From Onthophagus taurus (lineage: Eukaryota > Arthropoda > Insecta > Coleoptera > Scarabaeidae), in NCBI RefSeq assembly GCF_036711975.1, contig NC_091968.1, positions 16,182,001 through 16,246,000 of the forward strand: a stretch of DNA of 64,000 bases, read 5' to 3'. This document shows positions 1 through 64,000 of the stretch, one piece after another. A program made the position numbers and the translations under genes. The stretch's first letter is position 1; every line of letters begins with the position of its first letter. Below the pieces are notes generated by a model that saw only the letters and a program-made list of their open reading frames with translations, did not search any database and was not told the DNA's origin.

Positions 1-3000
1 TCGCCCAGGACAACCCGGACGGCCGCAGTAATCTCCACATTGGAGGAACCTGGTTGCTCCAGCCGCTCGACTGTAATAATCGAGGTAGCAGGAAGGCGCA
101 GCCTAGCTCTCCTGGATTCCGGCTCGACAAGCAACTTCGTCAGCTCAAGAGCCGTCGCGTCTTATAAACCGCTGGGAGACACCTACGCCACCCAAGCGGA
201 CCCGAATGCCCAGCTGCCCATCCTCGGGAAGGCCGAAATCCAGTTCACCATCGGTGGACTCCAGTGCACCCAGCAGTTTTTGGTGGTTCCTCGACTCAGC
301 ACCCCGTTTGTTTTTGGGGATCCCTGGTTCCGCGACCAAGGGGTGATCCTCGATTTCCAACGAGGCTGTTTTCACTTCGGGAAAGAGAAGAGGACCACGA
401 TGTACTTCCGACGGGGCAGCCCCACTGCGCCACTGCCCGCTCTGGACGTCAGTACTATCCGTCACCAATTTCCGGACAAACACAAAGAGGCCTTTCTAAC
501 GACGCTTCGTGCCTTCCCCGACGTGTTTACCGACTCCCATAAGAGTACCACAGGGGCAACTCAGCACAAACTGGAGCTCACCGAAGGAGCAAGGCCGTTT
601 CGACTACCGCCATACCGCTGCTCCTATACCAAAAAGGAATTTATCGCCCGTGAAGTAGAGAAGATGTTGGCGGAAGGTGTCATTGAAGCCAGTCGTTCCC
701 CGTATTCATCTCCGATCGTACTGGTGGAGAAGAAAGATGGGGCCAAGAGGTTTTGCGTCGACGTTTTTTCGAGCCTCGACCTGCGGTCCGGATATTGGCA
801 AATCCCAATGGAGAAGGGGTCTCGACCCTTAACCGCCTTCACAACTCCCGACGGTGCCACCTACCAGTTTCGCGTCATGCCTTTCGGATTGAAGAATGCC
901 CCGGCGACGTTCCAGAAGTTGATGACGCAAGAAGTGCTCCCTGGATACCTCCGGAAATTCGCCCTGGTGTACCTGGATGATGTCATCGTCTACAGCAACT
1001 CCTGGGAAGAACACCTTAGACACTTACACCTGGTGTTTGAACGACTCCGGTTACACAACCTCCGGTTATCACCGGAAAAATGCCACTTGGGGGCAACAAC
1101 CATCGACTACCTGGGTCACCGGATTACACCAGGAGGAGTGGAGCCCTTACCGAACCACGTCAACTCCCTCTGCGACGCATCGAGACCGTCCAACAAGAAG
1201 CAGCTGCGATCCTTCTTGGGACTGTGTAACTGGCTACGCGGGTTTATTCCACGCTGCGCCGAAGTGTTAACCCCGCTGACAGATCTCTTGCGGGGCCAGA
1301 AACAGTTTAAGTGGACAGCTGAAGCCGAGAACGCCTTTCTCGAGATTAAACAGCTACTGAGCCGCCCACTGCAACTTAGACGCCCGGACTTCACTCAACC
1401 TTTCGTGCTACAGACCGATGCCAGCGGGAAGGGAATTGCCGCGGTCCTCTACCAAGAACCGGGAAGGAAGATCATCGCATTTGCCAGCGCCAAGTTGTCT
1501 CCCACTGAGCAGCGCTACCATGCTAACGAACAGGAATGCTTGGCAGTCGTCTGGGCGATGCGATTTTTCCGACCGTACCTGGAGGACAGAAGATTTACCC
1601 TGCGCACCGACAGTAGAGCATTGTTATGGCTTGACACCATGAAGGACCGGAACGCCAAGTTAACCCGGTGGGCGCTCCTTCTTCAGGAATATAAATTTGA
1701 CGTACAACACGTCCCGGGGGAACAGAACGAACTCCCGGACTTTCTCTCGCACCAACCCGGGCATGAGCCAACGACCCCTGCGGGTCACACAGCGGACGTC
1801 GACCGGATGTTTCTTCCACCATCCGCCGAACAAGAACCAAAAAACGTCCGACCCCACATCGCATGTGTCGAATTCCCTGGGCTAGCAGACGACTTAAAAG
1901 ACAGTCAACGACGAAATCCCCACAGCCAAAACCTGATTCGTACCCTGGACGGAATCAACGAGGCGGGTCCCGCAAACCCGGCGGAAGCTAGAGTCGCTGC
2001 CCAGTATTTAGTGCATGATGGGCTTTTGTGGAGACGACATCCCGATGGTAACCGATTGATCGTGCCACAGGACATGCACGACCAGGTGTTGCACGCCTAC
2101 CATGATGCGTCCACCGCAGGCCATCCCGGAGCTGAGGAAACCACGAGGGTCATCCTGAGGAAATACTGGTGGCTCGGCGTAGAGGAAGACGTGGCCAGAC
2201 ACGTCCGGGATTGCTGGGCCTGCTCATCGCTCAAGCGGGGACCCCTACAGGAACGGGCTCCATTACGACCACGAGCGCCCACACAACCATGGGAAGTTTT
2301 GGCAGTAGACCTCATGGGCCCATACGTGAAAACACGAGATAACAACAGGTTTGTGTTCGTTGTCACCGACCTGTTCAGTCGATGGGTGGAGGCGTTTCCG
2401 GCCGCTACCAGCAGCGCTCCGAAAATCATAAATATCCTGGAGAGTGAGGTGTTTCCCCGGTATGGTTATCCAAGGGCCATTTTATCCGACAATGGGCCTC
2501 AGTTTACCAGCGCCAACTGGAACTCCGCGCTGAGACGTTGGGGGTGCCACCACTGGACGACGCCGATATACCACCCTCAGGCCAATCCTGCGGAGAGGAG
2601 GATTCAAGAAATAAAGAAATCCATACGGATCCAACTCCAGGGCATAAATCCAACGACCTGGGATCGACACATCAATCGGGCTCTATTCAACGTTCGGTCA
2701 CGGCGAAACGCGGCGACAAGAGAAACCCCCGCCGCCCTGCTGTTGGGATACGAGTTACCGCGACCTGGGGAATGGTTTCTTGAGGGCCCCCAAGATGGTC
2801 AACAGCCAGCGGCAGGACGGGCCGAGAGAAGAAGACGAGCGCACAGGAACGAGCACCTACCTACGGATCGGACGGTCGCCAACCAACCACAACGCCCGGT
2901 TGATAGGGTTTTACCCAAGGGCGCCTATATAAGGCGGCCGGGTTTCCATCAGCGGTCAATTCCAACCGAACTCCAAAGCGACAACAACAGCGACAACGAT

Positions 3001-3087
3001 AACAGCGACAACAGCAGCGACAACGATAACAGCGACAACAAGCCAGCACTTCAACCGCCAATTCGAAGACGACCCCTTTCGTCTTAA
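1..3087 (+). CDS. Ty3/Gypsy retrotransposon pol polyprotein, 5' end outside window
   Basis: This is the pol polyprotein of an LTR retrotransposon; it cleaves the polyprotein, reverse-transcribes the RNA and integrates the cDNA. The frame is open from base 1, so the true start and gag lie upstream. Domains in order: aspartic protease (LLDSGSTSNF near 110-140), reverse transcriptase (FGLKNAPATFQ, then YLDDVIVYS near 970-1000), RNase H (TDASGKGIAAVLYQ near 1415-1460), integrase zinc finger (HH..CC, about 2090-2240) and catalytic core (VDLMGPY, LSDNGPQFTS, and E of NPAERRIQEIKK). The last 70 residues are S/N/D-rich and overlap the LTR. Oddity: in RT the text jumps from RFCVD directly to FSSLDLRSGYW (about 755-790), so roughly 25-30 residues normally present there are missing in frame. 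There are no stops, so the copy is young but probably defective in RT. Confidence 0.93.
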   Translation, partial: SPRTTRTAAVISTLEEPGCSSRSTVIIEVAGRRSLALLDSGSTSNFVSSRAVASYKPLGDTYATQADPNAQLPILGKAEIQFTIGGLQCTQQFLVVPRLSTPFVFGDPWFRDQGVILDFQRGCFHFGKEKRTTMYFRRGSPTAPLPALDVSTIRHQFPDKHKEAFLTTLRAFPDVFTDSHKSTTGATQHKLELTEGARPFRLPPYRCSYTKKEFIAREVEKMLAEGVIEASRSPYSSPIVLVEKKDGAKRFCVDVFSSLDLRSGYWQIPMEKGSRPLTAFTTPDGATYQFRVMPFGLKNAPATFQKLMTQEVLPGYLRKFALVYLDDVIVYSNSWEEHLRHLHLVFERLRLHNLRLSPEKCHLGATTIDYLGHRITPGGVEPLPNHVNSLCDASRPSNKKQLRSFLGLCNWLRGFIPRCAEVLTPLTDLLRGQKQFKWTAEAENAFLEIKQLLSRPLQLRRPDFTQPFVLQTDASGKGIAAVLYQEPGRKIIAFASAKLSPTEQRYHANEQECLAVVWAMRFFRPYLEDRRFTLRTDSRALLWLDTMKDRNAKLTRWALLLQEYKFDVQHVPGEQNELPDFLSHQPGHEPTTPAGHTADVDRMFLPPSAEQEPKNVRPHIACVEFPGLADDLKDSQRRNPHSQNLIRTLDGINEAGPANPAEARVAAQYLVHDGLLWRRHPDGNRLIVPQDMHDQVLHAYHDASTAGHPGAEETTRVILRKYWWLGVEEDVARHVRDCWACSSLKRGPLQERAPLRPRAPTQPWEVLAVDLMGPYVKTRDNNRFVFVVTDLFSRWVEAFPAATSSAPKIINILESEVFPRYGYPRAILSDNGPQFTSANWNSALRRWGCHHWTTPIYHPQANPAERRIQEIKKSIRIQLQGINPTTWDRHINRALFNVRSRRNAATRETPAALLLGYELPRPGEWFLEGPQDGQQPAAGRAERRRRAHRNEHLPTDRTVANQPQRPVDRVLPKGAYIRRPGFHQRSIPTELQSDNNSDNDNSDNSSDNDNSDNKPALQPPIRRRPLSS

Positions 3088-3196
3088 AAAAAAAAAACCT
3101 TTGAGAGTTTTTTTTTTGTACATATTGTAAATAAATTATTTCGTTTTATTCAACAACTGTTGTTTCTTCTTCGGCGCAATCCATCCCCCGTAACAA
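2860..3196 (+). repeat. Probable 3' LTR of the Gypsy element
   Basis: The pol frame runs into promoter-like DNA: a TATATAA box at about 2926-2932, a tandem AACAGCGACAAC-type repeat (about 2976-3043), a poly-A/poly-T stretch, and an AATAAA signal near 3130. A plausible 3' edge is the CA at about 3195, because BEL/Pao sequence starts shortly after. The 5' LTR is outside the window, so the edges are estimates. Confidence 0.55.
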
Positions 3197-3220
3197 ACCC
3201 TCGAATACTAGTGCAAAATC

Positions 3221-4090
3221 ACATTAAGGCACTTTTTAAAATTGAATTACTTCCGTTAACTCGAATGTAATACGCACTTTAATTGATAACATTCGCAAAC
3301 ATTTACGTGCATTAAACACATTAAAGGAACCCACCGATAAATGGGACACATTAATTGTATATTTAGTTTCCACTAAATTGGATTTCGAATCAAACCGTGA
3401 ATGGGAACATCAAAAAATACAGATTGATAAACCCACATTAGACGATTTATTGGATTGCTTAAAAGGTAGAGCTGATTTATTAGAATCACTTGAAGATAAA
3501 GGGGCGTCTAAATCATTAGTTAAACATCAGTCAGCTACTAAAGCTAGATCATTTGTAGTTTCAAGGCAGATAGATGCAATAAAATGTGTTTTGTGCAAGG
3601 CCGAACATAATCTTCAACATTGCCCTGAATTTCTTCAACTTAACATACAAAAACGTATAGAGCAAGTAAAAAAATTGAAACTTTGTATGAATTGTCTTCG
3701 ATTGGGTCACTTTATTAATCAATGTAGGTCGGGTCTATGTAAACAATGTAAATCTAAACACCACACCCTTCTGCACATCACATATAATTGTTTAGATTCG
3801 CAACAATCACCAACAACACAATTACAAACTCTCACATCTAGTTCATTAACAACTGTACAAACTTTATTATCAACTGTCACTTTACATGCATTTGATCGGC
3901 GAAATAAAAAACCCACATTCCGTGCGCTACTAGATCCAGGTAGTCAAAGTAGCTTCATAACGACAGATCTTCGCGAAAGGTTGCATCTCCCTGAAACAAA
4001 AACAAATATCAGCGTTACGGGAATAACTCAATCTAAATCTACAATTTCTAGTTCATGTTTGCTAAAAATACATTCGAGATTTGCTTCCCT
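3221..4090 (+). pseudogene. BEL/Pao retrotransposon gag-protease fragment
   Basis: Coding similarity starts before the first start codon (NVIRTLIDNIRKHLRALN reads in frame from about 3261) and continues into a frame open to 4250. It shows the capsid-like gag region (WDTLIVYLVSTKLDF), then three Cys/His knuckles of BEL/Pao type (CVLCKAEHNLQHC, CMNCLRLGHFINQC, CKQCKSKHHTLLH), then the protease start (LLDPGSQSSFIT). The usual active-site DSG reads DPG here. The RT, RNase H and integrase that should follow are absent, because the frame runs into an unrelated LINE fragment. It is a truncated relic next to the Gypsy insertion. Confidence 0.8.
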
Positions 4091-4345
4091 GTTGACTTCT
4101 TCCAACATTAATATGTATGCCGATGACATTCAGGTGTATCAATCCTTTCCTTGTTGCGGGAGTCATGATATGGAACTAAGCTTAAATAAGCACTTACGGG
4201 ATATTCAGAAGTTTGATTCAGACACACATTTGCAGCGCATGAAGTGCTAAGGCTTAACGCTCGACCGTAGTTTTAGGCATCGTGGACAGATCAATGAATA
4301 TATCAAAAAGGCATATTTATGTCTAAGGAAGCTCTATCCCCATTG
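4091..4345 (+). pseudogene. Non-LTR retrotransposon RT fragment fused to the BEL relic
   Basis: The frame carries NMYADDIQVYQSFP, the RT active-site signature of Jockey/CR1-type LINEs, followed by a weak thumb-like segment that continues in another frame to about 4340 (INEYIKKAYLCLRKLYP). It is joined in frame to the BEL protease fragment, so the 290-residue frame is a fortuitous chimera of two dead elements. Confidence 0.6.
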
Positions 4346-5046
4346 GTCTTATTTGGGCATATATTAAGATTAGCTGTCCCTCTTAAAAATCGATGAATTT
4401 TTTTTTAATCGGTAGGAAATGACTCAAAAGATGTGTTAATGATAAAAAAAAAGTGCGGAAAAGTGTAGTACTTACCGAAAAATCACTTTAAAGTTGCGAT
4501 TTGACGTTTCTTTTTGGAAGTTAAAAGCAATGTTAAAATTGCATTTTCGTATTAAATTCTAACCTGAAATTGTTTAATTTATACCCACGCACAAAATAAA
4601 AAGTTATTTTCACTAAACTTGTTGAGATTACAACATATTTTCGGATGAAAACCTTGTTTCTTAGGCTATCGATGCAGAACGACAATTAAATGGCGTTAGA
4701 TAGAATTGTTTCTACCAAATGTGTATTAATAGACTTTGTGTTAATGGATTGTGTATCAATTGATCTGTCAAATGACTGAAAGCTCTTTGCAATCTTTATG
4801 TTGTAAAGATAAATGATAAATAAGTATAGTAGCTTATTTAATAGTAGTTTAGTTAAATTAAAATAGTTATTAAAAAAGACATGGTTACAAAATAAAAATA
4901 AATAAATAGCCCGTGTGACGATAGCAACAAACTGTGTATTTAACCAAATGACAATTACAACTGACAACACAAGCAATGTTAACCATGTATTTTCTCGTAT
5001 TAAATCCTAACCTCAAATTGTTTAATTTATACCCACGCACTAAATA

Positions 5047-5440
5047 AATAGTATATTATTCAACAAGCGTATAATGGCGGCTGTTACCCACGAAGAAGAA
5101 GTTGCAACACGAGCGAGCGAAGCGAGCGAGTGTTGTAATCTGAGTGGGTAACATCCATTATACGCAAGTTGAATACTATACTTTATCTACAACTATTTAA
5201 TTTTGAAAAAAAAATCAAAAAAACGAAAAAAAAATAAACTTGATAGACATTTCAGACATAACCTCAATATAAGAAAGCTGTCATTTCTGTTAATATTTTA
5301 TTTTTTGATTAGTAGGCAGTGTCAGAAGTGTGGAATAATGGCCTCATTATTCAACACTTTGTCTGTCATGGGTAATGAGTGTCATTACCCGTCAAAAATC
5401 AATTGTATAACGAATAGATAATTCAATAGTTGTAGATAAA
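5047..5440. mobile_element. Small element nested in the left foldback arm
   Basis: This segment interrupts the left arm (ACGCACTAAATAAA | ... | AGTTATTTTCAC) and is absent from the right arm. It has two stem structures: 5050-5176, where arms of about 40 nt (AGTATATTATTCAAC... and ...GTTGAATACTATACT) enclose the GC-rich motif GAGCGAGCGAAGCGAGCG; and 5182-5440, with inverted ends TTATCTACAACTATT. It may be two elements side by side. Confidence 0.65.
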
Positions 5441-5642
5441 AGTTATTTTCACTAAACTTGTTGGGATTACAACATAATTATTCATAATGACACCTATGTG
5501 AAGTTAGCCCCCAATTAAACAGAATTTTACATGTATAGTATTTTAATTATAACATGAGAACCAGTGAACCGATTTCGATAAACAATGTCTCATTCGAAAG
5601 CTTAATCCTTGGCCAATACGAAAGTGGAAATGCCCGATTGAC

Positions 5643-6660
5643 GATGTGACGATAGCAACGATAGCAACAAACCTTCCAACAACAAATTTTTATCCGCAAT
5701 TTCCTATCTATTTTATTAGCTGATATCTTTCTTATTATTAGATATAGCAGAACACTAAATGCACCATATGAAAGCTTGATTCTTTCTTTATGAAATCGTC
5801 GGTCCTCGTTTGCCGATATGTTAATATTAAAATCAATAAAAGATGAAGAACACCGCTCTGTACGTAAAATAGCTTAATATTACCAAACTTCAAGCCCTTG
5901 TGCAATTGTTATCAAACCAAATTTTAAAAAACTGTGTTCACAATCAGAAAGAACGCTCCTTCAAATATCTTAATCCGGGTTTTTGTTGGTCAATATCAAT
6001 TAGCATCATGGTTAAATCACCTTTAATATACATCTCTATATACAGAAACGTTTAATTGCTCTACCTCTAAACAACTTTCTTACATATTTGATATGAGGAA
6101 AACTATAGAAGAAACTTTCTTATATCACCAGGAAAAAACTCTATAACCAAGTAGCGATAGCCGCGTGTTATACACCATTAGAAAGAGCAGCAAATTGTAG
6201 ATAAGATAGATCTATACTTCTATAGTTTTCCCAATATCAAATAAGAAACTTGTTTAAAGGAATAGTAATTAAACGTTTTTGCGTGTAGGGAGTATATTAA
6301 GGGCGATTTAAGCATGACGCCGATAGACCCATTTACCAACGAAAACCTGGGTTAAGATATAATAAATTTAAAGAGCGCTCTTTCCGAGTGTGATAATAGT
6401 TTTTTAAAAATCGGTTTGATAACAATTGCACAAAGGCTTGAAGTTTGGTAATTTTAAGCTATTTAATCTAAGTACAGAGCCACCGCTTTGTAGTTTAAGT
6501 ACAGATTGATCTTAGTATTAACTTATCGACAGACAAAGACCGGTTTTAGATAGAGAAAGAATCTCTAATTATTATCTCGAATTATCTCCAATAATAAGAA
6601 AGATATCAGCTAAGAAAGTAGATAAAAAATTACGGATACAAGTTTGTTGCTATCGGACAA
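5643..6660. repeat. Inner inverted repeat within the foldback core
   Basis: The sequence around 5660-5740 (CAACAAACTT..., CTGATATCTTTCTTATTATT) reappears inverted at 6590-6655 (AATAATAAGAAAGATATCAG ... CAAGTTTGTTGCTATCG). The two arms, each about 490 bp, meet near 6170 and are imperfect. This is a second, older palindrome inside the larger one. Confidence 0.7.
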
Positions 6661-7199
6661 ATGTGGAGGAGGCTGAAAACTAGAAACATAAAACTAAAGA
6701 AAATTCCAATATTTTTCAGCACCACATAAAGACTGAACATAATATAAATTATGGAGGAGTTGAGCTTCTTCATTCGTGTAACAAATTATAAAGATAATAA
6801 TAACTATCTACTTATGAATGAACGAGTTCAACTTTCTCATAAACCCATCTTACGTCATACACCCTACGTTATGAACTTTTGATGTTAAAACTTTGTAACT
6901 ACGACAGGGATTTTCATCAATAATATGTGTTATTAAGTTCCAAAATAACGTTAAACTAACTAATAATTATCCTAATTATAATATTTAAGTGGTTTGAAGT
7001 CTTTTAATAACAAATTTTTATTTAACTCTCATGCTCTCTATTTAAATGCGATAACAGATTATAAATATTTCAAATAGATTTTTAGAATCTATTTGTATCT
7101 TATATTCTATTCAATTTCTTTTTTCGAATCTATCTTTGCTCCTATCTGGCGACGCTCTTGTACACAGTTAATAGACACAGTCTATGTAACGATTGTAAC

Positions 7200-7860
7200 T
7201 AAATTTTGAAATCGGACATTTCCACCTTCGCATTCATTGCAGATCATACTTTCGACCGAGATTTTGATGACTAAAATTGGTCAATTAGTTACGGAGATAA
7301 TTGATGTGTTTAATTAATTCGTTTGTTGTGTTTTAATCAAAATCCTTAAATATTTCGAATCGGGCATTTCGACAACAGCATTCAGCCAGACACAAACTTT
7401 CGATTGAGATATAAAACATTAAAATCCGTCAAACTGTTCTCTAATTATAGTCGATTTAGTTTAAATTAAAAATTAATTAATAGCACGAGCGTTCACACGT
7501 GCATAAACAACGAGCCGAAGATGGTGTCATTCCGAGGGCTGTATAAACTTAGCGGGGGAGAATTGAAATCAAGCATTTTGTGATTTCGATAGAAGACACT
7601 ATGACGAATCGAGTGACGTATAGATTTTGATCATCGGGTCATCGTTTACGAGTTATCACCACTTAAAGAAGGTCAATTTTGTGTTATTTTCGTGTATCTT
7701 CGCATTATTTTGACGTTTTAGCAAAATTCGAAAGAGTTTTCAAATTTTCACGGGCATTTCCACTTTCGTATTGGCCAAGGATTAAGCTTTCGAATGAGAC
7801 ATTATTTATCGAAATCGGTTCACTGGTTTTCATGTTATAATCAAAATACTATACATGTAA
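7200..7860. repeat. Degenerate repeated modules in the foldback core
   Basis: A module of the type CGGGCATTTCCACTTTCG ... CTTTCGAATGAGAC ... ATCGGTTCACTGG occurs three times at about 7205, 7365 and 7752, decaying toward the centre. The outermost copy is also present inverted in the left arm (5545-5635). No coding potential is seen. Confidence 0.5.
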
Positions 7861-8775
7861 AATGCTATTTAGTTGGGGGCTAACTTCACATAGGTGTTAT
7901 TATGAATAATTATGTTGTAATCTCAACAAGTTTAGTGAAAATAACTTTTTATTTTGTGCGTGGGTATAAATTAAACAATTTGAGGTTAGGATTTAATACG
8001 AAAATACATGGTTAACATTGCTTGTGTTGTCAGTTGTAATTGTCATTTGGTTAAATGCACAGTTTGTTGCTATCGTCACACGGGTTATTTATTTATTTTT
8101 ATTTTGTAACCATGTATACACATGTCTTTTTTAATAACTATTTTAATTTAAGCAAACTATTATTAAATAAGCTACTATACTTATTTATCATTGATATTTA
8201 CAATTTAAAGATATTTTAGTCGTTTGACAGATCAATTGATACACAATCTATTAACATAAAGTTTATTAACACACATTTGGTAGAAACAATTCTATCTAAC
8301 GACAGGTAATTGTCGTTATGCATTGATAGCCTAAGAAATAATGTTTTCATCCGTAAATATGTTGTAATCTCAATAAGTTTAGTGAAAATAACTTTTTATT
8401 TTGTGCGCGGGTATAAATTAAACAATTTCAGGTTAGGATTTAATACGAAAATGCATATTTAACATTGCTTTAAACTTCCAAAAAGAAACGTCAAATCGCA
8501 ACTTTAAAGTGATTTTTCGGTAAGTACTACACTTTTCCGCACTTTTTTTTATCATTAACACATCTTTTGAGTCATTTCCTACCGATTAAAAAAAAAATCA
8601 TCGATTTTTAAGTGGGACAGGTATTCTTTAATTACCTTATTTGTCATATAACGTTATAAAACAATCATGTGGTATTCGACTTCCATTCTATTCTTCCATC
8701 CTTTGAAGAACAACTTTACACATTTGTACTTAGATGCATAGTATCGACTTCACCATCAGAGCTGTGACTATCAAA

Positions 8776-10960
8776 AAATTTTTCGTTTTTAGATTTTGAG
8801 ATATTATGACAATTTTCGTTTTTTTAAATGGACACAACCACTGATTATTCGCATATTAAATTCGTTATTTTCTTCTGATTATAAAAGTATGGGGTTAGAT
8901 AGGTCTATTTCTTATTGTTTTAGAATCAAGCTAAAAATAAACTTTTTTTTAATGTCGTCAAAGAAATTAAATTTACAGTGTCCTGTAAATTACGGTACTA
9001 TAACTAACTATTTTACTAAAAATTTATATAAAATTTACTTTATTTTCTAATATATAACATTCTAACATGTTAAACTTTTCGTAATTTTCGTAATCCATCT
9101 TAAAAAACAGGACTTTTAATTTGACACTTAAATTTTTGAATACAAACAAATGTTGCTATGTTTATTTGAATTAAAAAAATAAAGTCCCTAGATTTACAAA
9201 GTACCGCGGTTTGACGCCATTTTGCCTCGTAAGTCAAGCGGGAAATTTAAAACTATGTTATTCTATTGATAACATTACGCCAAATTTCCTTTCTTTTTTC
9301 TCGTGGTACTCTGAAGAGTCAAAAGTCCTTCTTACTGCCATTTTTGCAACACCAAAGTCAACAAGACGGCAATATTTTTGTAAATAAGTGGTGAGATGCA
9401 GTGACAAGTTGTCAAACCGCCATTTTGGCTCGAAAACAGGCGTCATGAACCGCGGTACTTTGTAAATCTAGGGACTTTATAAAAAAATATATATGAGCAC
9501 TATCTATCAATAATTTATTAAGTCATTTAATAATAATATTAAATATTAATAAAAAATGTGAAATAATCTATTTCAACTTTTGCGTAAAACAAATATAAAT
9601 TAAATAGTTCAACAAATGTATTTGTTTCAAATATCAGAAATATGTTTTTTAATTTTTAGTTATAATTTACAGGAAACTGTAAATTTTATTTCTTTGACTA
9701 CACTAAAAAAAAAGTTTATTTTTAGCTTTATTCCAAAACAATAAGAAATAGACCTGTGAAACCCTATATTTTTGTAATCAGAAAAAAATAACGAATTTAA
9801 TAAGCGAATGATCAGTGGTTGTTTCCATTTAAAAAAACGAAAATGTTCATGATATCTCAAAATCTAAAACCGAAAAACTTTTTTTGACTACGTCATGAAA
9901 TTCTCTGTAAAAAAGTGTCTATATAATGTTTTAGTTATAATACTCCACCTATAATAATAACCAAGATAATTATACTTGTTGGTGTTACGATATTTTCAAT
10001 TTTGGCCTCTAGGGAAAAAGCAAAAGACGATGGCGCCTTGAGGTTTTCGGCAGCCCCAGGGATCTTAAATAGGAGAAGTTGGGACTGATTGTATGTCGAA
10101 ATCCCCCCGTAAGATGGCGTTAGCGTCTATACTGAAATCATTTAATTAAACTAACAATTTTATTATTAATAGTAGGAATGATGAGAGACAGCAATAACAA
10201 TTATTACCAGTATCATTCTTTTAATTTAAAAAGTATAGATTCCAAATTTCACCTTTTAAAAGTTGAAGTTTGTTCAGAGAACAGTTCAGAATGACAGATG
10301 AAAACGTCATTTTAAAGTGATTTTCCGGTAAGAGTATAATAAAATAATAATGGTATGATTAAACAATTAGATTATAATTGACATTATAGCTTTGTTTCAG
10401 CTAACGTTCGTATGATGCAGTAATATTCAAATGTGGTGGCATTATTTGACAAGTGTAATTGCCGTAGGTAATTGCATCTGAGGAATTTCCAACCAGTCGG
10501 AACGTTAAGTGGAGCCACATAGTAGCTCCAAACACTTTCCAAACAGTTATTCTGTGGTTGGAGGTTATATATATAAACCCAATCCAACCTGTATTCTAGT
10601 GGTTCGGTTCTTAGCTGAATAATTTCAAAATATCCCCGACAGATGGCGCCACATGCGAGTAAATTTTGAGTACGAAGTTTTTGTTTAGTGGGTTGCATTT
10701 CTACGAAGCTATTTTCTATGGTTTTCGGCATTAGCAGTTTTTCGAAAAACGAAATCATGACATATAAGCTACTTTTTTTCTAACTCTTATACCTCTTATA
10801 GTTTCCGAGTTGTACATCAAGTATGAAATCAATTTGATAAAAATTTGAGGGATATTCTTCCAGAAAAAATTCTTGAATATGTATGTTATATTTTTTAATG
10901 GGCATTTTTTAGATAAAATTGAAATGTACAGGATATCCCAAAATTGAGACACCATATTTA
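8776..10960. mobile_element. Decayed mariner-like long-TIR element, related to the one at 39330
   Basis: Inverted arms at about 8776-9010 and 9655-9960 share the block with AAATGGA...CAACCACTGAT and TCGTTATTTTCTTCTGATTA. The outer right part (about 9985-10065, then 10700-10945) matches the arm of the element at 39330-41218: GTTTTCGGCATTAGCA, AAGCTACTTTTTTTCTA, and a degenerate terminal block ending GTACAGGATATCCC. A roughly 640-bp segment (10065-10700) interrupts it. The 124-codon minus-strand frame at 10384-10758 has no recognisable domain and is not called as a gene. Confidence 0.55.
9182..9477. mobile_element. 296-bp MITE flanked by TA
   Basis: Terminal inverted repeats start AAGTCCCTAGATTTACAAAG and continue through GTACCGCGGTT to a GGCGTCA/TGACGCC block. 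TA dinucleotides flank both ends (9180-9181 and 9478-9479), as expected for Tc1/mariner-mobilised MITEs. It sits between the arms of the older element at 8776. Confidence 0.85.
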
Positions 10961-11226
10961 AATTGACATTTTAAAATAAGAACCCCCTTTAAACGATAAT
11001 AATGGAGACGTGAAACAAAACTTTCCGCGATTTTCGCGTGTTTTTAAGGGTTTTCTAGTGCCGTGTTTTACTATAACGTGCTAAATCACGTAAATAGGTG
11101 TCGTGTGCACTGTACAAAGTAATATTTCTTTGCGGGGTAAGTCCGTTTATCGTTGACAACCCGCATACGTAACATAACCTAACTTTTCGTTCGGGCTGGT
11201 TGATCGGCATTTATTTTTCAGGCGAA

Positions 11227-12417
11227 ATGAGCTCAGAAAGTTCAACCCCTAAGCCCGCGGCGGCATCCACACCGCAAGCCAGACCGTCCGGAGGCGAGGA
11301 CTTCATAGAAGTCCGCCACCGTAGATACCGACAAAGACCGTGTGGGGCCGAATTAAAAAGGAGAAAGAAGGAGAGGGATAGGATCCTCGCTTCTGAAAAC
11401 CTGAAACTAGGCCACAGCCGGGCCCCTCATAAGCCTCCCAGGGGGGCTAGGACCAACCAACCACTGCAAAGTGGTAGGAAAGATGTCCGCACCCAGGGAC
11501 AGGCGAGGGCGCAACCCGAGCAGCAGCGATTCGCCACCTCTACCGAACCCTCACTCAGAGAATCGAAGAGGAAGTGGCAGGAATCCGCCCTGGATAAATC
11601 GGCTCAACAGGGCCCCAAAAAAGGCTTCAAGGACGCGCTGTTGTCGCACCTTAAAGTTGCCGTTATTAACAGCCAAAATCAGCTGGGTAAACTCAGCGAG
11701 ACTGAGGCCGGACATGTCAAATACGAGCTGACGAACGCTTTGTTTAAAGTAATTACTCAGCTCGACCCTAAACAACAAACGCCGATACCAACGTTTACAT
11801 CGATGGTCTATGCAGGCCAGATCTTAAAGGTCGCCTGCAATGATGACCACTCTTTAACGTGGTTGAAGGCTGCAGTACCGCTGATACCGCCCCTAGAGGG
11901 CGTAGTACTAAGCGTTGTCAGGGAAGTTGATCTTCCTACCCTTTCAAGAATCCAAGTTTGGATTCCCGATACTGATGTGGATGTAAACACCAGGGAACAG
12001 ACACTTCAGATTCTAGCGGCCCAAAATAGACACCTAGATGTCGCCAACTGGTGCCTCTTTCGCTACGAAGTGAGGACAGACCCTGTGGGTCGCCTCATTG
12101 TCTTCGGGGCAGGGAAGAAGGACGCCGAATGGCTTAAAATCCATGAAGGTAGAATCTGCTACCTTTTCAACACCTTAAAGGCCCGCGTTGGCAGATTAAA
12201 AGACCCCGAGCAGGGTGTTGGAGCAGCCGCGGAGGGAGAGACGGCAGAGCGGATGGAAACAGCTGATGTTCCAACCGCTGAGGAAGATGAGAACACTCTC
12301 GTCAACCTAGACGTCGATCCCAAAATTCCGGCTTCGAGCAAGATGTTGGAGGAGTCCATCCCGGATACACCTCCGCTCAGAACAGCATCAGCTGATCAAC
12401 TCGCCTCTTCGAAATGA
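11227..12417 (+). CDS. LINE ORF1 protein with DUF4780-like domain
   Basis: ORF1 products of these LINEs bind the element RNA and chaperone target-primed reverse transcription. The frame is open from 11200; the first ATG at 11227 (MSSESSTPKPAA) is the likely start, giving 396 residues. The N-terminal 140 residues are basic and disordered (Arg/Lys/Pro-rich). Residues of about 145-310 match the DUF4780 pattern I know from insect LINE ORF1 proteins (KVAVINSQNQLGKL, LKVACNDDHSLTWLKAAVP, RIQVWIPDTDVD, LDVANWCLFRYEV). The C-terminus is acidic. No CCHC knuckles are present. The stop overlaps the ORF2 start. Confidence 0.8.
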   Translation: MSSESSTPKPAAASTPQARPSGGEDFIEVRHRRYRQRPCGAELKRRKKERDRILASENLKLGHSRAPHKPPRGARTNQPLQSGRKDVRTQGQARAQPEQQRFATSTEPSLRESKRKWQESALDKSAQQGPKKGFKDALLSHLKVAVINSQNQLGKLSETEAGHVKYELTNALFKVITQLDPKQQTPIPTFTSMVYAGQILKVACNDDHSLTWLKAAVPLIPPLEGVVLSVVREVDLPTLSRIQVWIPDTDVDVNTREQTLQILAAQNRHLDVANWCLFRYEVRTDPVGRLIVFGAGKKDAEWLKIHEGRICYLFNTLKARVGRLKDPEQGVGAAAEGETAERMETADVPTAEEDENTLVNLDVDPKIPASSKMLEESIPDTPPLRTASADQLASSK

Positions 12418-14535
12418 ACGAAAAAGGTGATGTATACAAGGTAGGTGACGAATTAAGGGTGCTACAGTGCAACCTACATCATAGTAGGGCAGCAACTGCC
12501 ATCCTTTGTCGCTACCTTGATATGATGATTAACATTATCGCGCTGATCCAAGAACCTTGGGTTTTAAAATCCAAGGTCTGCGGTTTCAATGGTTTAAGCG
12601 GTTCTATTTTTTAGCTGCCCTGCCACTAATAAGGTCAGAACTGTCATTTACGTACCAAAAGACGCAAACGCTCACCTGTTGCCTCAGCACACAGGAAGAG
12701 CCGTTACGTCGATTAGAGTACGGTGTACCACCAACCGAAAGGTTAAGGAAATAACGGTGGCATCAGTTTACCTCCCGTATGAAGACCAGCCTCCATCTCA
12801 AGGATTGGAAAGGCTGGCCGAGGACGCAAGGAAAGATAACTGGATTCTTGTCATCGGATGTGACTCCAATGCATATTCAACTGCCTGGGGCAGTGCTGAT
12901 GATAATGGAAGAGGTAAGTCCCTTCTTCAATTCATTTCTGAGCCGACCTTTATAACCGCTAGAGGTCAATCAGTTATTGACATCACACTCGCTTTGATGG
13001 GTATCTCGTCCTCGATCCACAATTGGATGGTTTCTGACAATGTTTCAAAGTCGGACCATAGATAGATCACTTTCGATCTTGGTACCATAAAGATTGGAAA
13101 GAACCTAAAGCGTAACCCCAGAAGGGCGGATGTGGACGCGTTCAGATCTTTGCTAACTGGGTGTTTGAGCGATATTGGGTTGCGTAAGCCAACTTAAAGC
13201 TTTGAAGTTGAGGAGTACCTAAATACTATTAGTGATTCCATAATTAAAGCTTATAAAAGGGCCTATCCCCTCCAATCGGAGGCCGTCTCTGGGTGTGCTC
13301 CTATTTGGTGGTGTCCTGAGCTCGGCAAACTCTAAGAAGAGGCAAGAACAGCCTTTAATTGAGCTAAAAACTCAAAATTAGACTCCGACTGGAAACTTTA
13401 TAAAGGAAAATTAGCGGAGTTTAAAAAAGTGTTCGTCATAGAAAACGAGAAACGTGGAGGAAATTTTGTGAGGAAGTTTCCTCCTGCAGCGAAGTTTCTC
13501 GGCTAAATCGTGTTCTGGCTTCAGACCCTGAACGACGAATTGGCTTACTAAAAAAGGCTGACGGTTCTTATACCGACAACCTTTTGGAAAGTCTTCATTT
13601 ATTAATTTAGGTGCATTTTTCAGGTTCCGGAAGTTCCGTGTGCTTACAACAAGAAACCAACCATGAACCTACTGCAGATGATTGGATTTCAGCCGAAGAG
13701 ATCTGCAGGGAGGAAAAAATACCATCAACAGTTTCTCTCCGTTCAAAACACTAGGACCAGATGGTATTATACCTGCCCTTTTACAATGGGGCTTGGAGGA
13801 TTTAGTACCTCACCTAGTGGAAACCTTCCAGGCATCTCTGGCGCTGCGCTATATACCCATTCGTTGGCCTGAGGTCACAGTGAACTTCATACCAAAAGAC
13901 CAATCAGTCTCTCCTCATTTCTTTTGAAAACCCTGGAAAGACTGTGTGATCGCTACATTAGAGATTTCTGTCTTCCAACTAAACCAGTAAATCCTAATCA
14001 ACACGCTTACATGCAGGGCAAGTCCACACTAACGGGTTTTCACTCGGTGACCAACTTTGTTGGTGGAGCGCTGGACCTAAAGGAGTCCGCCCTGGGTGTT
14101 TTCGTAGATATAGAGGGAGCTTTTGACAAAACAACTTTTTCTGGTATTAACGATGTCTTGTTAGGGCATAATGTTCCATCGACTCTTTGTGGTTGGATTG
14201 AGAACACTCTTAAACATAGGATAGTTAAGTTTAGGGCTGGCGATGTCAGTCTCCAAGGAGGAGTTACTCGAGGCTGTCCACAAGGGGGTGTACTATCCCC
14301 ACTTTTGTGGAATCTCACCCTGGATAGCCTCTTGAAACGCCTCACTGAAGCCAACTTTACTATAGTTGGTTACGCAGATGATTTAATCATTCTCGTCAAA
14401 GGCAAGTACATAAACGTGCTTTTTGATAGGATGCAGTAGCTCTCAAATTGATAGAGTGTTGGTGTGACGAACAAAGACTCTCTGTGAATCCTAAGAAGGC
14501 AGAGTTGATTCTTTTCACACGGATGAGGAAGTTTG
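12414..14535 (+). pseudogene. LINE ORF2: endonuclease plus reverse transcriptase, degraded
   Basis: The start (LRVLQCNLHHSRAA) is the EEP endonuclease N-terminus. It shifts frame near 12600, resumes with VASVYLPYEDQPPSQG and VIGCDSNAYSTAWGS (12680-13065), then meets a TAG directly after SKSDHR. Several stops follow in the linker (13066-13640). RT is readable again from about 13740 (FSPFKTLGPDGIIPALL) through QHAYMQGKSTLTGFHS, VFVDIEGAFDKT, GCPQGGVLSPLLW and YADDLIILVKG (near 14370). A further shift at about 14440 leads into LSVNPKKAELILFTR. The endonuclease and RT motifs are therefore present but split by at least three shifts and several stops. Confidence 0.85.
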
Positions 14536-14689
14536 GACTATAAACTGGGAATAAGGCATAGTATAATTACACAACTATTTGCAAGGTCCCACTTTAGTGT
14601 TTGTGATGGAAAACTTATATCTCCTGATGAAGTTCCAAAGAGATATCTCTCCGAGCAGTGGCAACTGCCCATTCAACCGGTACAGGACA

Positions 14690-14797
14690 AGGATTTAAAA
14701 TTGTAAAAGATGTGCTTGTACAAAAAAATGTTTGTGCAAAAAGAATAATTTGTTGTGTAATTCTAAGTGTCATGGAAGTGGTCAATGTACAAATAAA
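14690..14797 (+). pseudogene. Cysteine-rich C-terminal tail fragment of unknown TE protein
   Basis: One frame reads CKRCACTKKCLCKKN, then CNSKCHGSGQCTNK, followed by a stop. This Cys/His/Asn-Lys pattern is known at the C-terminus of some integrase or transposase-type insect proteins. It is directly downstream of the LINE remains, and nothing upstream in the same frame is readable. The origin is a guess. Confidence 0.35.
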
Positions 14798-15284
14798 TAA
14801 CATATTTATTTCTCTTATTAATTTTTGTTTTTATGTATTTTAAATAACATAGTTTATTGCCAACATTCTATTTGTATTTATTATTTATATTTTAGGTATT
14901 AAAAAAATAAAAATTATTTTTCAACCATTAACTTCGTTATTTTACAGAATAACTAGGTATTTGTATAGAATAAATAGTTAAATAAAAAATGTATTTTATA
15001 ATTTAACTGTGGTATTGTGGGTTTACATTAAACACTGTTATGTTATGATTTAATCACTCTATTAGCAATTTATACTTTAACTTTAAAAGAAAATAACAAT
15101 CTGTTTGGTGTAATATTCTAGTGTGCATCCGTTCACTGTAACGGTTGTAAAGCAACTCTTTTCTTGAACGTGTTTTAACCTGTTCGTTTTTAAGAGGCCT
15201 GGTTCTCGCGCCCGCCTGTCGCGACGTTAACGTCACAGTCGTTACCGATAGAAACAGAAATTTTAAATGTTGTTAGTTTTAGTA

Positions 15285-15365
15285 AATGATCTTTATTTAT
15301 ATTACATTAGGTTGCTCCTGAGGATAAATGAATGTAGCGATCGAAACCGGTAGAACAGAAAATTA
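15285..15365 (+). ncRNA. Degenerate hammerhead-like motif, possible Penelope-like remnant
   Basis: CTGAGGA at 15318-15324 is followed 18 nt later by CGAAAC at 15342-15347, the spacing of a hammerhead core (CUGAUGA ... GAAA) with one substitution (U to G). Hammerhead motifs are known in Penelope-like retroelements. Weak on its own; compare 35497-35525. Confidence 0.2.
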
Positions 15366-15430
15366 AAAAAATCCATCTATAAATACACATAGTTTTATTG
15401 CATTTACATTTTAAAACAATGTTAAATATT

Positions 15431-16310
15431 TATAGGGGTAGTATTACAGTCGAAAACAAGTCGAAAAGTGTTAATAAACATGGGCCCGGAAAGCAACCGT
15501 TCTCAAGATACAGAATGTTAAAATTTTTTGGGACTCTACGTTTTTTCTTTTGAACTATAACTACTACAGATTTGATACTTGACAAATCGATACAGTATGA
15601 AACTGTCTCTTTTTTGAGAGTAGTATGATGTTTCCATTACTTCCGGTTGAACCGGAAGTGAAAGTAAATACCACTATTTTTCAGAAAATTCAAAAATTTT
15701 ATTCAACAATTGGTTAGATAGTTTAATTCTGAACAACATTAATTCGAAAAAAATTTAGAAAACTTGAATTGACACAATATAATACTAATACTTTTGGTTT
15801 TTGTAAGTTTCACAAATCGATGCAGTATAAAACTGTCTCTTTTTGAGAGTAGTATGATACTTCCGTTGCTTCCAATTGGAATAAGTTTTTCCCTTACAAA
15901 ACGTTATGTCGAGTGTACGGCCATTAATTACCAAAATTTTGCTATTACAAGGAGTAGGCTTTGACGTACATACAATCTGCTAAGATACATTAATTTGACG
16001 TTTTGTTCAAATTATGAAATAACCAAACTCCAGTAATTTGACTTTGCAACGACATTTAATGAAATCGTTTTGTTTCAATCTCACTTCCGGTCTAACTGGA
16101 AGCAATGGAACCATCATACTATTCTTAAAAAGAGACAGTTTCATACTGTATCGATTTGCCATATATCGAATCTGTAGTAGTTATAGTTTAAAAGAAAAAA
16201 GGTAGAGTTCCAAAAATTTTAACATCCTGTATCTCGAAAACGGTTGATTTGCGGATCCATGTTCATTAGGACTTTTCCACTTGTTGTCGAGTGTAGTACT
16301 ACCCCTATAA
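15431..16310. mobile_element. 880-bp palindromic element (long-TIR MITE)
   Basis: The ends TATAGGGGTAGTATTACA and CTACCCCTATA mirror each other. The match continues through the arms: TCAAGATACAGAATG with its inverse CATCCTGTATCTCGA; AAACTGTCTCTTTTTTGAG; and ACTTCCGGTTGAACCGG. Arms are about 230 bp or longer, and the middle is AT-rich and non-coding. The CTTCCGG...ACCGGAAG core is shared with the palindromes at 18735, 21034 and 50458. Confidence 0.75.
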
Positions 16311-16420
16311 ATAATTAAGGGGGCGTTGCTACGACCAATCGCCCTTTGTGCGCTCTTTTGCAGTTCTTTTATGATTGGGACGGTAAGGTATTTACGCCTT
16401 TGCGAATTAATATATATATA

Positions 16421-16660
16421 TTAATAATTTTTTATTGCATGGTTTGTATATTCGATTTTCTCAACTGCACACTCATACGGAACCTTTCGCTGTATTTGAT
16501 AAAAAACACTGGAATCCCCATCAGCTATAAATTTTAAATACATCACTCCATGCAATTCTACACTTTTACTAAATCCTTCAACGATTATATCTGCTTCCAT
16601 AGCTGATGAGGAGCTATGGATCCTGCGGCTTCCATTGTTTGCCCCATTTGCTCCTCCCAT
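16421..16660 (-). pseudogene. Mutator-like (MULE-type) transposase fragment
   Basis: The minus strand encodes about 80 residues that match the core of animal Mutator-like transposases as I know them: SSSSAMEADIIVEGF, KFIADGDSSVFYQI, and EKIEYTNHAIKNY. The GDGDSS-type motif (here ADGDSS) holds a catalytic Asp region. Both ends are missing, and the fragment is flanked by non-coding DNA. It could be the relic of an autonomous partner for foldback elements, but that is only an idea. Confidence 0.6.
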
Positions 16661-16702
16661 GAACGGGAAAGTGTGCGTTCTATTTTCGAAAATTTATAGT
16701 AA

Positions 16703-16729
16703 GTCAACGTTGGAATATCCAACGTTGAC
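16703..16729. repeat. Perfect 12-bp-arm hairpin
   Basis: GTCAACGTTGGA, a 3-nt loop, then TCCAACGTTGAC. It lies just beyond the MULE fragment. Function unknown; it may be part of a MITE end. Confidence 0.5.
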
Positions 16730-17198
16730 ATAATTCATCACTTTGGGTATATGTTCCCCCATTAACTATAGTACCCCATACTACTGCCACGTTGGGCGAT
16801 ACAGAATTTATCGGGTGGGTTGAACAATCGATTTTTTTTCACAGGCCTCACATTTTAATAATAGTGTACTGGTTAAACCATTTATTTTCTCATGGTCTAC
16901 TACAAGTTTACCAAAAGTACATTTCTTTCTAAATGATCGTATTGAATAGTTAACAAAGACTCAGTAAAATGATGAATGTTAACTAGGTACTTTATTTCCA
17001 TGTAACTTTTGGTCAGGGGTATTTACAGATTCTTTTTCGTACGATAATTAGTGCTAAAAAATACCAGTAGATTTCAAGGAGATATTTCAATAAATATGTA
17101 TTAAAATAAATAATAATGTTCTACTCAGTAGAATAGTACATACAGTGCAGACAGATAAACATCCACAATGAAATTTTTGGGGACGTTTTAGCGAGGAT
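16730..17198. other. No gene recognised
   Basis: AT-rich DNA with no coding similarity or clear repeat boundaries. It lies downstream of the candidate minus-strand gene and could include its 3' UTR. Confidence 0.4.
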
Positions 17199-18600
17199 TC
17201 AATAGGACCACGACAGATTCGTTTTGTGCTTAATTTTGAATCCCCTATAGATATAAGAAATTGCTTTACCTGTTATACTCTGATGTTGTCAAAAATTGAT
17301 CACCAATGGATTTCTTACGTGTATAAACCTTAGTCGGTTTAAGTAATGAAAACATCATCCCTACAACTACGTTAATAGTTAGTAACGTAAAGAATTCCGA
17401 AACCATTGCAAACAGTTTTTAATTTAGCGTTTATACAAAGATAAATTTGGATTTACCTGTCGACATCCATCACATTCACATCAGTAACATCTTGCCAACT
17501 AAAAATTGATGACAAAAAACATTACATAATAATTCGTGTTTAACAAATACCTTTGCTCCCGAAATTCTTCAATTTCAGTTTGTTGTGCACCTCAATAAAT
17601 AAGAAGTAGATATAAACATAAAATGCAGTTGATCTGAGCTTTAGATAAATATAATAAATAATAATAATGCTATACTTTGCTACATTATATGCGTTATAAT
17701 ATACAAAAATAAATGTCGAATATGTGCTTTAAAAATTATAATAGTTATTTATATTACAAGTGGACTAGAAACATAATTACTGTATGAGTGTGGAGAATTC
17801 ACACGAGTACTTAATTATGCTCTAGCCCACGTGTGATATACAACATTTTATCTATGACTGCTAAAAATTACTTAAAAATCAATTTCTTTAAAAAGGTCTA
17901 TTTTGAGATTTATAAAAATATTTTGAAATGATTCTTGACAATATTGAATTAATGTCAGTTTCAATAACATGTTTACTCATTTAGAATAAGTGTTTCGAAA
18001 TGTAAAAACATAACAATTAATGTTTATAATAAATCTCTGTTCTGATTGGACTAAAAATGTGTTACGTAATGAAACCAGCGCGGTAATTAACTTCATTACG
18101 TAACTCAAATCACCTCAAATGAGTGTGGTAATGATGACTTATCCAAGCAGTCGCAGATAAAATAATCTAAATAACCCTGTAGTTCCAAATGGCCCCATTT
18201 TACGGTAAAAAAAATAAACAATTCCTTTACCTGTCATTGCATTACTTCACTGTACTCGGCAAGTCTTCGAAAAGATAGGTTTTCGAACCAGTACTGAAAA
18301 AGATTATAAGATATTCGTTAATATTTATATTGACAAATTTTTGCATTTTTTATAAACCTTTGCTGACTACATAAGTGTCTCAATTTCTGTCCTTTTGCGT
18401 TTCGATTTCTTTTAAGAGGCCGCCTTGGACGCTTGTAGACAGGAGAGGACATGGCTGTTTTAAGAAAAATATAATTATACTTGCAGTTTTTTACATACCA
18501 TTTCACTGTTCAGCACATCCGCCAACAAATTGTGAATTTAGCTTCATTTTATATTCATAAGAAAAATGTGCGTGCAGTGTATCCCCAACTTACAAATCGA
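17199..18600 (-). CDS. Candidate small multi-exon host gene, product unrecognised
   Basis: Short exons with good splice sites line up on the minus strand. Exon 1 (UTR) ends at 18499 with donor GTATGT. Exon 2, 18358-18454, has ATG at 18450-18452 and encodes MSSPVYKRPRRPLKRNRNAK followed by GQKLRHLCSQQ. Exon 3, 18256-18293, encodes TGSKTYLFEDLP (acceptor CTTTTTCAG; weak donor GTACAG). Exon 4 is 17551-17590 (AQQTEIEEFREQ). Exon 5 is 17457-17498 (WQDVTDVNVMDVD; acceptor TTTTTAG, donor GTAAAT). Exons 2-5 join in phase. Two further exons look real: 17270-17360 (MMFSLLKPTKVYTRKKSIGD...; donor GTAAAG) and 17199-17244, ending TGA at 17199. Exon 17270-17360 needs a different incoming phase, so it may be alternative, or the gene may be damaged. 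The N-terminus is strongly basic. I do not recognise the family. Confidence 0.45.
17740..18130. repeat. Two imperfect hairpins inside the candidate gene's intron
   Basis: At 17762-17832, GTGGACTAGAAACATAATTA mirrors TTAATTATGCTCTAGCCCAC. At 18060-18106, GTTACGTAATGAA mirrors TTCATTACGTAAC. They look like short MITE remnants. Confidence 0.4.
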
Positions 18601-18734
18601 AATTTGAATTGTTCACCAAGTCGGGGGTTCTCTACGGTACGCTTTTAAGTATAGGTACTTACTAATAATAAAAATATAAGATTCACTAATCTAACACAAT
18701 AAAACAAACTTGCACAAAAAGTGTCTAATGTATA

Positions 18735-20771
18735 CAGGGTCATCCACAACGTCCATTAGAACTATACACGGTTCTGGCCAAAATAAAAATTTGAAAATTT
18801 AGATTTAAGTATTGTCAATTGCGTTCTCTTCGTCTAAAATATTTTCAGATTTCTAGCATTTCCGGTTATACCGGAAGTCGCCACCTACTTTATTTTTTTA
18901 AATGGAACAGCCTGTATATTTTTACATATTTGGATTTGTCTGTTTTCAAGGTTTATGAATAACTTTACGTTTTGCAATTTTATTCTGCCGCTTCGTTTAT
19001 TCGAATTTTTCTAGAGAAATCTGCTCCAGCAGACATTTGTTCAAAAAATCAGATATCACTCAATTTTTGGAATATTAATTTAGGATTCAGAACATGCTTA
19101 AGCAACATGATGGAGGATGTTTTGCTGCCGAGTACGGCTGTCTAGAACGTTTGGTCACTTTACTATGGCACGTTAACTTTTCGAAACTTGGAAGTACCAT
19201 AACTTCATTTTTTTAAATGGCACCCCCCATATTTTATTACTTATTGTTAGTCGTCTTCGGTGTCTCATTTTACATCTTTTATATCTCATATGTTCTATAC
19301 CTAACATTTATAGTTTGGGAGATAATTAGGGTTCTTTGAAAAATGCACACATATGATAATATTTACCCTAGTGTGCCATAAATACCTAAGTAGTGTCACT
19401 TAATGGATAAACAAATGAAGTGGGGGTTTGAAAATTTGTAGACTTGTGATGTTTGATGCCAGCTTTTTAACTAAAATATTTTCAGGTTCCAAGTACTTAT
19501 GGTTACACCGGAAGAGGTGACAATTTTCATATTTCAAATGGAATACCCTGTATTTTATTACATTTTTGAAATTTTTGTTCAATTTTAGGCCACATGTATA
19601 TCTAACACACTATACCTAAATGTCAACTATAATGTTACTTTCTATAATTTATAACTCATCTATTCTGACCGGCGGAAAAAAATTTTTGTAGTCATCACAC
19701 CAACAGAAATAAACCATAGCTTTAGCAAATGTCAAATTGTTTATTTTTTCCTTATTGATCCTCCGATGATACATAAACACCACAACATTCCCAACACAAC
19801 ATTTTTTTCCGGCTGTCAGAATAGATGATTTATAAATTATAGCAAGTAACGTTGTAGTTGACATTTTTGATTATAAAAAAGTAAAATCTCAAAAATGGCT
19901 CCACTTAGGTATATTGTATGTAACATACAAGTGGCCTAAAATTGAACAAAAATTTCAAAAATGTAATAATATACAGGGTGTTTCATTTGAAATATGAAAA
20001 TAATTGTCACCTCTTCCGGTGTAACCACAAGTACCCGGAACTTGAAAATATTTTACTTAAAAAGCTGGGATCAAACATCACAAGTCTGCAAATTTTCAAA
20101 CCCCCACTTCGTTTGGTTATTCACTAGGTCACACTAAGCACTTAATTCATGGCACACTAGGTTAAATATCGATATGATGTGTGCATTTTTTAAAAAACCC
20201 TAATTATCTCCCAAATTATAAATGTTAGGTATAGGACATACAGGATATAAAAGATGTGAAATGATACACTGAAGACGACTAAGTAATAAAATATGGGGGT
20301 TGCCATTTAAAAAATTGAAGTTATGGTACTTCCAAGTTTCGGAAAGTTAACGTGCCATAGTAAAGTGACCAAACGTTCTAGACAGCCGTACTCGGCACCA
20401 AAACATACTCCATCATGTTGCTTAAGCATGTTCTGAATCCTAAATTGATATCCCAAAAATCGAGGGTTCTCTGATTTTTTAAACAGATGTCTGCTGGAGC
20501 AGATTTTTCTAGAAAAATTCGAATAACAAATTGCAAAAAGTAAAGTTATCCATAAACCTTGAAAGCAGGCAATTCCAAGTATGTAAAAATATACAGGGTG
20601 TTCCATTTAAAAAAATAAAGTAGGTGGCCGGTATAACCGGAAGTGCTAGAAATCTGAAAATATTTTAGTCCAAGAGAGCGCAATTGATAATACTTAAATC
20701 TAAATTTTCAAATTTTTATTTTGGCCAGAACCCCGTATAGTTCTAATGGACGGTCGTCGTGGATGACCATG
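18735..20771. mobile_element. 2.0-kb near-complete palindrome flanked by TA (family D, copy 1)
   Basis: The left end CAGGGTCATCCACAACG mirrors the right end CGTGGATGACCATG; TA lies outside at both ends. Pairing runs the whole length (for example GTTCTGGCCAAAATAAAAAT, GGTTATACCGGAAGT, CAGCAGACATTTGTTCAAAAA) to a centre near 19740. Each arm is thus about 950 bp, with a small spacer at most. Internal blocks with CAGGGTGTTCCATTT look like older TIRs. No transposase is readable. A second copy lies at 29844. Confidence 0.85.
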
Positions 20772-20779
20772 TATAAATG

Positions 20780-21020
20780 TAACAATATAAAATAACTAAA
20801 ATAAAAATAACCATATATAGACCACGAAAAAACACAAGAAATAGATACTATAATAACGATACGCTTTTATACGAACTTCTGCAAACAGGCTATGAACATT
20901 TACGACATCGAAGTAACGAATAAATTTTTTATGAAATAAAAAAAAAATTACGGTGCCAGTCGCACTTTGAAAATCCGAACCTGAGTCTGAACCGAACATC
21001 TAACGCCCTCTCTACATCAA
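20780..21020. other. AT-rich spacer, no gene seen
   Basis: Low-complexity A/T sequence between two palindromic elements; nothing supported. Confidence 0.4.
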
Positions 21021-21078
21021 GGGCGTAACTATACCGGGTGTCCCTCAGAAGTGGCTCACCCCCAAGGTTTATATTTTA

Positions 21079-21273
21079 AAGGTTGTCTAAGTTCCTATGC
21101 CGCAATACTTTGATTTTAGTTTGTTGGCGAGGGGCAAGAGCAGGAGTGTTTCGTGACGTAAGCGATCACGGATTGCGCACGCAACCTCATGTTTAATTTG
21201 AATTGCTTGGCGGTATTATTTTGCACATGTGACGTAATGCGCAGTGTGGTTGCGTACGAACCTAGACAACCTT
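21079..21273. mobile_element. 195-bp MITE with TTA target duplication
   Basis: The ends AAGGTTGTCTAAGTTC and GAACCTAGACAACCTT are inverted repeats. TTA lies directly outside on both sides (21076-21078, 21274-21276), the 3-bp duplication typical of PIF/Harbinger elements. It inserted in the flank of the mariner at 21281. Confidence 0.75.
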
Positions 21274-21280
21274 TTATATA

Positions 21281-23291
21281 CAGGCTGATTTATAACATAC
21301 GGAGGAGACTAAATGGGTAGGTACTTGAGGTCAAACTGAAGAGATTTTCTTAATAATGTTTTGTTAAAATCTTAATAGTTACATAGATATCGCATGTTAA
21401 TTTTTTAAATAAGTTAGCGTCAACTTTTGAGAACCGCTGATATTCACTAAAGAACAATTAAAATACTTGTCAACGCCGTCCTCATTTTTGAAGGAGTTGT
21501 CAAAGTAGACAATTTAATTGTTTAGTTTTAATACGTAATTTATGAAAAGAAATAATAGATGTTAATTTATGAAACGGATAATAATAATGTTTTAAATGCA
21601 AAATTACAAAATCTCTAAAACAAGAAAATAACATGTATGTATGTATGTAGAGAGAGGGGTGCGTAATTTTTACGCGCACTTAGGCCCCAGCGGGCCCCTT
21701 GTGCATACTCCCTTGGAGGCTCGAGATGGTAGAGAAGATCTCGTTAGGTGAAGAAAATAACATAATAATAATAATAATCTCTATATAACATATGTTCAAA
21801 GTGCTGTCCTTGCATTTCGACGCACAACTGCGCACGACGAATCCAATTTAACGATAATCGTGGAAATCGTGGACATATGTCCTCTGCAGTGATGCGATGT
21901 CGTAGTTCGTCGATTGTATTAACCTCGGTGGCATATACTCTATCCTTCATGAATCCCCATAAAAAAAAGTCCAATGGGTTAAGATCGGGACTACGTGGTG
22001 GCCATGGAATAGGTCCACCTGGACCAATCCATTTTTGCCGAAAAGCATTATCGAGGAAATCTCGTACATTACGACTAAAATGTGCAGGACAACCGTCGTG
22101 CATAAACCACATCTCACGTCGCATAAGTAGCGGAATATCTTCCAGGAGTACTGGCAGATTTTCTTGTAAAATCTGTAAATAAGAAGTTCCATTAAGAGTT
22201 CCTGGTAATTCGAAAGGTCCTATTAACGTATTGTTCACAATTCCCGCCCATAGATTCACTCTGAATCGTTGTTGAAAAGAGCCTTGACAAATAACGTGTG
22301 GATTTTCGTCCGACCACACATGGGAATTGTGAACATTTAGAACACCATTTCTGGTAAAACAGCATTCATCCGTTACCAGTATACTGTCCGCAAAATCTGC
22401 TTCTCTGTTGGTACGATTTAGTAGCCACTCGCAAAATTGCAACCGCAAAGGATAGTCAGCGGGAGTCAGTCCTTGCACTTTTTGAAAATGATAGGGGTGT
22501 AAACCGTTACTTTTCAACGTACGCCAAACAAAATTCTGGGATACCTCGAGTTGGTGAGAAATTTGACGAGTACTCGTGCTTCGATCCGCTTCCACAATTT
22601 CTAGAATTTCTTCTTCCACATTCACTCCATGTCTGTTTAGTCTACCGCCACCAAGACCTTTCTTAGGTTGCAAATTTCCTGTCTCTCTTCCCCGCTGGAT
22701 TAACCGAAGAAAAGTGTTTTCAGAAGGGATCTGTCGATTTGGATATCGTTCTAAATGACGATACAGACGTCTTGCGCGTGCAGCGTTTTCTCCAGCAGCT
22801 CCATAAATAATAAGCATATCTACGTATTCTTCGTTACTGTACATTACCATTGTATTTTTTGATTAGTAAAAATTCTAATTTTGACGTTAAATGACATTGA
22901 TTATTAAAATTAAATGACATGTCCGTTGCTAGGTAACCAAGTCAACTGGATTGACAGCAATAAAAACATGGTATCAGCGGTTCTCAAAAAACAAACACCA
23001 GTTTTTGAGTGATTTAACAAATTTTTAAATAGCCGTAACTGCCATATTACAAAGATTTTATTATTGGTGCTAATCAGGCATTGCTTAAGTAACCCCGAAA
23101 TATTCGCAGTTTGAATTTAAACGTAGTGTAATACCGTATATCGTAAGAAATGCTGGGCAATTAATTCAACTTTAATGCTCTATATCTTTGTGATTATTAC
23201 GTTGTAGTCAAAACATTATTAAGAAATTATCTCCAGTTTGGCCCCTAGTACTTGCTCTTTTAATCTGCTCCGTATGTTATAAATCACCCTG
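21281..23291 (-). mobile_element. Mariner element with DD41D transposase, probably recently active
   Basis: The terminal repeats CAGGCTGATTTATAACATAC and its inverse GTATGTTATAAATCACCCTG are flanked by TA. Sub-terminal sequence on both sides shares GAGAACCGCTGAT-type and ATTAAGAAA blocks in inverse orientation. The element contains one uninterrupted transposase frame on the minus strand. Length is 2011 bp. Confidence 0.85.
21744..22850 (-). CDS. Mariner-family transposase, DD41D type, full length
   Basis: The enzyme cuts and rejoins DNA at TA sites. The 368-residue frame shows an N-terminal DUF4817-like helical DNA-binding segment (NEEYVDMLIIYGAAGENAA), a second helix-turn-helix (TSTRQISHQLEVSQNFVW), and the catalytic core: first Asp in ILVTDECCF, second in MHDGCPAHFS, third in SPDLNPLDFFLWG. 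I count 41 residues between the second and third Asp (the D of PLD), so this is DD41D rather than the classic mariner DD34D; rosa-type mariners have this spacing. All three catalytic residues and the reading frame are intact. The C-terminus ends in a run of Tyr (YYYYY) from a TAA/TAT microsatellite, which probably extended the frame past its original stop. Confidence 0.92.
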   Translation of the reverse strand: MVMYSNEEYVDMLIIYGAAGENAARARRLYRHLERYPNRQIPSENTFLRLIQRGRETGNLQPKKGLGGGRLNRHGVNVEEEILEIVEADRSTSTRQISHQLEVSQNFVWRTLKSNGLHPYHFQKVQGLTPADYPLRLQFCEWLLNRTNREADFADSILVTDECCFTRNGVLNVHNSHVWSDENPHVICQGSFQQRFRVNLWAGIVNNTLIGPFELPGTLNGTSYLQILQENLPVLLEDIPLLMRREMWFMHDGCPAHFSRNVRDFLDNAFRQKWIGPGGPIPWPPRSPDLNPLDFFLWGFMKDRVYATEVNTIDELRHRITAEDICPRFPRLSLNWIRRAQLCVEMQGQHFEHMLYRDYYYYYVIFFT

Positions 23292-24487
23292 TATAAACCT
23301 TGGCTCACCCTCATATTTTTTTTTATTATTAGTGATATAGGAAAACCATTTGGAATGCATAGTCAGACCGTTAAAACGGATTATTACGACATGAAATCAT
23401 TCTCTTTGCACTTCCGGTTATACCGGATGTGAGTACTAATTTCGCTATTTTTTAAAATCTATAATTCTTTTTTCAGTTGGGTAGATTGCATAATTTCACA
23501 TAACTTTTACTTGAAAAAATTTTTACGATCGCTTATAATTTTTGAAAAAAAAATTATTTTCGTTATTTTTTAACGTTTTAGTACCTTCAGAAAATGTATT
23601 ACAACTTTTGACGCATAGTAGCTAGGTTAATAGTATAAACTACGTTATGTTCCTCTTGATTTGCTATTTCTCGAGCAGTGATCACAATGGATATTGTACA
23701 TTGTAAGTTACTATCAGCTACAGAACATTTAGTGTAAAAGAACAAAAAATAAAGAAAAGAAATAAAAAATCAAAAATAATTGAATTAAACCTAATTGTTT
23801 GATCGCGTTTTTTTTGTTAAAATTAATTTAATACAACTATTAATTTATACCATTATTAAAAAGGAACCACTGACTAAAGTATAGCAACAGTGATCACTGC
23901 TCGAGAAATAGCAAATCAAGAGGGACATAGCGTAGTTTATACTATTAACCTAGCTACTATCCGTCAAAAGTTGTAATACGTTTTCAAGTAAAAGTTATGT
24001 GAAATTATGCTGTCTACCCAACAGAAGAAAAAAAAATTATAGATATAAAAAAATAGCGAAGTTAGTACTCACATCCGGTATAACCGGAAGTACAAAGAGA
24101 ATGATTTCATGTCGTGATAATCCGTTTTAACAGCCTAATTATGCATTTCAAATGGTTTTCTTATATCACTAATAATAAAAAAAACATAGGGGTGAGCCAC
24201 TTCTCAGGGACACTCGGTATACATTTTTTTATGTCGTTGAAGTTAGCAACGGATTCAGAAACGAAATTCACATTTTTACAGCGGACCAAACAAATAGTGT
24301 ACTCTATCTATAATTTCGTATTTATTAGTGATAATAACCAAAAAACATCAAAATTAGCATTAAAGAGAGTAAAATAGATAACCCCTCTAAAACTTTCAAG
24401 TAAAATTCATTATTATTACATAAAAATCACCCTTTCATTATGTGAAAAACTCCAATTTGCATTGAAAAAGCTTGATGATCCATTAAG

Positions 24488-25730
24488 TCAACCCCAAATA
24501 TCAAAATCACTATTTCGAATAACATATCTAAGCACCACCCGGAAATTCAGGGGATAAAGGGTCGAAATCACCCCCGAAATACGTAAAAAATTCATAACTT
24601 TCTTGACAAATTTTGTGACACCACCAAACTCAGTCCAAAGATCGAAAATAAGGTTTCGAATAACATATCCGCGAGATTCGCGGAAATTCAGGGGATAAGG
24701 GGTCGAAATCACCCCCGAAATACGTAAAAAATTCATAACTTTCTTGAAAAATTTTGTGACACCACCAAACTCAGTCCAAAGATCGAAAATAAGGTTTCGA
24801 ATAACATATCCGCGAGATTCGCGGAAATTCAGGGGATAAGGGGTCGAAATCACCCCCGAAATACGTAAAAAATTCATAACTTTCTTGACAAATTTTGTGA
24901 CACCACCAAACTCAGTCCAAAGATCGAAAATAAGGTTTCGAATAACATATCCGCGAGATTCGCCGAAATTCAGGGGATAAGGGGTCGAAATCACCCCCGA
25001 AATACGTAAAAAATTCATAACTTTCTTGACAAATTTTGTGACACCACCAAACTCAGTCCAAAGATCGAAAATAAGGTTTCGAATAACATATCCGCGAGAT
25101 TCGCCGAAATTCAGGGGATAAGGGGTCGAAATCACCCCCGAAATACGTAAAAAATTCATAACTTTCTTGACAAATTTTGTGACACCACCAAACTCAGTCC
25201 AAAGATCGAAAATAAGGTTTCGAATAACATATCCGCGAGATTCGCGGAAATTCAGGGGATAAGGGGTCGAAATCACCCCCGAAATACGTAAAAAATTCAT
25301 AACTTTCTTGACAAATTTTGTGACACCACCAAACTCAGTCCAAAGATCGAAAATAAGGTTTCGAATAACATATCCGCGAGATTCGCCGAAATTCAGGGGA
25401 TAAGGGGTCGAAATCACCCCCGAAATACGTAAAAAATTCATAACTTTCTTGACAAATTTTGTGACACCACCAAACTCAGTCCAAAGATCGAAAATAAGGT
25501 TTCGAATAACATATCCGCGAGATTCGCCGAAATTCAGGGGATAAGGGGTCGAAATCACCCCCGAAATACGTAAAAAATTCATAACTTTCTTGACAAATTT
25601 TGTGACACCACCAAACTCAGTCCAAAGATCGAAAATAAGGTTTCGAATAACATATCCGCGAGATTCGCCGAAATTCAGGGGATAAGGTGTCGAAATCACC
25701 CCCGAAATACGTAAAAAATTCATAACTGAT
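24488..25730 (-). repeat. Left arm: nine tandem copies of a 141-bp unit
   Basis: Marker TTCATAACT recurs at 24591 and then every 141 bp to 25719. Copies are almost identical and differ mainly at one site (GCGGAAATTC versus GCCGAAATTC); the outermost is diverged (CACCACCCGGAAATTC). Each unit holds the small palindrome CCGCGAGATTCGCGG. Because 141 is a multiple of three, a 47-residue repeat stays open on the minus strand (445 codons); I regard this as a by-product. Confidence 0.9.
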
Positions 25731-25736
25731 TTTATC

Positions 25737-27023
25737 TTGGGACAATATTCATATAATGGACAAACGATTTCATTAAGTAGCTCTGACTTTAGAACGTTAA
25801 TATCAACCGAAAACATGGGTTGCAATAATCTGCAACCTATGTGTTCATGGGTTGCAGATTATTGCATAGATTCTCTGGCATTTACTTTTTTTAAAGACCG
25901 CGAAGACATTTATTACATCGACACAATATCCGTCCAAATTTTGCTTTCAGATCAGATAAAGAATCTGTCTAAATTTTTACCTTTTACAAAATCACTTAAA
26001 GGAGTCCGTTTTATTCTGTTGCCCCACAATTGTAACAACAATCACTGGATATTAATTATATTAGATTTGACTACTAACTCTATTTGTATTTTGAATCCTG
26101 GTAAATATTATCGTATATCACACGAGGAAATTGTAAAAAAGGTTAAAAGACTATTTTCCACTAGAGACCGTCTATACCTACACGAAGACAAACTAAATGC
26201 TAGGAAGTGGAAACTAACAACAATAGCATATCCTACCCAAGAGACTGAAGATTCAATCAATTGTGGAGTCTATGTTATATGGTATATGATGGTTTTGCAA
26301 AAAAATGAAACACTGCAATATTTGTCAACATCATTATTACAAAGTAATTTTTATCCTGACCTTTTCAGAATTTCTTTACAAAATGTTTTATTACTGTCAT
26401 CTGACGTTATGTATGATAAATGTTTTAAATGTGGTATAGGATCACAGGAAAACTATAAACTAGTAGGCTGCAACTTATGTAACAGATGGTTACATATAGA
26501 TCGTTGCTCGAACATATCTAATCTAATTTCTATAGATACCATTAAACTTCGCAACTTTGTTTATAGTTGCCCATTATGTCAACACTATAAACCAGGTTTA
26601 TTCAACACATCAAGTACAATTAAAAATGTTGCGTTGGATAATATGTCTCTAAAATATTTTGTGATTCATTACAAAAACGAGTTACAAGAAATATACAATA
26701 CGAGGGACACAAACGATTTTTGTGAGCGGTACCGCTCTGTTAATAAACCAGAGTACCATTTGAAATGGGATATGTCAACTCCGTTTATATCATTTAGTGC
26801 GGCAGTCTATATATGTAGAAAGATAATGTCAACAACCAATATACCAGACAAGACATTTGTGAAATATGTTCTTCTGGGATTTCTGAATTTAAAAATTATA
26901 CGTAAATATTACGGAATGAACGATGAAGCAAGCTTCTTTGAGCAATATAAAACGCTTTATGATATTACGGATAGGGATCATGTTTATCCAGATCACTACA
27001 CATTAGACCAAATTCAGTTTTAA
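25737..27023 (+). CDS. Ulp1/SENP-like (C48) cysteine peptidase fused to a PHD finger
   Basis: Ulp1-type peptidases remove SUMO or related modifiers; PHD fingers often read histone tails. The frame is open from about 25690; the first ATG is 25815, but residues upstream (SLSSSDFRTLIS) already fit a Ulp1 N-terminus, so the start may be spliced or lost. Counting from 25737: WVADYCID near 39-45; His103 in NNHWILIILD; an Asn (120, ILNPG) where Asp is usual; Gln168 in PTQ; catalytic Cys176 in SINCGVYVIWYM. A C4HC3 PHD finger follows (C229, C232, C245, C248, H253, C257, C278, C281). The last 140 residues (SLKYFVIHYKNELQEIYNTR onward) are unrecognised. There are no stops. It sits alone in the loop between the inverted arrays. 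Confidence 0.8.
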   Translation: MGQYSYNGQTISLSSSDFRTLISTENMGCNNLQPMCSWVADYCIDSLAFTFFKDREDIYYIDTISVQILLSDQIKNLSKFLPFTKSLKGVRFILLPHNCNNNHWILIILDLTTNSICILNPGKYYRISHEEIVKKVKRLFSTRDRLYLHEDKLNARKWKLTTIAYPTQETEDSINCGVYVIWYMMVLQKNETLQYLSTSLLQSNFYPDLFRISLQNVLLLSSDVMYDKCFKCGIGSQENYKLVGCNLCNRWLHIDRCSNISNLISIDTIKLRNFVYSCPLCQHYKPGLFNTSSTIKNVALDNMSLKYFVIHYKNELQEIYNTRDTNDFCERYRSVNKPEYHLKWDMSTPFISFSAAVYICRKIMSTTNIPDKTFVKYVLLGFLNLKIIRKYYGMNDEASFFEQYKTLYDITDRDHVYPDHYTLDQIQF

Positions 27024-27102
27024 GTACAATACTTATTTATATATACAATTATTATTATACACCCTTTATCAACATAATTTCCGCGCGTCTCATAGATAAT
27101 AT

Positions 27103-27837
27103 ATGTTATTGGAATTCGATCTCTGGGCTGAGTTTGGTGGTGTCACAAAATTTGTCAAGAAAGTTATGAATTTTTTACGTATGTCGGGGGTGATTTCGAC
27201 CCCTTATCCCCTGAATTTCGGCGAATCTCGCGGATATGTTATTCGAAACCTTATTTTCGATCTTTGGACAGAGTTTGGTGGTGTCACAAAATTTGTCAAG
27301 AAAGTTATGAATTTTTTACGTATTTCGGGGGTGATTTCGACCCCTTATCCCCTGAATTTCCGCGAATCTCGCGGATATGTTATTCGAAACCTTATTTTCG
27401 ATCTTTGGACAGAGTTTGGTGGTGTCACAAAATTTGTCAAGAAAGTTATGAATTTTTTACGTATTTCGGGGGTGATTTCGACCCCTTATCCCCTGAATTT
27501 CCGCGAATCTCGCGGATATGTTATTCGAAACCTTATTTTCGATCTTTGGACTGAGTTTGGTGGTGTCACAAAATTTGTCAAGAAAGTTATGAATTTTTTA
27601 CGTATTTCGGGGGTGATTTCGACCCCTTATCCCCTGAATTTCCGCGAATCTCGCGGATATGTTATTCGAAACCTTATTTTCGATCTTTGGACTGAGTTTG
27701 GTGGTGTCACAAAATTTTTCAAGAAAGTTATGAATTTTTTACGTATTTCGGGGGTGATTTCGACCCTTTATCCCCTGAATTTCCGGGTGGTGCTTAGATA
27801 TGTTATTCGAAATAGTGATTTTGATATTTGGGGTTGA
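27103..27837 (+). repeat. Right arm: five tandem copies of the 141-bp unit
   Basis: Inverted relative to the left arm. The marker AAGTTATGAA recurs at 27161 and every 141 bp to 27725. The outermost unit is diverged in the same way as the left outermost (TTCCGGGTGGTGCT). The first inner copy reads ATGTCGGGGG where others read ATTTCGGGGG. The open 244-codon frame is the same 47-residue repeat. Confidence 0.9.
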
Positions 27838-28109
27838 CTTAATGGATCATCAAGCTTTTTCAATGCAAATTGGAGTTTTTCACATAATGAAAGGGTGATT
27901 TTTATGTAATAATAATGAATTTTACTTGAAAGTTTTAGAGGGGTTATCTATTTTACTCTCTTTAATGCTAATTTTGATGTTTTTTTGGTTGTTATCACTA
28001 ATAAATACGAAATTATAGATAGAGTACACTATTTGTTTGGTCCGCTGTAAAAATGTGAATTTCGTTTCTGAATCCGTTGCTAACTTCAACGACATAATTT
28101 TTTTGCACT

Positions 28110-28625
28110 TTTAACAACCTCAGCGAATTGAAACGCGGCCTTAAACGTTGTTTTAAAACGCCTGTTTAAAACCTATATTGCAACAAATTTTAAAAAGCAT
28201 AGTTGTTTACCTATACAAGAGAAAAAAACAGCAAAAATTAATTATAATAAACATCTTTAAACTAATAGATGTTTGAAAAATTTCGGGAACACGGTTATGT
28301 TGGGTAAATTAATGATTCAAAGAACAACAATTCTTTTTGATTCACTATGTATACGAAGTGGTTTCATGTCTTCGTAATTTTGGGACCTTGTGTACACATA
28401 GGTTGGCAGCACTGATTACGACTGCCAACACAAATTGATACATAATCGAACATTTTATAATTTGTCAAAACCATAAGAAACACAAAACAAGTAAAACACT
28501 ACAATAAATCTACTTTAAGTTTTAAACGAATAGGTAAGACCGATATTACCGATATTTTTAAACGTAAAGTATAATATAGTTAAACTTGTTCGTTTCCTGT
28601 TTAGTATTAGAATTTAACATTAAAA
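28110..28625 (+). promoter_or_regulatory. Upstream region and 5' UTR of YJU2B
   Basis: The 500 bp between the foldback end and the YJU2B start have no repeats I can define. They must contain the promoter and leader of the next gene, so the transposon lies about 0.5 kb from the start codon. No TATA box stands out. Confidence 0.35.
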
Positions 28626-29678
28626 ATGGGTGAACGTAAAGGAACCAACAAATATTACCCTCCGGATTACGATCCCAAAGCTGGAGGTTTAAACAAATGG
28701 CAAGGTACACATGCTTTAAGAGAAAGAGCCCGGAAAATCTCTCAAGGGATAATAATAATTCGTTTTGAAATGCCGTACAATATCTGGTGCGAAGGTTGTA
28801 ATAATCACATTGGAATGGGCGTTAGATACAACGCTGAAAAAACCAAAGTGGGAATGTACTACACCACACCTGTTTATCAATTCAAAATGAAATGCCACCT
28901 TTGTGACAATCACTTTGTAATTAAAACCGATCCTGGAAATTTGGATTATATAATTTTATCAGGGGCAAGACGGCAAGAGAATCGATGGGATCCTTTAAAG
29001 AACGAACAAATTGTACCAGAGACAAAAGAAGTACAAAAAAGACTTTTTGATGATTCCATGTTTAAATTGGAACATCAAAGCGACGATAAAAGTATTGCAG
29101 AAAGTACAAAACCACGATTAGCAAAATTATTTTCTAGAAATGAAGACGTTTGGGGCGATGTTTACACAGCTAATCAAAAATTAAGGGGGGAATTTAGAAA
29201 GAAATCCGCTGAGATAAAAAAGAATTACATGGCAGATAAAAATATCTTATCTAAATATGGTTTAAACATCCCTTTATTACCTGAAAAAGAGGAAGATGAA
29301 AGAATTGCATCTTTATTATGTATGAAATTGACACCAAGTAAAGATATTAAAGAAACCACCGAAATTGCTAGGAAAGAGATTATAAGTCGTTCATCGTTAC
29401 CGACAAGTAATTTTAATAATTTAAAAGAACAAAAAGCTTTGAAGATTCTTAATAATGATTCGTTTAAATTATTGGGACTTGTTCGTAAATCTAGTCAAAA
29501 GATTGATTCAAAAACATCTAATGATCAAAGTTCTACGAGTTTAACGCAAAAAGATCCCGTAGAAGTTCCTGCGAAAAAAAGTAAAACTGATCAAGTCAAT
29601 GTTGATGCAAAATCTATGAAGCAAAAATCTTTGGTGGGATATGAATGTGAAAGTAGCGAATCGGAAACTGCAGATTAA
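28626..29678 (+). CDS. YJU2B: YJU2B (CCDC130) splicing-factor homologue, CWC16 family
   Basis: CWC16 proteins (Yju2, CCDC94, CCDC130) act with the spliceosome in the nucleus. The 350-residue product starts MGERKGTNKYYPPDYDP, the hallmark of the CCDC130 branch, followed by LRERARKISQGIIIIRFEMP and a four-Cys metal site (C55, C58 in WCEGCNNHIGMGVRYNAEK; C90, C93 in MKCHLCDNHF). The basic/acidic C-terminus (Lys/Ser-rich, ending ESSESETAD) is typical and variable. The ATG follows an AACATTAAAAATG context. The gene is one uninterrupted exon, with AATAAATAAA poly-A signals at about 29702. It stands between two large palindromic transposons and shows no damage. Length is close to family norm (human about 400). 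Confidence 0.95.
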   Translation: MGERKGTNKYYPPDYDPKAGGLNKWQGTHALRERARKISQGIIIIRFEMPYNIWCEGCNNHIGMGVRYNAEKTKVGMYYTTPVYQFKMKCHLCDNHFVIKTDPGNLDYIILSGARRQENRWDPLKNEQIVPETKEVQKRLFDDSMFKLEHQSDDKSIAESTKPRLAKLFSRNEDVWGDVYTANQKLRGEFRKKSAEIKKNYMADKNILSKYGLNIPLLPEKEEDERIASLLCMKLTPSKDIKETTEIARKEIISRSSLPTSNFNNLKEQKALKILNNDSFKLLGLVRKSSQKIDSKTSNDQSSTSLTQKDPVEVPAKKSKTDQVNVDAKSMKQKSLVGYECESSESETAD

Positions 29679-29699
29679 TGTGGATAACTTTTATTTTTA

Positions 29700-29843
29700 T
29701 GAAAATAAATAAATTATACTTTAACTAAAACTTTTAAGAATTTTAAATTGTGTATACTGTAACGTTCATTACAGCATTACAAGATGCTTTACAAAACAGT
29801 TTCTTTCATTTCATTATTATTCCATACATTTCTATACATTCTA
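29700..29843 (+). terminator. 3' UTR and poly-A signals of YJU2B
   Basis: AAAATAAATAAATTAT begins about 20 nt after the stop and contains overlapping AATAAA signals. The family-D palindrome begins at 29844, so the transcript must end within about 150 nt to avoid it. Confidence 0.5.
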
Positions 29844-30830
29844 CAGGTGTCTCAGTGAGACCGGTCATTAGACGTTTCTGGGGTTCTGGCCAAAATAAAA
29901 ATTTGAGAATACAGACATAAGTATTATCAATTACGTTCTCTTCGACTAAAATATTTTCAGACTTCTAGCACTTCCGGTTATACCGGAAGTCGCCACCTAC
30001 TTTATTTTTTTAAATGGAACATCCTGTATATTTTTACATATTTGGATTTGTCTATTTTGAAGGTTTATAAATTACTTTACTTTTTCCAATTTGATTCGGC
30101 CGTTCTCGAGTTATTCGAATTTTTCTAGAAAAATCTGCTCCAGCAGACATTTGTTCAAAAAATCAGAGAACACTCGATTTTTGGGATATCAATTTAGGAT
30201 TCAGAACATGCTTAAGCAACATGATGGAGTATGTTTTGGTGCCGAGAACGGCTGTCTAGAACGTTTGGTCACTTTACTATGGCACGTTAACTTTTCAAAA
30301 TTTGGAAGTACCATAACTCCATTTTTTTAAATGGCACCCCCATATTTTATTACTTAGTCGTCTTCGGTGTCTCATTGTTTTCACATCTTTTATATCCCAT
30401 GTGTCCCATACCTAACATTAATAGTTTGGGAGATAATTAGGGTTTTTTGAAAAATGCACACATATCATAAGGATATTTAGCCTAGTGTGCCATGAAAAAC
30501 AAGCCTTTTCAATGAGTTCTTGTCAAAGACTCACTTGTTTACGTCACTTGATGCATGTGAGCTAATAATTATCTGTTAGGTCCCTTAATATTAGTTCTGA
30601 AAAGAGTTAAAATCGATAACAATAACGAAAGTAACATTTATACAAATCAAGAAATTCTTAATTTATTTTTTATGCATAAAAAGCGCGACAAAGTTCGTAG
30701 TATGATTACCAGATCTACTTTGGCAGCTCGAATTGAGGTGTTGACTGGGCTCGAAATAAGCCAAGGTATTCACCTCTTCCGTTGCATTATCTACTACATT
30801 TTTTGGTCTGTTTAACACGTGATTAATTCG

Positions 30831-31046
30831 TCAAAAATGCAAAAAATTTGCTTCTATTCTTCTAAATTTACCTTTTATCATCGAAGGTAAATGTGGATAA
30901 TTTTCATTAAGCATTCTGCAAGTTCTACTAAGAACTTTGTCGCACTTTTCCTGCACAAAAAATAAATTATGGATTTCTTCATTTGTATAAACATTATTTA
31001 CGTTATTAATATCCATTTTAACTGGTTTTAGATTCACAAGCATCAA
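30831..31046 (-). pseudogene. DUF4817-like N-terminus of a mariner transposase
   Basis: The minus strand reads YTNEEIHNLFFVQEKCDKVL then NENYPHLPSMIKGKFRRIEA, the same pattern as the N-terminal helices of the DD41D transposases at 22850 and 41405. The mirror arm at about 30600-30720 (+) encodes a related copy (IYTNQEILNLFFMHKKRDKV). No catalytic core follows on either side. The palindrome therefore appears to be two inverted copies of the 5' end of a mariner. Confidence 0.55.
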
Positions 31047-31408
31047 ACAACGTAAATCGGACTTTAACGTTTGTCAATAAGTCATTAAACATTTGTTTTC
31101 CATGGCACACTAGGTTAATATCGATATGATATGTGAGCATTTTTATATATATATATAAAAGATGTAAAATGAGGCGCCGAAGACGACTAAGCAATAAAAT
31201 ATGTGGGGTGCCATTTAAAAAAATGAAGTTACGGTGCTTCCAAATTTCGAAAAGTTAACGTGTCATAGTAGAGTGACCAAACGATCTAGACAGCCGTTCT
31301 CGCCACCAAAACATACTCCATCATGTTGTTTAAGCATGTTCTGAATCCTAAATTGATATCTCAAAAATCGAGTGTTCTATGATTTTTTGAACAAATGTCC
31401 ACTGGAGC

Positions 31409-32580
31409 TAGAGCTTGCAATACCGGGATCCCGAAAACCGGGATCCCGGACAATTTTTGTCCGGTATTATAAACCGGTATTGATGGCAAAATACCGGTAT
31501 TTCGGTATTATTTTTATTTAGCGCCCTCGATGGCCGGGGGCGGCCGATGTCTTCGAAAAGCGCCGTACTAGTTTGATGTTGTGCTGGAAAATGACGTAGA
31601 GGATTCGTGTTTGTTATCTATTTTCTGTCCGTTCTAAGTTTACATTTTCAAGTGACATTTTTTGACGTTTCATTAAAAAAATGCTAGCCGGAGGCGACCG
31701 ATCGAAAACGACCGTGTTTGTTTAAAGCTGTGCTGGAAAATGATATTGACCAAACAGAAATTTGTTATCTATCTTATGTCCGTACTAACCTCATTTCTTC
31801 AAGTGACATTTTTTGATCAGTGTGAATACCATCTACAAGAAATATCATTTTGTACTCTGACAGAATGTTGAAGATAACGAAGACTCAACCTTTGATGACG
31901 ACAACTTAATGTTCGTGTACAATAAATTTGTCATACCTAACCAACAATAAAATAGTCTCTGCATACAACTATTTTTGGAGTTTTTACTCCATAATGGTGT
32001 TTCAGGTCAGTTTGATTCGTGTAATGTCCCATCAAGTATAACAGTAGTATGATAAGTCTGACAAACTACCAAGAGCCATTATGTTAAAGTTTCTTTCATG
32101 AATCTGCACCTTTCCAGAAAATTCCAAAACAGGAATTCGAAAGAATTCCACAAAGTTTCAGATGATGAAGTGTAATTTCATTTTTTGACGCGGCAGTGAA
32201 GTTGAACCTTTGGACCAAGTGAAAGACAACAACATTAATAAACAACAACATTATAAATTAAACATTAATGGTATCCAGACCTTTAAATTTATTGGTACTT
32301 TGTACAGATTCCTAATATCTTTCCATTTTTTGATTATCTTCTCAGATTCTGTATCTCATGCTTTGTTGCCAATCTAAAAATATAGTAGGAATTAACCTGT
32401 TGTTAGTAGAGATGACGCCGCAGAGGGGAAAAGTTCTTACAATTAGATATATTTAGTGATTGTAATTTAATGAATAAACTTTTTTATAGTAATACCGGTA
32501 TTAATACCGGTATCCCGGTTTTAAAAATTTTGAATACCGAATACCGGTATTGAGATTTTGGTCCGGTATTGCAAGCCCTA
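31409..32580. mobile_element. Non-autonomous hAT element, 1172 bp, with 8-bp TSD
   Basis: TAGAGCTTGCAATACCGG at the left and CCGGTATTGCAAGCCCTA at the right are inverted termini. ACTGGAGC is duplicated exactly on both sides (31401-31408, 32581-32588). Sub-terminal regions are rich in the motif ATACCGGTAT on both strands, as expected for transposase-binding sites. The inside shows no readable transposase. Inserted in the right arm of the family D palindrome, so it is younger than that element. Confidence 0.92.
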
Positions 32581-32883
32581 ACTGGAGCAGATTTTTCTAG
32601 AAAAATTCGAATAACTCGAGAACGACCGAATCAAATTGCAAAAAGTAAACTTATTTATCAACCTTCAAAACAGAAAAATCCAAATATGTAAAAATATACA
32701 GGTGTTCCATTTAAAAAAATAAAGTAGGTGGCGATTTCCGGTATAACCGGAACTGCTAGAAGTCTGAAAATATTTTAGACGAAAATAACGTAATTGATAA
32801 TACTTATGTCTGAATTCTCAAATTTTTATTTTGGCCAGAACCCCAGAAACGTCTAATGACCGGTCTCGCTGAGACACCCTGTA

Positions 32884-33440
32884 TACATAATCGCATAACA
32901 ACCGACACAGAGCAGGGACATGTAGAGAACAATAAATTAAGATGATTAACGCAACTAATCTCTATACTAAGTTGTACCCGTGAGGAGTTATAGGCCTTCA
33001 AAGTTGGCTCCTAAATTTTTAAAACATTGAATATCTTCCTAATACATTAAGCTAGAAAAACCAAATTTGGTATACGTTATGGGTGTACCGAAGGTATTAA
33101 TTGGTAGCAAGTTGAGACCAAATGAGGCATTTTAAAGGGTTGATTAAGGATGATGGTCCCCTCAATGTTGACAGATTTTTTTAACCTTTTGACGGATTTA
33201 ATACATTATTACCTCATTTCATGTGGAATTTAATTCTAAAACTTTTTTTACTCTTATTATTTTTTAAAAAACTTAGTCGTTTTCATAAAATACTCAAATA
33301 ACTAAAGACACGTATTTCGTTAATGTTACTTAAAATCATCAAAAATTCAGTAGTCGGCTGTGAAATTGTACGTCACACTTGACAAATATTGTTAGATCAT
33401 CTATTAGATGGCTTAAATAAAAATTCAACTTGATTCAAAT
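32884..33440. other. No gene recognised
   Basis: AT-rich sequence with no clear coding potential. It contains a segment (32960-33190) of MITE-like style but no inverted partner that I can place. Confidence 0.35.
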
Positions 33441-33705
33441 ATTCCCGTATTGTTTCGGAAATGGTCTTTTTATGAGCTACCTTCAATGAGAAAGGGAAAT
33501 AAAGAGATTTGGTCGGTCACGTCAACACCTAACAGAGGTAGACCTCAATATGTTATAGTTGCATTCCAAACCAATCGAAAGGATCAGCCAAATTCGATTG
33601 TACACTTTTCGATCACTTGAACATTATAGATCTTAAAGTATATCTAAGCTCATACTGCTATCCATTCGAGTCGATGAATTTGGAGTTTGCAAAAGAAAAT
33701 TATGT
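33441..33705 (+). pseudogene. Broken fragment of an uncharacterised, possibly capsid-like, insect protein family
   Basis: Two adjacent frames carry coding-like text with a shift near 33615. The first has FRKWSFYELPSM, then PQYVIVAFQTNRKDQP. The second has LKVYLSSYCYPFESMNLEFA. The order of an aromatic/Pro segment, a strand-like YVIVAFQTNRK and a YP..MNL segment resembles an uncharacterised protein family seen in many insect genomes, which I suspect derives from a double-jelly-roll capsid of an integrated DNA virus-like element. The identification is from memory of pattern only. Both ends are lost and it cannot make a product. Confidence 0.35.
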
Positions 33706-34150
33706 TGAAAAAACATGTGTAAAAACATTGGTCTGTATCGAATAATAAAAAGCGGATTATCTTGAAAACGATGAACTTTAACGCATTTTGATACGAGTAC
33801 CCTTTTTGCTTAAAAAGTACACAAAATAAGAATTTTTATTCAAAAAGCCAAAAAGTATACTGTCCGAAAAGTTATTATTACTTTTAATCCGTAAAGAATA
33901 CGTTACAGAGCGGCTATAGTAAAACGGACTACATAATCGTCTTTCTCATGCCAAAAAACCTCCGTATACCAAATTTGAAAAGAATCGGTTGAAATACACG
34001 TGTAATATTAAATAAAAATCAATTTAAAAATTTAATTTGAACACCCTGTATCTCCAAAATAACGCGTTTGTCGACCTATGTTTATATGAAGTTATTGTGT
34101 TAATTTTAAAAGACCTATCGACTGAAACAGTCTGTATAATTGGTTTATAC
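33706..34150. other. Repeat-like non-coding DNA
   Basis: Contains ACACCCTGTATCTCCAAAAT near 34040, a mariner/MITE-style terminal block, but no matching opposite end was found nearby. Confidence 0.35.
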
Positions 34151-34181
34151 AATAAAAAAAATTGTGTTTTATTGTTTTTTA

Positions 34182-34474
34182 TTAACAATTTCTACTTTTT
34201 AAAAAGTTTTTGATGTTACAATGATCATTCTCATCTACTACTTTACTACAACAAGCCTGAAAGTCATCATCGTCGGCGTCGTCAGGAAACGAGATAACTT
34301 TCCTCTTTTTAGTAATGTCTTCTTTTTCCTCTTGATCATCATCACTCAAATTAATTATAGCCATTCCTTTTTGTGATGGTGGTAGATTTTTACAAATAGT
34401 GTCAAAGTCCAACTGATTTTTTTTCTTTTTAGCAACAATTTCGTCCTCTTCTATATCTTCGTTGCTTTGTTGTT
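34182..34474 (-). CDS. Possible acidic terminal exon of an unknown gene
   Basis: The minus strand is open from about 34474 to a TAA at 34182 and reads EDIEEDEIVAKKKKNQLDFD, then INLSDDDQEEKEDI and KRKVISFPDDADDDDFQ, ending KNFLKS. The composition (acidic clusters alternating with basic runs) looks like a nuclear-protein tail rather than noise. AATAAAA poly-A-like motifs follow on the same strand (about 34150-34170). No upstream exon could be linked; a hAT-like end (CAGTGGTGTCC at 34482) abuts the 5' side. Family unknown. Confidence 0.35.
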
Positions 34475-34479
34475 ATAGT

Positions 34480-35165
34480 TCAGTGGTGTCCATAACGTCG
34501 ATCGCGATCGACCGGTCGACCACGAAGCCCTTGAGTCGATTGCCAACAAAATCATGAATCTGAAATAGATGCCAACATCTGCACCTGTGTTTCGTTTTCA
34601 ACCCCCAGCCTCGTATATTGGACTGGAAGGTTTCCAAACTTTCTCTTCAGTCTATCATTTTTTGGGGTATACAATAGTGTAATTATCACACAATTCCCCT
34701 TCGTTGTTACGCTTTTTAAACGATACCTAATTCAGAATTATTAATAAAGGAAAAAAAAAGGAAAAAAGAAACTTACCGGGAGAACAGGTGTTTACACACC
34801 ACATATAATATTTTTATTGGTACATTGACCCTGTCTGTACTGGTAACCAGTAAAGTGCATGGGGGTGTCGACATTTTTTTTCTTTTGTTGCAAGTTGAAT
34901 TGTTGAAGCTGAGTGTAGGTATGCTAAATCGAACCGATTGAGAGACATTTATACGTTGAATAATTTGCTAATTAAGCATAAATGTATATATTAGAGAATT
35001 GGCAAAATGATGTTAAAATATGTCTATTATTCCATTGCTCAGCATTATTGCAGCCGCGCCGCGCCGATTGTCCCACTGTGTAACTTAACACTTCCGCCGG
35101 CGAGGTGCATTGGACTTTACTACTTAATCTTGGTGATTTATTTAACAATATCAAAGTATTTTTTT
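34480..35165. other. Non-coding; hAT-like end and a GC-rich patch
   Basis: CAGTGGTGTCCATAACGTCG at 34481 resembles a hAT terminus, but the opposite end is not seen. A GC-rich patch (35048-35110, GCCGCGCCGCGCCGATTG) preceded by TATTGCAG could be an exon, but no family is recognised. Confidence 0.3.
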
Positions 35166-35169
35166 TTTG

Positions 35170-35640
35170 AAAAGATCCATTATATTAGAGGTATAATATA
35201 TGTTGAAATGAAATAATAATAAGGCCTACTTTTTGGTTCGATGGTTTTTATTTGGTTCGATGTTGATTTGACAGTTGTATTTGGAGTTCAATTGTGTACG
35301 GTATTGTGTTTTCTTGATTAGAATAGTTATTTTCGTGTTTCTTTTAAATAATGCTTTATTTTAGCGTAGAAATTTGTTTGTTCAGCGTGATTTTTTAACT
35401 ATTTGACTGTAAGTTGAGATATATTTATGCAATTTTGTTGTTTTTTTATATATTTTTTAAGATCATTGTAGTTATTATATCCTTTTGTAGATTTGGCTGA
35501 TGATGACATCATAATATGTCGAAACTAGTACCAAGTACATAAACTTAATTAATAAAAAACTTTAGAGGTCAAGAGGCCTACTTATTATTATTTCATTATC
35601 ATTTCATTTCAACAAATATCAAAGTACTTTGGTTTGAGTT
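35170..35640 (+). mobile_element. Small retroelement relic with hammerhead-like core (Penelope-like?)
   Basis: The segment is bounded by inverted flanks TGTTGAAATGAAATAATAAT (35192) and ATTATTATTTCATT...TTTCAACA (35585-35618), and by a repeated AATATCAAAGTA (35143 and 35622). Inside is CTGATGA...GAAAC. Penelope-like elements are known to carry hammerhead ribozymes and unusual inverted/direct terminal repeats. No GIY-YIG or RT sequence is present. Confidence 0.4.
35497..35540 (+). ncRNA. Candidate hammerhead ribozyme core
   Basis: CTGATGA (35497-35503) is followed by a potential 4-bp stem II (GACA 35505-35508 with TGTC 35517-35520) and GAAAC (35521-35525). A GTAC-CAA-GTAC hairpin follows. The core nucleotides are all present; stems I and III are not clear from eye alone. 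Confidence 0.35.
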
Positions 35641-35731
35641 TTTTGTATGCGGTATTTCCGTATGTTATAGGTATATGTATCGCGTAACTCATAATTTATA
35701 GTTTATATACTTTTTTTTAACTTTATCAAAG

Positions 35732-38700
35732 AAATTGTGTGTATATATGTATCGCCTATGTTCGCCCGTATATCGGTTTGAAGTAGGGATGGCCACGATG
35801 TATCGATGTTATAAAAATATCGATTTTTTCGTTTCGATGTTCGATGTTTTAAATCGATATTTTTTCTTGCGATTATATCGGTATATATCGATATTTCATT
35901 CGATATATTATTCGATGTTTTATTCGATGTTTTATTTGATATATTATTCGATATTTCATTCGATATATTATTCGATGTTTTATTCGATATATTATTCGAT
36001 GTTTTATTCGATATATTATTCGATGTTTTATTCGATATATTATTCAATGTTTTATTTACTATTTTATTTAATGCTTTATTCGATATAAGTACATATTATT
36101 TGATGTTTTATTAGATATTTTATTCGATGTTGCAATTTTCTAAAAAGTTTAAACCGTTTGAGGTTATTTTTAATAATAATCGTTATAATTGATTCGTTTA
36201 TTATAACTGGAAAAGATTGTTGGTGGTTCAAGAAATTATGAATAACCTCAAACCTGTCTATTCCTGTCTAGGATCGAGTGAATCAGCGTCGATTTTTATA
36301 CCAATACGGGCTGTGATTGCGGTTATACATTGTGAGCTGTGGTAGTCTATCGATCGAGACGATAGTCTAGTCGTCTAGAGCTCATGTTAGTGGTGTCGTG
36401 ATTGTCGTGAATATACGTTAAAACAGTATTGCTAATATTATTATTTACTTTCCGATAGAACGATTTAGTAAACTGAGAAGGCGATTGATTTTAAAAATAT
36501 GGCACCACCAAAAAGTGTAGTTTGGAAACACTTTAACAAAACAAAAGACGGATATGCGGTGTGTCGTTACTGTGAAAAAAAAAATAAAAACATCAGGTAA
36601 CACCACAAATTTGATAAGGCATCTCAATAGATTACACAAAACTATAATGAAGAAAAGTGTTGAACAATTGGGATCTGAAGAAACGATGGATATATGTTCA
36701 GAAAGTGATCTTCCTGGAACTTCTCAACAAGATTCTGATGAAAGTCGGCCATCGTCGGCAAGTGCAGTTACAACTTATACAAATTACATGCGTCAATCAT
36801 TAATTACGAAAAATTTTCAAGAGATTAAATCTTTTGGAGAAGGTGGCGAAAAATTTAATGCCATTACAAATTCTATTTTATTTATGATTTGTAAAGACAT
36901 GCAGCCATTCAGTATTGTGGAATCTGAAGGTTTTAGACAATTAATGAAACTTGTTGTGCACCAATACAAAATACCTAGCCGACAAACTTTAACGCGAAGG
37001 CTAGATGCAAAGTATGACTCTCTGGAGTCAGTTGTTAAGGTAAAGTTATCATTTGTAGACAGTGTTGCAATTACGACTGATATTTGGAGTGATACTATGC
37101 AAACCCGAAGTTTCCTGGGAATCACAGTGCACTACGCAAGTGATGGCAAAATGTTTTCCTTTACTTTAGGAGTTTGTGATCTAGAACATCGCCATACAGC
37201 AGAGTATTTAGCCGAAAAATTAATGGAAACGTGCAATCAGTGGAACATTCCAAAAGAAAAAATTACTGCAGTTGTAACCGATAATGGGGCTAACATAGTT
37301 AAAGCAGTACACATAGCATTTGGGAAACATGTTCACATGGCTTGTTGTGCACATACATTAAACTTGGTGGCTGAAAAATCTATTGACAATACGGGAACTT
37401 TAAAAGGATTGATTGGTAAAGTAAAGTTAATCGTTACGTGGTTTAAACACAGTATTGTTGCAAGTGATGAATTAAGAAGACGGTCACCAAAAAAACTTAT
37501 TCAAGAAGTTCCAACTAGATGGAATTCAAAATATTACATGCTAAAACGATTCTTGGAACTAAGATCTATTATTAATGAAATAATTAGTAATCACATTAGT
37601 GCACCGGCTATGGTAACCGCATTTGAAACTCAAGAAATAGAAGAAGTTACAAGACTGTTGCAACCCTTAGAAGTTGCAACAAAAGAACTTTGCGGTGAAA
37701 ATTATGTAACTGCCAGCAAAATTATTCCAATGATACATTGTTTAAGTAAAAAAATTTCTGAAATGAGTTCTAGTTTGCAGATAGCAAAAGATCTACAAAA
37801 ATCTTTAACATTAGAAATTAACTAACGATTTGGTAATGTTGAAGAGATACGTTTGATGGCTGTATCAACAATTTTAGATCCTAGATTTAAAAAAATACTC
37901 TTTCAAAACTTAACAGCATGTTCAACAGCTGTTGAGCATCTAGAAACAATTGTAAAATCACTGACATCACCATTAGCTGCAGAACAAATTGCGCCTGTAG
38001 GTTCTCATCACATTCCTGACGAAGGTAAAGTTTTTAATTAAATCCGATTAGATTAATTACTTTTTTTTTGTTTTTAGATGAAGAATTTAATTTATGGAGT
38101 CAGCATCACGTAATGGTAGAAAAAATGAATAACAGCAACAACGATGGCACTTCAGAGATAGCGCATTATCTCAAATGCCCATTAAAGAAATTTGAACAAA
38201 ATCCCTTACAATTATGGGACGATATTAAAGGAATTTGCCCAACATTGGCCAAAATTGCCCCAAAATACCTAAGCATACCAGCCACATCGGTTCCATCAGA
38301 AAGGGTGTTTTCAAAAGCCGGTCAAGTTTTGACGCAACAGCGAAGCAGGCTTAAAGGAAAACGCTTATCAAAACTTTTATTTTTAAATTCTTGTGATGAA
38401 TTATTTTTTTAGTTTTATTCCATTCTGTTATTCTTGTTTAGTAGATTTAGTAGATAATGTAGATATCTTTTGTTGTTGGTATTAAAAATGTTCAGTTTAT
38501 TTTAATAAAATGATTTAAAAATGTATAGATACATTTTACTTAAAAAAAAAATCAAATAAAAGACATCGATGTTTTTTATATCGAGTAAAACAGCGAATAG
38601 ATCGAATAAAACATCGAATAATATGTACTCATATCGAATAAAGCATTAAATACTACAGCAAATAAAACATTGAATAATATATCGAATAAAACATCGAAAA

Positions 38701-38960
38701 ACATCGATGTTTTTTATTCGATGTTTTTGTCATATCGATATTGCACGTTCGATATATCAAATGATGTAAACATCGATGTTTCATATTTTTTGGCTATCCC
38801 TAGTTTGAAGCCAACGCAAGAGCATTTGTTTGGAAACAAAATTGACCTTGGTCCTTGCGAATGTGGCGTGTACGATTTAGATGAAATTGGTCGGACTTTA
38901 TGCAGTGGCGTATCCAAAGAGAATCCTAATGTCTTATATAAAATTACAATTAAAAATTAA
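35732..38960 (+). CDS. Unidentified terminal exon split by a hAT insertion (35732-35783 + 38811-38960)
   Basis: A pyrimidine tract and AG (CTTTTTTTTAACTTTATCAAAG, ends 35731) precede an open frame that runs into the hAT element at 35784. Directly after the duplicated target (38803-38810) the same frame continues to a TAA at 38958. Text includes YICIAYVRPYIGLKP on the left and QEHLFGNKIDLGPCECGVY and CSGVSKENPNVLYKI on the right. Cys spacing suggests a secreted or ectodomain tail. I do not recognise the family, and no upstream exon is linked. If the gene is real, this allele is interrupted by 3 kb. Confidence 0.4.
35865..36135. repeat. Left sub-terminal TTCGAT repeat array of the hAT element
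   Basis: About 15 near-tandem copies of a 12-14-bp unit with core ATTCGAT; a mirrored set lies at 38575-38780. Probable transposase-binding sites. The open frames across it (poly NISNKTS-type on the minus strand) are low-complexity artefacts. Confidence 0.75.
36499..38412 (+). pseudogene. hAT transposase (BED finger, RNase H-like core, dimerisation domain)
   Basis: Cut-and-paste transposase. The ATG at 36499 starts MAPPKSVVWKHFNKTKDGYA, a BED zinc finger (VCRYCEKK ... LIRHLNRLHK). A run of ten A at about 36575, where nine would keep the frame, shifts it. The main frame then runs to 37822, with the RNase H-like core (SVAITTDIWSDTMQTRSFLG, CCAHTLNLVAEKS, VPTRWNSKYYMLKR). A single TAA at 37823 interrupts it and the same frame resumes (STILDPRFKKILF). 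A 53-bp intron (38025 GTAAAG to TTTTTAG 38077) leads to the exon with the hATC dimerisation domain (IPATSVPSERVFSKAGQVL, LLFLNS) and the stop at 38412. Only two small lesions separate it from an intact gene; the homopolymer one could be a sequencing error. Confidence 0.92.
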
Positions 38961-39329
38961 TTGTTAAACTAACTACCAATTGAAAAATTATTGTCGTAAC
39001 AATTTTGTAAATTGTAGAATGGATTTTTTTCTATATCCTTATCAAGTTTTAATAAGTTACTCCGGTTCCCGCACCTGGGCGCTTCATTAGCTAGCGTCAG
39101 CATTGTTCAAGCGTTTCGAGGCACGCTTTTAAAACGTGCCCTATTACGAGTTAAACATATTTCCCAAATTTCATTTTCTCAGCATTTATGGTTTTTGAGA
39201 AAAAAAAATTAAACCAAAATTTCCTCCTTAGGGGAGCAGAAGTCGCCCATGGTTCATATATTAAAGTACCCTTAAAAGAATCATCCCTTGAAGTTTGTTG
39301 CAGTGCAGTCATTCAGATACATCTGTGTA
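38961..39329. other. No gene recognised
   Basis: AT-rich DNA downstream of the split exon; it may include its 3' UTR. A GC-richer patch (GGTTCCCGCACCTGGGCGC at about 39065) has no partner. Confidence 0.35.
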
Positions 39330-41218
39330 CAGGTGTCCCAATTTCGATGTCCGCATAGGCTATCTCCGAAACTAAAAGAGATAGAAAAAAAGTAGCTTAC
39401 ATGTTATGATCTCGTTTTTCGAGAAAATGCTAATGCTGAAAACTGCGAACAGCTATCGTCTTTTGTTTTCGTCCTATCGGCAAAAACTGAAAATGTTGCG
39501 AAAACGACAATTGCGAATATCTCACTTATTATCAAAAATGGAATATTATAAATAAAACATTATATGGGCAACTTTTTACGAAGAATTCAGCGGCGTAGGT
39601 AGAATTTTTTTTCCATCTTTTATTTTCGAGATTTTAGACGTAACTTTATTTTTTTAAATGGAAACCATAGTTGGCTATGACCTAAAATAATTTGTTATTT
39701 TCTTCTGATAATAAATATATATAGTTTGTGGGGTATATTTCTTACAGTTATTGAATAATTAACAAAAATTCATTTTATTCTATCTAAAACTATTGTATGT
39801 ATTTAAAAGTTAATGTAAAAGTTAATGATGGAAAACATTGTTTACAATTATTGCCAAAGTTTGTAATAGTATTTAAAAATTTACTAACAACTCTGGCATT
39901 ATGTGCTGGTGCTCCGTCATATTGAAAATATATCATTTGAGACATATTTAATGGCAAATTGTCGACCAAAGGCTCAATGTGCTGCCTTAATATATTGAGG
40001 TATTTACCTGAGTTTAAGTTTTTATGGTAGATACTATATGCCAAATATCTATTATCTAAAAGCGCACACCATACATTGAATCCCAATCTTCTTTGAACAC
40101 TCATAGACTTCATCGGTTCAGATGACATTTTGAACAAACAGCAGATTATTTAATTTTTCTAAATATCATCTACAAAATTCTAATCTTAGATTGACATCTC
40201 CGACACGTAAATAATGAGTAGATAAGCCCCGCTTTGTATGGTTTATACTTATTTTTCTTTCACATTCGGGAACAGCGGCTGTTGGACGTCTTGTTCAATT
40301 TCTCTGCAAGATGTTGAAGGATTTATCGCAAGTGAAGCCAACACATTGACTTCATCTTCTTGCAGGTCATTTTGGTATGTTTTTGCACGTGGTTTGGGGA
40401 AGGCTCAAAAATCTATTAAATTTTCTGCTAATCGGCTGAAGGTTCTTACGTGCGGTTGTCTTCTTTCCGGATATCTTGTGAAATATAATTCCGCGGCTAA
40501 CGTAGCATTCTTATCTGATAACATATAGCATTCCATCATGTTACATTTTTCATAATTTTCGAAATTCATTGTAAAATTTTATTCAGTTTTGTTATACTTT
40601 GACACTTAACACGCTGGTGCTTCGTACCAGCACATAATGCCAGAGTTGCTTTCGAATTTTTAAATACAAACTTTGGCAATTATTTGCTACATTATGTTCC
40701 ATCATAGTATGTATGGTTTTCACCATGGCAACATTAACTTTTAAATACATACATTAGTTTTAGATAGAACAAAATGAATTTTTGTTAATTATTCAATAAC
40801 TATAAGAAATATACCCCACAAACTACATATATTTGTTATCAGAAAAAATAACAAATTAGTTTAAGCCATAGGCAACTATGGTTTCCATTTAAAAAAAATA
40901 AAGTTAGGTCTAAAATCTCGAAAATAAAAGATGGAAAAAAAATTCTACCTACACCACTGAATTCTTCGTAAAAAGTTGCCCATATAATGTTTTATTTATA
41001 ATACTCCATCTTTGATAATAAATGAGATATTCGCGATTATCGTTTTCGCAAAATTATCAATTTTTGCCGATAGGGCGAAAACAAAAGACGATAGCTGTTC
41101 GCAGTTTTCGGCATTAGCATTTTCTCGAAAAACGAGATCATGACATGTAAGCTACTTTTTTTCTATCTCTTTTAGTTTTGGAGATAGCCTATGCGGACAT
41201 CGAAATTGGGACACCCTG
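39330..41218 (-). mobile_element. Mariner-like element with about 487-bp terminal inverted repeats
   Basis: The ends CAGGTGTCCCAATTTCGATG and CATCGAAATTGGGACACCCTG are inverted repeats, flanked by TA (39328-39329, 41219-41220). Inverted pairing continues from 39330-39815 with 40731-41218, far longer than classical mariner TIRs. Between the arms lies a degraded transposase on the minus strand. It abuts the next element with a single shared TA. Confidence 0.9.
39790..40560 (-). pseudogene. Degraded Tc1/mariner transposase of the 39330 element
   Basis: The upstream part on the minus strand (about 40400-40250) reads NVLASLAINPSTSCREIEQD, a helix-turn-helix segment with breaks. The downstream part (40137-39790) reads RRLGFNVWCALLDNRYLAYS and IYFQYDGAPAHNARVVSKFL, the second catalytic Asp region. 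The first and third catalytic Asp regions are not readable. Confidence 0.75.
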
Positions 41219-42129
41219 TACAGGGTGATTTATTAGCTCACCATCAAACTTTGACATATGATATCTAATCAAAGTATCAAAAAAAAATGATAATGATAAA
41301 TAATTTCAATTATTTACGAAATTATAACACTTTACAGTTTTCTGCAACGAATTTAATAGCCAGTAAAACCAAACATTCAACAAAAGCCATACAAAAGCAA
41401 AGTTGTGATTGTAATATGTCAGTTTGCTGTAAGGTTTGTTTATAGCACTAAAGAGTATGCGGATATAATTTTCGTGTACGGTTTTTGCAATGGAAATGCT
41501 CGACAATCAGTACGAGAATATCAAGAAAGATTTCCACAGCATCATTTGCCATATTATTCAGTTTTTAGCGATTCTTTCAGAAGACTTCTAGAAACAGGTA
41601 ATCCTGCTCCAGCAAAAGCTATTTGACCGCATGTAGTTTATGTAGAGGACGAAGAAGCTGTAATTAATGTTGTCATTGATAATCCTTCCATCAGCACTCG
41701 AAGAATAGTACACAACATACATGTAAGTCAAAATTTTGCATGGCGCGTATTGAACCGCGAAGTCCTTCATCCGTATCGTAAACAGAATGTTCAAGCTCTG
41801 CAACCAGGAGATAATCAGCAACGGTTAGCATTTCATGAATGATTGCAGCAACATGCCCAAAATAATGACTTCATTTTAAATGTTTTCTGGACAGATGAAT
41901 CATGTTTTACACAAGATGGTATAAATAATTACCATAATGAATATATCTCGGCATAACAAAATCCGCATGCGATTAGACCAAGGAAATTTCAACAACGTTT
42001 CAGCATCAACGTTTGGGGTTGAATATTTAACAACAATTTACTAGGTTTGCATGTACTTGGTGGACATTTGAACGCTATAAATTACAGATTTTTTTTTGAA
42101 CAATACACTTTTTGATTTACTGGAAGATA

Positions 42130-43932
42130 CAGTGTGTCCCAGGATAGATGTTACAAGAGGTATAATTACTTAAAAATTTTTGAATTTATTTTAAGGCTGA
42201 GGAATTAAGCCTTGCTTGGTGTGAAGAGAATTTTAGGTATATTTTCATATTTCGAAAATCAACTAGGCCTTGATAGTGAAGCGAAAACTATTTTTAGTTC
42301 AGGTAAAGTAAGCTTTGTGTTCATGATACGGCAAAATTTCATTAAGAAAAGTTGTTCAGAATGAGAAATTATGGCACTATGCAAAATTTCAGAAAGATCT
42401 ACCTATATTGATTAATCCACCACATTTTAGATTAGATCAGAGTGAAGAAAAAAAAAACAATGGAAATGCCATGAAAAGAAAATAACTTAAGTAGTCGTAA
42501 ATATTGACAAATAAATTGTCAATACCTCAGTTTTAGTTCTCAATAACTCTTGCATTATGTTAACCTTAGAACAGAAAATTTACGTCGTGCAGTGTTATGG
42601 GTTTGGGCAAAGTGTACTAAGAGCAGTGGTGCAGCAGTTTAACGAGAGATTTCCTAATACCAATCTTACACGTATGACGGTCATGCGAATAGTTAAGAAT
42701 TTTCTTACATCGGGGAGTGTTGTTAACGTTAAGAAAGAAAAAAGGAAATATAACGACAATGATGCCGCAACTATTATTGCGCTTAATTCCGTCGAAGAAC
42801 ATCCTAGGGAATCATTGAGGGAACGTTCACATTCTCTTAATATTAGTAAATCGGAATTGCAAAGAATTTATACATCCAATTCAAACCAAAATTTGTGCAT
42901 ACCCTTGAAGAAGGCGATGAAGGCCGTAGATTATTATTTTGTCTTACCATCGGGGAGAAATGCATTGAGGAACGAAATTTTTATAAAAAGATTGTGTTTT
43001 CGGACGAAACGTCTATTAGTACAAATGGCGTTATTTCTTCTCAAAATTGTCGTTACTGGTCATACTGGAATGTGTGGTGCGCCATTTCATACCGTTTAGG
43101 TATTATTGGACCTTTCTTCATAGAGGGGCCGTTAAATCAGTATTCTTATCTACAGCTACTTGAAAGGTTCAGGGAAGAATACTTAGACGACATGCCGCTG
43201 ATAGAAAGACAGGCCATTTACTTTCAACACGATGGATGCTCTGCACATTCTACAGCACGCGTATCTGAATGGTTAAATTTAATATTTCGAAATAAGATTA
43301 TATCTAGAAATGGTGTCATCTAGAATTGCGTGGCCTCCAAGGTCTCCCGACCTTACAATATTAGATTTTTTTTATGGGGTCGGGTCGCCTTAAGCAACTA
43401 GTTTTCGCTCAACCAATACCAAACAATCGAGACATACTAAAACAACGGATAACATGCTATAGGACAAATACGCATCGAAGAAATTCAGAAAAGCTTTAGA
43501 GAATTTAGGCATCGTATAGAAAAGTGTGCAACAAAAGGGGGATATTATGTTGAATAAACGACAGTTGTGTTGATGTTCGATTTTTTATAAATAAAATAAA
43601 ATTATACAATATTTATGTTATTTAAACTAAAATGTAATGGTTCAACCAAAGTAGATGGATCCTTCTGAAATTTGTATAGGACCATAATTTCTTATTTTGA
43701 ACAACTTTTCTTACTAACATTTTTCCGTATCATAAACAAAAAGGTTACTTTACCTAAACTAAAAATAGTTTTCGCTTCACTGTCAAGGCCGACTTTGTTT
43801 GCAAAATATGAAAATATTCTTAAAATTCTTTTCACACCAAGCAGGGCTTAATTCCTTAGCCTCAAAATAAAATTCAAAAATTTTTAAGTCATTATATAAT
43901 ACCTCTTGTAACATCTATCCTGGGACACACTG
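42130..43932 (+). mobile_element. Mariner element B nested in element A
   Basis: The ends CAGTGTGTCCCAGGATAGAT and ATCTATCCTGGGACACACTG are perfect inverses; TA is duplicated (42128-42129, 43933-43934). Inverted arms run about 300 bp (ATGTTACAAGAGGTAT, TTTTTAGTTCAGGTAAAG-type blocks). Length is 1803 bp. Contains its own transposase. Confidence 0.95.
42557..43556 (+). pseudogene. Transposase of element B, frameshifted
   Basis: ATG at 42557 gives MLTLEQKIYVVQCYGFGQSV, HTH segments (NLTRMTVMRIVKNFLTSGSV; ESLRERSHSLNISKSELQR), then a shift near 42950 into a second frame with KIVFSDETSI (first catalytic Asp), NVWCAISYRLGIIGPFF, and YFQHDGCSAHSTARVSEWL (second Asp). A shift at about 43315 leads to IAWPPRSPDLTILDFF (third Asp). 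The stop is near 43556. Two shifts, otherwise well preserved. Confidence 0.88.
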
Positions 43933-44489
43933 TATATCTCTCAATGTAATTCAAAATATGTGGTACCAGCATGATGGTACCCCACCTCATCGCGGAAGAC
44001 TAGTTGTCGAGTGGTTAAACCAATATTTTCCAAACAAGTGGATTGGTAATAATGGTCGATTTGCTTGGCCACCTAGATCCTCCGACCTTAATCCATTGGA
44101 TTTCTACTTATGTGGTCAAATGAAACAAATTGTGTATCAAGTGGAAATTAACACACGAGAACAGTTATTAAATAGAATACAATGGCTGCTCTGAAATAAG
44201 AAATCAACCAGATATTTTAATTTGGCTGAAGAATTCTTTAATTCGTCGTTGTGAAGCAGTTAATTGTGAAGAAGTTAATTATGATATAAAATTAAAACTT
44301 TAAAGTGTTATAATTTCGTAAATAATTGAAATAGGACATATGTTCATTAACATTTTTTTTAGTAATTGGATTAGCTATCATATCTCAAAGTTTGATGGTG
44401 AGCTAATAAATTATCCTGTATATATATTTTTTATTTTCCTCTTTGTTCTATATGGGATACAATAACGTCATATTTATATTAAAATATGA

Positions 44490-45730
44490 AAATGTGATGA
44501 ACTTCGTTGTTTTACTAGTTGTCAATGGTAATACTCGGGAATCGGAGCATGTTATAAGGAAACCTTTAGAACAAAAGTTGTAGAAAACTTTATTCTTAAC
44601 AATATTGTGCTCTTACAGTTATGCTTCTAGATGTTTAAATATCGATAAAAATACAAAAATGTAAAACTTTGATATATTTGTTGCAAACTCAAGTTGTATA
44701 AATATGGAGGAAAATTCCAAAAAGTGAAAATTAGATGAAATCGCGGTTTTACATTTTGTTGTTGGTAGAACACCTGATTCGCAACGGTTTAGAAAAAAAG
44801 TTTTAGTATAAAAGTTGTAGCAAACTTCATTCATAATATATTGGTCTCTTGCACTTTTGCTCTCGGATACATAGATAACGAAAAAATACGATAAAATTAA
44901 AATTTGATGACTTTCATTCTTTTACAAGTTGTTAATGGTGACACTCGAGAATCGGAGCATGTTATAAAAAAAAATTTACAAGAAAATTTGTAGCAAATTT
45001 TATTCTTAACAATATTGCTCTCTTACACTTTTGCTCTCAGATGCATAAATATCGAGGAAAATTTGAAAAGGTGAAAATTAGATGAAATCGTGGTTTTGCA
45101 TGTTGTTATTGGTAGACCACTGGATTCGTAACGGCTTAGAAAAAAAGCTTTAGTAAAAAGTTGTAGCAAACTTCACTCATAAGAATATTGGTCTCTTACA
45201 CTTTTGCTCTCAGATGCATAGATAACGAAAATATAGGAAAAAATTAAAATTTGATGAATTTCATTGTTTTACAAGTTGTTAATGGTGACACTCGGAAATC
45301 GGAGCAAGTTATAAAAAATATTGTAGAAGAAAAGTTGTAGCAAATTTTATTCTTAACAATATTGCTCTTTTACATTTTTGCTTTAAAATGCGTCAATATT
45401 GAGAAATATACAAAAATATGAACGTTTGATGAATTTGTTGCGTTTTCAAGTTGTTAATGGTGTGAAGCAGAGCATATTATAAAAAAACTTGTGGAACGAA
45501 AGTTGTAGCAAATTTTATTATTAACAATATTGCTCTCATTCACTTTTGCTCTAAGATGCTTAAATATCGAGAAAAATACGAAAAAATTAAAATTTGATGA
45601 ATTTCATTGTTTTACAAGTTGTTAATTTTATAATTAATAATAAAATTTTTTTGAACAAAAGTTGTCGCTAACGTTATTCTTAACAATTTTGCTCTTTTAT
45701 ACTTTTACTCTCAAATGCGTAAGTAATAAT
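44490..45730. repeat. Satellite-like tandem array, about 172-bp unit, seven diverged copies
   Basis: The marker GTTGTAGCAAA recurs near 44576, 44815, 44989, 45161, 45335, 45504 and 45661 (last copy mutated). Adjacent units alternate between two types (TTGTTAATGGTGACACTCG versus TTGGTAGACCACTGGATTCG), suggesting an approximately 345-bp dimeric unit. Shared blocks include CTTAACAATATTGCTCTCTT and CACTTTTGCTCT. It lies about 0.4 kb upstream of TCERG1. Confidence 0.85.
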
Positions 45731-45930
45731 CGAAGTTTTGAAAATCGGTAAATTAAGTCGAATATCGGTAGGTAGACGGTATCTTCTATATTGGTATCTT
45801 CTGTAGAGTTGGCAATGCTGCAAATATGACATAGATGTCGTGCAATTCTTTTTACCAAAAAAGTCTTTTAATTTTGAAATTTCCAAATGATTATGATTTG
45901 TAAGGGCTTCCCTATAAATAAAGAACAACA

Positions 45931-46125
45931 GACTACATTATTATTAATAAATTCTTCTTATTTGTTGTCTATTTTGCGTTTATTGATTTATCAAGTTTAA
46001 ATTATAGCTAACTTCATTCGTATAATACAGTAAGAAACCATAAGGAAAGGTTGACAGCCGACGGCCATTAACAGTGACGCTTTCACGATTATACTAAAAA
46101 TTCAGTAAATAAGCGCGATAATCAC
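45931..46125 (+). promoter_or_regulatory. Likely promoter/5' UTR of TCERG1
   Basis: Unique-looking sequence between the satellite array and the start codon, GC-richer near the gene (GACAGCCGACGGCC at about 46050). No TATA box. Boundaries inferred from the start codon only. Confidence 0.35.
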
Positions 46126-61466
<15,341 letters not shown>

Positions 61467-62044
61467 GTGAGTTCAGATAACTTTGTCCAATTTAGTTTAG
61501 GGAAAGATAATTGTAAAAAGATTTTTACTGTTTTCAATTATTAAATTATGAAAGATAAGTCTTAAAAATCTTCAAAGGTGAAGGTAAAAATCTTTTTTTT
61601 ACCTGGTTATCTTTAAATCTATTTAATGAAAAATCCAATTTTCATCCTTATCCTATCCCATTTTGTTATCCTTTAATTTTTGTTGGTATTTCCACATTTT
61701 TACAGCTCATGTTTTATTCTGTATCATTCGTATAACTATTTCAGGTTTATTTATATCCAGTAGGTATGTAATAAGTTTTAGAATATAGTTTTTTTTTAAT
61801 AATAAACAACCTCTAAAGATAATCATTTAATTTAAAACTAATGACTAATGTTATTAGTAACAGTATTTAAAAATTTGTAATATTAATCATAATTTCATTT
61901 AAATTATCTTTGGGGTGTTTTTATTTTCCTCCTATACGAAAAACATTTCTTGTAAATAAAAATTTAATTATTAAAGTAAAATGTGTAGCGAAAAAAAAAA
62001 ACAAGAAAAAAATGTATACTAAATTGAGAGAATTCCCCGTTTAG
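61467..62044 (+). other. Start of TCERG1 intron 9
   Basis: Consensus donor GTGAGT; AT-rich; no features recognised. Confidence 0.5.
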
Positions 62045-62233
62045 CGTGTGCCGTGGCGCGACTTTTTGGAAGGAGTCCTCAGGGCGTGGTTTTTAAAATT
62101 GGATCGTATGAAGGAGATGCCGAATCCGTCCGAATTTAGGAAGCGATCGTCCTGCATCCCTCCCGGCCCACGGGTGTCCCCGCTAATCTTTACGAGACGA
62201 CGGTACATACAATCTACAAGAATCGTAGGCTAA
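62045..62233 (+). other. GC-rich open segment of unknown nature
   Basis: In AT-rich intron, 62045-62200 is about half G+C and stays open for about 62 codons after an AG (CCCCGTTTAG): WRDFLEGVLRAWFLKLDRMK, then RKRSSCIPPGPRVSPLIFTR, stop TAA. It does not fit TCERG1 FF domains. It could be an alternative exon, a retrocopy piece or a TE fragment. Confidence 0.3.
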
Positions 62234-62820
62234 TGTAATTATCTCTGATTGATTGATTGACACTGAAAAAAAATAACAAAAAAAAATATTTCTTTGTCTC
62301 TCTTTCGTTCTGTTTCTCTCTGTCTTTCTCGCCGTCTGTAAACGAAAAGCTAAGGCGGCTTGGACAGTGAAGCGGCCTACTATATTATTTTTTGTAAAAT
62401 TTAAGGTTATATTTAAGGCTACATTTTTTTTTAGTTTTAATTTTTATGTGTTATTTTCTTTAGATCTTCTTGTGCAGCCATACGACGGAGATAGTTGTTA
62501 TTTACAGAGAGATTTAGTTCTGATAAAAAAAGTTTAATTTTAATGCAGATTTTTAGAAACAAATTTCTTTAAAATTGTTCTTTGAGTAGGTGGTGTGCAA
62601 ATTATATTCATTCATTTTTGTTTGAGTGGAAATGCAGATTGCTAAGTTTCACCATTTTGTAGAAATCTTAAAAATGTTATGTTTTAAAAAGTGACCACAA
62701 GGTGATGCAAAAATGGGTACCTATTTTTAAATTGTTAATACAGCGAACTAAAATTTTATTGCCCAAAATTTTACTGATTTTTCTGTGCTGAACTGCAGAA
62801 CCAGACTTAATAAACGTTCA
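62234..62820. other. Intronic; CT-rich run, no gene seen
   Basis: Contains a TCTCTTTCGTTCTGTTTCTC-type pyrimidine run (62290-62340). Nothing else supported. Confidence 0.4.
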
Positions 62821-62829
62821 GTAAAAAGT

Positions 62830-63360
62830 TTTGAGACAAGTTAGCTTGCGGTGCAAAGATAAAATTAGATAGACCTCGCAATATGACAGTAACAGACCGC
62901 TTTTATGTAGGAAACACATCGTTATTTAAAATTGTGCAGTAGACTTCGGCGTTGAGGTTATCATAAATTAGAACCAAGGGACTCAATCCATAACAGGAGA
63001 AACATCCCCAGACAATGTGTTCCTGGAAGAGGCGTTCTTCAGGCTAACGCCAGGTCCGAAGGGTGGTTACTCTCTACCGTAAAAGAAAACGTCCAGAGAA
63101 CCTGTTTCCACTGATCTATGGTCTATTGTCGACATGTTTTACAAAACATTAACCGAGAAGCTTCAAAGACCTATGGTCAAAGGCTTATGGGCAGCAGCCC
63201 GACTATTAAAACAAATCAGATGTGCTTTCTTATGGATGGTATTCATCGAAATAACACTTCCTTTCGGATGCCTGTTGAAACTCTTGGTATGTGTGTGCTT
63301 TCGAATTACTCTGGACACGACTCCCAGGTCTCTTTCTTCTTAACCTTCGGAACATGCGCT
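62830..63360 (-). pseudogene. Tc1-like transposase fossil
   Basis: The minus strand reads HIVWGCFSCYGLSPLVLIYD and NLNAEVYCTILNNDVFPT (63025-62905), the region between the first and second catalytic acidic residues of Tc1-type transposases. A weak N-terminal extension in other frames reaches about 63360. Numerous stops; the ends of the element are not found. Confidence 0.65.
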
Positions 63361-63479
63361 CTTAATTATACCATAAGTACACGAGCGCGGAGTCTGAGTC
63401 CGCACATTTAAAAAAAAATTTAGTGACGTAATTGTAAATGGAAACTTATTAAATGATAAAATGTTATCACTATAAGAAT

Positions 63480-63905
63480 CTTACTTATTCAGCATCACAT
63501 TCGTTACATAAAAGTACAATGTTCTAAACACATTTATTACATTTTTTTGCACGAATATTTTGTTGGGCGGTTTTTTCTGCAGTCGCAGTAGCTACAGCGA
63601 CCTCGTTTTGTAGTGTTTTCATCTTGAGATGTTTCTTGCTGTGGTTCCTCAAACCCGGTGATATCTCTAATTCACGACAACAGCGGTTTTAGTAAACAAC
63701 GTAATTGGGCTCGTTGACGAAGTTGGCCATCGACCAATTGCAGGGATAAATTTCGTAAGAATTTTTTTTTCTTTCCGTACTAGCTGTACTATATTTATTT
63801 ATTACCATAGCATTAATGGCTTCCTAGTGTTTTTGGCGCAGTCGTAAGATGTGCAAAGTTTATCAACGGTGTCTACGCCACCTTAACACCATAATAATGA
63901 TCTTC
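63480..63905 (-). pseudogene. piggyBac-like transposase C-terminus
   Basis: The minus strand reads GGVDTVDKLCTSYDCAKNTR (63882-63823), the third-Asp region of piggyBac DDE transposases, then KKKFLRNLSLQLVDGQLRQR and the Cys-rich finger RGRCSYCDCRKNRPTKYSCK, followed after a shift by CLEHCTFMCNECDAE and a stop. Shifts near 63815 and 63560 break it. The 5' part is outside or lost. Confidence 0.75.
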
Positions 63906-64000
63906 ATTTCGCTAAAATACAAAAAAAAAATACATAAAATTCTGTATTGCAAAAACGTCCGGAAAAAAAATAAGTTTGAGTTTAAAACAGTTTATGTAGG

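Follow-up and report, generated by a model that had tools for sequence, protein, structure and literature searches.

Foldback elements of the Drosophila FB/NOF type carry an internal gene between inverted arms composed of tandem units. In the Mutator/MULE superfamily the DDE core of the transposase has its residues in the order D-D-CxxH-E. In the part of PMC6446971 that deals with Rehavkus, a minisatellite is placed ahead of the 3′ TIR. The passages on Tm1-A in PMC3169594 give a transposase of 496 aa with FLYWCH and MULE matches in Pfam, and mention neither Ulp1 nor PHD, while a figure legend in PMC2836005 has these two domains aligned across Ginger1 and Mutator transposases.

We have analyzed an element lying within a 64,000-nucleotide stretch (the window) of the genome of Onthophagus taurus. 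We are highly confident that it is a non-autonomous, internally deleted copy belonging to a young family of cut-and-paste foldback DNA transposons related to Rehavkus and Mutator. Ulp1 and PHD domains in animal transposases are already published, and the window copy is an ordinary derivative.

Structure of the window element

The element occupies positions 24231-28095 of the window (Table 1), and has the anatomy of the foldback structural class, with long inverted arms of tandem units around a loop. The arms are 99% alike. A repeat search of the window paired 24340-25210 with 27115-27985 (871 nt, 99%) and 24229-24345 with 27981-28097 (117 nt, 99%) in inverted orientation, and also listed overlapping copies of the 141-bp unit, nine in the left arm and five in the right. 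The initial annotation had described mirrored ends, arrays of nine versus five 141-bp units and one open loop gene, and all of this is confirmed by our repeat and frame analysis. The boundaries it assigned, 24223..28104, take in the 8-bp duplication. The sequence ATTTTTTT is found on either side of the element as a target duplication in which eight of nine bp agree; this is a run of T with one mismatch, and is weak when taken alone.

The arms are crossed by open frames of 445 aa and 244 aa. We take these to be probable by-products of the 141-bp unit (47 codons), which is free of stops in one frame. The left neighbor of the element is a high-copy palindromic repeat, and the start of a Yju2/Saf4 frame lies 530 bp away.

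Table 1. Positions of features of the element within the window.
Feature	Position	Strand	Details
Left target-site duplication copy, CATTTTTTT	24222..24230	.	8/9 bp agree with right copy
Left terminal inverted repeat, outer non-repeated part, begins ATGTCGTTGAAG	24231..24541	+	
Left array, 8.4 copies of 141-bp unit	24542..25727	+	Interrupted mid-unit by deletion
Open frame, C-terminal remnant of transposase protein	25686..27023	+	Stop to stop, 445 aa
Deletion junction, AACT common to array and gene	25724..25727	+	Alignment with longer copies
Peptidase_C48 (Ulp1) match	25962..26306	+	Pfam and family profile
PHD-like zinc finger	26421..26579	+	Below cut-off in Pfam alone; significant as family profile
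Conserved C-terminal part of transposase protein	26580..27020	+	Without Pfam match
Right array, 4.8 copies of 141-bp unit, inverted	27115..27785	-	
Right terminal inverted repeat, outer part	27786..28095	-	
Right target-site duplication copy, AATTTTTTT	28096..28104	.	

The loop frame and its domains

After array-derived codons, the loop frame corresponds to residues 995-1424 of a 1,424-aa sister protein. It lacks the native start codon; the first ATG is at 25815, and 402 codons are open from there. The loop protein scores 27.3 bits against the Pfam C48 model (cut-off 20.7), and within this region the codons for His (26043), Asn at the acid position (26094), Gln (26238) and Cys (26262) can be placed. 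For the PHD model it scores 15.3 bits, under the cut-off of 24, and PHD fell below the Pfam cut-off in every single protein scanned. Searching the PDB with the loop sequence alone gave weak matches, the best being MLL PHD (E 0.024), with no match to an Ulp1 structure. A family profile built from P0001-P0006 and one sister copy of full length, seven sequences that exclude the window copy, matched SENP5 (1.5e-7), Ulp1 (4.1e-6) and MLL PHD3 (3.5e-4). The Ulp1 and PHD-like domains originally proposed are upheld by the C48 score and the profile matches, and the His, Gln and Cys catalytic positions are retained.

Other copies in the genome

Eight further copies bounded by paired ends were found in the 291-Mb genome, making nine with that of the window, in an analysis of the stronger end matches (all but 33 of 52). 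Four of the eight are open, with single frames of 1,436, 1,382, 1,380 and 1,324 codons; of the others, two are interrupted by a single stop, a third has a broken frame and the fourth has a different deletion. The last (C7:26676282-26680337) keeps the leader and the N-terminal part, and is without the DDE region, Ulp1 and PHD. Seven copies retain the gene region in full, and these are 6.9-13.3 kb long. All eight copies examined with TRF have 141-bp arrays in both arms, and the inverted arrays are hypervariable among copies. The 9-bp duplication is exact in four of the nine paired copies, agrees at eight of nine bp in two (including the window copy) and is poor or absent in three. Divergence in the shared coding part is 0.15-1.44% (28 pairs from 8 copies). 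The family is young, with four open full-length copies, and the finding of paired ends flanked by 9-bp duplications elsewhere in the genome bears out the earlier view of a mobile foldback DNA transposon.

The loop protein gave at least 106 matches in its own genome, and at least seven places at 98-100% over all or almost all of its 423 residues; these are lower bounds, as 99 of 139 candidates were scored. The initial annotation had proposed such a search for further copies, and at least six near-full-length matches lie elsewhere. Each of the six examined outside the window has the transposase region upstream. That region occurs at 98-100% in eight genomic places, none of them inside the window.

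The full-length protein

Open full-length copies encode a protein of 1,312-1,424 residues with an in-frame ATG. At the sequence level its domains follow one another in a single frame, in the order Cys/His finger, D-D-CxxH-E transposase region, Ulp1-like peptidase, PHD-like finger and C-terminal part. The Cys/His finger, together with a short AT-hook-like N-terminus, was judged by eye. Six of seven proteins examined have the two D residues at a spacing of 73-74, the CxxH and the E, which comes 212-222 residues past the second D; the patterns were composed after the alignment had been seen, and the set included three proteins from three families of the same genome. The exception is P0005, a sequence without the first part of the region. 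Motif order and conservation suggest that this is a DDE-type transposase. Seven proteins cover all or some of this region (P0003-P0006, a full-length copy, L055 and L056); none matched a Pfam transposase model (e.g. MULE), and Pfam scans of the same proteins gave no integrase match. The nearest Pfam match in the region was a weak one of P0006 to ZSWIM1-3 RNaseH-like (E 0.14), where HMMER discards most matches above ~0.1. In L055, from a diverged family of the same genome, the transposase region and C48 also share one frame.

The initial annotation reported a foldback element with no transposase. This holds for the window copy, but not for the element type, since near-identical copies carry the DDE-like region in frame. 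Nor is capture of a peptidase gene by the loop supported: the two domains form the last third, at the C-terminus, of a transposase protein that belongs to the element itself. Pack-MULE style capture does not apply, as the loop frame belongs to the protein of the full-length element.

The loop protein has five relatives outside this genome. Three (P0003-P0005) are transposase/peptidase fusions, and one of these, from a weevil, retains the peptidase. The other two (P0001 and P0002) are short fragments from short contigs, ending before the transposase region. In viral contigs 157 stretches fitted a pattern, with no confirmed relatives.

Ulp1-family genes are ordinary host genes, and a host Ulp1-PHD gene might have come to be flanked by repeats by chance. 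Yet three of the five outside relatives are transposase fusions, and this reading is refuted by the best matches, which lie at other sites, on both strands and within the same arms; target duplications flank most of them. We give it virtually no credence.

Origin of the window copy

Alignment with longer copies shows that 3.7-4.1 kb, depending on the copy compared, is missing between array and gene. The 5′ leader, the start codon and residues 1-994, including the transposase region, have been lost. AACT is found on both sides of the breakpoint as a 4-bp microhomology, and the junction occurs once in the genome with up to two mismatches allowed. Changes private to the window copy in the frame are three substitutions, one of which replaces Asn by Tyr where the outside relatives have Asp, and an in-frame 6-bp insertion inside the PHD-like finger (~26457-26462). 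Of all single substitutions in the loop frame, 5.9% would produce a stop. With so few private changes and this stop rate, an open frame is expected without selection, contrary to the earlier argument that it implied selection.

The peptidase-PHD foldback had been put forward as an undescribed type of element. A distinct type, with peptidase-PHD as its sole cargo, kept by selection and moved by an unrelated transposase, would fit the open frame, the presence of the catalytic and zinc-binding positions, and P0001 and P0002, which lack the transposase region though both come from short contigs. We consider it extremely unlikely. The single junction with its microhomology marks a deletion, the six other near-full-length loop matches sit in copies with the transposase region, and the private changes, the finger insertion and Asn-to-Tyr among them, are too few to reveal selection. 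As an origin it is refuted by the full-length frames and the AACT junction. The window copy has lost the transposase end, and the loop gene is therefore a leftover, within one internally deleted copy of a fuller element, and not a new element type.

KP of the P element is a deletion derivative that represses a DNA transposon. Similarly, a promoter in the array or flank might express the truncated frame as a short Ulp1-PHD protein regulating the family in trans. The frame is open for 402 codons from its first ATG with His, Gln and Cys kept, and the Yju2/Saf4 frame starts 530 bp off. However, the leader and native start are deleted, the first ATG falls within the conserved region, the junction is single and the finger bears a private insertion. 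Such a regulator seems very unlikely.

We return to internal deletion of a full-length copy. The loss of 3.7-4.1 kb between two AACT sites took away the leader, the start codon and the transposase region; its most likely cause is faulty gap repair following excision. The copy could then be moved only by the transposase of a full-length copy acting on its arms. Because leader and start are missing, the peptidase-PHD frame is probably not translated as such, and would be a passenger remnant. The peptidase and finger of full-length copies probably assist the transposase, for instance by removing SUMO or through targeting to chromatin at the donor or target site.

Possible function of the fusion

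The fusion is seen here, in the weevil protein and in other relatives, and transposase and peptidase also occur together in L055.

That the fusion of DDE transposase, SUMO-type peptidase and PHD-like finger is a working counter-defence is, judged from sequence, unlikely. If it were so, the finger would bring the transposase to marked chromatin, where the peptidase would strip SUMO from silencing factors, and deletion copies such as that of the window would be natural separations of the peptidase-finger module from the transposase. The family would be a good system for studying the use of a SUMO peptidase to a transposase, and the expansion of foldback arrays. What is worth keeping is a young family with open full-length copies and a one-frame transposase/Ulp1/PHD-like fusion; the window copy itself is ordinary.

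Comparison with known systems

The arms and internal gene of Drosophila FB/NOF resemble those of the window element, a likeness by description only; a reference title calls FB-NOF non-autonomous.

The likeness to Rehavkus/Mutator-related foldback elements lies in the anatomy and 9-bp duplications, so that the name is taken from published features and not from sequence; none of the six database proteins found is named Rehavkus. The 9-bp duplication and a PHD finger in the transposase protein are Rehavkus features found here, and Rehavkus-1_TC (Tribolium; Repbase) likewise has tandem arrays in its inverted termini. In the Rehavkus account of PMC6446971 the minisatellite precedes the 3′ TIR, whereas here there are arrays in both arms. 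Rehavkus TIRs are given, in the descriptions available, as 26-400 bp; the outer part in the window is ~310 bp and the whole arm with array at least ~1 kb, so the definition of TIR matters. Those descriptions do not mention an Ulp1 domain, which is present here.

The MULEs Phantom and Tm1 of root-knot nematodes, as far as they are described in the relevant sections of PMC3169594, have foldback ends, 9-bp duplications, a DDE-type transposase and non-autonomous derivatives, as here; Tm1-A has a Pfam MULE match, which the window family lacks. According to parts of PMC2836005, Ginger1-9_HM and animal Mutator transposases (Hydra, lancelet) have C-terminal Ulp1 and PHD, as in our family, but the core of Ginger1 is of the Gypsy-integrase type and its TIRs are listed as 44-270 bp, with arrays unmentioned in those parts. 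The same source refers to plant MULEs with ULP genes, where, as here, an Ulp1-type peptidase lies within a MULE-type transposon (PMC2836005). Unlike these plant elements, the window family has Ulp1 following the transposase region within a single frame, together with foldback arrays.

Architecture of the foldback element and its loop protein

The element in the window is a foldback structure with mirrored arms, inverted arrays of a 141-bp unit and one open gene in the loop, as the initial annotation had described. The left array holds 8.4 copies of the unit and the right array 4.8, and the element is flanked by CATTTTTTT on the left and AATTTTTTT on the right, a duplication matching at 8 of 9 bp.

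The two domains of the loop protein, a Ulp1-type peptidase and a PHD finger, had also been named correctly. In a Pfam scan Peptidase_C48 scored above the cut-off and PHD below it. Comparison of the window protein alone with PDB sequences gave weak matches, the best being to an MLL PHD (E = 0.024). A family profile comprising seven sequences (one full-length sister copy and the related database proteins P0001-P0006) matched SENP5 (1.5e-7), yeast Ulp1 (4.1e-6) and MLL PHD3 (3.5e-4). The putative peptidase retains the His, Gln and Cys positions of Ulp1. The acid position, which aligns with an Asp of yeast Ulp1 that we take to be a catalytic residue, is Asn in the window protein, P0001, P0003, P0004 and the full-length copy, and Asp in P0005 and in L055, a diverged relative in the same genome.

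A high-copy palindromic repeat lies at ~23300-24221 (213 genome-wide matches for the stretch 23300-24230), and its right end, GGACACTCGGTATA, adjoins the 9-bp duplication flanking the foldback element. A Yju2/Saf4 gene (28626-29678, open over 350 codons) lies 530 bp beyond the element's right end. On the minus strand a 372-codon open frame (21744-22862), with a Tc3-type HTH above the cut-off and DDE_3 below it, is a predicted mariner-like transposase. A 12-bp AT-rich unit forms inverted arrays (35888-36128 and 38580-38707) on either side of a fragmented hAT-type transposase gene (36521-37825 and 38038-38412), a second element in the window with mirrored minisatellites.

Features of the window element, the full-length protein and the copies with paired ends (C1 to C15 are contigs of the same genome)
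Subject	Feature	Position	Remarks
Window	Foldback element	24231-28095	3,865 bp; arms 99% complementary, each an outer stretch of ~310 bp plus a tandem array of the 141-bp unit; paired ends
Window	Loop open frame	25686-27023	+ strand; one frame
Full-length protein	GRP start, AT-hook-like		By eye
Full-length protein	56-residue repeat (168 bp)	N-terminal	Two to four copies across seven sister copies (L011 4937-9208 and its sisters)
Full-length protein	Cys/His finger		By eye
Full-length protein	D-D-CxxH-E	D520, D594, CxxH ~640, E811
Full-length protein	Ulp1 match	Residues 1080-1188
Full-length protein	PHD match	Residues 1227-1277
Copy	Paired ends	C15:5891399-5904385
Copy	Paired ends	C3:16039164-16049664
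Copy	Paired ends	C1:23370206-23383239
Copy	Paired ends	C1:19753928-19767268
Copy	Paired ends	C15:1613876-1620766
Copy	Paired ends	C6:24052672-24061466
Copy	Paired ends	C7:28717997-28726566
Copy	Paired ends	C7:26676282-26680337

Copies in the same genome

The window is part of contig C3 of a 290.8-Mb assembly. Comparison of the loop protein with this genome, as the initial annotation had suggested, gave at least 106 matches, among them seven at 98-100% over the whole or nearly the whole length. The first 300 bp of the arm gave 52 matches, of which 19 are full-length at 97-100%, and 18 of these form pairs, corresponding to nine copies; this set leaves out the 33 weaker or partial matches and the unpaired nineteenth. 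The latter belongs, as right end, to a copy at C7:28.79 Mb whose broken gene and right flank are the same as those of the copy at C7:28.72 Mb; the broken copy is present in duplicate. The right arrays of these two seem to differ in length, as their gene-to-right-end offsets differ.

Of the nine copies, four have a perfect 9-bp duplication; in two, those in the window and on C6, 8 of 9 bp match, and in three it is poor or absent (C1:19753928, 5 of 9 bp; C7:28717997, 1; C15:1613876, 0). Arrays range from 2.6 to 41.6 units, the sequence analysed stopping short of one end in two copies, and this wide spread fits unequal exchange or slippage. The two outer ends of one copy are in some cases less similar to each other than to an end of another copy. 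The left end of the window element and the right end at C7:28.72 Mb are identical over 264 bp, and exchange of sequence between copies is therefore possible. On C11 (8.49-9.59 Mb) and C20, decayed versions of the loop gene are found at intervals of ~100-200 kb, spaced as if within a large segmental or tandem repeat.

The loop gene encodes the tail of a transposase protein

A first database search with the loop protein found two relatives, P0001 and P0002 (source lgn, contigs of 2.5 and 4.3 kb). A longer query added P0003 (810 aa, from the weevil Ceutorhynchus assimilis), P0004 (1,250 aa) and P0005 (772 aa), and the N-terminal part as query added P0006 (776 aa). P0003 stops short of the finger, and P0006 short of the peptidase. 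Alignment with these relatives identifies the window protein as the C-terminal third of a longer one, the homology beginning at TDFILGQYSYNG, exactly at the border between array and loop. The initial annotation had regarded a loop carrying peptidase and PHD finger alone as novel, and this claim fails because what the loop encodes is the tail end of the transposase protein of the element itself.

The longer gene is open in a single frame in four copies (1,324, 1,382, 1,380 and 1,436 codons) with the ATG at codon 13; translated from there, the longest protein is 1,424 residues long. Two other gene-bearing copies have one stop each, and one has a frame break. The transposase region finds eight places in the genome at 98-100%, none of them within the window. 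The D-D-CxxH-E arrangement is present in six of the seven proteins examined, three families of this genome among them. Pfam scans of the proteins reaching the transposase region gave no match to MULE, so that membership of the family in Mutator is likely, not proven.

L055 is 38% alike in the transposase region. Its frame continues into C48 and then into a PHD-like finger that is recognized by eye and absent from the Pfam results. A more distant family (L056 1-2319, C3:1638600-1641700), 29% alike, has a PHD-like finger (19.3 bits against a cut-off of 24) directly behind the transposase region, the sequence read ending after the finger.

Origin of the window copy

Where the whole gene region is kept, as it is in seven copies, CACCACCAAA and then a run of T mark the approximate end of the left array, one copy differing by one base. 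In the window the array breaks off mid-unit at ...TTCATAACT and passes into gene sequence GATTTTATC; the corresponding place in all seven whole-gene copies is TTTCCAAACTGATTTTATC. Comparison of the junction with these copies reveals AACT common to both sides and a loss of 3.7 to 4.1 kb from array end to junction, the figure depending on the comparison copy. The leader, the start codon and residues 1-994 have been deleted. With up to two mismatches allowed, the genome contains the 30-bp junction a single time.

The copy at C7:26676282, with an exact 9-bp duplication, has a deletion of another part. Over the sequence read, all but 455 bases of its middle, it keeps the leader and the N-terminal region to ~residue 415 and resumes at the stop codon, lacking the DDE region, Ulp1 and PHD. 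The loss of different parts in different deletions argues against a special role for the peptidase-PHD remnant, and we rate the window copy as an ordinary deletion derivative.

It had been proposed that the open frame implied selection or very recent spread, and selection is not borne out. Pairwise divergence is 0.15-1.44% (28 pairs of eight copies, ~1,290 aligned coding bases). The window differs from its nearest copy by four substitutions, three of them private. Within the PHD-like finger it also carries an in-frame insertion of 6 bp (26457-26462) that is private to it, being missing from the seven other copies compared. In the frame from the ATG at 25815, 215 of 3,618 single substitutions (5.9%) create a stop, and three substitutions would thus leave it open with a frequency of ~83% (0.941 cubed). 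Neither the divergence among the eight copies nor this count gives any sign of selection on the remnant frame.

Proposed working and comparison with known transposons

The family exhibits paired ends, 9-bp duplications in most copies and single-frame proteins. The N-terminal part of the protein would act on the arms in cut-and-paste transposition, deleted copies could be mobilized in trans, and the peptidase and finger may have a helper role.

The anatomy is the same as that published for Rehavkus, the Mutator-related foldback transposons. A C-terminal Ulp1 and PHD in an animal transposase is already in print for Ginger1-9_HM (PMC2836005, a paper with a figure that aligns both domains with Mutator transposases), and our family shares this arrangement. 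We rate the foldback family as a new member of an already known sort of transposon.
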